Assembly (NCBI GenBank): GCA_029263125.1
Contig: JAJCYD010000044.1
Coordinates: 1-43,991 of the forward strand
DNA: 43,991 nucleotides
Direction: 5' to 3'
From: Solirubrobacteraceae bacterium
GTDB lineage: Bacteria; Actinomycetota; Thermoleophilia; Solirubrobacterales; Solirubrobacteraceae
Part shown: positions 1-43,991 of the stretch, in pieces
Position numbering within the stretch: the first letter of the stretch is position 1
How the letters are laid out: every line of letters starts with the position of its first letter
The notes under the pieces: generated by a model
The model's input: the letters and a program-made list of their open reading frames with translations, nothing else
The model's database searches: none
What the model was told of the DNA's origin: nothing
Program-made: the position numbers and the translations under genes

Positions 1-2514
1 GAGCTGTCGCATATCGAAGGCATCCGCGTGCCGCCTGGCTTCTGTGTGACGACGAACGCGTTCCGGCGGATCATCGCGCAGGCCCCGTCGATCGACGGTC
101 TGCTCGATCGGCTGACGCGCCTGAACCAGGGCGACCGGCACGCGATCGGCACGCTCAGTGCGGAGATCCGCCGGGCCATCGAAGGGATCGCCATCCCCCA
201 CGATGTGGCGACGGCGATCACCCGCGCGCTCGCGCGTCTCGGCGAGCAAGCCGCTTACGCCGTCCGATCGAGTGCGACGGCAGAGGACCTGCCGACGGCC
301 TCCTTCGCAGGTCAGCACGACACGTACCTGAACATCGTGGGGCCGGCCGCGATCCTCCAGCACCTCAGCCGGGGCTGGGCCTCGCTGTTCACCGCGCAAG
401 CCGTGACCTACCGCCTGCGAAACGGCGTCGACCACCGGAAGGTTCACATGGCCGTCGTCGTGCAGCAGATGGTCTTCCCGCACGCGGCCGGCATCCTCTT
501 CACGGCAGACCCCGTCACGTCCAACCGGAAGGTCGCCTCAGTGGAGGCCGGCTTCGGGCTCGGCGAGGCCCTCGTCAGCGGCCTGGTGAGCGCGGACGCC
601 TACAAGGTGCGCGACGGCGAGGTCGTCGCCAAGGCGGTCGCCACCAAGCGGCTCGCCGTCCACGCCTCGCCGGCGGGCGGAACCCAGCAACAGACGATCG
701 AGGCGCAGCGCCAGCAGCAGCCGGCGCTGACGGATGCCCAGGTCGTGGCGCTCGTGCGGCTGGGCCGGCGCGTCGAAGCGCACTTCGGCCGCCCGCAGGA
801 CATCGAGTGGTGCCTGGTGGACGACGACTTCGAGATCGTTCAGAGCCGGCCGATCACCACGCTGTTTCCCATCCCCGCGACCGGCGACCAGGAGAACCAC
901 GTCTACCTCTCCGTCGGTCATCAGCAGATGATGACCGACCCCATGAAGCCCCTGGGGCTCTCCCTCTTCCAGCTGACGGCGCTCCCGACGATGCACGAGG
1001 CCGGCGGCAGGCTGTTCGTCGACGTCACCGAGCGCCTGGCTTCGCCCGCGAGCCGCGCAGGCGTCCTGGAGGTCTTCAGGAAGTCCGATCCACTGACCTC
1101 CGACGCGCTGCAGACCATCCTCGACCGCGGCGACTTCATCCCGTCGATCCCCGACGACGGTCGTGGTGCGCCACAAGCCGATGGCGCACCGGACCCGATC
1201 GCGACCGACCCGACGATCGTCGACGAGCTGGTCGCGCACAACCAGGCGTCCGTCGCGGCCCTCAAGCGCACCATCCCGACGATGTTCGGATCGGCGCTGC
1301 TGGGCTTCATCCGAGACGACATCCAGGAGCTGAAGCGGATCCTGTTTGACCCGCGCAGCCACCAGGTGATCATGGCCTCGATGAACGCCACGTGGTGGCT
1401 CAACGCGCAGTTGGAGGCATGGCTCGGCGAGAAGAACGCGGCCGACACGCTGACGCGGTCCGTCCCCGGGAACATCACGTCGCAGATGGGGCTGGCCCTC
1501 CTCGACGTCGCCGACGTGATCCGCCCGCATCCGGACGTGGTCGCCTACCTGCACCACGTCGAGGACGACGACTTCCTCGACGAGTTGGCCGGACTCGCCG
1601 GGGGGCGAGCGGCGCGCGACGCCATCCGCGCCTACCTCGACGAGTACGGCATGCGCTGCGTCGGCGAGATCGACATCACGAGGCCGCGCTGGAGCGAACG
1701 CCCCTCCACGCTCCTGCCCGCGCTCCTGGGCAACATCAGGAACTTCGAGCCGGGCGCCGGTCGGCGGCGCTTCGAGCAAGGGCGACAAGAGGCGTGGGAC
1801 ACGGAGCAGGAGTTGCTGGAGCGCTTGCGGGCACTGCCCGGCGGCGAGCGGAAAGCCGCACAGGCCAAGCGGATGATCGACCGCGTCCGCACCTTCGCCG
1901 GGTACCGGGAGTATCCGAAGTACGGCATCGTCAGCCGCTACGCCGTCTACAAGCAGGGCCTGCTGGACGAAGCCCGTCGCCTCGTCCAGGCCGGCGTGCT
2001 GGGTGAGGAGGAGGACAGCTTCTACCTCACGTTTCAGGAGCTCGAAGACGTCGTGCGCACCCGCGAGGTGGATGACCAGCTCATCTCCCAGCGCAAGCAC
2101 GCGTTCAGGTCCTATCAAGCGCTCACACCGCCCCGGGTGCTCACGTCGGAGGGCGAGGCCCGGTGCGGAGCGTACGGACGCGACGACGCACCCGACGGCG
2201 CGCTCGTCGGCCTCGCGGTCTCGGGCGGGACGATCGAAGGGAGGGCCCGCGTCATCCTGGACCTGGCGGCGGCCGAGCTCGACCCCGGCGACATCCTGGT
2301 CACCACGTACACGGACCCAAGCTGGACGCCCCTGTTCGTCGCGATCAACGGGTTGGTGACGGAGGTCGGGGGCCTGATGACCCACGGCGCGGTGATCGCA
2401 CGGGAGTACGGCCTGCCGGCCGTCGTGGGGGTTGAGGACGCCACCCGGCTGATCCGGGATGGCCAGCGGATCCGCGTGCACGGCACGGACGGGTTCGTCG
2501 AGATCCTGCCCTAA
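1..2514 (+). CDS. rph: Rifampicin phosphotransferase-like enzyme (PEP-synthase family), 5' end outside window
   Basis: The frame is open from base 1 and reads ELSHIEGIRVPPGFCVTT, so the true start lies upstream; about 30-40 residues are missing compared with the roughly 867-residue rifampicin phosphotransferases. Domain order matches that family: an ATP-grasp domain (first ~310 residues, with RSSATAEDLPTASFAGQ and the QSRPIT end motif), a long central domain that binds the rifamycin in characterised members (starting near VGHQQMMTDPMKPLG), and a C-terminal swivelling phosphohistidine domain. The phosphohistidine motif GGLMTHGAVIAREYG is intact, its histidine codon at 2383-2385. The enzymes move the beta phosphate of ATP through the histidine to rifamycin. 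The MTDPMKPLG segment and the length separate it from true PEP synthase. Substrate is inferred; related phosphotransferases of unknown substrate exist. The next gene is only a vapC remnant on the other strand. Confidence 0.85.
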   Translation, partial: ELSHIEGIRVPPGFCVTTNAFRRIIAQAPSIDGLLDRLTRLNQGDRHAIGTLSAEIRRAIEGIAIPHDVATAITRALARLGEQAAYAVRSSATAEDLPTASFAGQHDTYLNIVGPAAILQHLSRGWASLFTAQAVTYRLRNGVDHRKVHMAVVVQQMVFPHAAGILFTADPVTSNRKVASVEAGFGLGEALVSGLVSADAYKVRDGEVVAKAVATKRLAVHASPAGGTQQQTIEAQRQQQPALTDAQVVALVRLGRRVEAHFGRPQDIEWCLVDDDFEIVQSRPITTLFPIPATGDQENHVYLSVGHQQMMTDPMKPLGLSLFQLTALPTMHEAGGRLFVDVTERLASPASRAGVLEVFRKSDPLTSDALQTILDRGDFIPSIPDDGRGAPQADGAPDPIATDPTIVDELVAHNQASVAALKRTIPTMFGSALLGFIRDDIQELKRILFDPRSHQVIMASMNATWWLNAQLEAWLGEKNAADTLTRSVPGNITSQMGLALLDVADVIRPHPDVVAYLHHVEDDDFLDELAGLAGGRAARDAIRAYLDEYGMRCVGEIDITRPRWSERPSTLLPALLGNIRNFEPGAGRRRFEQGRQEAWDTEQELLERLRALPGGERKAAQAKRMIDRVRTFAGYREYPKYGIVSRYAVYKQGLLDEARRLVQAGVLGEEEDSFYLTFQELEDVVRTREVDDQLISQRKHAFRSYQALTPPRVLTSEGEARCGAYGRDDAPDGALVGLAVSGGTIEGRARVILDLAAAELDPGDILVTTYTDPSWTPLFVAINGLVTEVGGLMTHGAVIAREYGLPAVVGVEDATRLIRDGQRIRVHGTDGFVEILP

Positions 2515-2542
2515 CGGCCCGCCGAGATCCGCGCCTCCGCTC

Positions 2543-2572
2543 TCCTGCGGCCGGCGCCGTGGCGCAGCAGGA
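2543..2572 (+). terminator. Possible stem-loop terminator after the rph-like gene
   Basis: TCCTGCG and CGCAGCAGGA form an imperfect GC-rich hairpin about 30 bases after the rph-like stop codon. There is no U tract, so an intrinsic terminator is only a possibility. Confidence 0.25.
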
Positions 2573-2599
2573 TCCTCCCGTGCGACACGGCTCGGCGGA

Positions 2600-2845
2600 G
2601 GTCTGCCGCACGTGTTGGAGCACCTGCACCGCGCATCGAATGCCGGTGCGTTTGCCAGACGCGCGTCGGCGGTGAGCACCGACGTTGCGCCGGTCATCTC
2701 GGTCAACGCGACGTACGCGGCGTCGTAGGCGCTGAGGTTCTGTGTCGAGCAGATGCGGGGCAGTGAGGTCTTCGACCCCGAGCCGATCGGGATCAACGCG
2801 GCCGGCGACGAGCTCGACGATCACGCTGGCATCGACGACCTTCAA
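2600..2845 (-). pseudogene. Decayed VapC PIN-domain toxin, central part deleted and frameshifted
   Basis: Reading from a TTG at 2845, the N-terminal PIN strand is clear (KVVDASVIVELVAG, then VEDLTAPHLLD). The frame then jumps directly into the C-terminal PIN segment NLSAYDAAYVALTEMTGA...LTADARLANAPA, which lies in another frame. In intact VapC proteins of this type roughly 50 residues separate these two parts, including an acidic catalytic residue, so the middle is lost and the join near 2746-2750 is out of frame. A second shift seems to precede the terminal CAVQVL-like end. No antitoxin gene is seen upstream; the flavin reductase gene begins there on the opposite strand. This remnant explains most of the 368-base gap between rph and the reductase. 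Bases 2515-2599 otherwise hold only the hairpin at 2543-2572. Confidence 0.75.
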
Positions 2846-2882
2846 TCGCCTCGTCCGTCGTGCGCCTACTAGCCTTGGCCCG

Positions 2883-3368
2883 ATGTCAGACATCTGCCGG
2901 ATCTTGCTGATCTCGGGAAGCCTGCGCGTTGGCTCCACGAACGGCGCGCTCCTGCGCACTGCCGCAGCTGTGGCTCCGGTCGGGATCGTGACCGTGTCCT
3001 ACGAGGGCATGCGCGATCTGCCGCATTTCAACCCCGACGACGATCCCGTCGGCGGTCCGGTGCATCGCGCCGTCGCCGACCTGCGCGCACGGCTCGCGGA
3101 CGCCAACGCGCTGCTGATCTGCACGCCCGAGTACGCCGGCGCGCTGCCGGGCTCATTCAAGAACCTGCTGGACTGGACTGTCGGCGGCGGCGAGACCTAT
3201 GGGATGGCGATCGGCTGGGTCAACGTCTCCGGACCGGCAGCGCCGACGGGAGCTGCCGGCGCCCACGACTCCCTGCGAAGCGTGCTGACCTACACGGGAT
3301 CAGACATCGTCGAGGCGGCCTGCGTACGCATCCCCGTGGCCGCGGCGCGGTCGGCGAGGACGGTCTGA
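2883..3368 (+). CDS. NADPH-dependent FMN reductase family protein, C-terminus apparently frameshifted
   Basis: The product starts ICRILLISGSLRVGSTNGALLR, the flavodoxin-like phosphate-binding loop (GSxRxxSxN type) of NADPH-dependent FMN/azo/quinone reductases. It continues with the typical CTPEYAGALPGSFKNLLDW flavin-contact motif. These cytoplasmic enzymes use NAD(P)H to reduce FMN or quinones. The open frame stops after 161 residues with ARSARTV, but the expected family ending (AVGEDGLIDDPNARDG...) is coded just downstream in another frame and stops at 3449-3451, giving the usual ~189 residues. A single-base indel near 3345-3355 in a GC run (gtggccgcggcgcgg) would explain this. It is either a real frameshift or a sequence error. 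The flavin-binding part is intact. Neighbours give no functional hint. Confidence 0.8.
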   Translation: MSDICRILLISGSLRVGSTNGALLRTAAAVAPVGIVTVSYEGMRDLPHFNPDDDPVGGPVHRAVADLRARLADANALLICTPEYAGALPGSFKNLLDWTVGGGETYGMAIGWVNVSGPAAPTGAAGAHDSLRSVLTYTGSDIVEAACVRIPVAAARSARTV

Positions 3369-3474
3369 TCGACGACCCTAACGCCCGCGACGGCGCCGCC
3401 GCCGCGCTGGTCGCGCTTGCAGAGCACGTCGCTGCGCGCACGTCCGCCTGACAAGTGCCACTATCCGAGAACAC

Positions 3475-3930
3475 ATGGGTGAGCTGGCTGTCCGACGCGA
3501 CGGTGCCCTCTACGGCGTGACGATCCGCGCCGTGCTGGACTCGGGCGCCACCGCCCCGCTGTTCGTCGCCATCCGAGCGCAGCGCGTGGAATGGCACGAT
3601 CCCGGAGACCCGGCGGCCGACCCCGACGGCTGGGTGCGAACCGCGGCACCCTCGGCACTGGAAGCCGAGCTCGAGCTGTACTTCACCCGCGACAAGGTCC
3701 ATGCCCGCGCGCTCGCGCAGCTCGCGAAATGGCAGGCGGATCCGCCTGCGCGACTGGTCGGCGTCAGCTCGATCGAGGAGCAGTACGTCGGGCTGATCGA
3801 TCAGGAGGGGGGCAACGGCATCGGCATCAAGCTCACCGACGCCGAGCAGACGCGCTCCAGCAGCCGCGCATACGCCGCCTGGTCACGCGGCAAGCTGCGC
3901 AGCGACTCCGCCTCGTCGTCGACCAGCTGA
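3475..3930 (+). CDS. Hypothetical protein, 151 residues
   Basis: I do not recognise this family. The product is soluble, with no signal peptide or membrane segment. The first ~80 residues are rich in beta-strand-like segments (GALYGVTIRAVLDSG, PLFVAIRAQRVEW), followed by an alpha-helical stretch containing HARALAQLAKWQADPP and a low-complexity Ser-rich tail. The ATG at 3475 is the first start in frame. It runs convergently into the radical SAM gene with only 9 bases between the stop codons, so no room exists for a separate terminator. The codon pattern (strong G/C third position) resembles that of the neighbours, which supports a real gene. Confidence 0.6.
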   Translation: MGELAVRRDGALYGVTIRAVLDSGATAPLFVAIRAQRVEWHDPGDPAADPDGWVRTAAPSALEAELELYFTRDKVHARALAQLAKWQADPPARLVGVSSIEEQYVGLIDQEGGNGIGIKLTDAEQTRSSSRAYAAWSRGKLRSDSASSSTS

Positions 3931-3939
3931 CCCGGCCGG

Positions 3940-5586
3940 CTACGCGGCGATGCGGCCTGCGCGGACGTCCTTGGCGATCTCGCGCTCTGGACGCGGCGGG
4001 CGCGGCATGCGCGCGGTGAAGCGCTTGCGCCACAGGCCGATCAGACCGATGCGCCAGGCGATGTAGCCCGAGCGTCCCGGAATCGCCGAGAAGTCCATCT
4101 TCACGAGGTGGCTGACCGCGCGCCGCGACAGGTACGCCGTGCGCAGGACGTGGCCCAGGCGCGGGTAGAGCTTCTGCTCCTCGGTGCTCGCGCGCACATG
4201 GCCGAGCAGGCGCTTCCACAGCCACTGCGGCGGGCGCCAGATGCACAGCAGGTACAGCAGCAGGTTGTATGCGCGCGGCGGGATCGACATGAACGACGCC
4301 GAGATCTCCTCGATGTCGACGCCGCGCTCCTTCATCGCCTTCTCGAGCTCGGTGTTCGGGATGACCTTCAGGGAGTAGATGAACATCGTGTACGGCCGCT
4401 CCATGTCATAGAGCAGCTGCAGCGTCTCCTTGAGGTCCTCGCGCGACTCGATCGGGTTGTCGGTGATGATGTCGTAGGCCGGTGGGATGTGGTACTTCGG
4501 CGAGAAGGACGCGTTGACCGTGCCGGCGGCGAGGATCTTCTCCGGCGGCGAGGGGCGCTTGTAGAACTCCAGCGTGTTGCGACTGCCGCTCTGGATGCCC
4601 ATCCGGATGCGGTTCATGCCCGCCCACGTCAGCAGCTCGAACTTGTCGCGGTTGACGTAGTTGGGGATCACGCCGTAGACGGCGAACGGGAGGTCGAGCT
4701 CGGCCTTCCACAGCTCGGCGAACTCCTCGATCTGGCGGTACGGGATCGCCATGAAGCTGTCGTCGTGGAAGCTGACCTGGCTGAGGTGCGGGAAGCGCGC
4801 ACGCGCGGTCTTGACCTCGTCGACGATGTAGCGAGCGCTGGGATGGCGGATGCGCTTGTACTTCGGATCGTTGGAGATGAACTTCGTGTTGCCGCAGTAG
4901 CTGCAGTGGAAGGGGCAGCCGATCGACCACAGCGTCGTGTAGCTCAGACCGTCGTTGTCAATGTAGTCAGAGCGCTTCATCGGGATGAAGCCCTCGCCGG
5001 CCTGGTAGATCAGCTCGCCCTCGCCGTACTGCGGGAACGGCAGGCTCTCCATCTCATCCTGGGACATCAGCGGCAGGAAGTGGTTGCGGATGACCTCCTC
5101 GCCGCCGTTTGCGTCCTTGAACCAGAAGTTCTTGATGTCCGTCGGGCGCTTGCCGGCCTCAAGCTCGTCGTAGAGCTGCTGGAAGGCGAACTCGCCCTCC
5201 CCCACGCAGATCGCGTCGACGTTTGAGAGGATCGCGTCCTCGGGGTGGATGATCGGATGGATCCCGCCCCAGATGACGTAGGTCGAGGGATCGAGCTCCT
5301 TGACGCGGGTGATGAGCTTGCGCGTCAGCTCGGCGTAGCCGGTCATCGACGAGAAGCCGACGAGGTCGGACTTGATCAGGTCGCGCGCGGCGAGATCGAT
5401 GTCCTCGGGCTCCAGCGAGCCGGCGCTGCCCAACGTTCCGCGCAGGCCGTTGCGGATGCTGCGGTAGCGGTTGGTCGAGACATAGCAGGACTCGGTGTCC
5501 TGGTTGATCTGTGCGACGAAGGCGGCCATCTTGCGAAAGCCACACGACGTGATGCCATCCTCAAGCGATACGAGCTTGACCCGCAT
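3940..5586 (-). CDS. B12-binding-domain radical SAM protein
   Basis: The 548-residue product has an N-terminal cobalamin-binding-like Rossmann domain (residues ~5-150, with GFSSMTGY, VIWGGIHP and the family motif VGEGEFAF) followed by a radical SAM barrel. The 4Fe-4S cysteines are C224, C228 and C231 in SIGCPFHCSYC. Members cleave S-adenosylmethionine to a 5'-deoxyadenosyl radical and often methylate unactivated carbons; the substrate here cannot be told. The canonical DxHxxG cobalamin motif is not obvious, so cobalamin may bind without a histidine ligand or not at all. I chose the ATG at 5586: it begins the conserved domain and follows a purine-rich GGGGGAAG ribosome site; the open frame runs upstream into non-conserved sequence. 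A TACGAT -10 candidate is at 5620-5625. Confidence 0.85.
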   Translation of the reverse strand: MRVKLVSLEDGITSCGFRKMAAFVAQINQDTESCYVSTNRYRSIRNGLRGTLGSAGSLEPEDIDLAARDLIKSDLVGFSSMTGYAELTRKLITRVKELDPSTYVIWGGIHPIIHPEDAILSNVDAICVGEGEFAFQQLYDELEAGKRPTDIKNFWFKDANGGEEVIRNHFLPLMSQDEMESLPFPQYGEGELIYQAGEGFIPMKRSDYIDNDGLSYTTLWSIGCPFHCSYCGNTKFISNDPKYKRIRHPSARYIVDEVKTARARFPHLSQVSFHDDSFMAIPYRQIEEFAELWKAELDLPFAVYGVIPNYVNRDKFELLTWAGMNRIRMGIQSGSRNTLEFYKRPSPPEKILAAGTVNASFSPKYHIPPAYDIITDNPIESREDLKETLQLLYDMERPYTMFIYSLKVIPNTELEKAMKERGVDIEEISASFMSIPPRAYNLLLYLLCIWRPPQWLWKRLLGHVRASTEEQKLYPRLGHVLRTAYLSRRAVSHLVKMDFSAIPGRSGYIAWRIGLIGLWRKRFTARMPRPPRPEREIAKDVRAGRIAA

Positions 5587-5619
5587 GGTGCTTCCCCCGC
5601 TCCGTCGGTTCGAAGGATG

Positions 5620-5625
5620 ATCGTA
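5620..5625 (-). promoter_or_regulatory. Candidate -10 box of the radical SAM gene
   Basis: On the minus strand TACGAT lies 33 bases before the ATG at 5586. With the GGGGGAAG ribosome site this gives a normal leader of about 25-30 bases. No convincing -35 box is seen. Confidence 0.35.
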
Positions 5626-5671
5626 GCGATGGCGCGTGCGACGCGCGCTCGCTGTGCTGCGCCGGGTCCCG

Positions 5672-6136
5672 CTAGCGGACTTCGGCCGGCTCGTCCTTGC
5701 CCTGCAGGCGCTCGCGGCCGCGCTGCACGGCGGAGATGAACTTCGACAGGTTGACTTCGAGCGTGTTGAGGATCTCGTCGGCGTAGTCCTCGGCGCCCAG
5801 GCGGATCTCGCGCTCGCGTGCGCGAGCGTCCTCGACGATGTCCTCGGCGGCGCGCTCGGCCTGCTTGGTGACCTCTTCCTGGCCGACGAGCTGGTTCTGC
5901 TTCTCGCGCGCCTCCTTGACGACACGCTCGGCCTCGCGCTTGGCCTCTGCCAGCATCTCCTGACGCTCCTTGACGATCCAGCGCGCCTGCTTGATCTCCT
6001 CGGGGATCGTCGCGCGCATCTGGTCGAGGATGTCGTAGATCTCGTCCTTGTCGACGCGGACCTGCCCGGTCATTGGGACGGGCTTGGCGTTGTGCACCAA
6101 GTCGTCGAGCTTGTCGATGAGTACCAGGACGTCCAT
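5672..6136 (-). CDS. SepIVA/DivIVA-like coiled-coil cell-division protein
   Basis: The 154-residue product begins MDVLVLIDKLDDLVHNAKPVP, continues with a region (residues ~25-55) matching the start of actinobacterial DivIVA-like proteins, and then forms a long charged coiled coil (ERQEMLAEAKREAERVVKEA). This is typical of the SepIVA/DivIVA-like group and of F0 subunit b-like annotations. In mycobacteria such proteins act at the septum and growing pole in cell-wall synthesis. There is no membrane segment. It is the last gene of the rpmB-coaD cluster, 17 bases after the coaD stop, with a GAGGGG ribosome site, and is probably co-transcribed. The C-terminus is basic (GRERLQGKDEPAEVR). Exact orthology to SepIVA is an inference from size, start and coiled-coil pattern. 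Confidence 0.7.
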   Translation of the reverse strand: MDVLVLIDKLDDLVHNAKPVPMTGQVRVDKDEIYDILDQMRATIPEEIKQARWIVKERQEMLAEAKREAERVVKEAREKQNQLVGQEEVTKQAERAAEDIVEDARAREREIRLGAEDYADEILNTLEVNLSKFISAVQRGRERLQGKDEPAEVR

Positions 6137-6153
6137 AGCAACCCCTCAGTTCG

Positions 6154-6651
6154 CTAGCGGCCCAGCTCTTCCTTCAAGCGAGCGGCCACCCGGTCGGGTA
6201 CGAGTCCTTCGATCGCTCCTCCGAACATGGCCAGCTCCTTGATACCGCTAGAACTCAGGAAACTGTACTGGGGGCTGGCCATGAGGTAGAGCGTGTCGAC
6301 GTCGGGCGCCTGCAACCGGTTGAGCTGATGCATCTCGAACTCGTACTCGAAGTCCGAGATCGCACGCAGGCCCTTGACGATGACCTTCGATCCCTCGGCG
6401 CGCGCGAAGTCCACCACCAACGTCGAGAACGCGACCGCCCGGACCCCGGGCAGGTGCGCCGTCGCCTCGCTGATGAAGCTCAGGCGCTCGTCGACGCCGA
6501 ACAGCGTGGCGCCCTTGCGGATCGGCATGTTGACGACGCCGACGACGACCTCGTCGAAGAGCTCCGAAGCGCGCGAGATGACGTCGAGGTGCCCGTGCGT
6601 GATCGGGTCATACGAGCCGGGGCAGACGGCGATGCGGTGATCAGGTGTCAT
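6154..6651 (-). CDS. coaD: Phosphopantetheine adenylyltransferase
   Basis: The 165-residue product makes dephospho-CoA from 4'-phosphopantetheine and ATP, the fourth step of CoA synthesis in the cytoplasm. The nucleotidyltransferase motif GSYDPITHGHLDVI (HGH at 19-21) and the ATP-site motif near SFLSSSGIKELA are intact. So are KGLRAISDFEYEFEM and NRLQAPDVDTLYL, which contact pantetheine in the family. Length is normal. The ATG at 6651 lies inside the end of rsmD (11-base overlap), and the pair is a classic conserved neighbourhood (rsmD-coaD), so translation is likely coupled. Confidence 0.97.
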   Translation of the reverse strand: MTPDHRIAVCPGSYDPITHGHLDVISRASELFDEVVVGVVNMPIRKGATLFGVDERLSFISEATAHLPGVRAVAFSTLVVDFARAEGSKVIVKGLRAISDFEYEFEMHQLNRLQAPDVDTLYLMASPQYSFLSSSGIKELAMFGGAIEGLVPDRVAARLKEELGR

Positions 6652-7174
6652 GGATGCGGATGACGGTATCGCCGTAGCGGCGCTCGTCGGAGATGGGAAA
6701 CGCGAGCTCCAGTGGCTCGCGGCGGTCGCTCTCGCTGACGATGCGGGCTCCGGTCGCGAGGATCGCGACCAGTTCCTCCGAGAGCTCCCGCCCCAGCTCG
6801 GCGGAATGCCGGTAGGGAGGGTCCAAGAACACGAGATCGTATGCCTCGGCGCGCCTCGCCGCAGTCCGCAGGGCCGCCAGCGCCGGCATCTGACGCACAT
6901 CGGCGTCGAGTTGCAGCGTCCGCAGGTTCGCTCGGATCGCCCTGATCGCCGCCGGCGCGCGGTCGACGAACACCGCCGCGCCCGCCCCGCGCGACAGCGC
7001 CTCGATGCCCAGCGCGCCGCTGCCGGCGAACAGGTCGAGCACGCGCGTTTCCGCGACCGACGCGCCGAGCACGCTGAACAGCGCCTCGCGCACGCGGTCG
7101 CTCGTGGGACGCGTCGCGTCGCCCGGTGGCGCGACGAGCCGGCGCCCGCGGTGGCTGCCCGAAACGACCCTCAT
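6641..7174 (-). CDS. rsmD: 16S rRNA (guanine966-N2)-methyltransferase
   Basis: The 177-residue product methylates N2 of G966 in 16S rRNA on the small subunit. The start MRVVSGSHRGRRLVAPPG and TRPTSDRVREALFSVL are diagnostic, the SAM-binding loop is LDLFAGSGALGIEALSRGA (46-64), and the catalytic motif DPPY is at 118-121. Length is typical. Its ATG overlaps the recG stop by four bases (ATGA) and its own end overlaps the coaD start, so the three genes are a tight operon. Confidence 0.95.
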   Translation of the reverse strand: MRVVSGSHRGRRLVAPPGDATRPTSDRVREALFSVLGASVAETRVLDLFAGSGALGIEALSRGAGAAVFVDRAPAAIRAIRANLRTLQLDADVRQMPALAALRTAARRAEAYDLVFLDPPYRHSAELGRELSEELVAILATGARIVSESDRREPLELAFPISDERRYGDTVIRIHDT

Positions 7175-9273
7175 GCGGGCAGCGGGAGCAACTGCGCGTC
7201 GCCGTGAGTCGCGCTGAGCGCCTCGGCGAGCAGCGCGTGCTCGGCCTGCTCGAGCGCCGGGTCTGCGTCCAACAGCGCTTCGGCCGCAGCCCGCGCGGAC
7301 TCGGCCAGCGCTTCGTCCTCGGGCAGTCGCGCGAAGTCAAACAGCGCGAGGCCCGACTGGCGCGTGCCGGCGATCTCGCCCTCGCCGCGCAGCTCCAGGT
7401 CCACTCGCGCGAGCTCGAAGCCGTCGGACGTGCGCTGCAGGGCCTGCAGCCGCGCGGACTGCTTGGGGCCGAACAGCAGGCAGACCGAGGCGTGCTCCCC
7501 GCGGCCGATGCGTCCGCGCAGCTGGTGCAGCTGGCTGATGCCAAAGCGCTCGGCGCCCTCGACGAGCATGACCGTCGCGTTGGGCACGTCGACGCCGACC
7601 TCGATGACCGTCGTCGCGACGAGCACGTCGGCGCCGCCCGCCGCAAACGACGCCATCGCGGCCTGCTTGTCGCGCGAGCGCATCTGGCCGTGCAGCAGCG
7701 CCACGCGATAGTCGGTCAGCTCGCCGCCGCGCAGGCGTTCGAACTCGGCGGTCGCGGCCTTGGCCGCCAGGGCCTCGGACTCCTCGACGAGCGGGCACAC
7801 GACGAACGCCTGGCGTCCGGCGTCGAGCTCCACGCGGATGCGCTCGTAGGCTCGCGAGCGCTCGCGGTCGGTCGACGCCAGGTGCGTGGTGATCGGGCGC
7901 CGGCCGCGCGGCAGCTCGCGCAGCGTCGTGATGTCCAGGTCGCCGTAGCGCAGCAGGGCCATCGTGCGCGGGATCGGCGTGGCGGTCATGTGCAGCACGT
8001 GGGGCACGAGACCCTCCCGCGCCTTGGCATCCAGGGTCGCGCGCTGGCGCACGCCGAAGCGGTGCTGCTCGTCGACGACGACGACCGCGAGGCTGGCCAG
8101 CCGCACGTCGTCCTCCAGCAGCGCGTGCGTGCCGACGACGAAGGACAGCTCGCCGGAGGCAAGCTTGTTGAGGATGTCCGCGCGCCGTGAGGCGGTCGTC
8201 GAGCCGGTCAGCAGCGCGATCCGCACCGCCTCACCGGGCATCAACGCCTGCAACGTCGCGAAGTGCTGCTCGGCGAGCACCTCGGTCGGGGCCATGAAGA
8301 CGGCCTGCATGTCGTGCTCGACGGCGCGCAGGATGGCGTGCAGCGCGACGACGGTCTTGCCCGAGCCCACCTCCCCCATGAGCAGCCGTTGCATCGGGCG
8401 CTCCTGAGCGAGCTCGGCATCGAGGACGGCGATGGCGGCGCGCTGGTCGCCGGTCAGCTCGAAGGGCAGCAGCTGCTCGCGCCAGCGCCGTGTGAGGTCG
8501 GGCTCGGCGTCCAGGGCCCGCGCCCGGCCCGCGGCACGGCGCTGTTGGCGGCGGCGAAGCAGTGAGAGCTCGGCCAGCAGCAGCTCGTCGAAGGCCAGCC
8601 GGCGGCGGCCACCCTCCAGGTCGCCGGCATGCGCAGCATGCAGCGCCGCCGCGCGGTCGGGCAGCCGGTGGGCGTGACGCATGCGCGCCGGCAGCGGATC
8701 GGTCGCGTCGCCGCAGGCCGGCAGGTGCTCGCGGACGAGCGCCAGCAGCTGCGTCGATGACAGCCCGATCGTCGCCGGGTAGTGGGCGACCTCCTGATCG
8801 GAGCCGGTGCTGAGCGTCGTCGGCGCGTGACCCTCGACGCGGAAGGCGTTGCGCGCCGTGAGCTTGCCGTGCAGGACCAGGCGCGTGCCCGTCGGATACT
8901 TGCGCGCAAGCCACGGCTGGTTGAAGAACGTCGCCTTGACCATTCCCGTCTCGTCGGCGACCTGTGCCTCGACGAGCGGCTTCATCCCGCGCCGGCGCAC
9001 CGGCCGGCTGGCGATCGAGCGCACCTCGACGAGCACCGTCGCGCCCTCGCCCTCGGTCAGCGTCGCCAGCGTGCGCGCCTGGCGGCGGTCGCGAGGCAGG
9101 TGCTCGAGCAGGTCGCCGACGGTGTCCAGCTGCAGCTGGCGCGCCGCCTCGGCAGCTTTCGCAGGCGTGACCCGCAGTTCGCGCGCGAGCACCGACGGAC
9201 GCGGCCAGCGCAGCGGCGCAGCGAGCAACGCGTCGCGATCGAGCTCATCGGCGGTCGCGAACGCGGTTGGCAT
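7171..9273 (-). CDS. recG: ATP-dependent DNA helicase RecG
   Basis: The 700-residue product remodels stalled forks and branched DNA. It shows an N-terminal wedge/OB region (residues ~60-160, LEHLPRDRRQ, then VLVEVRS), a superfamily 2 helicase core with Walker A GEVGSGKT, the DEQHRFGVRQR motif II, TATPIPRT motif III, and motif VI QLRGRIGRG, and then the C-terminal TRG region (ELRGEGEIAGTRQSG). All are intact. I chose the ATG at 9273: upstream codons in the same frame belong to the broken metallopeptidase. The gene starts 30 bases after that pseudogene and overlaps rsmD by four bases. Confidence 0.96.
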   Translation of the reverse strand: MPTAFATADELDRDALLAAPLRWPRPSVLARELRVTPAKAAEAARQLQLDTVGDLLEHLPRDRRQARTLATLTEGEGATVLVEVRSIASRPVRRRGMKPLVEAQVADETGMVKATFFNQPWLARKYPTGTRLVLHGKLTARNAFRVEGHAPTTLSTGSDQEVAHYPATIGLSSTQLLALVREHLPACGDATDPLPARMRHAHRLPDRAAALHAAHAGDLEGGRRRLAFDELLLAELSLLRRRQQRRAAGRARALDAEPDLTRRWREQLLPFELTGDQRAAIAVLDAELAQERPMQRLLMGEVGSGKTVVALHAILRAVEHDMQAVFMAPTEVLAEQHFATLQALMPGEAVRIALLTGSTTASRRADILNKLASGELSFVVGTHALLEDDVRLASLAVVVVDEQHRFGVRQRATLDAKAREGLVPHVLHMTATPIPRTMALLRYGDLDITTLRELPRGRRPITTHLASTDRERSRAYERIRVELDAGRQAFVVCPLVEESEALAAKAATAEFERLRGGELTDYRVALLHGQMRSRDKQAAMASFAAGGADVLVATTVIEVGVDVPNATVMLVEGAERFGISQLHQLRGRIGRGEHASVCLLFGPKQSARLQALQRTSDGFELARVDLELRGEGEIAGTRQSGLALFDFARLPEDEALAESARAAAEALLDADPALEQAEHALLAEALSATHGDAQLLPLPA

Positions 9274-9302
9274 GCCCGAATGATGAAGTGCGCGGCGGTC
9301 GC

Positions 9303-10316
9303 TCAGGCGTGGTCGCGCGGAGGCCCGGCGCGGACGCGGCGATCCACGAAGGCGAGCTTGCGCTGAACCTCGGGCGTCAGGGCGAACGCATAGACGTCCG
9401 CCGCGCCCATGCTGCGGTTGATCGCGTTGAGCGCGTAGGTGAGCGGGAACCATGCCGCCATCAGCGCTCGCAGGTCTCGCGCGGGCGCCTCGGGGTCGGA
9501 ATGCGGCGGTGCCGCGTCGGTCGTCGCGACCCGCGGACCCACGACGCGCACGCCGTGCGCCTCGGCCGTCTGCAGGGTGTCGCGGATGTGCGGGTAGTGG
9601 GCGAACGTCTCGGCTCAGTCCTCCCAGAGGTGCATCGTCGCGTAGGCGCTGACATGGCCGGCCTCCCACCCCGCCGGCGGTCCGTGCTCGTCGTGGGTGG
9701 CCATCGCCGCGGCGTAGTCGGCGCGATCGTCGCCGAACAACGCACGGCAATCCGCACGCGTGGCGGAGCTCTGGGGGGCGAGCATGTCCTGGTAGTAGTG
9801 CCCGAGTCTCGTGGCGCAGGTGGCCGAGGACCGTGCGGTAGGGCTCTCCGAGCTCGATGCGCCGCTGCTCGCGCTGGGCCGCGTCGGCCTCCCCGAGATC
9901 GAGCGTGATGACCCCTCCGGCATGCCCCGTGCTGACCGCTTCGACCTCGTTTGTGACAGCAGGTCGAAGGCCAGTCCGCCCGCGCGCTCGCGCCATCCGA
10001 CGATCGGCAGGCCGGGCTCGCCGAGCTCGAAGGTCAGGCGCCGCTTGGCCGCCTCCGCGCGGATGAACCGCTGAAGGCCGGCGCGATCATCGTCAGCCGG
10101 CCGCGCGCGGGTCAGCGTGCAGCTCTCGCACCAGACGGCAGGCCCGACGACGGTGTCGCAGCGCGCCACGGCCGCGCCCGCGCAGCGCGAGCGCGCTCCG
10201 AGCGCGACGATCTCGCGCCCGTCCCAGTCCAAGCCGATGTCCGAGCGGCAGTGCGGGCAGTGCGAGCTCTCAAACGTGACCAGGCGCCCGCAGCTCGGGC
10301 AGGTGAAGGCGCGCAT
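9303..10316 (-). pseudogene. Broken zinc-ribbon putative zinc-binding metallopeptidase (COG4307-like)
   Basis: From the ATG at 10316 the product begins MRAFTCPSCGRLVTFESSHC with a zinc ribbon, then FIRAEAAKRRLTFELGEPGLP and GLAFDLL. This matches the family of putative zinc-binding metallopeptidases with an N-terminal ribbon. The frame is then lost near 9950; TNEVEAVSTGHAGGVITLDL up to LGHLRHE continues in another frame. A further extra base near 9812-9815 falls inside the HExxH metal motif (HE followed in the original frame by LGHYYQD). Finally the conserved WEDWAETFAHY is interrupted: the second tryptophan codon is TGA at 9615-9617, after which AETFAHYPHIRDTL and the normal C-terminus (ending ...VRAGPPRDHA) continue. 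Three independent lesions make the gene non-functional. It lies between the fakA-like gene and recG. Confidence 0.88.
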
Positions 10317-10388
10317 CGCAGAGAGGATGGCGCACCCGCAGCGCCGGCCGGCGCGCCCGCGACGCGGCAGCCGTCGAGGGACGGGGCT

Positions 10389-10885
10389 GGGCGGGTTCTG
10401 CACGCATGCCATGCGGTTTGCGCCCCGCCATGCGGGACCCAGGAGCCCCACGGCGAGCCTGGGCGGGTTCTGCACGCATGCCATGCGGCTTGCGCCCCGC
10501 CATGCGGGACCCAGAAGCCCCACGGCGAGCCTGGGCGGGTTCCGCACGCATGCCATGCGGCTTGCGCCCCGCCATGCGGGACCCAGAAGCCCCGCGGCGA
10601 GCCTGGGCGGGTTCCGCACCCATGCCACGCAATTCGCGCCCCGACACGCAGGACCCAGAAGCCCGACGGCGAGCCTGGGCGGGTTCTGCACGCATGCCAT
10701 GCGGTTTGCGCCCCCGCATGCGGAACCCAGAAGCCCGGCGGCGAGGGCGAGCCTGGGCGGGTTCTGCACGCATGCCATGCGGTCCGCGCCCCCGCACGCG
10801 AACCCAGGAGCCCGGCGGCGAGGGCGAGCCTGGGCGGTTCTGCGCGCATGCCATGCGGTGTGCGACCCGGCACGCGAGCCACGCC
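10389..10885. repeat. Seven-unit tandem repeat array (about 72 bp units)
   Basis: Units start at 10389, 10461, 10533, 10605 (each 72 bp), 10677 (78), 10755 (77) and 10832 (truncated, ~54). Each starts gggcgggttc and carries GCATGCCATGCGG. Units 1-3 differ at only about two positions each; unit 4 is diverged; units 5 and 6 share a small GGCGAG-type insertion; unit 7 is degenerate. Each unit holds an inverted repeat: GGGTTC near the left end pairs with GAACCC or GGACCC ~45 bases on, and inner CATGCGG pairs with CCGCATG (perfect in unit 5). Because 72 is a multiple of three, both strands stay open across units; the minus strand would read a 24-residue repeat (ACVQNPPRLAVGLLGPAWRG). The array fills the gap between the fakA-like stop and the broken peptidase, where no gene is otherwise seen. 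Confidence 0.95.
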
Positions 10886-10900
10886 TTCAGGCGGCCAGCG

Positions 10901-12547
10901 CTACTCCGCGACGAGCAGCCACCAGTAGCTCGGCTGACCCCCGAACTCGCATTCGAGCTCGACGGACTCGGGAGCGAGCGAGCGCACGGCGCCATCGTCC
11001 AGCGGCGCCCCCATCCCAGCGAGGCAGGTCAACAGTTCCGCGCCGGCGCCGAGATCCTCCAACACCGCGCGCAACGTGTCGCCAGCATCGCCCCACGCGA
11101 CGATCCTGTCGTCGACGAAGCCCACGGCGTCGCCGATCGCGAAGCGCCCGTCGCCGTCGGCCCGCGCAGCGGGCGCGACCGCTCCCGTGCGAAGGCCTTC
11201 CAGCGCGCGGTCGATCGCGGCGAGGTTGTCTTCGGCGGCGCGGTCGGGGTCCAGGGCGATGGCCGCGCTCAGGCCCGCCTGCTGCGAGCGGGCGGCGCTG
11301 ACGAGCACGATCTTGTCCGACAGCTCGGCGGCGTGCCCCGCCGCCATGACGACGTTCGGCGAGTTGGGCAGCACGACGACCTCGTCGGCTGCGACGCCAT
11401 CGATGCCGGCCAGCAGCTCGTGTGTCGAGGGATTCAAGGTCGGGCCGCCGTCGAGCACGCTGACGCCGAGGCTCTGATAGAGCGCCTGCAGCCCGTCTCC
11501 CGAGACCACCGCGAGCGCTCCGCAGCGCTGTGACGGCGCCGGCCCGGTGGCCGCGAGACGATCCGCGCGCGCGAGGACCTGCGCGTGCATGTCGGCGACG
11601 TCCAGGTGGGAGACGTCCCCGCGACCGGCGAACAGCGCCGTCGCGGCCCCGGGCTCGTCGGTGTGCACGTGAACCCGAAGCATCGACCCGTCGCCGACGG
11701 CGAGCACGGAATCGCCGATCGCCTCCAGCGGCGCCACCCACGCCCCGGGATCGAGGTCCTGCCCGCTGACGGCGAAGTTCGTGCAGTAGCGAAACGTCGA
11801 GGAGCTGTGCTGCCGGGCGCTCACGCGGGCGGGCGCCTGAACGGCGACCTGCGGGACCGGGCCGCCGCGCAGCGCCGCGATCATGCCCGCGACGATCACC
11901 GTCAGCGCATGGCCGCCGGCATCCACGACGCCGCTCTCACGCAGGACCTCCAGCAGCTCGGGGCCGCGGCGCACCGACTCCTCCCCCGCTCGCAACGCCC
12001 GCTCCAGGACATCGGCGATCAGGGCGTTCTGCACGTCCGGGTCACCCTCGGCGCCCAGGCGCGTGTCGCCCATGTGCGCCAGATCGGTGGCCACGCTCGT
12101 GGCCATGTCGCGCAGGACGGTGAGGATGGTGCCCTCCGCCGGCTGGCGCACCGAGCCGTAGGCGCGCTGCGCGGCACGGGCCATCGCCGAGCCGATCAGG
12201 ACCGGGTCGACAAGCTCGCCGGGCCGGCTGATCAGCTCCTCGGCGGCGCCGCGGATGAGCTGGGAGAGGATCACACCGCTGTTGCCGCGCGCGCCCAGCA
12301 GCGCCGCCCGCGCGACGGACTCGACGATCTCCTCGCGGCCGATCTCGTCGATCAGCCGCCCCTCGTCAGCGGCGAGCCGGTCGAGCTCGACGCGCACGGC
12401 GCGCAGCGTGAGGGCCATGTTGTCGCCGGTGTCGCCGTCGGCGACCGGGAAGACGTTGAGGTCGTTGATCTCCTCGCGGCGCGACTCGAGGTGCGCGAGC
12501 GCCCCGTCGACGACGGTGCGAAAGCGAACGAGGCTGGGGTCCGGCAC
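10901..12547 (-). CDS. DAK phosphatase/kinase domain protein, FakA/YloV-like
   Basis: The 548-residue product has the DhaL-type ATP-binding domain at the N-terminus, with the magnesium-binding aspartates D37, D39 and D42 in NVFPVADGDTGDNM. A middle domain and a C-terminal DegV-related domain follow, as in the fatty-acid kinase subunit FakA (YloV). FakA phosphorylates fatty acids presented by a FakB (DegV) protein; no FakB is in this window. Translation starts at GTG 12547, the first residue of the conserved start region. It sits directly after rpmB and before recG, the order found in many Gram-positive bacteria. The tandem repeat array begins 15 bases past its stop codon and separates it from the rest of the cluster. 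Function by homology; the actinobacterial member may act on another substrate. Confidence 0.88.
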   Translation of the reverse strand: MPDPSLVRFRTVVDGALAHLESRREEINDLNVFPVADGDTGDNMALTLRAVRVELDRLAADEGRLIDEIGREEIVESVARAALLGARGNSGVILSQLIRGAAEELISRPGELVDPVLIGSAMARAAQRAYGSVRQPAEGTILTVLRDMATSVATDLAHMGDTRLGAEGDPDVQNALIADVLERALRAGEESVRRGPELLEVLRESGVVDAGGHALTVIVAGMIAALRGGPVPQVAVQAPARVSARQHSSSTFRYCTNFAVSGQDLDPGAWVAPLEAIGDSVLAVGDGSMLRVHVHTDEPGAATALFAGRGDVSHLDVADMHAQVLARADRLAATGPAPSQRCGALAVVSGDGLQALYQSLGVSVLDGGPTLNPSTHELLAGIDGVAADEVVVLPNSPNVVMAAGHAAELSDKIVLVSAARSQQAGLSAAIALDPDRAAEDNLAAIDRALEGLRTGAVAPAARADGDGRFAIGDAVGFVDDRIVAWGDAGDTLRAVLEDLGAGAELLTCLAGMGAPLDDGAVRSLAPESVELECEFGGQPSYWWLLVAE

Positions 12548-12598
12548 GGTGAACGCTCGCCCGCCGTCGCCGCCTGGCGACCCGCGAAGCGAAACCGC

Positions 12599-12790
12599 CT
12601 ACATGGCCTTGGTGACCTTGCCGGCCTTCAGGCAGCGGGTGCAGACGTAGACGCGACGAGGAGCAGCACCGACGAGCACCCGCACCTTCTGCAGGTTCGG
12701 GTTGAAGCGCCGCTTCGTGGCGACCATCGAGTGGCTGCGGCTCTGGCCGAACGAGGGGCCCTTCCCGCAGCTGTGACAGACCTTGGCCAT
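12599..12790 (-). CDS. rpmB: 50S ribosomal protein L28
   Basis: The 63-residue product is a complete L28: [20 protein letters not shown], then [12 protein letters not shown] and a C-terminal [13 protein letters not shown]. The two CxxC pairs (CHSC, CTRC) mark the zinc-binding C+ form of the protein. The ATG at 12790 is certain from the conserved start. It leads the rpmB-fakA-recG-rsmD-coaD cluster; a TACACT -10 box lies 10 bases before the ATG, so the leader is very short. Confidence 0.97.
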
Positions 12791-12800
12791 CGAGCGCTGC

Positions 12801-12806
12801 AGTGTA
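12801..12806 (-). promoter_or_regulatory. Candidate -10 box for rpmB cluster
   Basis: TACACT on the minus strand ends 10 bases before the rpmB ATG, and no ribosome site fits between. This suggests transcription starting within a few bases of the start codon. No clear -35 is seen. The same hexamer serves as the proposed vapBC promoter. Confidence 0.4.
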
Positions 12807-12884
12807 GAGGGTCGACTCCCGCGGAGCTCGGAGCCTGCCAAGCGGCGCGTCGAGCGGCGTCCTCGCGGGTATCGTCGATGCACG

Positions 12885-14483
12885 ATGCCCCTGGCCTCGA
12901 AGATCGACCTGCCTGCGCGCTACCGCGTGGCGCGACACATCGCCAGCGGCGGAATGGCCACCGTCTGGGAGGCCGAGGACCTGATGCTCGGCCGCGTCGT
13001 CGCGGTGAAGGTCCTGGCCGCACAGTACGCGTCCGATCGCGGCGCACGCGCGCGCTTTCAGCGCGAGGCACGGACCGCCGCGCAGGTGTCAGACCGCTCG
13101 CACGTCGTGACGATCTACGACATCGGCGAGCATGGCGACGAGGCGTTCATCGTCATGGAGTACTTCGCCGGCGGGACGGTCGCCGATCGCCTGCGCACGG
13201 CGCGCGAGGGCGGCGAGCCGATCGGACGCGACACCGCGCTGCGCTGGCTGATGCAGGCGGCGACCGGCATCGACGTCGCGCACGAGGCCGGCATCGTTCA
13301 CCGCGACGTCAAGCCCGCCAACCTCCTGCTCGACGCCCAGGATCGCCTGGCCGTCGCGGACTTCGGCATCGCACGGCTCGCCGACGACACGCAGATGACC
13401 CAGACCGGCCAGGTGCTCGGGACGGCCGCCTACATCTCGCCCGAGCAGGCGGTCGGCCAGCCGGCGACCGCCGCGAGCGACCGCTACGCGTTGGCCGTCG
13501 TCGCCTTCGAGCTGCTCACGGGCTCGCGGCCTTTCAGCGGCGCGGTGCCCACCGCGCAGGCGCTGCAGCACGCTCGCGACGAGCCCCCACGCGCATCCCA
13601 GGCCGCTCCCGGCCTTCCGGCCGCCATCGATCCGGTGCTCGCGCGCGGGCTCGCCAAGGATCCTGCGAGGCGCCCGGCCAGTGCGCGCGAGCTCGTCGAT
13701 GGGCTCGTGGACGCGCTCGGAGCCGGCGACGTCGGTGAGCCCACACGGCCGGTCGCCTCCGCCACGGCTCCCACCGGACGGGCGACGCCGCGGCCGCCGG
13801 TTGTGGCGATCACGCCGTCCCCACCGCCCGCCGCCGCAGCCGATGCGAGCGCGCCAGCGTCGCGGAAGCCGACCCCGGCGACGCCGGCCGGGCGTCGCTC
13901 GCGGCTGTCGCCGGGCCTGCTCGGCGCCGGCGTGTTCTCGATCGCGCTCGTGGCGCTCGTGTTCGCGCTGTCAAGCGGCAACGATCCGCAGCCCGGCTCG
14001 GGCGGCGCGTCCGGTGAGACCGCCGCCACGGCGCAGCGGAGCCCGGAGGCGACGACGCCGGCGCCCGCCGCCGAGCCCAAGGCCGAGCAGGGCCAGGCGA
14101 CCGAGGCGCAGCAGGATCCGCAGCCGCAGACGCCGGACCCGGCGGCGCTCAACGCGCGGGGCAAGGCGCTGTCGGACAAGGGCCAGTACGCCGAGGCCGT
14201 CGCGCCGCTGCGCGCCGCGGTCGAGGCCTACAAGCAGGCGGGCGAGACGTCGGGGCTGCCCTACGCCTTCGCCCTCTTCAACCTTGGGGTCGCGCTGAAC
14301 CGCTCGGGCAATCCCGAACAGGCCGTCCCGCTGCTGCGCGAACGCCTGAAGTTCGATAACCAGACCGCGACCGTGCAGGCCGAGCTGGACGACGCGATCG
14401 CCAACCTCGACGCACCGGCCGGCAAGGCGAAGGACTCCAAGCAGAACAAGAAGCAGGCCAAGAAGACGAAGGCCGACAACTGA
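12885..14483 (+). CDS. Membrane serine/threonine protein kinase with C-terminal TPR region
   Basis: The 532-residue product is a PknB-type kinase. Visible are the glycine loop ASGGMATVW (20-28), the ATP-binding lysine K42 (VAVKVL), the catalytic HRDVKPAN (139-146, D141), DFG (D159) and the activation-segment [12 protein letters not shown] Pro/Ala-rich juxtamembrane linker follows (~285-345), then one membrane helix ([17 protein letters not shown]), placing the rest outside the membrane. The outer part lacks the PASTA repeats of PknB; it has a Glu/Gln/Pro-rich spacer and TPR-like helices ([22 protein letters not shown]) and ends in a Lys-rich tail. The kinase is therefore probably tuned by a protein or matrix partner rather than by muropeptides (inference). 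The ATG at 12885 follows TATCGT (12870-12875) by nine bases, suggesting a nearly leaderless mRNA. Confidence 0.93.
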
Positions 14484-14511
14484 CCCGAGCGGACCGCCAG
14501 TGCGCTACATT
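14482..14511 (+). promoter_or_regulatory. Candidate promoter of the xylanase gene
   Basis: CTGACC (14482-14487) and TACATT (14506-14511) are separated by 18 bases and lie 11 bases before the ATG at 14523. The -35 overlaps the stop codon of the kinase gene, so the xylanase may have its own promoter. Confidence 0.35.
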
Positions 14512-14522
14512 CGCTGCTGTCG

Positions 14523-15677
14523 ATGGAGGTCAGGGGACGCTTCGGAGGACTTGGACTGCTCGTGGCGCTGGCGTTGCTCGCGCCGCCGGTCGCGCGCGCA
14601 CAGGCCGCAGACGAGCGGCGCGCCGTGCCGCTGGGAACGGCCGTCCGTTTCTCGGCGCTGCAATCGGACCCGCGCTACCGCGACACGTTCCTGCGCGAGT
14701 TCGACTCGCTGACCCCCGAGAACGTCATGAAGCTCGACTCGCTGCAGCCCCGGCGCGGCCATTTCGACTTCGCCGCGGCCGACGAGCTCGTCCGCTTCGC
14801 ACGCGACCACGGCAAGGCGGTTCGCGGGCACACGCTCGTCTGGGGCCAGCAGCTGCCGCTATGGCTCGTCGACCACGGGCTCACCGGCAAGCTCGGCCTG
14901 CGTCTGCCACCGCTGGTCCTGCCTCGCCTGCCCAACCCGCTGGGCAAGCTGATCGGCGACCTCACGACCGCGCTCACCGGCTGGAAGCGCGAGGAGCTGC
15001 TGTCGATCATGCGCCACCACGTCAGCACCGTCATGCGCCGCTACGCCGGGGACGTCGAGGAGTGGGACGTCGTCAACGAGCCGATGGCCGAGGACGGCAC
15101 GCTCGCCTCCACGATCTGGCAGCGCTTCATCGGTCCCAGCTACATCGAGGAGGCGCTGCGCACCGCACGCGCCGCGGACCCGAACGCCGGGCTGTTCATC
15201 AACGACTACGCCGTCGAGACGCCCGGCCGCAAGCTCGACGGGCTCGTCGCGCTCGCCAGCGACCTGCTCGCCCGTGGCGTGCCGCTCGACGGCATCGGGC
15301 TGCAGCTGCACACGAACATCGCCGGACCTCCCGACGAAGCGACGTTGACGAGCACGATGCGCCGCTTCGAGCGCCTCGGCTTGGAGGTGCAGATCACCGA
15401 GATGGACGTCGGCACATCGCTGCTGGAGGTCTCGCGGCCCCTACGCCTCGAGCAGCAGGCGCAGGCCTACGGCGCGGCCGCACGGGCATGCAACGCCGTC
15501 GCGGCGTGCACGCGCTTCACGACGTGGGGCTTCACCGACCGCATCTCGTGGCTGGGGGCCGGGGAGTCCGGGCTGCTGTTCGACGGCGAGTACCGGCGCA
15601 AGCCGGCCTACGACGCGGTGCGTGACGCGTTCGCTCCCGTGCCACGACCGCCGGCGACGCAGCAGATCGAGCGCTAG
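14523..15677 (+). CDS. Secreted GH10 endo-1,4-beta-xylanase
   Basis: The 384-residue product has a signal peptide (LGLLVALALLAPPVARA, cut around residue 26) and a single glycoside hydrolase family 10 barrel. The family hydrolyses internal beta-1,4-xylosidic links of xylan with retention. The acid/base glutamate is E186 in WDVVNEP and the nucleophile E293 in ITEMDV. FDSLTPENVMKLDSLQP, RGHTLVWGQQLPLWL and a terminal WGFTDRISW are all intact. A Leu/Pro-rich insertion (residues ~118-152) follows the LPLWL strand. No carbohydrate-binding module is present. The gene ends tail to tail with the next gene; the two stop codons share the palindrome CTAG (15674-15677). Confidence 0.95.
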   Translation: MEVRGRFGGLGLLVALALLAPPVARAQAADERRAVPLGTAVRFSALQSDPRYRDTFLREFDSLTPENVMKLDSLQPRRGHFDFAAADELVRFARDHGKAVRGHTLVWGQQLPLWLVDHGLTGKLGLRLPPLVLPRLPNPLGKLIGDLTTALTGWKREELLSIMRHHVSTVMRRYAGDVEEWDVVNEPMAEDGTLASTIWQRFIGPSYIEEALRTARAADPNAGLFINDYAVETPGRKLDGLVALASDLLARGVPLDGIGLQLHTNIAGPPDEATLTSTMRRFERLGLEVQITEMDVGTSLLEVSRPLRLEQQAQAYGAAARACNAVAACTRFTTWGFTDRISWLGAGESGLLFDGEYRRKPAYDAVRDAFAPVPRPPATQQIER

Positions 15678-16012
15678 CGGCGCTCGGGTGAGCGTGTCGG
15701 TCGCGCCGGGCGCGACGGCCGGCGCGGCGGGCGCGGGTGGGCCTCGCGCAGCGTGGTCTCGTCGCGCAGGCGCGCGCGGCTCGGCACGGATCCCGGGAGA
15801 GGCAGCGGCCGGCGCTGCGCCGGTGGCGCGGGGGGCCGTGGCGGATCGTCGGGCGGCGGATCGCCGGGTTCCCCTCCGCCCGGCCACCAGCGCGGGCGAC
15901 GAGCGCGAGCGTCGCCGCTCAGCATTGCCCACACGAGCATCGCTCCACCGGCGACATGCACGACGAAGATCAGCGTCAGCGCCAGGATCTCAGATGCCTC
16001 GTTCAGCGCCAT
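15674..16012 (-). CDS. Small single-pass membrane protein, Pro/Arg-rich tail
   Basis: Reading from the ATG at 16012, the product (112 residues) has one hydrophobic helix near the N-terminus (ILALTLIFVVHVAGGAMLVWAML). A long Pro/Arg-rich, low-complexity tail of about 75 residues follows that should lie in the cytoplasm. I do not recognise a family. It lies 26 bases downstream of the ribH stop on the same strand and may be the last gene of that operon. The tail is mostly low-information sequence, so only the membrane part is convincing. Confidence 0.5.
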   Translation of the reverse strand: MALNEASEILALTLIFVVHVAGGAMLVWAMLSGDARARRPRWWPGGGEPGDPPPDDPPRPPAPPAQRRPLPLPGSVPSRARLRDETTLREAHPRPPRRPSRPARPTRSPERR

Positions 16013-16038
16013 CTCGTCAGCGTACCCGCCTGGGAGGA

Positions 16039-16464
16039 TCAGCCATCCAGGCGGGCGCGCAGACGCGCAAGCGCCAGCACCGCCTCGGCCGCGTCGGCGC
16101 CCTCGTCGCGCTTGGCGCCCCCGGAGCGCAGGTGCGCCTGCTCGAGCGTCTCGACGGTGAGCACGCCGAACCCGCATGGCACGCCGGTGCGCAGCGCGAC
16201 GTCCTGGATCCCGCGCGCGGCCTCCTCGCAGACGTGGTCGTAGTGGCTCGTCTCGCCGCGGATGACGGCGCCGAGGCAGGCGACGCCCGCATAGCGGCCG
16301 CTCTCGGCGGCCATCAGCGCCGCGAGCGGCAGCTCGAAGGCCCCCGGAACGTCGTAGACGTCGATCGCCTCGGCGTCCGCCGCCTCGAAGACGTGCGTCG
16401 CGCCGGCCACGAGCCGCTCGGCGAGCTCCTCGTAGAAGCGGCCGACGACGATCGCGAACCTCAC
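16039..16464 (-). CDS. ribH: 6,7-dimethyl-8-ribityllumazine synthase
   Basis: The 141-residue product condenses 5-amino-6-ribitylaminouracil with 3,4-dihydroxybutanone 4-phosphate, the penultimate riboflavin step; it normally forms a 60-mer or pentamers. Seen are RFAIVVGRFYEEL, VPGAFELPLAA, the phosphate-binding GAVIRGETSHYDHVCEEA (with the catalytic His of the family), and GVLTVETLEQA. The GTG start at 16464 overlaps the ribBA stop (GTGA), so translation is coupled. Confidence 0.96.
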   Translation of the reverse strand: MRFAIVVGRFYEELAERLVAGATHVFEAADAEAIDVYDVPGAFELPLAALMAAESGRYAGVACLGAVIRGETSHYDHVCEEAARGIQDVALRTGVPCGFGVLTVETLEQAHLRSGGAKRDEGADAAEAVLALARLRARLDG

Positions 16465-17753
16465 CGCTCGTCGGCCTCGTCGGACTGGTCGCGCTCCTCC
16501 TCGTCGTGGAGCATCTCCTTGTCGACGTCCAGGCCCTGATGATGCAGCGTGTGGCCCATGCGCTCGCGCTTGGCGCGCATGTACGCCTCGTTGTGGGGGT
16601 TGGGCATGTGCTCGATCGGCACCTGCTCGGTGACCGACAGGCCGTAGCCCTCCAGGCCGCGGATCTTCTTGGGGTTGTTCGTGAGGATGCGGATCGACGA
16701 CAGACCGAGGTCGACGAGGATCTGCGCGCCGATGCCGTAGTCGCGCAGGTCGGCGGGCAGGCCCAGCTCGAGGTTCGCCTGGACGGTGTCCATCCCGCCC
16801 TCCTGCAGCTTGTAGGCCTTGAGCTTGTTGAGCAGGCCGATCCCGCGACCCTCCTGGGCGAGGTACAGCAGGACGCCCGTGCCCTGGCTCTCGATCATCG
16901 CCAGCGCGGACTCCAGCTGCTCGCCGCAGTCGCAGCGCAGCGAATGGAAGACGTCGCCGGTCAGGCATTCGGAGTGCACGCGCACGAGCACGTCGTCGTG
17001 ACCGTCGACCTCGCCCTTGACGAGCGCGACGTGGTGCTTGCCGCCGACGAGCTCGCGATAGCCGATCGCCTGGAAGTCGCCGAAGCCGGTCGGCAGCTTC
17101 GTCGACACGACGCGCTCGACGAGCTTGTCGTTGCGGCGCCGATAGGCGATCAGGTCGGCGACGGTGATCATCTTCAGGCCGTGGCGCTGGCAGTAGGTCA
17201 CGAGGTCATCGACGCGAGCCATCGTGCCGTCCTCGTTCATGACCTCGCAGATGACGCCGGAGGGGTTCAGGCCGGCGAGGCGCGCAAGGTCGACGGCGGC
17301 CTCGGTCTGACCCGCGCGTTCGAGCACGCCTCCGCCGCGGGCCTTCAACGGAAAGATGTGGCCGGGCTGGACGATGTCGCGCGGTCCCGCGTTCGGATCC
17401 ACCCCCACCTGGATCGTGCGAGCCCGGTCGTGCGCGGAGATCCCGGTGCTGACGCCGTGGCGGGCCTCGATCGAGACGGTGAACGGCGTCTCGAACGGCG
17501 ACTCGTTCTTGGCCGCCATCAGGTCCAGGCCGAGCTCGTCGCAGCGCTCGGGCGTCAGCGCCAGGCAGACCAGGCCGCGAGCGTGCGTGGCCATGAAGTT
17601 CACGGCCTCGGGCGTCGCGAACTGGGCGGCCATCGTCAGATCGCCCTCGTTCTCGCGATCCTCGTCGTCGCAGACGACGATCATCTTGCCCTGGCGGATG
17701 TCGTCCAGCGCCTCGTCGATCGTCGCGAACGGGTGGTGCGTCGCGGGAGTCAT
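16461..17753 (-). CDS. ribBA: Bifunctional 3,4-dihydroxy-2-butanone-4-phosphate synthase / GTP cyclohydrolase II
   Basis: The 430-residue product supplies both precursors of riboflavin. The N-terminal half (to ~205) is DHBP synthase, with DDEDRENEGDLTMAAQ (metal-binding acidic cluster) and ARHGVSTGISAHDRA. The C-terminal half (~210-400) is GTP cyclohydrolase II, with the zinc motif ECLTGDVFHSLRCDCGEQ and LYLAQEGRGIGLLNKLKAY. All catalytic signatures are present. The ATG at 17753 begins the conserved N-terminus. The 180-base gap to vapC (17754-17933) shows no gene and no FMN riboswitch; TACTGACGCTGTACA-type sequence near 17867-17881 is too weak to call a promoter. ribH follows with a four-base overlap. 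Confidence 0.96.
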   Translation of the reverse strand: MTPATHHPFATIDEALDDIRQGKMIVVCDDEDRENEGDLTMAAQFATPEAVNFMATHARGLVCLALTPERCDELGLDLMAAKNESPFETPFTVSIEARHGVSTGISAHDRARTIQVGVDPNAGPRDIVQPGHIFPLKARGGGVLERAGQTEAAVDLARLAGLNPSGVICEVMNEDGTMARVDDLVTYCQRHGLKMITVADLIAYRRRNDKLVERVVSTKLPTGFGDFQAIGYRELVGGKHHVALVKGEVDGHDDVLVRVHSECLTGDVFHSLRCDCGEQLESALAMIESQGTGVLLYLAQEGRGIGLLNKLKAYKLQEGGMDTVQANLELGLPADLRDYGIGAQILVDLGLSSIRILTNNPKKIRGLEGYGLSVTEQVPIEHMPNPHNEAYMRAKRERMGHTLHHQGLDVDKEMLHDEEERDQSDEADER

Positions 17754-17933
17754 GCGACCAAGCTTTTCAGACGCGCTGGTCGGGGATCGCCGAGGGGCCG
17801 TAGGATCGCGGCGATGAGCCCCGACGGCCTCGGCGGCACGCGTTGCAGGCCCGGCGGTGGCGGTGTACAGCGTCAGTACGGTTCCATGCGGTGATGGCTC
17901 GCAGGTGGATCTGGCCGCGAGGGCATGCCACAT

Positions 17934-18326
17934 TCAGCACGTGAGCCCTTCTACGCCGGTTCCAAGGTCACGTGCCGAAGCGGCGAGTGCACCATCGAAC
18001 GTGAGCAACGCCCCGGCGATCTGCTGAGCAGCGAGGATCACGCAGCAGTCGGGCAGCTTCAGGCGCGTATCCACCCGCAGCCGCGCCAATCGCGACGCCG
18101 CGTCGTGCGGGAGTGCGATCTCCGACACGCCCAGTGCGGCGAGTGCCGTCGTCGTGCGTTGCAGCGTGCCGACGCGGGTCGGGCCGACCAGCACCTCAGC
18201 GTGGGTCACGGGGCTGAGACCGAGTGGCCGAGGTCCAAGCTGTGCCAGCGATCGCACCGCGCGAGCGTGCAGCGCGTCCGACGGATCGAGGAAGGCGATC
18301 AGCGCGCTCGCGTCAAGGATGATCAC
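17934..18326 (-). CDS. vapC: VapC-family PIN-domain toxin
   Basis: The 130-residue product is a full-length PIN-domain ribonuclease. The acidic residues of the active site are visible in LDASALIAFLD, the glutamate in SPVTHAEVLVG, and aspartates in KLPDCCVILAA and LLTFDGAL. Such toxins cleave tRNA or rRNA when free of antitoxin. The GTG start at 18326 overlaps the antitoxin stop (GTGA). The pair sits between ribE and ribBA on the same strand. Unlike the vapC remnant near 2.7 kb it is intact and is of a different PIN subtype. Confidence 0.88.
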   Translation of the reverse strand: MIILDASALIAFLDPSDALHARAVRSLAQLGPRPLGLSPVTHAEVLVGPTRVGTLQRTTTALAALGVSEIALPHDAASRLARLRVDTRLKLPDCCVILAAQQIAGALLTFDGALAASARDLGTGVEGLTC

Positions 18327-18595
18327 GCGGGCCAGTCGTCGCGCAGGTCGTCCAGGTAGCCGCGTGGGTAGGCGTCGGGGCCAGCCGCTCCCGCCGCGTC
18401 CTCGACTGCCGTCGTCCAGCTGCGCCTGCGAGCCGCAGTGTCTGCCAGGGCTGCTTCGGCGCCGCGCTTGGCGAGGCGCTTGAGCAGGCGCCCGCGGTTC
18501 TCGCGATCGTCAGGCCAATGCTCGGCCGCCTCGTTGAGCATCCGCGCGATGTCATCGGTCTCGGTGATCGTGATGCGCGGGCGATCCGTTGGCAT
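18323..18595 (-). CDS. Antitoxin partner of VapC
   Basis: The 90-residue product starts MPTDRPRITITETDDIARML, a short beta strand plus helix resembling the ribbon-helix-helix DNA-binding start of VapB-type antitoxins. The C-terminal part is acidic and ends YLDDLRDDWPA, the kind of segment that wraps the toxin. Position directly before vapC with a four-base overlap and a palindrome over the promoter are the usual arrangement of an autoregulated toxin-antitoxin operon. The family is assigned from position and shape, so the symbol is left empty. Confidence 0.75.
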   Translation of the reverse strand: MPTDRPRITITETDDIARMLNEAAEHWPDDRENRGRLLKRLAKRGAEAALADTAARRRSWTTAVEDAAGAAGPDAYPRGYLDDLRDDWPA

Positions 18596-18601
18596 ACGCG
18601 T

Positions 18602-18634
18602 TAGTGTAACACCGCGAACAGCGGTGCTACACCA
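18602..18634 (-). promoter_or_regulatory. Palindromic operator and leaderless promoter of the vapBC pair
   Basis: TAGTGTAACACCGC (18602-18615), a five-base spacer and GCGGTGCTACACCA (18621-18634) form an inverted repeat with 12 of 14 pairs. On the minus strand the left arm contains TACACT (18603-18608) exactly seven bases before the antitoxin ATG, the spacing of leaderless actinobacterial transcripts. Antitoxin or toxin-antitoxin complex binding here would block transcription. The element also fills the space between the ribE stop (18647) and the antitoxin start. Confidence 0.7.
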
Positions 18635-18646
18635 ACGTCCGGCGGG

Positions 18647-19231
18647 TCACCGTGCCAGCAGCTTCTCCACGTACTTCGCGAGCACGTCGACCTCGAGGTT
18701 GACCCGTCTTGCGGTCGTCGCCTCGCCGAGATTGGTGTGCTCCAGCGTCTCGGGAATCAGCGAGACGTCGAAGCCGTCGTCGTCGATCCGCGCCACCGTC
18801 AGCGAGACGCCGTCGACGGAGATCGAGCCCTTGTGAACGACGTAGCGCAGGATCTCGGGGCCCGCGGCGATCGTGACGACCCGGGCGAAGCCGTCCTCGC
18901 GCACGCCGACGACGGCGCCGACGCCATCGACGTGGCCCTGCATGATGTGGCCGCCGAGCCGGTCGGACGCCCGCAGCGCCAACTCCAGATTCACCCGCGT
19001 TCCGGCCGCGATCAGGCCGAGCGACGAGCGCGCGAGCGTCTCGTTCATGACGTCGGCACTGAAGGCGCCCCCGTCGATGGCGCCGGCCGTCAGGCAGACC
19101 CCGTTGACCGCGACCGAGTCGCCCTCCCTCAGCTCGCCCGCCAGCTCCGTGGTCAGCGTGAGGCGGACGCCGTCCGCGGTCGCCGCGACCTCCGCCACCG
19201 TGCCGAGATCTGCGACGAGGCCCGTGAACAC
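18647..19231 (-). CDS. ribE: Riboflavin synthase, alpha-subunit type
   Basis: The 194-residue product joins two molecules of 6,7-dimethyl-8-ribityllumazine to give riboflavin and the pyrimidine precursor. Two tandem lumazine-binding barrels are visible. The first starts MFTGLVADLGTV with GDSVAVNGVCLT; the second starts GHIMQGHVDGVGAV with KGSISVDGVSLTV. The terminal helix LEVDVLAKYVEKLL is also present. Complete length. It lies seven bases from the ribD stop, so the two are one transcript; vapBC follows on the same strand. Confidence 0.96.
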   Translation of the reverse strand: MFTGLVADLGTVAEVAATADGVRLTLTTELAGELREGDSVAVNGVCLTAGAIDGGAFSADVMNETLARSSLGLIAAGTRVNLELALRASDRLGGHIMQGHVDGVGAVVGVREDGFARVVTIAAGPEILRYVVHKGSISVDGVSLTVARIDDDGFDVSLIPETLEHTNLGEATTARRVNLEVDVLAKYVEKLLAR

Positions 19232-19237
19232 CTCACG

Positions 19238-20359
19238 TCACCACTCGTGCAGGCGCGCGGAGATCAGCAGGTCGTCGGCCACGCGCTCGCAGTCCAGCGT
19301 CAGCGCGCGAACGGCGTTTGAGATCCGCTCGACACCTTCGCCCTCCAGAGGGTCGCGCGCCGCCTTGCCGCCCAGCAGCATCGGCGCGAGGAACAGCCGC
19401 ACCTCGTCGATCTGGCCGGCGTCCAGGAACGCTCCGGCCAGGCGCGGGCCGCCCTCGAGCAGGATCGAGGTCACGCCGGCCGCGCCGAGTTGATCCATGG
19501 CCGAGCGCACGCGGGCCGGCTCGTTGCCGCCGGTCGCGACGATGACCTCCGCGCCCGCCGTCTCAAGTGCCTCGGTCGCCGACCGGCGCGCGGCGCGAGA
19601 GACGACGACGGTCAGCGGAAGCGCTGGCGCGGCAGCCACGAGCTGGGAGCCCAGCGGCAGGCGGGCCGTCGCGTCGAAGACGACGTGGCCAGGTTGATGG
19701 TGGACGCCCTCGACGCGGGCGGTGAGCTGCGGGTCGTCGGCCAGGGCCGTCCCGATCCCGACCGCGACGGCGTCGACGCCCGCCCGCCAGCGGTGCGCGC
19801 GGGCACGGGAGGACTCGTCGGAGATCCATTGCGAGTCGCCCGTGCGCGTGGCGACTTTGCCATCCAGCGTCATGGCGGACTTGAACAGCACCCACGGCCG
19901 GCCGGTGCGTGCGTGCTTGCGAAACGCCTGGTTGATGAGGCGCGCCCGGCGGGCGATCTCGTCGTCGGCGACCTCGACGGTCACGCCCTCGTCGCGCAGG
20001 ATCCCCAGCCCGCGGCCCGAGGCCTTGGAGCTTGGATCGTCCGAGGCGACGACGACACGCCTGATGCCGGCCGCGAGCACGGCATCGGTGCAGGGCGGAG
20101 TCTTGCCCTCGTGGCAGCACGGCTCCATCGACACGTAGAGGGTCGCACCCGCGACATCGGCGTCGCCGGCAGCCGCGATCGCGTTGACCTCCGCGTGCGG
20201 CCCACCGTGCTCCTCGTGCCAACCCTCGCCGAGCACCACGCCGTCGCCGACGATCAGCGCGCCGACCATCGGGTTGGGGTGCACGCGCCCCAAGCCGAAC
20301 TCCGCGAGCTCGATCGCGCGCTCAAGGTGGCCGCGGTCCGCCGCGGTCAGCAGGGCCAT
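19238..20359 (-). CDS. ribD: Bifunctional riboflavin-specific deaminase / reductase
   Basis: The 373-residue product carries out the second and third steps of riboflavin synthesis. The N-terminal cytidine-deaminase-like domain has the zinc ligands in HAEVNAI and EPCCHEGKTPPC; the C-terminal reductase starts near WVLFKSAMTLDGKVA and includes SILLEGGPRLAGAF and the NADPH-binding DDPQLTAR. Both are intact. The ATG at 20359 begins the conserved start; only 31 bases separate it from the upstream glycosyltransferase stop, too few for an FMN riboswitch, so the operon is either read from upstream or has a short promoter there. Confidence 0.95.
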   Translation of the reverse strand: MALLTAADRGHLERAIELAEFGLGRVHPNPMVGALIVGDGVVLGEGWHEEHGGPHAEVNAIAAAGDADVAGATLYVSMEPCCHEGKTPPCTDAVLAAGIRRVVVASDDPSSKASGRGLGILRDEGVTVEVADDEIARRARLINQAFRKHARTGRPWVLFKSAMTLDGKVATRTGDSQWISDESSRARAHRWRAGVDAVAVGIGTALADDPQLTARVEGVHHQPGHVVFDATARLPLGSQLVAAAPALPLTVVVSRAARRSATEALETAGAEVIVATGGNEPARVRSAMDQLGAAGVTSILLEGGPRLAGAFLDAGQIDEVRLFLAPMLLGGKAARDPLEGEGVERISNAVRALTLDCERVADDLLISARLHEW

Positions 20360-20390
20360 GCGCGCAGCATACGTCCGATCGGGCGCGAAC

Positions 20391-22220
20391 TCAGCCCGTC
20401 CCCAACGGCGACGGCGCGCATTGCCCGCCCAGCAGGCGGTAGACGGTCATCTCCGGACCGGGCCGGTTGTAGGCCAGCGGGTAGTAGTCGAACGTCCAGT
20501 CGAAGTTGAACTTCACCGGTCCCTTGCCCTTGGCGTACGGCGATGCCCTGTAGGCGACCTCCGAGCGCCGCTCGAGCTCGCGGTAGTACTCCAGCGCGCG
20601 CGGCACCTTGTCGGGCTCGGCCTCGGCGCGGCCGCGCTGCGTCGAGCCGACGACCACGAAGCAGTAGCCCTGCTCCTCGTACTGGGAGACGAGATCCGGT
20701 GTCAGCACCTTCTCGAAGTCCTCGATGTTCACGATCTTCGACTCGCCGAAGGGCAGCTTCTCTCCGGTGTCCGGATCGATCTCCGAGCGGCTGGTCGGGA
20801 ACTTGATCCAGCGGTTGCCGTTGGAGGTCAGCGGTGACGGATTGCCGATGTCCTGCGCCCACAGGTCCGGCACGACCGGCTCGACGACGATCTTCGTGCC
20901 GACCGGAACGTTGGCGACCATCCAGTCGCGGGCGAGGTTGCGCGTGTCCTCGCGCGACAGCACGAGACCGCTGTGCAGCGAGTACACGAAGCCCTGCGCG
21001 CAGACGGCGACGACCACCGCCACGACAAGCGTCGGCTTCAGCGCCGGCTTGAAGCGCTCGCCCCAGTCGGCGAGCTCGAACGCCGCGTATGCCGCCAGGA
21101 TGCAGACGATCGGGAAGACCGGCATCAGCCAGCGCCCGAAGTAGCGCGACTGCGAGCCCATGAACAGGACGAACAGGACGACCGCCGGGACGAGCACCCA
21201 CACCAGCCGGCGCTCGTCGAACCACAGCCGCACGGCGCCCCCGACCGCGAAGATCAGCGGTACCCACCCCAGGCCCCAGCCGAAGGACCACAGGTAGTAG
21301 GCGTAGCCGTTGTTCTGCGTGAGGCCGAGCTTGCCGGCGGTGTCTCCCGAGGCGTCGGACTGGTGGATCAGTCCCTCCAGGAAGGCGGGGAAGTTCAGCA
21401 CGGCGTACGGGTTGGCGGCGAGGAACGCGACGAGCGCCATGCCTCCGGCGATGGCAAGCCCCCGCGAGGCGCCCGCCTTGCCCCCCCGGGCGGTGAACTG
21501 CACGACCGTCGCGGCGATCAGCGCCACCAGCACGATTCCACCGGTGTACTTCGTCGCGCACGCCAGCCCGAGGCCGATCCCGGCGATGACGTAGTCGCGC
21601 TTGCGCCCGAAGCGCAGCACGCCCGCGATGCCCCACAGCGCCAGGCACAGCGGCGCGAGCGTCGGCACGTCGTTGAGAGCGAGCTTGGAGTAGAAGACCG
21701 GCAGGAAGGAGACCGTGAAGATCCCGGCCGCCAGCAGGCCCACGCGGCGGTCGACGAGCCGAACTCCCGCGAGGTAGGTCAGCCACACGGCAAGCGTCCC
21801 CAGCACCGCGGCGAGGACGCGCGCGAGGATCCAGATCTGCGTCGGGTCGGCGGCGAACTCGCTCGCCACGCTCTGGCGGCCACCGATCGAGATGCCCAGC
21901 AGCATGTGGGCGAGATACGTGTAGGCCGGCGGATTGACGTAATAGTTCGGATCCCAGCTGTGGCCGAAGATGCCGATCGCACGCGTGACGAAATGCGCGT
22001 TCTCGTCGGCGTTGTAGGCATATGGCAGCCCGTGGTCGACGCCCCAGATGCGCAGGCCGAAGGCGAAGGCCAGCAGGACGACGACCGCCAGTCCCCACCA
22101 CAGCCGCTCGAGTCCCAGGGACGGCGCGCTGAACATCGGCGTCATCTGCACCGGGGCGAACTGGCGACCGTCGCCCTGCGCATCCGCTTCGCGGGTCGGC
22201 GGGCTCTCAACAGTTGACAT
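20391..22220 (-). CDS. GT39/PMT-like membrane glycosyltransferase
   Basis: The 609-residue product has a ~30-residue cytoplasmic start and about ten or more membrane helices up to residue ~425, then a soluble C-terminal domain (~430-609). The first outer loop holds WGVDHGLPYAYNADENAHF, with the DE motif typical of protein O-mannosyltransferase (GT39/ArnT-like) enzymes, which move sugar from a polyprenyl phosphate donor to a protein or lipid on the outer face. TKYTGG and SRYFGRWLMPVFPI are also typical. The acceptor cannot be told. The start overlaps the previous gene by 14 bases, so they are co-translated. It shares a module with the GT2, methyltransferase and flippase genes. Confidence 0.82.
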   Translation of the reverse strand: MSTVESPPTREADAQGDGRQFAPVQMTPMFSAPSLGLERLWWGLAVVVLLAFAFGLRIWGVDHGLPYAYNADENAHFVTRAIGIFGHSWDPNYYVNPPAYTYLAHMLLGISIGGRQSVASEFAADPTQIWILARVLAAVLGTLAVWLTYLAGVRLVDRRVGLLAAGIFTVSFLPVFYSKLALNDVPTLAPLCLALWGIAGVLRFGRKRDYVIAGIGLGLACATKYTGGIVLVALIAATVVQFTARGGKAGASRGLAIAGGMALVAFLAANPYAVLNFPAFLEGLIHQSDASGDTAGKLGLTQNNGYAYYLWSFGWGLGWVPLIFAVGGAVRLWFDERRLVWVLVPAVVLFVLFMGSQSRYFGRWLMPVFPIVCILAAYAAFELADWGERFKPALKPTLVVAVVVAVCAQGFVYSLHSGLVLSREDTRNLARDWMVANVPVGTKIVVEPVVPDLWAQDIGNPSPLTSNGNRWIKFPTSRSEIDPDTGEKLPFGESKIVNIEDFEKVLTPDLVSQYEEQGYCFVVVGSTQRGRAEAEPDKVPRALEYYRELERRSEVAYRASPYAKGKGPVKFNFDWTFDYYPLAYNRPGPEMTVYRLLGGQCAPSPLGTG

Positions 22221-23751
22221 AGGCGGCGTAGTGCTGGCTTGTCGCGGCGCGGACGAAACCGGCCGGCGGCTGGTTGTCGATGGGCTTGTCGTTTGAGGTC
22301 ACGAGCGCCTGCTTGAACAGCGCGATACGGGTATGCACGAGGATCGCAACACCGCGGCGGGGCTCGGCCACCTGTGCGCTGGAACGCGCCAGGACGCCCG
22401 AGCTCGAGCGGTTGAGGATCCAGCGAACGTCGGGAATGAGCTTGTGGTTGGGCACGAAGACGGGACCGCAGCGCAGCGCCGACACGACCGCTGGAGCACT
22501 CAGAACCTGCTCCAGCGCCGCATGTGCGTCGCCGCGGAAGCGCAACTCGTTGTCGAGCTGGTTGAGGTTAACGCGCGTGACCGTGAAGACGACGCCGAAG
22601 ATCACCAGCGCCGCGGCGCCGGCGGCCCACAACACGCGCAGCGGGCTGCGCTCGCGCAGCATCGTCCAGCCGGCGATGAAGACGCCGGCGAAGACCATCA
22701 CGCACAGCGAGGGCACGAGCAGATAGCGATCGATCACCGACAGTCCCGCCAGGCCGACCATCGCGAACGTGCCGACCCCCGCGCCGAACAGCGCGAGTGG
22801 CATCGTCGCGCGGCGCGGCGTGAGCAGGACCGCCAGGCCGAGCCCGAGCGCGCCGCCGACGAAGACCGGGAACTTGTCGAGGTCTATGAGGAAGGAGTAC
22901 AGCGCCTGCGGCACCTCCGACAGACCCTTGTTGCGGCCCAGCTCCTCGGCGAGCTCGCCCGTCGCGGTCAGCGAGTACAGCGGGTTGCCGGTCACCGCGA
23001 AGTCCACGGCCGACCAGACGACCGGACCGGTCGCCGCCAGCGCGGCGTAGCGCGCGCGCTGCGCCCAGCTCGCCGCCTTGAACACCCACAGCCAGTACAG
23101 GCCCGCGAGCAGCCATGCCTCCGGGCGCATGAGCCCCGCGGCGGCCAGCAGCACCAGCACGACCACCGGCCTTCGGCGCGGAGCGCGCGCCTCGACGACC
23201 GCCGCCCAGATGACCACCGCCAGGTAGGAGATGTCGATGTAGCCGCGCGCCGCGAGGAACGGGAAGTCAAAGCGCGTCACGAGCAACCCGGCGGCGGCGG
23301 CTCCGACGAGCGGCGTGAACGCGGTCTTGGCGAGCACGTAGATGCCGGCGACGAGCAGGATGAACGACAGCACCGAGAAGCCGACCATGACGCGGTCGGC
23401 GACGTCTCCGAGCGGCACCAGCAGCGCCCCGAATCCGATCGCCAGCGGATGCTCCGTCGGCGCGCGGTAGGCCTCGAAGGAGAGCGCGTCGAGATGCAGC
23501 AGCTCGCGGCCCCACAGCAGCGAGTAGTAGGAGTCGTAGTTCGGATAGGTCGGGTAGACGACGAAGCCGACGACCGCCGCGAGGACGAGCCCGACAATTC
23601 CCGCGCGCTCGAGGTTCGGGGTGCTGAGGGCAGGCGGGCGCCGACGCTCCGGCGGGTGCTCGGCGGGCGTTTGGGGTGCGGCGGCTGCCGAGCCGGCGAC
23701 GCTGGAGGCGGGTGACGTGGCGATGGCCGTTAGGATCCCATGCCGACCCAC
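22207..23751 (-). CDS. Polytopic membrane protein, probable glycosyltransferase
   Basis: The 514-residue product has ~45 cytoplasmic residues rich in Pro/Ala and then about ten membrane helices to residue ~395, and an outer C-terminal domain with PVFVPNHKLIPDVRWIL. The first loop reads YPNYDSYYSLLWGRELL and then APTEHPLAIGFG, like GT39/GT83-type lipid-linked sugar transferases, but the DE motif is not as clear as in the next gene. The GTG at 23751 is the only reasonable start in this frame and overlaps the divergent GT2 gene by 12 bases, so the start is uncertain. It overlaps the GT39 gene at its 3' end. Confidence 0.7.
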   Translation of the reverse strand: MGRHGILTAIATSPASSVAGSAAAAPQTPAEHPPERRRPPALSTPNLERAGIVGLVLAAVVGFVVYPTYPNYDSYYSLLWGRELLHLDALSFEAYRAPTEHPLAIGFGALLVPLGDVADRVMVGFSVLSFILLVAGIYVLAKTAFTPLVGAAAAGLLVTRFDFPFLAARGYIDISYLAVVIWAAVVEARAPRRRPVVVLVLLAAAGLMRPEAWLLAGLYWLWVFKAASWAQRARYAALAATGPVVWSAVDFAVTGNPLYSLTATGELAEELGRNKGLSEVPQALYSFLIDLDKFPVFVGGALGLGLAVLLTPRRATMPLALFGAGVGTFAMVGLAGLSVIDRYLLVPSLCVMVFAGVFIAGWTMLRERSPLRVLWAAGAAALVIFGVVFTVTRVNLNQLDNELRFRGDAHAALEQVLSAPAVVSALRCGPVFVPNHKLIPDVRWILNRSSSGVLARSSAQVAEPRRGVAILVHTRIALFKQALVTSNDKPIDNQPPAGFVRAATSQHYAAYVNC

Positions 23752-24816
23752 CGCATGAAGCTGATCATCCAGATCCCCTGCTTCGACGAGGAGCAGACGC
23801 TACCGCTCGTCCTCGCCGACCTTCCACGTCAGGTCGAGGGTTTCGACGTGGTCGAATGGCTGATCATCGACGACGGCTCGACGGACCGCACGGTGGAGGT
23901 CGCCCGCGAAGGCGGCGTCGACCACATCGTCCGCCTGACGAACAACAAGGGCCTCGCCGCGGGGTTTCAGGCCGGCCTGGACGCGTGCCTGAAGCTCGGC
24001 GCCGACGTCATCGTCAACACCGACGGCGACAACCAGTACTGCGGCTCGGACATCCCCAAGCTCGTGGCGCCGGTCATCGCGGGGAACGCCGACATGGTCG
24101 TCGGCGACCGCGAGGTCCACAAGATCGAGCATTTCTCGCCGCTGAAGGTGACGCTGCAGAAGCTCGGCTCGTGGGTCGTGCGCCAGGCCTCCTCGACCGG
24201 GGTGCCCGACACGACGTCGGGCTTTCGCGCCTACAACCGCGAGGCCGCGATCCAGCTCATCGTCGTGTCGAAGTTCACCTACACGCTGGAGACGATCATC
24301 CAGGCGGGCAAGCTGCTGGTGGCGGTCGACCATGTCGCGATCGGGACGAATCCCAAGACGCGCGAGTCGCGCCTGTTTCCGTCGATGTGGTCCTACGTGC
24401 GGCGCAACAGCGTCTCGATCTTCCGCATCTACACCCAGTACGAGCCGTTGAAGGTCTTCATGAGCGCGGCCGCGATCGTCGGGGCGATCGCCCTCGTCGT
24501 GTGGGCGCGCTTCGCCTACTTCTACATCTTCGAGGCCGAGGGCAAGGGCCATGTGCAGTCGCTGATCCTCGGCGCGGTGCTCTTCAATGCCGCGATGGTG
24601 CTGGCGGCGCTCGGCGTCATGGGTGACCTGCTCGCCGCACAGCGCACGATCGCCCAGCGCACGTTTGAGCGCGTGCGCCGCATCGAGCTGCAGCTCGGCG
24701 TCGAGCCCTCCCACTACGAGCCCGGCGCCAAGGCGACCGGTCATCCCAAGACGACCGGCGCCGATGCGGGCGCCTCCACCGGCAAGACCGAGGACCGAGA
24801 GGCCGTGCACCTGTGA
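23740..24816 (+). CDS. GT2-family polyprenyl-phosphate sugar transferase with two membrane helices
   Basis: The 358-residue product has an N-terminal GT-A domain (~1-230) with IPCFDEEQTLPLVLADLP, the nucleotide-binding IIDDGSTDRT and the DxD-like NTDGDNQY. This is the dolichol/polyprenyl-phosphate mannosyl- or glucosyltransferase pattern. Two C-terminal helices follow (AAAIVGAIALVVWARFAYFYI; LGAVLFNAAMVLAALGVMG) and a charged tail. It should load sugar on polyprenyl phosphate at the inner face for use by the neighbouring GT39-type enzymes (inference). The start could be the ATG at 23740 or 23755; the later one lies nearer the conserved MKLIIQIPC. The stop overlaps the methyltransferase start. 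Confidence 0.88.
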   Translation: MPTHRMKLIIQIPCFDEEQTLPLVLADLPRQVEGFDVVEWLIIDDGSTDRTVEVAREGGVDHIVRLTNNKGLAAGFQAGLDACLKLGADVIVNTDGDNQYCGSDIPKLVAPVIAGNADMVVGDREVHKIEHFSPLKVTLQKLGSWVVRQASSTGVPDTTSGFRAYNREAAIQLIVVSKFTYTLETIIQAGKLLVAVDHVAIGTNPKTRESRLFPSMWSYVRRNSVSIFRIYTQYEPLKVFMSAAAIVGAIALVVWARFAYFYIFEAEGKGHVQSLILGAVLFNAAMVLAALGVMGDLLAAQRTIAQRTFERVRRIELQLGVEPSHYEPGAKATGHPKTTGADAGASTGKTEDREAVHL

Positions 24817-25448
24817 GCCCCGCTCCGCCCGCCGTGACCGTCGACTCCGAGGGCACGATAACCGGCAACACCTACGACAAGTACGGCTCGACCAACCCGG
24901 TCGTCAAGCGCCTCATGGCGGCCTTCGAGCGAACGCTCGACGAGCTCTTCGAGCAGGCCGACCCGCAGTCGCTGCTGGACGTCGGCTGCGGAGAGGGCGT
25001 GCTGACGCATGAGTGGGCCAAGCGCCTGGGCGACCGGCGCATCGTCGGCATCGACCTCGACGACCCGCTGCTGCACGCCGAATGGGAGCAGCGCCAGGCG
25101 CCGAACCTCAGCTACCAGGTGATGAAGGCCGAGAACCTGCCTTTCGCCGACGGCGAGTTCGACGTGGCGACCGCGATCGAGGTGCTCGAGCATGTGCCCG
25201 ACCCGGCGCATACCGTTGCCGAGATGGCGCGCGTGGCCAGCGGGCACCTGCTCGTCTCGGTGCCGCGCGAGCCGCTGTGGCGGGGGCTGAACATGGCACG
25301 CGGCGCGTACATCAAGCAGCTCGGCAACACCCCCGGGCACCTCAACCACTGGTCCAAGAGCAGCTTCGTGAAGCTGCTGTCGCGGCACGGGACGGTCATC
25401 GAAGCTCGATCGCCGTTTCCGTGGACCATGCTGCTCGTCCGTCGATAA
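24813..25448 (+). CDS. Class I SAM-dependent methyltransferase
   Basis: The 211-residue product has the SAM-binding motif LLDVGCGEGVLTHEWAKRL (residues ~52-70), the acidic motif VGIDLDD, and EVLEHVPDPAHTVAEMARV, all typical of UbiE/type-11 methyltransferases. Substrate unknown. It overlaps the GT2 gene by four bases (GTGA) and is followed after two bases by the flippase gene, so it probably modifies a lipid-linked sugar or its carrier (inference from context). No membrane segment. Confidence 0.9.
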   Translation: MSPAPPAVTVDSEGTITGNTYDKYGSTNPVVKRLMAAFERTLDELFEQADPQSLLDVGCGEGVLTHEWAKRLGDRRIVGIDLDDPLLHAEWEQRQAPNLSYQVMKAENLPFADGEFDVATAIEVLEHVPDPAHTVAEMARVASGHLLVSVPREPLWRGLNMARGAYIKQLGNTPGHLNHWSKSSFVKLLSRHGTVIEARSPFPWTMLLVRR

Positions 25449-25450
25449 GC

Positions 25451-26782
25451 GTGAGCGCCGGCGCGGGCACGCCGCGCTCCGGCTACGGGCACGGTGCGCG
25501 CATCCTCTCGGTGGGGATCGCGACGACCGGCGTCGTCACGCTCGCGTACTTCGCGCTCGCCGCGCAGGCGCTCGGCGACGTCGAGTACAAGCGCATCACG
25601 CTCGTGTGGTCGATCATGTTCGTGATCGCGTCGGTCATCTACCGGCCGATCGAGCAGCTGCTGTCGCGCACGATCGCCGACCGCCGCGCCCGCGGACAGG
25701 ACTCCGGCGGCGGGCACCTGCGGATCGCGTTGCTGATCCAGGCCGCGTTCGCCGCGACGTTCCTCGTCGTCGCGCTCGCGATGCGCGACCAGCTGCAGAA
25801 CGGCCTCTTCGACGGCTCGTCGGAGCTGTACTGGGTGCTCGTGGCCGGCGTCCTGGCCTACGCCGCCAGCTACTTCGCGCGCGGCTTTCTCGCCGGCCAC
25901 CAGCGCTTCGCGCTCTATGGCGCGCTCGTGCTGATGGAGGCGCTGTCGCGCGTGTGCTTCGTGCTGGCGGTGATCGTCGGTGTCGCGTCCGGGCAGTCGG
26001 CGGTCGCGCTGGGCATGGCCGCCGGCCCGTTCGCCTCGCTGATCGTCGTGCCGTGGTTCTTCTCGCGGCGCCGGCGCGACCCGCCACCCGACGTGTCGGT
26101 CGTCCAGGAGACCGAGGGCGGGCTCACGCTGCGCCGCGGTGCGGGCTTCGCGGCCGCGGTCTTCGCGGTCATGGTCGCCGAGCAGACGCTGCTCAACGCC
26201 GCGGTGCTGACGGTCGAGGGCACCTCGCCGGACCCCAAGCTCGCGGGCGTCGTCTTCAGCGTGCTGCTCATCGCACGAGCGCCGCTACAGCTCTTTCAGG
26301 CCGTGCAGGGATCGCTGCTGCCCCACCTCGCCGGCCTCGAGGCGACGGCCGGGCGCGAGGAGTTTCGCCGCGCGATCCGCGTGACGGTGCTCGCGATCGC
26401 CGGCTTCGCCGCGGTCATCGCGCTCGGCCTGATGGCTATCGGCCCCACGGTCGTCGGCACGCTGTTCGACATCGAGCAGCCGCTGGCTCGGGGCGGCCTG
26501 GCGCTCGTCGGCGTCGGCATGGGCTTTCACCTCATGGCCGGCACGCTCAACCAAGCCGCGCTCGCGCGCGAGCAGGCCGGCGCCGCCGCGGCCGCATGGC
26601 TCACCAGCGCGACGTTGTTCGTCGCCTTCATGCTCAGCCCGCTCGTCGACGACCAGCTCCTGCGGGCCGAGGCCGGCTACTGCGGCGCGACCATGCTGCT
26701 CAGCGCGCTGCTGGTCCTCGTCTACCGGCGCGGCGGAGCGTCACCCCGGCGTCAGGCACAGCTCGACGCGATGGCCGGCTGA
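25451..26782 (+). CDS. Polysaccharide flippase (Wzx/MATE-like fold)
   Basis: The 443-residue product has about 12-14 predicted membrane helices (for example ILSVGIATTGVVTLAYFALA, TLFVAFMLSPLV) and no large soluble domain, as in polysaccharide-biosynthesis flippases of the MOP superfamily. Such proteins turn lipid-linked saccharides to the outer face. GTG 25451 is chosen: it follows the methyltransferase stop by two bases and precedes the first helix; the same frame continues open upstream as a shadow of the methyltransferase. It closes the GT2-methyltransferase-flippase operon and is convergent with the HD-GYP gene. Confidence 0.8.
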   Translation: MSAGAGTPRSGYGHGARILSVGIATTGVVTLAYFALAAQALGDVEYKRITLVWSIMFVIASVIYRPIEQLLSRTIADRRARGQDSGGGHLRIALLIQAAFAATFLVVALAMRDQLQNGLFDGSSELYWVLVAGVLAYAASYFARGFLAGHQRFALYGALVLMEALSRVCFVLAVIVGVASGQSAVALGMAAGPFASLIVVPWFFSRRRRDPPPDVSVVQETEGGLTLRRGAGFAAAVFAVMVAEQTLLNAAVLTVEGTSPDPKLAGVVFSVLLIARAPLQLFQAVQGSLLPHLAGLEATAGREEFRRAIRVTVLAIAGFAAVIALGLMAIGPTVVGTLFDIEQPLARGGLALVGVGMGFHLMAGTLNQAALAREQAGAAAAAWLTSATLFVAFMLSPLVDDQLLRAEAGYCGATMLLSALLVLVYRRGGASPRRQAQLDAMAG

Positions 26783-26804
26783 CGGCCGCGCCTGGATCTC
26801 AGGC

Positions 26805-27992
26805 TCAGCGCGCCGCAACGCGGCGACCGACGCGCTGGTGATAGAGGTGGGCGACCAGCGCCGCCGTCACGTCGGGGTCGAACTGGCTTCCCGCGCAGCG
26901 CGTCAGCTCCGCGAAGGCCTCGGCGTGGGACATGCGGGCGCGGTAGGGGCGGTCGCTGGTCATCGCGTGGTAGGCGTCGCAGGCGAGGATGATGCGACTG
27001 CCGATCGGGATCTTGTCACCGCCGATGCCGTCGGGGTAACCGCCGCCGTCGAAGCTCTCGTGCTCGTGGCGGACGATCGCCGCGACCGAGGCGAAGCCAC
27101 CGATGCTGCGCAGGATCCGTTCGCCGATCACGGGGTGCTCGGCCATCACCTCGCGCTCTTCCGGGGTCAGCGGGCCGGGCTTGTTGAGGATCGCGTCGGG
27201 GATCCCGACCTTGCCGATGTCGTGCAGCAGCGCCGCCGAGCGCACGACCTCGATCTGCGCGCGCGGCAGGCCGAGCGACGCCGCCACCTTGCCGGCCATC
27301 TCCACCACGGACTCCGAGTGCTCACCGGTGTAGCGGTCGCGCTCCAGCAGCGCGACGGCGAGCGCCTCGACGGCGTCTCGTCGCTGGATCTCCGCCACGA
27401 CGCCCGCCCCCGCCGGCTCCTGCGCGGACGCCGTGACGGTGCGCCCCCCACCGGCGCTCTGGGCGTCAGACAGCGCCCGCCCGGCGCGTTCGAGGAGGTC
27501 GACCGCATCGTCGGTGCGACCGAAGGGCGCGACGCCCGCCGACGCCGACACGTCGCGCACCGGCCCCGCTTTCAGCGCCTCGATGTCGGCGAGCAGGCGC
27601 TCCACGCACGCGGTGGCGGCCTGCTCTCCGGCGTCGCAGAGCAGCAGCGCGAACCTCGCGTCGCCGCTGCGCGCGAGGATGTCCTCCGCTCGCGTGCCGG
27701 CGCGCAGCGTCTGGATCACGGCGCGCAGCAGCGCGTCGCCGGAGGCAAAGCCGTGCTGGCGGTGCACGTCGGCGATGCGGTCGACCTCCAGCACCACGAG
27801 CGCGCCCGGGCGGTCGTGACGGCGCGAGCGCTGGACCTCCTCACCCAGATGCGCGCGGAAGGACTCGATCGACAGCACGCCGGTCAGCGGGTCGCGGCCG
27901 CGCCGCACGAGCTCCTGCTCAAGATCGGCGATCCGCCCGCGAGCGGCCTGCAGCTCGCGGCTCAGCTGCTCACGTTCGCTACGCGCTGACAC
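26805..27992 (-). CDS. HD-GYP phosphodiesterase with degenerate GGDEF domain
   Basis: The 395-residue product begins with a short coiled coil (SRELQAARGRIADLEQEL). A GGDEF-like domain follows (~34-180; DPLTGVLSIESF, FASGDALLRAV) whose signature is replaced by SGDARF (109-114), so it should not make c-di-GMP. The C-terminal HD-GYP domain (~205-390) is intact: HD at 257-258 in LLHDIGKVGIP, HE at 309-310 and GYP at 318-320 in DGGGYPDG. It should hydrolyse c-di-GMP, with the degenerate domain as a possible GTP sensor (known for other composite proteins; inference here). No membrane segment. The GTG start at 27992 is 76 bases after the DUF2149 gene on the same strand, so it may be its operon partner. 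Confidence 0.9.
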   Translation of the reverse strand: MSARSEREQLSRELQAARGRIADLEQELVRRGRDPLTGVLSIESFRAHLGEEVQRSRRHDRPGALVVLEVDRIADVHRQHGFASGDALLRAVIQTLRAGTRAEDILARSGDARFALLLCDAGEQAATACVERLLADIEALKAGPVRDVSASAGVAPFGRTDDAVDLLERAGRALSDAQSAGGGRTVTASAQEPAGAGVVAEIQRRDAVEALAVALLERDRYTGEHSESVVEMAGKVAASLGLPRAQIEVVRSAALLHDIGKVGIPDAILNKPGPLTPEEREVMAEHPVIGERILRSIGGFASVAAIVRHEHESFDGGGYPDGIGGDKIPIGSRIILACDAYHAMTSDRPYRARMSHAEAFAELTRCAGSQFDPDVTAALVAHLYHQRVGRRVAAR

Positions 27993-28068
27993 GGCACGTC
28001 ATCGGCATCCAGCGGGCAGGCCATGAGGGTGATGGACGATCGTCGGCGCGCGCCCGCATCCGCCGTCC

Positions 28069-28410
28069 CTACGGCGTCTTGCCGGTGACGTACACCAGGC
28101 GGCCGTCGGCGAGCCGGTAGACCTCCCCCACCCGCTTGCCCGTGCCCGTCACCGACTCCTCGCTGAGGCGCACGGTCTTGATTGACTCGCCCTCCTTGAC
28201 GATCACCGTCTGCCCCTTGGAATCGGTACGCAGGACGGTGACGTCCTGCTCGGTCAGCAGCTCGGTGAGGTTGACCGACTGCAGCGCCGCCAGCAGGAAC
28301 GCCACAGCAAGCACGATCCCGAGGTCGAAGAGGTTGACCAGACCGTCCAGCGGATCGCCGCCGCGATCGCTGCGCGTGCGCGCGCGTGCGGTGACCTTCG
28401 ACGGCCTCAC
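28069..28410 (-). CDS. DUF2149-type membrane protein, partner of the ExbB-like channel
   Basis: The 113-residue product has a basic start (KVTARARTRSDRGGDPLDG), one membrane helix (LVNLFDLGIVLAVAFLLAAL) and a soluble outer part of about 65 residues with VTVLRTDSKGQTVIVKEGE. This matches the DUF2149 pattern of proteins that accompany MotA/TolQ/ExbB channels. By size and layout (short cytoplasmic start, one helix carrying an aspartate at its beginning, outer beta domain) it resembles ExbD/TolR. An ExbD-like role is inference. The GTG start overlaps the ExbB-like stop by four bases. Confidence 0.75.
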   Translation of the reverse strand: MRPSKVTARARTRSDRGGDPLDGLVNLFDLGIVLAVAFLLAALQSVNLTELLTEQDVTVLRTDSKGQTVIVKEGESIKTVRLSEESVTGTGKRVGEVYRLADGRLVYVTGKTP

Positions 28411-29042
28411 GGCGCGTCAGGCTCCAGCGCGGTCGCGACGTACTCCAGGTCGGAGAGATCCTGCGCGTACAGGCGGTCGCGCACGAGCGACACCGCGAAG
28501 GCGATCGCGCCGATCAGCAGGCCCATGACCGTGACGCTGAACGCGACGCGCAGGTTGTCAGACAGCAGCTGGACGTTGCCCTCGGCAAGGCCCTCCAGCG
28601 CCGGTGACAGCGGGATCAGGGTGCCCATCAGGCCGAGCGCCGGGCCGAAGCGCACCATCATGCGCGTGCGCTCGAGCCTGCGCAGCGACTGCAGGTCGAA
28701 GTCGGCGAGGATCTTCGCCATCCGGTCGCTGGCCTCGGCCTCGTCGCGCTGCTCGATGATCTGCGTCAGGGCGTCGGCCATCGATTCGCTCGTCGCCCGC
28801 GACAGCAGCGCCCGCGCCGCGGCCGGAGCGTCGCCCTGCTTGAGCGCGAACATCGCCGCCGCCGACGCCGACTCAAGGCCCGCCTGCCCCTCGCCGCCGC
28901 GGCGCCGGGCGAGCTCGACGAAGAACGTCCCGAGCTCATACAGCGTCACCAGCAGCGCGAGCAGCACCGCGAGCAGCACCGGTATGCGCATCGCATCGAC
29001 GATGGTGAAGAGAAACTCCTCGATGCCCCCGGCTGCGATCAT
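28407..29042 (-). CDS. MotA/TolQ/ExbB-like proton channel subunit
   Basis: The 211-residue product has three membrane helices: residues ~13-36, and a pair at ~135-155 (FGPALGLMGTLIPL) and ~165-190 (VAFSVTVMGLLIGAIAFAVSL). A long cytoplasmic loop lies between the first and second. The GPxLGLMGTLIPL segment is the family hallmark, and the ending DLSDLEYVATAL matches the archaeal-type members that accompany DUF2149. Such channels use the proton gradient to drive a partner. The ATG at 29042 overlaps the surface-protein stop by four bases. No TonB, TolA or flagellar gene is near, so the driven partner is most likely the adjacent PKD protein. Confidence 0.85.
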   Translation of the reverse strand: MIAAGGIEEFLFTIVDAMRIPVLLAVLLALLVTLYELGTFFVELARRRGGEGQAGLESASAAAMFALKQGDAPAAARALLSRATSESMADALTQIIEQRDEAEASDRMAKILADFDLQSLRRLERTRMMVRFGPALGLMGTLIPLSPALEGLAEGNVQLLSDNLRVAFSVTVMGLLIGAIAFAVSLVRDRLYAQDLSDLEYVATALEPDAP

Positions 29043-30301
29043 GCGATGCGCAGTGTGACGCGTCGGCGCTCTTGAAGCGCGCCCCATACGAAGACCGACA
29101 TCGCGAAGGCCGCCGCAATGCCGATCTGCGAGAGCTGGCTGACCGCTCCCGCCTTGCCTCGCGCGGGCTTGGGAGTGCCTCCGGCCTTGGCCTCGGGGAG
29201 GTTCCCGTCGACCGTCGCGCCGGAGCCGGAGAGCAGGATGCCGCGCACGACCGTCGTGCCTGCTCCCGAGCGCGGGTCGGTGGAGAAGCGCGCATCGGGC
29301 TCCGGTCGCTGCGGGCGCGGGCGCTGGGTCTTCGTGCTCGGCTTGGGCGCAACGGTGCCGCCACCCGAGCCGCTCCCAGTGCCGCCGGAACCGTCGCCGG
29401 TGCCCGTGCCGCCGCCGGTCCCGCCGTTGCCGGAGGAGTTCGGCGCGGTACCACCGCCCTGCGGTGTGCCCTGGACCTCGTCGGCCTTGCGCTCGCTACC
29501 GGTCACCGTGACGTCGACGGACTTCACACCGGCGCAGACGCCTGCGCACTGCGAGGAGCCTCCGCTGCCCTGCGCCTTGACGGTGGCCTGCAGGTCACCT
29601 GAGACCGAGTAGGTGTGGGTGACCGAGGCGCCGAACCCGGTGGTCCCGTCGCCGAAGTCCCAGGAGTAGCTGATCTGCGCCCCCGCAGGCGGACTGCTCA
29701 CGCTGGCCTTGAAGGTGACCGTCTGGCCGGTCTTGACCGTGCTCGGGCTCGCGCTCGCCCGCACCGACAGCAGGCTGCCTCCGTCGACGGTCATCTCGAT
29801 CGGTGTGCCGGGCGCGCTGGGGACGTTCTCCGAGGTCCCGCCGGAGCTTCGCGCCGGCCGGAAGAAGCGCGTCGTGGAGCCCTCGTCGGTGACGATCGCC
29901 GGGCCCTCCGGGAACCCGCCGCCGTTGATCTCCGCGCCCCTCAGGGTCAGCACGCTGCCGTCGTCGCCGACGACCTGCACGAAGTTCACCGAGCCGACGT
30001 CGAGGCCCGCCAGACGCAGCAGGCCCCCGATCGTGACGCCTCGCAGCGTGATCTTGGTGCTCGGTCCACCCACACGCTCGCGGTCGGTGTAGGAGGTCGG
30101 CCCGCTGTTGGACGCCGCCGCGATCTGGGCGCCCGAGACGCTGATCTCATCGCTGCCGGCGCCCTGCTTGAGCACGACGCCGGGGCCCGCCAGCGCGCTC
30201 GAGGCGCCCACGCCGAGCAGCGCGAGCATCCCCAGCAGCAGCGCCGTGCCGGCACGGCGCGCGCGCACGAGCAGCCGGACTGTCGATCGGGCGTGGACCA
30301 C
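29039..30301 (-). CDS. PKD-domain cell-surface protein with C-terminal membrane anchor
   Basis: The 420-residue product has a signal peptide (residues ~18-38, ALLLGMLALLGVGASSALA). A first domain (~40-172) holds LRGVTIGGLLRLAGLDVGSV and GFPEGPAIVTDEGSTTRFFRP, whose pattern weakly recalls sulfite-oxidase-fold molybdopterin domains without its cysteine. Then come a PKD domain (~175-268, SYSWDFGDGTTGF with THTYSVSG) and a CAGVCAG pair. A Gly/Ser-rich linker (~280-318) and a Pro/Arg stretch follow, and finally a membrane helix (~388-408) with a basic end. The protein thus sits outside the membrane on a long flexible stalk. The GTG at 30301 has a GGAGGAA ribosome site at the right distance. It is the first gene of the operon with ExbB-like and DUF2149 genes. 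Ligand unknown. Confidence 0.82.
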   Translation of the reverse strand: MVHARSTVRLLVRARRAGTALLLGMLALLGVGASSALAGPGVVLKQGAGSDEISVSGAQIAAASNSGPTSYTDRERVGGPSTKITLRGVTIGGLLRLAGLDVGSVNFVQVVGDDGSVLTLRGAEINGGGFPEGPAIVTDEGSTTRFFRPARSSGGTSENVPSAPGTPIEMTVDGGSLLSVRASASPSTVKTGQTVTFKASVSSPPAGAQISYSWDFGDGTTGFGASVTHTYSVSGDLQATVKAQGSGGSSQCAGVCAGVKSVDVTVTGSERKADEVQGTPQGGGTAPNSSGNGGTGGGTGTGDGSGGTGSGSGGGTVAPKPSTKTQRPRPQRPEPDARFSTDPRSGAGTTVVRGILLSGSGATVDGNLPEAKAGGTPKPARGKAGAVSQLSQIGIAAAFAMSVFVWGALQERRRVTLRIA

Positions 30302-30346
30302 GTGGTTCCTCCGGCAAGTCCTTGTGCGCTTGGGCGGACGCTGGCG

Positions 30347-30416
30347 CCGGCTGGCAAGGACGCAGCGAGGGAGTGGCCCTCCAGGGCCATGACCGAGCGA
30401 GGACGCCGCCAGCCGG
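30347..30416. promoter_or_regulatory. Symmetric stem-loop element upstream of the PKD operon
   Basis: CCGGCTGGC (30347-30355) pairs perfectly with GCCAGCCGG (30408-30416), and inside it TGGCCC (30374-30379) pairs with GGGCCA (30384-30389) around a four-base loop. The two stems are separated by internal strands of exactly 18 bases on each side, both containing GGACGC and AGCGAGG. It lies 46 bases before the PKD-protein start and 61 bases after the ABC permease stop. It could be a leader RNA, an operator or a terminator of the permease. It does not match the c-di-GMP, FMN or cobalamin riboswitch patterns I know. The strand of action is assumed to be minus. Confidence 0.5.
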
Positions 30417-30477
30417 TGATCAGCGATCGATCCAAGCGTGCGAGGACTTTCGGGAGGGACCACCAGCGCAAGCTACC

Positions 30478-33027
30478 TCACTCGTACGCCAGAGCACGCA
30501 ATACGTCCAGCCGGGCCGCGCGGCGGGCGGGCCACAGCGCCGCGAGCATCCCGGCGAGCGCCGCAAGGGTGACCAGCAGCGCCAGCGTTCCGACGGGGAA
30601 GGTCAGCCGGAAGCCCTCCTCTTCCAGCGGGCGGCTGATCGCCAGCGCGAACAGGATCCCGAGCACGAGCCCGAGCAGCGCGCCGATCAGCGAGGTGATG
30701 ACCGCCTCCAGGCGCACGATCCGCTTGACCTGGCGACGCGACATGCCGACCGCGCGCAGCAGTCCGAGCTCGCGCGTGCGCTCGAAGATCGACAGCGCGA
30801 GCGTGTTGACGATGCCGAACAGCGACACGATCACCGACAGCGCCAGCAGCGCGTAGATGAGATACAGCAGCTGGTTGATCTGGCCCGCCTGCTGCTCCTT
30901 GACCTGCTGCCGGTCGCGTGTGCGCGCGTCGGGGAAGCTCGCGGCCAGCGTTCTGTCGATCGCCGCTCGCGTCCGCGCGGGGTTGGCGCCCTGCGCGAAG
31001 CGCACGAACACGAAGGCGTCGTCGGTGACGTCGAAGTCCTCGCGCAGGCGGGCGTTGGGGATCACGAGGCCGCCACCGAGCAACCCGAAGTCCGAGCCCT
31101 CGTCGAGCAGGCCACGGATGACGTATGTCACGCGCTTGCCCGCGGGCGTCAGCATCGTGACGCGATCGCCGACGCGCGCGTCGTCGGAGAAGCCGGTGTC
31201 GGCGAGGATCCCGTCGCTGCCCAAGCGCTCCAGCGTTGCATCCGACCCCTGCTTCCAGCGCAGCGTGTAGACCCGCGCGAGCGTCTGCGGGTCGATGCCT
31301 CCTACCGAGGTGGAGCCCTTCTCGCCTTCGACCTTCGCCTCGCTGAAGCGCACCGAGCTCACCGAGCCGACGCCGTCCACGCGGCGCAGCGTGCTGAGCA
31401 TCGCCGGCGGGGTCTCGCCGAATCCGCTCTTGGCGCCGACGGTCAGGTCGCCGGCGAACGCGCGGTCCACGGCGCGGTCGATCGAGCCCTGCAGGCCGGC
31501 GGCGAAGATCGACACGAAGGCGACGAGCGCGACGCCGACCATCAACGCCGCGGCCGTGACCGCCGTGCGGGCGGGGTTGCGGGTGGCGTTCTCGCGCGCC
31601 AGCCGGCCGCTGATGCCCGCCAGGCGCTGCATCGGCGCGCCGACGAGGGCGGCGATCGGCCGCACGAGCTGCGGGCTGAGCAGCGCGACGCCGAGGAAGA
31701 TCGCCACCGATCCGGCCCCGAGCGTCGCGGCGGCGCTGCCGCCGGAGGCGCCGCCGAACAGGCCGTATGCGACGACGCCGGCGCCGATCAGGCACAGCAG
31801 CCCGGCGACGGCGAGCCGCGCGCGACCGGCGCGAGCGGGCGCGGTCAGCCCGTCGCGCAGCGCGGAGATCGGCGCGATCTTCGTCGCGCGCAGCGCGGGC
31901 ACGATGCTCGCCACGACGGTCACCAGGACGCCGACCAGCAGCGACACGGCGATCGTGCGCCCCGCGATGACCGACGACGTCTGCGGCAGATCGGCGCCGA
32001 TCGCCGCGAGCAGGGCGCGCAGGGCGGGAACGAGCGCGAAGCCCCCGAGCAGGCCCAGCAGCGATGCGATCAGCCCGACGATCGCCGCCTCCAGCACCAC
32101 CGAGCGCAGCACCTGGCGGCGTGAGGCGCCGAGCATCCGCAGCAGGGCGAGCTCGCGCGTGCGCTGGGCGACGGTGATCGAGAACGTGTTGTAGATCACG
32201 AACGCGCCGACGAACAGCGCGATCCCGCCGAAGACCAGCAGGGCGGTGCGAAAGAACCCGAACTGATCCTGCAGGTCGGCGGCCTGGGCGCTGGCATCCT
32301 CCTCGCCGGTGCGAACCGTCACCGCCTCGCCATTCAGCGCGGCTTGGACGCGCCCGCGCAGCAGCGGTGCCGTGAGGCCGTCGGCGGCCGAGACGGAGAT
32401 CCCGCCGACGCGACCGCGCTGGCCCGTCAGCGCCTGTGCGACCGCCAGCGTGGCGATCGCGACCGGGAAACCGGCGATCGAGGCCTGCTCGCCGAAGCGC
32501 GCGGCGCCGACGAGCGTGAAGCGCCGCGCGCCCTCGTCGCCGACGATCCGCACGCGGTCGCCCAGCTCGTAGCCCTGATTGCGGAAGGTGTCCTCGTCGA
32601 GGCCGATCTCTGCGTCGCTGCGCGGTGCGCGGCCGGTGGTGAAGCGAAACTGCTCGAACGGCTCGGGCTGCAGCGAGGAGACGAAGCTGTTGGCGGAGAC
32701 CGGATCGCCGTCGGGCTTGCGGATCGAGACCTCGCCGAAGATGGCGCCCGCGGCCGCCTTGACGCCCTGCACCGAGCGGACGCGCTCGACGAGTCCCTCG
32801 CCCAGCGGGGGCGGATCGGCGAAGAAGTCGTCGTCGACCTTGCGCGGCGTGACCGTGACGTCCGTGCCGCTGTTTGCCTGCTCGAAGACCTCGGTGAACG
32901 AGCGGTCGATCGTGTCGGTGAAGATGTACGTGCCGGCGATCATCGCCACGCCGAGCACGACCGCCAGGGCGGTCAGCGCGGTGCGCAGCGGCCGGGCGCT
33001 CAGGCCCCTCAGCGCGACGCGTCTCAC
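30478..33027 (-). CDS. FtsX/MacB-type ABC transporter permease
   Basis: The 849-residue product has an N-terminal membrane helix (RTALTALAVVLGVAMIAGTYI), a long outer MacB-periplasmic-core-like domain (~40-250) and then a first FtsX set of helices (TALLVFGGIALFVGAFVIYNTFS...). An internal linker pair of helices, a second outer domain and a second FtsX set near the end (LIYALLALSVIVSLFGIVNTLAL) follow. This is the full duplicated layout of ABC exporters of lipids, lipoproteins or peptides in Gram-positive bacteria. The GTG at 33027 overlaps the ATPase stop by four bases; the frame is open further upstream but has no conserved sequence there. Confidence 0.9.
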   Translation of the reverse strand: MRRVALRGLSARPLRTALTALAVVLGVAMIAGTYIFTDTIDRSFTEVFEQANSGTDVTVTPRKVDDDFFADPPPLGEGLVERVRSVQGVKAAAGAIFGEVSIRKPDGDPVSANSFVSSLQPEPFEQFRFTTGRAPRSDAEIGLDEDTFRNQGYELGDRVRIVGDEGARRFTLVGAARFGEQASIAGFPVAIATLAVAQALTGQRGRVGGISVSAADGLTAPLLRGRVQAALNGEAVTVRTGEEDASAQAADLQDQFGFFRTALLVFGGIALFVGAFVIYNTFSITVAQRTRELALLRMLGASRRQVLRSVVLEAAIVGLIASLLGLLGGFALVPALRALLAAIGADLPQTSSVIAGRTIAVSLLVGVLVTVVASIVPALRATKIAPISALRDGLTAPARAGRARLAVAGLLCLIGAGVVAYGLFGGASGGSAAATLGAGSVAIFLGVALLSPQLVRPIAALVGAPMQRLAGISGRLARENATRNPARTAVTAAALMVGVALVAFVSIFAAGLQGSIDRAVDRAFAGDLTVGAKSGFGETPPAMLSTLRRVDGVGSVSSVRFSEAKVEGEKGSTSVGGIDPQTLARVYTLRWKQGSDATLERLGSDGILADTGFSDDARVGDRVTMLTPAGKRVTYVIRGLLDEGSDFGLLGGGLVIPNARLREDFDVTDDAFVFVRFAQGANPARTRAAIDRTLAASFPDARTRDRQQVKEQQAGQINQLLYLIYALLALSVIVSLFGIVNTLALSIFERTRELGLLRAVGMSRRQVKRIVRLEAVITSLIGALLGLVLGILFALAISRPLEEEGFRLTFPVGTLALLVTLAALAGMLAALWPARRAARLDVLRALAYE

Positions 33028-33758
33028 GATCCGACGGCCTTCATGACGTCGAAGATCTCGTCGGCCGAGCCGGCGGCGCCATCGTGAGCGACGCGGCCGT
33101 CGGCCAGCACGATCAGGCGGTCGGCGTACGCCGCGGCGCTCGCGTCGTGGGTGACCATCACGACGGTCTGCTCGAAGTCGTCGACCGAGCGGCGCAGCAG
33201 GCCGAGCACGTCCGTCGACGCCGCCGAGTCGAGGTTGCCGGTCGGCTCGTCGGCGAAGACGACGGCGGGCCTTGAGACCAGCGCCCGCGCGATGGCGACG
33301 CGCTGCTGCTGGCCGCCCGACAGCTCCGCGGGGCGGTGCGTGCGGCGATCGGCGAGACCGGTCGTCTGGATCAGCGACTCGAGCCATGCGGCGTCGGGCT
33401 TGCGGCCCGCGATCGTCAGCGGCAGCACGACGTTCTCCTCGGCTGTCAGCACCCCAAGCAGGTTGAAGGCCTGAAAGACGAACCCGACGCGGTCGCGGCG
33501 CAGCTTCGTCAGGCGCTTGTCGTCGAGGCCGGAGATCTCGACGCCGTCCAGCGACACCGTGCCGCTCGACGGCTGGTCCAGCCCCGCCATCAGGTGCATC
33601 AGCGTCGACTTGCCCGAGCCCGACGCCCCCATGATCGCGGTGAATCCGCCTCGGGCTACGGCGATGCTCACGCCGGCGAGGGCGTCGACTGCGGCTGGTC
33701 CCTCGCCATAGCGGCGATGCAGGTCGGTGGTCGAGACGATCGTGGCGTCGGCGGTCAT
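33024..33758 (-). CDS. ABC transporter ATP-binding protein, MacB/LolD type
   Basis: The 244-residue product is a single complete nucleotide-binding domain: Walker A GASGSGKST, Q-loop VFQAFNLL, signature LSGGQQQRVAIARAL, Walker B VVFADEPTGNLD and the switch histidine in VMVTHD. The GNLDS sequence after Walker B is typical of the LolD/MacB group that partners FtsX-type permeases. The permease gene overlaps it by four bases. The start codon is inside a 9-bp inverted repeat (33757-33796), and no ribosome site is apparent. Confidence 0.95.
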   Translation of the reverse strand: MTADATIVSTTDLHRRYGEGPAAVDALAGVSIAVARGGFTAIMGASGSGKSTLMHLMAGLDQPSSGTVSLDGVEISGLDDKRLTKLRRDRVGFVFQAFNLLGVLTAEENVVLPLTIAGRKPDAAWLESLIQTTGLADRRTHRPAELSGGQQQRVAIARALVSRPAVVFADEPTGNLDSAASTDVLGLLRRSVDDFEQTVVMVTHDASAAAYADRLIVLADGRVAHDGAAGSADEIFDVMKAVGS

Positions 33759-33796
33759 GGACGCCAGGATGTCAGCGCCCGATCGCCGGCGTCCAT
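33757..33796 (-). repeat. Inverted repeat covering the ABC ATPase start codon
   Basis: ATGGACGCC (33757-33765) and GGCGTCCAT (33788-33796) form a perfect 9-bp inverted repeat separated by 22 bases. On the minus strand the arm nearest the gene contains the start codon. As RNA it could hide the AUG; as DNA it could be an operator. Confidence 0.5.
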
Positions 33797-33821
33797 CGGG
33801 GATGTGCCGTAGTGGTTCGCC

Positions 33822-34487
33822 CTACTCGGCTCCCACGGCCTTCGCGATCGCGTGATACGCGGCCACCGGGTCGGGCGCGTTGAAGATCGCCGAGCCCGCG
33901 ACGAACCAGTTCGCGCCCGCCTCGGCGCACTGGGCCCCGGTCTTGGGGTTGACGCCGCCGTCGACCTCGATCGCGACGTCGGGGCCGAGCATCTCGCGCA
34001 CGCGGCGGATCTTGTCGAGCTGTCCGGGCATGAACGCCTGGCCGCCCCAGCCGGGGTTGACGGTCATGATCAGCGCGAGGTCGATGTCCTGGACCTGGGC
34101 GAAGTGCTCCGGCGGCGTGCCCGGGCAGACGGTGAGTCCCGCCTTGCAGCCGAGGTCGCGGATCTTCGACAGCGTGAAGTCCAGGTGCGGCGTGGCCTCG
34201 ACGTGGATCGTGATGCCGTCCGCGCCGGCCGAGGCGAACGCCTCGACATGGCGCTCGGGGCGCTCGATCATGAGGTGGACGTCGAGGTAGGCCTCGTCGG
34301 GCAGCGCCTCTCGCAGCGCCGAGACGACCATCGGGCCGAAGGTGATCGGCGGGACGAAGTGGCCATCCATGACGTCGCAGTGGATGACGCGGCAGCCCTC
34401 GTCCATGATCTCCTGGACGTGAGCGCCGAGCTTGGCGAAGTCCGCAGACAGGATCGACGGCGTGACATGACGTTCTCTCAGAGGCAT
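33822..34487 (-). CDS. rpe: Ribulose-phosphate 3-epimerase
   Basis: The 221-residue product interconverts ribulose 5-phosphate and xylulose 5-phosphate in the pentose phosphate pathway. The TIM-barrel motifs are intact: PSILSADFAKLG, HCDVMDGHFVPPITFGP (metal ligands and catalytic Asp), LDVHLMIERPE, MTVNPGWGGQAF and EVDGGVN. The ATG at 34487 shares one base with the stop codon of the zinc-ribbon gene; rsmB-rpe is a common gene neighbourhood. Confidence 0.96.
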   Translation of the reverse strand: MPLRERHVTPSILSADFAKLGAHVQEIMDEGCRVIHCDVMDGHFVPPITFGPMVVSALREALPDEAYLDVHLMIERPERHVEAFASAGADGITIHVEATPHLDFTLSKIRDLGCKAGLTVCPGTPPEHFAQVQDIDLALIMTVNPGWGGQAFMPGQLDKIRRVREMLGPDVAIEVDGGVNPKTGAQCAEAGANWFVAGSAIFNAPDPVAAYHAIAKAVGAE

Positions 34488-34705
34488 TAGATCTCCCGCA
34501 GCATCGATGCCGCGCACGCGTTACAGGACATGTCCGACGATGTGGACATCCGCACGATCGTCGAGTGCTCGCCGCAGTTCGGGCAGATCGAGCACAGCTC
34601 GAAGCGATGCAGGCAGTACACGCAGCGATAGCGGCCAGCGAGGTTCGTCGGGCGCAACCAGGGCTCCTTGCAGTTCGGGCACGTAGGGCCGAGGTCGACG
34701 GTCAA
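34487..34705 (-). CDS. Small zinc-ribbon protein
   Basis: The 72-residue product has CxxC pairs at CPNC, CVYC, CPNC and CNAC, enough for two zinc sites, with YRCVYCLHRFELCSICPNCG in the middle. I do not recognise a function; size and pattern suggest a nucleic-acid or protein-binding ribbon. Translation seems to begin at TTG 34705, before the first CxxC. It is 19 bases after rsmB and is coupled to rpe through TAATG. The position inside a translation-gene cluster hints at a ribosome-related role, but that is inference only. Confidence 0.75.
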   Translation of the reverse strand: MTVDLGPTCPNCKEPWLRPTNLAGRYRCVYCLHRFELCSICPNCGEHSTIVRMSTSSDMSCNACAASMLREI

Positions 34706-34724
34706 GGGCCTGCATCCTTGCGCA

Positions 34725-36113
34725 TCACGCGATCACGCGAGCGATGTAGAAGCCGTCGGTGCGCTCGCGGTGGGGCAGCAGCAACCGCGCGGACTGCGGC
34801 TGCAGTCCCGCTCGGGCGACGAGCAGCTCGTTCTCGGCCGGCGACAGCGTGCACGTCGAGTACACGAGCGTGCCGCCCGGTCGCAGCGCGGCCAGTGCGG
34901 CCGCGACGATCCGCGACTGCGCGTCTGCCATCGTCTCGATCGCCTCGGGCGAGGCGCGCCAGCGCAGGTCTGGATGGCCCTGAAGCGTGCCCAGGCCGCT
35001 GCACGGCGGATCGACGAGGACTCGATCAAACGGCTCGCGCGTCGCGAACCGCGCCGCGTCGCCGACCTCGACGGTGACGTTCGCCGCGCCCATCCGCTGG
35101 CAGCTTCGGCGCAGGGCCTCCGCGCGGCCGCTGTGGCGCTCGACGGCGACCACCGTCCCCGTCGCCCCCATCAGGGCGGCGATATGCGTCGTCTTGCCGC
35201 CCGGGGCCGCGCACATGTCGAGCACGCGCTCACCGGGCTGAGGGTCCAGCGCGCGCGCGACAAGCATCGACGCGCGTGACTGGGTCGCGTAGGCGCCCGC
35301 GCGCCACAGCTCATGACCGTGCGCGTCGAACGGGCCGTCGACGACGAGCCCCTCGGGCAGCTCGTCGGCCGGCGTGGTCTTCACCGGCAGCGCGCGCGCC
35401 AGGTCCTCGCGCGTGGTCACCAGCGCGTTGGCGCGCAGCGCGACCTCGGCGGCCTCGTTGCCGCGTCGCAGCAGGGCGCGCGTGTCGTCGGGGCCGAATG
35501 CCTGCCACCACAGGTGCACGAGCCACGGTGGATAGGAATGGGCGACCGCGGCACCGGCGGGCGTGTCGTCGGACGGCAGGGTCGGCAGCTCGCGCGCGGC
35601 ACGCCTGAGCACAGCGTTGACGAGCTTGTGTCCGCCGCCGGGCCCGGCCTTGGCCAGCTCGACGCTCTCCCCCACGATCGCGTGCGTGCCGCCGCCGTCG
35701 AGGTAGGCGAGCTGGTACATCCCGAGTCTCAGTGCCGTCAGCGTCGCCGCGTCGAGCTCGTCGACGGGTCGCGCGAGCTGCTCGATCATGTGGTCGAGGC
35801 TGAGCTTGCGCTGCACGGTGCCGAACGCCAGCTGCATCGCGAAGGCGCGCTCGCGCGTGTCGAGGTCCTTGGCCTCGCGGTGGAAGGCGCGGTCGGCGTA
35901 GGCGCCTTGCTCGAACACGCGCCGCACGACCGCGAATGCGGCGCGACGAGCCGGGGTGACGCGATCGCGTGCGCCGGTCACCACGAGATCGCAGGGTTGG
36001 AGGCGTTCATGGCCAGGTGCGCGGGGGCGAGCCTCGCCCTGTGGATCGCCGTCCGCAAGCGAGCTAGCGTAGCTCGGCACGGCAGGCTCTGGCGCCTTTT
36101 GCTTGGCCGACAT
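34725..36113 (-). CDS. rsmB: 16S rRNA (cytosine967-C5)-methyltransferase
   Basis: The product has a NusB-like RNA-binding domain (from TPARRAAFAVVRRVFEQGAYADRAF) and a C-terminal methyltransferase domain. Motifs visible: SAM-binding DMCAAPGGKTTHIAALMG, DPPCSGLGTLQ with one active-site cysteine and YSTCTLSPAENE with the second. It makes m5C967 on 16S rRNA. The ATG at 36113 is taken as the start, giving 462 residues, but its first ~44 residues look unconserved (Pro/Ala-rich). The GTG codons at 35984 or 35981, just before GARDRVTPARR, are a serious alternative. It follows fmt by 46 bases. Confidence 0.93.
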   Translation of the reverse strand: MSAKQKAPEPAVPSYASSLADGDPQGEARPRAPGHERLQPCDLVVTGARDRVTPARRAAFAVVRRVFEQGAYADRAFHREAKDLDTRERAFAMQLAFGTVQRKLSLDHMIEQLARPVDELDAATLTALRLGMYQLAYLDGGGTHAIVGESVELAKAGPGGGHKLVNAVLRRAARELPTLPSDDTPAGAAVAHSYPPWLVHLWWQAFGPDDTRALLRRGNEAAEVALRANALVTTREDLARALPVKTTPADELPEGLVVDGPFDAHGHELWRAGAYATQSRASMLVARALDPQPGERVLDMCAAPGGKTTHIAALMGATGTVVAVERHSGRAEALRRSCQRMGAANVTVEVGDAARFATREPFDRVLVDPPCSGLGTLQGHPDLRWRASPEAIETMADAQSRIVAAALAALRPGGTLVYSTCTLSPAENELLVARAGLQPQSARLLLPHRERTDGFYIARVIA

Positions 36114-36159
36114 GCACAACCCGCCACAGCCCCGGCCCAAGCGCCCGTGGCACGCCCAA

Positions 36160-37050
36160 CTAGCCCGACGAGCCCGAGCCGGGCAGGCCGCGCCCGCGCA
36201 GGAACGCCGCCGCGTCCATCGGCCGGCCGCCCGCCGGCTGGACCTCCAGCAACTCCAGACCGCCGAGCAGCAGGCGCTCGCCGTCGGCGCGCAGCGGGCC
36301 GGTGGCGTCGGGGTCGGCCACCGCGGCGCGCAGCACGCCGAGAAACGCGCCGTCGGCCAGCTCGGCGCGCGCGCCGATGTGCGGCGCCAGCGCGCGCACC
36401 ACGCAGTCGTTGACCGCGGCCGTCGCGCCGGGATCGAGCGTCCGGTCCGACGCGACGATCTTGCCGGCGTACGTCGCCGCCTCGTCGGACTGCTCGACGG
36501 GGTCCGGGCGCTCGTCGAGCGTGGCGATCAGCAGGTCGGCGCCGAGCGCCATCAGCCGCGCGGCGAGCGTGCCGTAGGTGTCGCGGGGTCCGATCGGCTC
36601 GGCGCCCGAGCAGTAGACGGGGCCGGTGTCCAGACCCGCCTCGGTGCGCATCGTGCAGACGCCGGTCTGCACGTCGCCGGCCATGATCGCCCGCTCGACC
36701 GGCGCCGCCCCGCGCCAGCGCGGCAGCAGCGATGGGTGCACGTTGATCAGCTCATGCTCGGACAGCAGCGGCTCGCGCAGCAGCGCGCCGAAGGCGCAGA
36801 CGCAGACGACGTCCGGCGACGCGGCGGCGATCTGCGCCCTCGCGCCCTCGTCGTTGACGTTCTCGGGCTGCGCCAGCTCGAGATCCAGCGCGCGTGCGGC
36901 GTCAGCGACCGGCGGGGCTGCGAGCGTGCGTCCACGGCCGGCGGGGCGGTCGGGGCGTGTCACGACGAGCTGCGGCCGGTGCTCGGTCGCGGCAAGCCGG
37001 GTCAGCACCTCGGCCGCGAACGCCGACGTGCCGAGGAAGACCGTGCGCAT
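36160..37050 (-). CDS. fmt: Methionyl-tRNA formyltransferase
   Basis: The 296-residue product formylates initiator Met-tRNA with 10-formyltetrahydrofolate. Seen are MRTVFLGTSAFAAEVLTRL, RPDRPAGRGRTL, the catalytic NVHPSLLPRWRGAAPVERA region, and GVCTMRTEAGLDTGPVY, followed by the C-terminal OB-like domain. Length is slightly short but complete. Its start follows the def stop directly (no gap), so def and fmt are translated as a pair. Confidence 0.95.
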   Translation of the reverse strand: MRTVFLGTSAFAAEVLTRLAATEHRPQLVVTRPDRPAGRGRTLAAPPVADAARALDLELAQPENVNDEGARAQIAAASPDVVCVCAFGALLREPLLSEHELINVHPSLLPRWRGAAPVERAIMAGDVQTGVCTMRTEAGLDTGPVYCSGAEPIGPRDTYGTLAARLMALGADLLIATLDERPDPVEQSDEAATYAGKIVASDRTLDPGATAAVNDCVVRALAPHIGARAELADGAFLGVLRAAVADPDATGPLRADGERLLLGGLELLEVQPAGGRPMDAAAFLRGRGLPGSGSSG

Positions 37051-37656
37051 CTATGCGACGCCGGCGGCCTGCTCGGCCTCGCGCAGCGCGCGCATCGCCG
37101 CCTTGCGCTGCTCGCGCGACGTGCGATCGAGGATCAGCACCCCGTCGAGGTGGTCGATCTCGTGCTGGATGACGCGTGCCTCCAGGCCCGTCGCCTCGAT
37201 CACGAGGTCCTCCCCATGCTCGTCGCGGGCTCGCACGAGCACGGCGATCGGCCGCTCGACGTCGACATGGACGGCGATCAGGCTGAGGCAGCCCTCCTCG
37301 CTGATCTCCTCGTCGCGGCTTGACCATTCGATCTCCGGGTTGACGAGCGCCACGATCGGGCTGTCGGGCTCGACGCGATAGACGAGCAGCCGGTGCGAGA
37401 CACCGACCTGCGGGGCGGCAAGCCCGAGGCCCAGCGCGTCGTGCATGAGCGCCTGCATGCGCCGCACCTCCTCGTGCAGCGCGCCGTCGAAGCGTTCGAC
37501 CGGCCGCGCCTTCGTGCGCAGGACCGGATCGCCGAACTGGCGGACGTGGGCGAGCGCCGCCCTGCGGCGGGCGAGCACCTCGGGATCGAGCTGCGGCGGA
37601 GCCTCGCGCTCCTCCTCAACGTCCTGTTCGGGCTGCTGTTCGTCGGTCACGGCCAT
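37051..37656 (-). CDS. def: Peptide deformylase
   Basis: The 201-residue product removes the formyl group from new proteins. Motif 1 GLGLAAPQVG (76-85), motif 2 EEGCLS (121-125, metal Cys) and motif 3 QHEIDHLDG (HEIDH at 165-169, metal His and catalytic Glu) are all intact. An acidic ~30-residue extension precedes the domain (EQQPEQDVEEEREAPPQ). Its role with fmt is complementary. The start ATG 37656 agrees with the full ORF; a start nearer the domain cannot be excluded. Confidence 0.95.
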   Translation of the reverse strand: MAVTDEQQPEQDVEEEREAPPQLDPEVLARRRAALAHVRQFGDPVLRTKARPVERFDGALHEEVRRMQALMHDALGLGLAAPQVGVSHRLLVYRVEPDSPIVALVNPEIEWSSRDEEISEEGCLSLIAVHVDVERPIAVLVRARDEHGEDLVIEATGLEARVIQHEIDHLDGVLILDRTSREQRKAAMRALREAEQAAGVA

Positions 37657-37693
37657 CGCCGCTTCAGTCTAGATACCGCCACTCGGCATCCGC

Positions 37694-38146
37694 CTACCGC
37701 TGACGCGCGAGATGCACACGCCAGCGCCCGCTGAACGCCACGTAGTCGCCCCTCCCGGCGCCGCCGTCTTCGATCAGGGTCACGCTCACCTCGACCAGGG
37801 GTCGACGCTCGGCCGCCAGCGCGATGCACGTGGTGGCGGCGGTCAGCACGGCGCCGGAGTCGCGTATGAGCCAGGTGCCGGCGGGCTCACGCACGACCTC
37901 CAGAACGTTGCGTTCGCCGGGCGGCGCGGCAATGGGCACGCGAGAGGACGGCGGTTGCATGTCGTGCCCGTTGCCCGGGATCGACAGCACGCTGACGGTT
38001 GCCGCGGCCGCCGGCGAAGGCGCTGGCGAGCAGCCCCAGCGCCCCGACAGCGCATTCGAACCGTGCAGATCGTGTCGCTGCAACGGTCCGAGGCCCGCTG
38101 GTGTTGCGGCCTTTCTCACCCCGTCAACCACTCTTGGATCCGTCAC
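37694..38146 (-). CDS. Hypothetical secreted-type protein, possibly a decayed surface-protein fragment
   Basis: The frame opens with a GTG at 38146 that overlaps the priA stop (GTGA) and runs 150 residues to the stop just after VAFSGRWRVHLARQR. The middle reads APPGERNVLEVVREPAGTWLIRDSGAVLTA, which resembles the start of extracellular calcium-binding RTX-type proteins common in this group, but no GGxGxDxLx repeats follow. The ~45 residues before it look unlike a signal peptide, while a signal-peptide-like hydrophobic run (AVGALGLLASAFA) is coded in a neighbouring frame. I think this is either a real small protein coupled to priA or the frameshifted remnant of a secreted one. Function unknown. 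Confidence 0.45.
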   Translation of the reverse strand: MTDPRVVDGVRKAATPAGLGPLQRHDLHGSNALSGRWGCSPAPSPAAAATVSVLSIPGNGHDMQPPSSRVPIAAPPGERNVLEVVREPAGTWLIRDSGAVLTAATTCIALAAERRPLVEVSVTLIEDGGAGRGDYVAFSGRWRVHLARQR

Positions 38147-40257
38147 TGCGGATCGACGTCGACGCTGTAGGCGACGTCGCGACGCGTGCGATCGGCGGCG
38201 ACCTCGTCGACCGCGGCGCCCGCCGCGCGCACGGCGGCGGCACGGTCGCCCGCCTTGATGACCAGCTGCGTGCGCTCGCGCCCGCGCAGGCGAAAGAGCG
38301 GCGCCGGGCCGAGGATCTGCGCGCCGTCGATCTCGCCGAGCGCGGCGCGCAGCGCCTGCGCGGCGGCGCGCACCGCGGCGGCCTCGGGCGCCGAGCAGAC
38401 GATCCTGATGAGGCTTGAGAACGGCGGGTAGCGCAGCGCCTCGCGGCGCGCCAGCTCGGCTCGCAGGAAGCCGTCGGCGTCGTGTCCGGCGGCGGCGACG
38501 ATCGAAGGCGCGCCGGGCGACAGCGTCTGCACGAGCACGCGCCCGCCGGCCGGACCGCGCCCGGCACGACCGGCGAGCTGGGTGACGAGGGCGAACGTGC
38601 GCTCCTCCGCGCGGAAGTCGGGAAAGCGCAGCGTTCCGTCGGCGTCCACGACGACCGCCAGCGTGACGTCGGGGAAGTCGTGCCCCTTGGCCACCATCTG
38701 CGTCCCGACGAGGATGCCGCGCCGCGCCGCTTCGAAGCGGCGCAGCAGCGCGCCGGCGTCGGCGACGTCGGCGTCGAGGCGAAAGACCTCGTGGCCGATC
38801 TGCTGAAGGTCGTGGGCGAGGCGCTCGGTGCCCGCGCCGTGGCGCGACACCGACATCGATCCGCACTGCGCGCAGCGAGCAGGCATCCGCTCGCGGTGGC
38901 CGCAGTGATGGCAGGCCAGGCGGTCTTGGGATCGGTGCAGCACGAGCGCGACGTCGCATTGCGAGCACATCCAGACGTGCCCGCAGGATCGGCAGTCGAC
39001 GAAGTTCGACCAGCCGCGGCGGTTGAGCAGCACGATCGACTTGGCCGCATCGACGAGCGCGTGGCTCGTGTCCGGATGCAGTGCTCCGGCGGTCTCGCGC
39101 ATGTCGACGATCCGCACCGGCGGCAGCGCCTGGCCGTCGACGCGCGCGGGCAGGCGAACGCGGCGCAGGGCGTGCACGCTTTCCGGCCGCGGCGTCGCGC
39201 TGCCCGCGAGCAGCAGCGCGCCGGCCTGATCGGCTCGCCGCTGGGCGACCTGCCGCGCGTCGTATCGCGGGTCCCCCTCGTGCTTGTAGGACGCGTCGTG
39301 CTCCTCGTCGAGGACGATCAGTCCCAGCCGCTCGATCGGAGCGAAGATCGCCGACCGCGGTCCCACGCAGACGCGCGCCTGCCCGCTGCGCAGGCGCGTC
39401 CACTCGTCGTGGCGCTCACCCGCCGAGAGCCGCGAGTGCAGCACCGCGACCGTGTCGCCGAAGCGGTCGGCGAAGCGCGAGACGATCTGGGGCGTCAGGC
39501 CGATCTCGGGGACGAGGATGATCACCCCGCGGCTCCGGTCCAATGCGGTCGCGGCCGCGCGCAGGTAGACCTCGGTCTTGCCCGAGCCGGTGACCCCGTG
39601 CAGCAGCAGCGCGTGCGGCTTGTCGCGTGCCAGCTGCGCCTCGATCGCCGTCAGCGCCTGGGTCTGGTCGCCGGTCAGCGGCGGCGGCTGCGCGCGGCGA
39701 GCACCGACCGCGTCGTGGGTGACGTAGCGGCGAACCGGGCGGCGACGCAACTCGACGAGGCCGCGGTCGGCGAGCCGGCGCAGGGCGGGGAGATCGGCGC
39801 CCGCCTGCCGCCGGCCACCGTCGCGCAACCCGTCGAGCAGGGTGCGCTGGCGCGCTGAGAGCGCTCGCCGGGGCGCGTCGTCGGCCGGGGCGCCCGTCGC
39901 CGAGGCCCACCAGGCGAGCTTGGCGCGCGCGCCCGGCGGCGGTGAGACGAGCGCCAGCGCGCGCGCTGGCGTCGAGCAGTACTCCGCCGCGATCCAGCCG
40001 GCGAGCTCCACGAGCTCGGGCGGCAGGTCGTGGTCCAGGACGCGACGCGGCGAGGCCAGGCGGTCATCGGGAAGCTCTGACCGGTCGGCGATCGAGACGA
40101 CCACCCCGACGACGTCGCGGTGCCCGAACGGCACGATGAGCACCGACCCGACGCCGACACCCTCGGGGCACAGGTAGTCAAACGGCCCGCGCAGCGCGCG
40201 GGCCGTCGTGATCGGCTCGACCTTCGCGACCGGCGGCACCGGCCAAGTGTTGCTCAC
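38143..40257 (-). CDS. priA: Primosomal protein N' (replication restart helicase PriA)
   Basis: The 704-residue product has a DNA-binding N-terminal domain (ITTARALRGPFDYLCPEG) and a superfamily 2 helicase core: Walker A GVTGSGKTE, DEEHDASYKHEG, GSATPRPES, TQMVAKGHDFPDV and QLAGRAGRGP. Between helicase motifs lies the zinc cluster with eight cysteines as CxxC pairs (CRSC, CSQC, CHHC, CAQC). The helicase motifs are intact, unlike in mycobacterial PriA, which lacks several. The GTG at 40257 is the start; sequence upstream is shadow. The order priA, (small gene), def, fmt, rsmB, rpe is typical. Confidence 0.95.
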   Translation of the reverse strand: MSNTWPVPPVAKVEPITTARALRGPFDYLCPEGVGVGSVLIVPFGHRDVVGVVVSIADRSELPDDRLASPRRVLDHDLPPELVELAGWIAAEYCSTPARALALVSPPPGARAKLAWWASATGAPADDAPRRALSARQRTLLDGLRDGGRRQAGADLPALRRLADRGLVELRRRPVRRYVTHDAVGARRAQPPPLTGDQTQALTAIEAQLARDKPHALLLHGVTGSGKTEVYLRAAATALDRSRGVIILVPEIGLTPQIVSRFADRFGDTVAVLHSRLSAGERHDEWTRLRSGQARVCVGPRSAIFAPIERLGLIVLDEEHDASYKHEGDPRYDARQVAQRRADQAGALLLAGSATPRPESVHALRRVRLPARVDGQALPPVRIVDMRETAGALHPDTSHALVDAAKSIVLLNRRGWSNFVDCRSCGHVWMCSQCDVALVLHRSQDRLACHHCGHRERMPARCAQCGSMSVSRHGAGTERLAHDLQQIGHEVFRLDADVADAGALLRRFEAARRGILVGTQMVAKGHDFPDVTLAVVVDADGTLRFPDFRAEERTFALVTQLAGRAGRGPAGGRVLVQTLSPGAPSIVAAAGHDADGFLRAELARREALRYPPFSSLIRIVCSAPEAAAVRAAAQALRAALGEIDGAQILGPAPLFRLRGRERTQLVIKAGDRAAAVRAAGAAVDEVAADRTRRDVAYSVDVDPQ

Positions 40258-40287
40258 GCCGCGGCGCGGGGAGCGCTGGTGGCGTTC

Positions 40288-40319
40288 TTGCCACGTCGCC
40301 CGCGTCGCGCGCCTACCAT
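40288..40319 (+). promoter_or_regulatory. Candidate leaderless promoter of the coiled-coil gene
   Basis: TTGCCA (40288-40293) and TACCAT (40314-40319) are separated by 20 bases, and the ATG at 40327 begins seven bases after the -10. The -10-to-ATG distance fits a leaderless transcript; the -35 spacing is too long to trust. Confidence 0.35.
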
Positions 40320-40326
40320 CGCGGTC

Positions 40327-40830
40327 ATGTCCGACGGGCGCGCGCCGCGATCCACCAACGACCTCTCGTCGGCCGCCACGCGCGTCGCCGAGATCGTCGC
40401 CGCCGCCGAACGAGCGGCGGAGGAGCTGCGCACGACCGCCGAACGCCGAGCCTCGGAGCGGATCGCCGAGGCCGACCGCGCCGCCTCGATGCGTGTCGCC
40501 GTCGCCGACGAGGAGGCCTTCGAGCTGCACGACAAGGCCGCCAGGCAAGCCCGCGAGGTGCTCAACGAGGCGCGCGCGGCCGCGCGCGCAGTGCTCCACG
40601 ACGGCGAGGAGATCACCGGCCACCTGCGCGAGCTCGGCGATGCGCTGCGAGCCAATGCCGAGCGCCTGATGCGAGACGTGCGCCTCGCGCACGCCGAGCT
40701 GACCTCACGCCTGGACCAGGCCGAGCCGCGGACCGCCGACGCCGGGCACTACCCCACGCCCAGCCCTGCGCCCGCAGTGCGGCAGGTCGAGCTCGACGTG
40801 CCGGAGTTCATCCCGCGCAGCGCGCGCTGA
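40327..40830 (+). CDS. DivIVA-like coiled-coil protein
   Basis: The 167-residue product is almost entirely a charged Ala/Glu/Arg-rich coiled coil (ATRVAEIVAAAERAAEELRT, then LRELGDALRANAERLMRDV) followed by a Pro-rich tail and a short hydrophobic end (VRQVELDVPEFIPRSAR). No membrane segment. The pattern recalls DivIVA/SepIVA-type scaffolds of actinobacteria, but no clear N-terminal DivIVA motif is seen. Divergent from priA; a short conserved-looking C-terminal segment may be a partner-binding motif. Function is inference. Confidence 0.55.
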   Translation: MSDGRAPRSTNDLSSAATRVAEIVAAAERAAEELRTTAERRASERIAEADRAASMRVAVADEEAFELHDKAARQAREVLNEARAAARAVLHDGEEITGHLRELGDALRANAERLMRDVRLAHAELTSRLDQAEPRTADAGHYPTPSPAPAVRQVELDVPEFIPRSAR

Positions 40831-40879
40831 CCGCGGCGGTCGCGGGCGCGGCTGTTAAGATGGCCGGGCATCACCGCCT

Positions 40880-40952
40880 GGGGCTGTAGCTCAGCTGGGA
40901 GAGCGTCGCGCTGGCAGCGCGAAGGTCAGGGGTTCGAGCCCCCTCAGCTCCA
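40880..40952 (+). tRNA. tRNA-Ala (anticodon GGC)
   Basis: The 73-base sequence folds as a complete tRNA: acceptor GGGGCTG/CAGCTCC, D-arm GCTC/GAGC, anticodon stem TCGCG/CGCGA with loop CTGGCAG (anticodon GGC at 40913-40915), T-arm AGGGG/CCCCT with TTCGAGC loop, discriminator A. CCA is not encoded. TAAGAT at 40856-40861 may be the -10 box. A weak hairpin GCGACC...GGTCGC follows at 40958-40984. Confidence 0.97.
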
Positions 40953-40996
40953 TAGGCGCGACCGGCGTCCGGGTCGGTGGTCGCCCGCTCGTGGGG

Positions 40997-41527
40997 TTAC
41001 TTCGAGCCGGCGCTGAGCTGCGCCTTCAGCGCCGCGTTGGCCTCCGAGATCGCCGGTGAGTCGCGCGCGAGCTTCTCGGTGGCTGCGCGCGCCGCCGCCG
41101 CGCGCTCCGCGCCCGGTCCGCTGCCCCCCGCGGCCTCCGTGATCGCTTGGAGATCGTCGGCCGCCGTGGTGAGCGCCGCAGTGAGATCACCGACGTTCTC
41201 GCTCGAGGCGTCTGGCGGATCGAGCGCCTTGAGATCGTCGACGACCCCGCGGACGCGGGTCGTCAGGCCGCCGAAGGTCTCCTCCAGCTGGGCGTCCGTC
41301 TGGGACTTCGCTGCACCGACGGCCGCGCCGACGTCCTCGCCAAGCTGCGACGTCGCTTCGGTGGCCGTCGTCGCGGCCTGCTGAAAGTCCGCGTCGCTCT
41401 GCTCGGAATCGTCGCCGCCGCAGCCGGCCGCGAGCAGCGAGCCGACCACGAGCAGCAGCGGCACCCGCCGGCGCCAGGACCGCGTGGGCGATGATCCCGT
41501 GGAACTCGCAAGATGAGCAGTGAGCAT
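40997..41527 (-). CDS. Putative lipoprotein, Ala-rich helical
   Basis: The 176-residue product has a basic start (RSWRRR), a hydrophobic run and the lipobox LLAAGCGG with the modified cysteine at residue 36, so it should be anchored to the outer face of the membrane. The mature part is rich in Ala/Thr/Glu helices (DFQQAATTATEATSQLGEDVGAAVG; AAAARAATEKLARD). No family is recognised. ATG 41527 follows a GGGAGAT ribosome site. It is divergent from the ABC exporter 118 bases away; that gap holds no clear promoter. Confidence 0.8.
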   Translation of the reverse strand: MLTAHLASSTGSSPTRSWRRRVPLLLVVGSLLAAGCGGDDSEQSDADFQQAATTATEATSQLGEDVGAAVGAAKSQTDAQLEETFGGLTTRVRGVVDDLKALDPPDASSENVGDLTAALTTAADDLQAITEAAGGSGPGAERAAAARAATEKLARDSPAISEANAALKAQLSAGSK

Positions 41528-41645
41528 GGGCGCGATCTCCCGTTCCGGTTGCTGGCTGGGACGCTGGCCGCGCCAGGCTACAGGGCCGACGATGCCTCGG
41601 GGGGTCGGTGTGTAGGGCGCGCGGGACAGGGGCATCCTCCTCCTG

Positions 41646-42548
41646 ATGACGCTCGAGCTCACGGCGGTGAGCAAGTCCTTCTCGACAGGCCCGGCGGTCA
41701 GCGACCTGTCGTTCGCCGTGCCGCGCGGGGCGATGTTCGGGCTGCTTGGTCCCAACGGCGCGGGCAAGACCACGACCATCCGGATGATCCTCGACATCAT
41801 CCGCCCCGACAGCGGAGCGCTCGCGTGGGACGCAGAGCCGGTGATCGACCTGCCGCGGCTGACGTTCGGTTACCTGCCCGAGGAACGCGGGCTGTACCCC
41901 GACATGGCGGTGGCCGAGCAGATCGCGTTCTTCGGCGAGGTCAGCGGCCTGTCGCGGCGCGACGCGCGTGACGCGACGACGCGCTGGATCGAGCGCATGG
42001 ACATCTCCGAGCACGCCGACAAGCCCGTCGCGGCGCTGTCGAAGGGCAACCAGCAGAAGGTCCAGTTCCTCGTGGCGATGGTGCACGAGCCCCCGCTGCT
42101 GATCCTCGACGAGCCCTTCAGTGGCCTTGATCCCGTCAACCACGAGCTGCTGCTGGACATCCTGCCCGAGCTGCAGGCTGCCGGCACGACGATCGTGCTC
42201 AGCACGCACGATCTCGAGCAGGTCGAGTCCCTGTGCGACGAGCTCGCCCTGATCAACCGCGCCGAGCTCGTGTTCGCGGGTCCCGTGACGCAGCTTCGCG
42301 CGCGCCACGCCGACCGCCGCCGCGTCCAGCTGGTCTTCCGCGGCGACGAGGCGGGGCTGCTGGACGAGGTCGACGAGCTCGACACGCGGCGCGGCCCCGA
42401 CGGCTGGCTGGAGCTGTCCTCCACCAACGGCACGTCGGCCGACGAGCTCGCGCGGCACGCCCTGCGCCATGGCGAGCTGCGCGAGCTGAGCACCGTCGAG
42501 CCCTCGCTGCGGGAGATCTTCCTCGACGAGATCCTCCGGATGCCCTGA
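41646..42548 (+). CDS. ABC transporter ATP-binding protein, NatA-like
   Basis: The 300-residue product has Walker A GPNGAGKTTT, signature LSKGNQQKVQFLVA, Walker B LLILDEPFSGLDP and the switch histidine in STHDLEQ, followed by an ~80-residue C-terminal extension typical of drug/sodium exporters (NatA, DrrA-like). The LSKGN variant of the signature is common in this group. Translation begins at ATG 41646; a start further upstream is not supported. The permease gene follows after two bases. Confidence 0.94.
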   Translation: MTLELTAVSKSFSTGPAVSDLSFAVPRGAMFGLLGPNGAGKTTTIRMILDIIRPDSGALAWDAEPVIDLPRLTFGYLPEERGLYPDMAVAEQIAFFGEVSGLSRRDARDATTRWIERMDISEHADKPVAALSKGNQQKVQFLVAMVHEPPLLILDEPFSGLDPVNHELLLDILPELQAAGTTIVLSTHDLEQVESLCDELALINRAELVFAGPVTQLRARHADRRRVQLVFRGDEAGLLDEVDELDTRRGPDGWLELSSTNGTSADELARHALRHGELRELSTVEPSLREIFLDEILRMP

Positions 42549-42550
42549 GC

Positions 42551-43759
42551 GTGCGCAACGCCCGTCTCATCGCCATGCGCGAGCTGCGCAGCCGGGTGCG
42601 GCGCACCGGCTACCGTGTCACGACGGTCGGCGGGCTGCTGCTGATCGCGGCGCTGTTCCTGCTGCCGACGATCACCGACGCCCTGCAGAACGCGTCGCGC
42701 ACCGAGATCGCGGTGTCCGGAGCCGACGCGGCGACGGTCCGCGCGCTCCAGCGCTCGCTGCCCGAGCGCGCGCCGAACGGCCGGCCCACGCTGCAGCTGC
42801 GGCACGTCGCCGGCGCCTCCGCGGGCGAACGGCTGCGGCGTGACGGCGAGGTCGACGGGCTCCTGCTGCTCGGCGGGGCGACGCCCCGATACCGCGCCGA
42901 GGCTCCCGACGACGAGGTCGACCGGCTGCTCGGCGCCGTGGCGACCCTCACGGCGCAGCAGCGCCTGCAACGGCGCGGCCTGGACGCCCGCGAGGTCGCT
43001 GCCGTCTTCGACGCGCCCCGGATCGCCGTGCGCGACACCGACGGAAAGAGCGTCTCGTCGCAGTCGCGCACGCTCGTCTACGCGCTGCTGCTGATGCTCT
43101 ACATGTCCGTGCTCGTCTACGGCGCGGCGGCGTCCTCGGCGATCGTGCAGGAGAAGGCCTCGCGCGTCACCGAGGTGATGATCGCCCGCGTCACGCCCCT
43201 GGAGCACATGGCCGGCAAGCTCGGCGGGGTCGGTCTCGCGGGCCTGGCACAGTTCGCGGTCTGGATCGGGGCCGCGTTGGCGATCCTCGCGGTCGGCAGC
43301 CTGCTCGGCGGCTCAAGCGGCGTCGAGCTGGCCGACGTGCCGGCCACGACCTTCATCGCCTTCGGCGCCTTCTTCGCCCTCGGCTTCACGCTCTACGGCG
43401 CGTTGTATGCGGGCCTCAGCGCTCCCGCCAGCCGCATCGAGGACGCGACGGCCGCGGGTGCGCTGCCGGGCATCCTGATCGTCGCCTCGTTCCTCGCGGC
43501 GACCGTCGCGCTCGGCGACCCCGAGTCCGGCGCCGCGCGGATCCTGTCGTTCATCCCGCCGCTGAGCCCGATGACGATGTTCACCCGCGTGTCGCTCGGG
43601 TCGCCGCCACTGTGGGAGGTGGCCCTGTCGATCGTGCTGCTGCTGGCCATGATCGCGCTCGTGCTGTGGCTCGCCGCCAAGATCTATCGCGTCTCGATCC
43701 TCCTGTACGGCACGCGTCCCGGACCGCGCGGGATCCTCACGCTCCTGCGCTCGTCCTGA
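42551..43759 (+). CDS. ABC transporter permease, NatB-like
   Basis: The 402-residue product starts with a cytoplasmic RELRSRVRRTGYRVTT and a first helix (GGLLLIAALFLLPTI). A large outer domain follows (~45-175), then five helices from TLVYALLLMLYMSVLVYG to VALSIVLLLAMIALVLWLAAKIYRVSILLYG. The conserved QEKASRVTEVMIARVTP after the second helix is the hallmark of NatB/ABC-2 permeases. GTG 42551 is two bases after the ATPase stop, giving a coupled pair that should export a cation, lipid or drug; the substrate is unknown. Confidence 0.92.
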   Translation: MRNARLIAMRELRSRVRRTGYRVTTVGGLLLIAALFLLPTITDALQNASRTEIAVSGADAATVRALQRSLPERAPNGRPTLQLRHVAGASAGERLRRDGEVDGLLLLGGATPRYRAEAPDDEVDRLLGAVATLTAQQRLQRRGLDAREVAAVFDAPRIAVRDTDGKSVSSQSRTLVYALLLMLYMSVLVYGAAASSAIVQEKASRVTEVMIARVTPLEHMAGKLGGVGLAGLAQFAVWIGAALAILAVGSLLGGSSGVELADVPATTFIAFGAFFALGFTLYGALYAGLSAPASRIEDATAAGALPGILIVASFLAATVALGDPESGAARILSFIPPLSPMTMFTRVSLGSPPLWEVALSIVLLLAMIALVLWLAAKIYRVSILLYGTRPGPRGILTLLRSS

Positions 43760-43874
43760 GCGCGGTCGGCGCGGATCGGTTGGTGACGATGGCGTCGCCG
43801 AATCGCGCAGGCCCTATCGGCCAGGCGGCGCACGATGGGCCGGTTGCTGGCAGCGGTCGCGGACGACCACGGCA

Positions 43875-43991
43875 TCAACTCCGAACGGACTCCAATCCCC
43901 GCGACGGGACCTCGCCCCAGAGCTGCTCGAGGCGGTAGAAGTCCCTCGCCTCCGGGGTGAAGATGTGCACGACGACGTCGAGGTAGTCCAT
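43875..43991 (-). CDS. rsfS: Ribosome silencing factor, C-terminal end (5' part outside window)
   Basis: On the minus strand the last 39 codons (including stop at 43875-43877) read [19 protein letters not shown] followed by [12 protein letters not shown]. This is the highly conserved C-terminus of RsfS (RsfA/Iojap), which binds L14 and blocks joining of the ribosomal subunits. The frame is open through the window edge, so the gene starts beyond base 43991. Convergent with the natB-like gene; the 115-base gap (43760-43874) shows no clear terminator. Confidence 0.88.

What the first reader, a model, noticed from the sequence alone, without database searches (positions are those of the whole stretch)
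28069..30301. Three-gene operon: PKD surface protein, ExbB-like proton channel and DUF2149 protein, in a presumed single-membrane bacterium
The sequence shows three genes overlapping by four bases each: an anchored PKD protein on a Gly/Ser stalk, a MotA/TolQ/ExbB-type channel with the GPALGLMGTLIPL hallmark, and a DUF2149 protein shaped like ExbD/TolR. ExbB/ExbD complexes are known to use the proton gradient to drive TonB, TolA or motors across a periplasm. Here no outer membrane, TonB or flagellum gene is in sight. DUF2149 is known next to ExbB-like channels in methanogens. My inference is a proton-driven surface machine whose moving partner is the PKD protein, perhaps for adhesion, sensing or cofactor uptake. 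The PKD protein carries no TonB-like energy helix other than its C-terminal anchor.
Basis: partly seen in the sequence, partly recalled or inferred. Interest (0 to 1): 0.8.

Follow-up and report, generated by a model that had tools for sequence, protein, structure and literature searches.

The report
Inverted TonB-like motor of single-membrane cells
Three linked genes look like a proton-driven motor that works on a surface receptor anchored the opposite way round to TonB; the same short docking motif recurs on unrelated receptors in bacteria and archaea, which suggests that cells without an outer membrane also use TonB-style machines, though no function has been tested.

Summary
On the minus strand, three genes overlap by 4 bp: a C-terminally anchored surface protein, an ExbB-type channel and DUF2149. 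The channel-DUF2149 pair is the HmuU-HmuV pair of the Bacteroidota heme operon. It was adjacent in all 40 loci read in the class and in 76 of 80 loci across bacteria and archaea. Three new points follow.

(1) The receptor's N-terminal domain has a sulfite-oxidase/PruR-like fold (VIA Z 11.2), without the Mo-ligating Cys or PruR's pterin-binding Trp.

(2) Surface partners with unrelated ectodomains (SUOX-PKD, cyclase-like toroid, CobN/HmuS) share one C-terminal module: stalk, hydrophobic VxGxLL-type motif 17-49 residues before a single helix, basic tail. The motif occurs in 54 of 65 partners; shuffling predicts about 4. It matches the TonB D-box in position, with inverted topology.

(3) Relatives sit with TupAB-like, HtaA/FecCD or ECF-like importers.

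Most likely this is a proton-driven transducer-receptor for a scarce oxyanion or cofactor. In this genome the trio stands alone (no TupA, no HtaA), so the ligand is unknown. Complex formation and proton drive are inferred; the DUF2149 helix Asp is lost in 3 of 40 homologues.

The parts
29039..30301 (-). SUOX-PKD surface transducer-receptor, 420 aa from GTG at 30301 (the frame is open to 30463, start uncertain)
29777..30187 (-). N-terminal domain with sulfite-oxidase/PruR-like fold (model residues 1-137); contains no Cys and no Trp
   Evidence: AlphaFold model pLDDT 88.9; VIA-align Z 11.2 to PruR 7kom/7kp2, Z 10.0 to sulfite dehydrogenase 2blf
29495..29779 (-). PKD domain (model residues 137-231)
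   Evidence: Pfam; VIA-align Z 12.4
29231..29248 (-). VRGILL juxtamembrane motif, proposed D-box-like docking element, 39 residues before the helix
29075..29131 (-). C-terminal transmembrane anchor SQIGIAAAFAMSVFVWGAL; basic tail QERRRVTLRIA at 29042-29074
   Evidence: hydropathy
28407..29042 (-). MotA/TolQ/ExbB-type channel subunit, 211 aa (HmuU-like)
28069..28410 (-). DUF2149 protein, 113 aa (HmuV-like): N-in helix 20-45 with Asp29, short G.G...G.VYRLADGR.V.V tail
30302..30477 (.). strongly palindromic 176-nt spacer upstream of the trio; interspersed element present elsewhere in the genome, probably not part of the machine
   Evidence: fold z -4.55; 81% copy at G000:C11 plus fragments

Best explanation
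The trio encodes a proton-driven motor plus its own surface transducer. The ExbB-like protein forms the channel ring. DUF2149 sits in it as the ExbD-like core helix, with Asp29 as the likely proton relay. The SUOX-PKD protein docks its C-terminal helix on the ring and its VRGILL strand on the outer part of DUF2149, as the TonB D-box docks on ExbD. Proton flow then pulls or releases the long stalk and so changes ligand capture or hand-over by the SUOX-fold domain at the cell surface. The ligand is probably a scarce oxyanion or cofactor; relatives sit with tungstate/molybdate-type, heme-type or ECF-like importers. Shown: gene linkage, domain folds (model), shared C-terminal module, importer linkage in relatives. 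Inferred: complex formation, proton drive, ligand.
For: ExbB-DUF2149 adjacency in 40 of 40 class loci and 76 of 80 loci in Actinomycetota, archaea, Bacteroidota and others. Published Hmu operons name HmuU = ExbB-like and HmuV = DUF2149 (PMC10434189, PMC13227078, PMC12583661). Partners with three unrelated ectodomains share the C-terminal motif, helix and basic tail: SUOX 30/31, toroid 13/15, CobN/HmuS 11/18, against 2.2, 0.7 and 1.4 expected by shuffling (stricter pattern). HtaA-profile hits in the same loci lack it, 0 of 13. Same position and kind as the TonB D-box/TolA R-box (PMC10771500, PMC12215075). SUOX/PruR fold. TupA, SUOX-PKD, ExbB, DUF2149, TupB, ATPase operons and FecCD/HtaA loci. 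The trio is kept between the RPE and flippase genes in sister genomes.
Against: No interface was modelled. DUF2149 does not show an ExbD-like periplasmic fold (pLDDT 69.5). Asp29 is replaced by Tyr or Val in 3 of 40 homologues, all with toroid-class partners. The window's genome has no TupA, no HtaA and only a weak FecCD hit, so no partner importer is identified. The wider motif pattern was fixed after seeing the CobN sequences, and the sequences are related, so the counts are not independent.
Confidence: 0.6

Rival explanations
1. A dedicated tungstate/molybdate (or pterin) acquisition machine: the SUOX-fold domain captures the ligand and the motor releases it to an ABC importer (TupABC in relatives, perhaps a Mod-type importer here). 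This is a narrower form of the best explanation.
For: Several SUOX-PKD operons carry TupA/TupB-like genes (L105, L096, L095, L099, L093, L039, L041, L038); L118, with a different surface protein, adds Mop, MobA/FdhD and MoeA genes. The SUOX/PruR fold binds Moco or pterin in known members (PMC13259868). The genome has a ModB/ModC-like permease and ATPase with Moco-like genes (L163).
Against: Own genome lacks TupA. Relatives of the same trio sit with HtaA and FecCD. The domain lacks the Mo-ligating Cys and the PruR Trp. Across the class TupA co-occurrence is modest (10 observed, 4.5 expected).
Confidence: 0.3
2. A heme (or corrinoid) uptake machine, the monoderm counterpart of Hmu.
For: HmuU/HmuV identity of the pair. 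L040, L051, L053, L080, L086 and L070 combine the pair with HtaA, FecCD and Peripla_BP_2 genes. HtaA co-occurs with DUF2149 in the class: 19 genomes against 6.9 expected.
Against: Own genome has no HtaA and no clear FecCD importer; its CobN lies in a cobalamin-biosynthesis cluster on another contig.
Confidence: 0.2
3. A sensor rather than an importer: a PruR-like domain reads an extracellular pterin and signals, with the GGDEF/HD-GYP gene next door.
For: PruR-like fold; an HD-GYP gene starts 77 bp downstream on the same strand.
Against: The HD-GYP gene is not found beside the trio in sister genomes and shows no membrane or periplasmic part on reading; a signal alone would not need a proton channel; PruR's pterin-binding Trp is absent.
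Confidence: 0.07
4. Envelope upkeep or adhesion: a Tol-like motor acting on the cell wall.
For: Long stalk, PKD domain and the general family of motors.
Against: No peptidoglycan-binding domain in Pfam; repeated linkage of relatives to importers.
Confidence: 0.08

Closest known systems
HmuU-HmuV of the Bacteroidota hmu operon (HmuYRSTUV)
   Same: ExbB-like channel followed by DUF2149; CobN/HmuS-type proteins of such operons also have a C-terminal helix and, in archaea, the same kind of motif
   Different: No TonB-dependent receptor, HmuY or HmuS here; the partner is a SUOX-PKD protein in a genome without Omp85
TonB-ExbB-ExbD / TolA-TolQ-TolR
   Same: Channel family, N-in core helix with Asp, partner with one membrane helix, disordered stalk and a short hydrophobic motif near the helix
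   Different: Helix at the C terminus (inverted), ectodomain at the N terminus, DUF2149 instead of ExbD, no outer membrane
PruR / SUOX-fold proteins
   Same: Fold of the N-terminal domain
   Different: No Mo-ligating Cys, no pterin-binding Trp; fused to PKD, stalk and anchor
TupABC tungstate importer
   Same: Encoded with relatives of this trio
   Different: TupA is absent from this genome

Membership tests
MotA/TolQ/ExbB (PF01618) | Profile match over the curated cut-off | tested here: met
   37.6 bits against 22.9
DUF2149 / HmuV (PF09919) | Profile match over the curated cut-off, gene next to an ExbB-like channel | tested here: met
   84.5 bits against 27.1; adjacency in 40/40 and 76/80 loci
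DUF2149 / HmuV (PF09919) | Helix Asp conserved | tested here: inconclusive
   Kept in the window and in 37 of 40; Tyr or Val in L048, L065, L068
ExbD/TolR (PF02472) | Profile match | tested here: not met
   No match in the whole genome
ExbD/TolR (PF02472) | Periplasmic alpha/beta dimer domain | tested here: inconclusive
   Model shows helix 20-45 and short strands only, pLDDT 69.5
TonB/TolA | N-terminal membrane helix and C-terminal receptor-binding domain | tested here: not met
   The anchor helix is at the C terminus; no TonB domain in Pfam
TonB/TolA | Short motif in the disordered linker near the helix that binds ExbD/TolR | tested here: inconclusive
   A motif in the matching place is present; binding not tested
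Hmu system | HmuS/CobN, TonB-dependent receptor and HmuY in the operon | tested here: not met
   None beside the trio; CobN is elsewhere, among cobalamin genes
PruR | SUOX fold without Mo-ligating Cys | tested here: met
   Z 11.2 over 117-118 residues; no Cys in the domain (sequence)
PruR | Pterin-binding Trp | tested here: not met
   No Trp in the domain (sequence); role of the Trp from PMC13259868
Sulfite oxidase enzymes | Mo-ligating Cys | tested here: not met
   No Cys in the domain (sequence)

The most novel reading that the evidence does not exclude
A general class of inverted TonB-like transducers exists in cells lacking an outer membrane and in archaea: any ectodomain (SUOX, toroid, CobN/HmuS) can be coupled to one ExbB-DUF2149 proton motor through a C-terminal D-box-like motif and helix. 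This would also make HmuS the direct driven partner of HmuU-HmuV in gut Bacteroidota.
Probability: 0.4. Interest if true: 0.85.

Novelty: new variant of a known kind. Interest (0 to 1): 0.7.

Why it matters
Ton and Tol motors are described as machines that send force to the outer membrane. A motor of this kind that drives surface receptors in Actinomycetota without Omp85, and in methanogens, would mean that proton-driven receptors are not tied to an outer membrane. [quoted passage not shown]

Tried and rejected
Upstream MacB/FtsX ABC genes and the downstream HD-GYP gene as parts: rejected, absent beside the trio in sister genomes. A riboswitch in the 30302-30477 spacer: no Rfam match worth keeping; it is an interspersed palindrome. 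Solved relatives of DUF2149 by sequence: none convincing; for ExbB only weak MotA matches. SUOX domain by sequence in the PDB: hits fall on the PKD part, so the SUOX fold rests on the structure model. HtaA as the driven partner: rejected, no C-terminal motif. Second SUOX-PKD copy in the genome: none. Toroid class by profile: squalene-hopene cyclase-like, no intrinsic-factor hit, so corrinoid binding is only a guess. The genome's single weak FecCD hit looks, on reading, like a ZnuB-type metal permease (L164), not a heme importer. Literature: five papers name DUF2149, none in the held library found to give a mechanism; the two papers that hold tungstate, TupA and ExbB together do not, by title, concern such operons.

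Full report
OBSERVATION. The minus strand at 28069-30301 carries three genes with 4-bp overlaps. Pfam gives PKD, MotA_ExbB and DUF2149 above their cut-offs. The channel is the only MotA_ExbB protein of the 3.75-Mb draft genome. ExbD/TolR and Omp85 have no match. The assembly is 95% complete, so absence is strong but not final. The finding's coordinates are right.

CO-OCCURRENCE. DUF2149 was found in 46 of 299 genomes of the class. In the 40 loci read in detail (the window and 39 others), an ExbB-like gene lies next to it every time. A scan of named genomes with the channel alignment returned 80 loci from Actinomycetota (Conexibacter, Patulibacter, Nocardioides, Frondihabitans, Aeromicrobium), methanogens and ANME archaea, Bacteroidota, Bacillota, Planctomycetota and Omnitrophota. 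DUF2149 was adjacent in 76 of them. The pair is the HmuU-HmuV pair of published heme operons (PMC10434189, PMC13227078, PMC12583661).

THE SURFACE PARTNER VARIES. Upstream partners fall into SUOX-PKD proteins like the window's, toroid proteins with similarity to squalene-hopene cyclases, and, in archaea, Bacteroidota and others, CobN/HmuS-type proteins. In the window's genus the SUOX-PKD trio lies between a ribulose-phosphate epimerase gene and a flippase-like gene; the MacB/FtsX genes and the HD-GYP gene of the window are not found there, so I leave them out.

FOLD. The AlphaFold model has mean pLDDT 88.9. VIA-align places residues 1-137 on PruR (7kom and 7kp2, Z 11.2) and on sulfite dehydrogenase and oxidase (Z 9-10), and residues 137-231 on PKD domains (Z 12.4). 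The domain has no Cys and no Trp, so it lacks both the Mo ligand of SUOX enzymes and the Trp tied to pterin binding in PruR (PMC13259868). It shares the fold; the ligand is open.

C-TERMINAL MODULE. Behind the folded domains comes a Gly/Pro/Lys-rich stalk, then VRGILL, 39 residues before a single helix and a basic tail. A first pattern found this hexamer in 33 of 45 partners, 30 of 31 among SUOX-PKD proteins, against a shuffled mean of 0.6 and maximum of 4. After reading the CobN C-termini I widened the pattern; it then occurs in 30/31 SUOX-PKD, 13/15 toroid and 11/18 CobN/HmuS partners, against 2.2, 0.7 and 1.4 expected. This widening was post hoc and the sequences are related, so I treat the counts as strong but not as a probability. 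In the control set of 16 other C-anchored proteins, five had the motif, but four of these (L071, L144, L149, L150) lie next to an ExbB gene and are partners themselves; one of the remaining 12 had it (with the gene order). HtaA-profile hits of the same loci have it in 0 of 13. The ectodomains are unrelated, so the shared C terminus points to the shared motor.

COMPARISON WITH TON/TOL. TonB and HasB carry a short motif in the disordered linker close to their membrane helix that binds the ExbD dimer as a strand, and TolA has an R-box (PMC10771500, PMC12215075). The motif here occupies the same kind of place, but the protein is inverted: helix at the C terminus, ectodomain at the N terminus. DUF2149 has an N-in helix with Asp29 and a short G.G...G.VYRLADGR.V.V end; the model shows no ExbD-like domain but is of low confidence.

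LIGAND. Relatives of the trio sit in operons TupA, SUOX-PKD, ExbB, DUF2149, TupB, ATPase (for example Conexibacter sp. CPCC 206217, L105; Frondihabitans sp. PhB188, L096; TupA and TupB are specific NCBIfam matches but below cut-off). L118, with another surface protein, adds Mop, MobA/FdhD and MoeA genes. Others sit with HtaA, FecCD and Peripla_BP_2 genes (L040, L051, L053, L080, L086, L070), and some toroid types with double-ATPase ECF-like genes and a weak ECF S-component match. Across the class HtaA co-occurs with DUF2149 more than expected (19 against 6.9) and TupA modestly (10 against 4.5); these tests ignore kinship. The window's genome has neither TupA nor HtaA, a weak FecCD hit only, and a Mod-type permease and ATPase with Moco-like genes on another contig. 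In the channel tree the window groups with the stand-alone trios of its genus (support 88). I therefore do not name a ligand.

VERDICT. A real, conserved, proton-channel-linked surface machine; a new variant of the ExbB/TonB kind, with an inverted transducer. Shown: linkage, modelled folds, shared C-terminal module, importer context in relatives. Inferred: complex, proton drive, transport role.

Noticed in passing
window 30302-30477: 176-nt strongly palindromic stretch (fold z -4.55) with an 81% copy at G000:C11:18288-18452 and fragments elsewhere: an interspersed palindromic element.
   Followed up: partly
window 26805-27992: Protein with a degenerate GGDEF motif (SGDAR) and an intact-looking HD-GYP domain directly downstream of the trio; not found beside the trio in sister genomes.
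   Followed up: partly
window 30478-33758: MacB/FtsX-type permease and ABC ATPase upstream, absent at this place in sister genomes.
   Followed up: partly
L110-L152, C-termini of CobN/HmuS-type proteins: Archaeal membrane-anchored CobN proteins carry VxGxVM before the C-terminal helix; Bacteroidota/Omnitrophota ones carry xGMVLEKE-like variants.
   Followed up: partly
L118:5140-16575: Actinobacterial cluster joining ExbB-DUF2149 with Mop, TupAB-like genes, MobA/FdhD, MoeA and further Moco-like genes.
   Followed up: partly
L050, L062, L069, L076-L083: ExbB-DUF2149 pairs without an adjacent anchored partner; several of these loci carry FhuF-like and MetH-like genes, and HtaA occurs elsewhere in the genomes of L050, L062 and L069.
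   Followed up: no
L070:1030-9848: Four HtaA-like genes with a fused PNPOx-like/DUF2470/Peripla_BP_2 protein and FecCD, beside ExbB-DUF2149.
   Followed up: no
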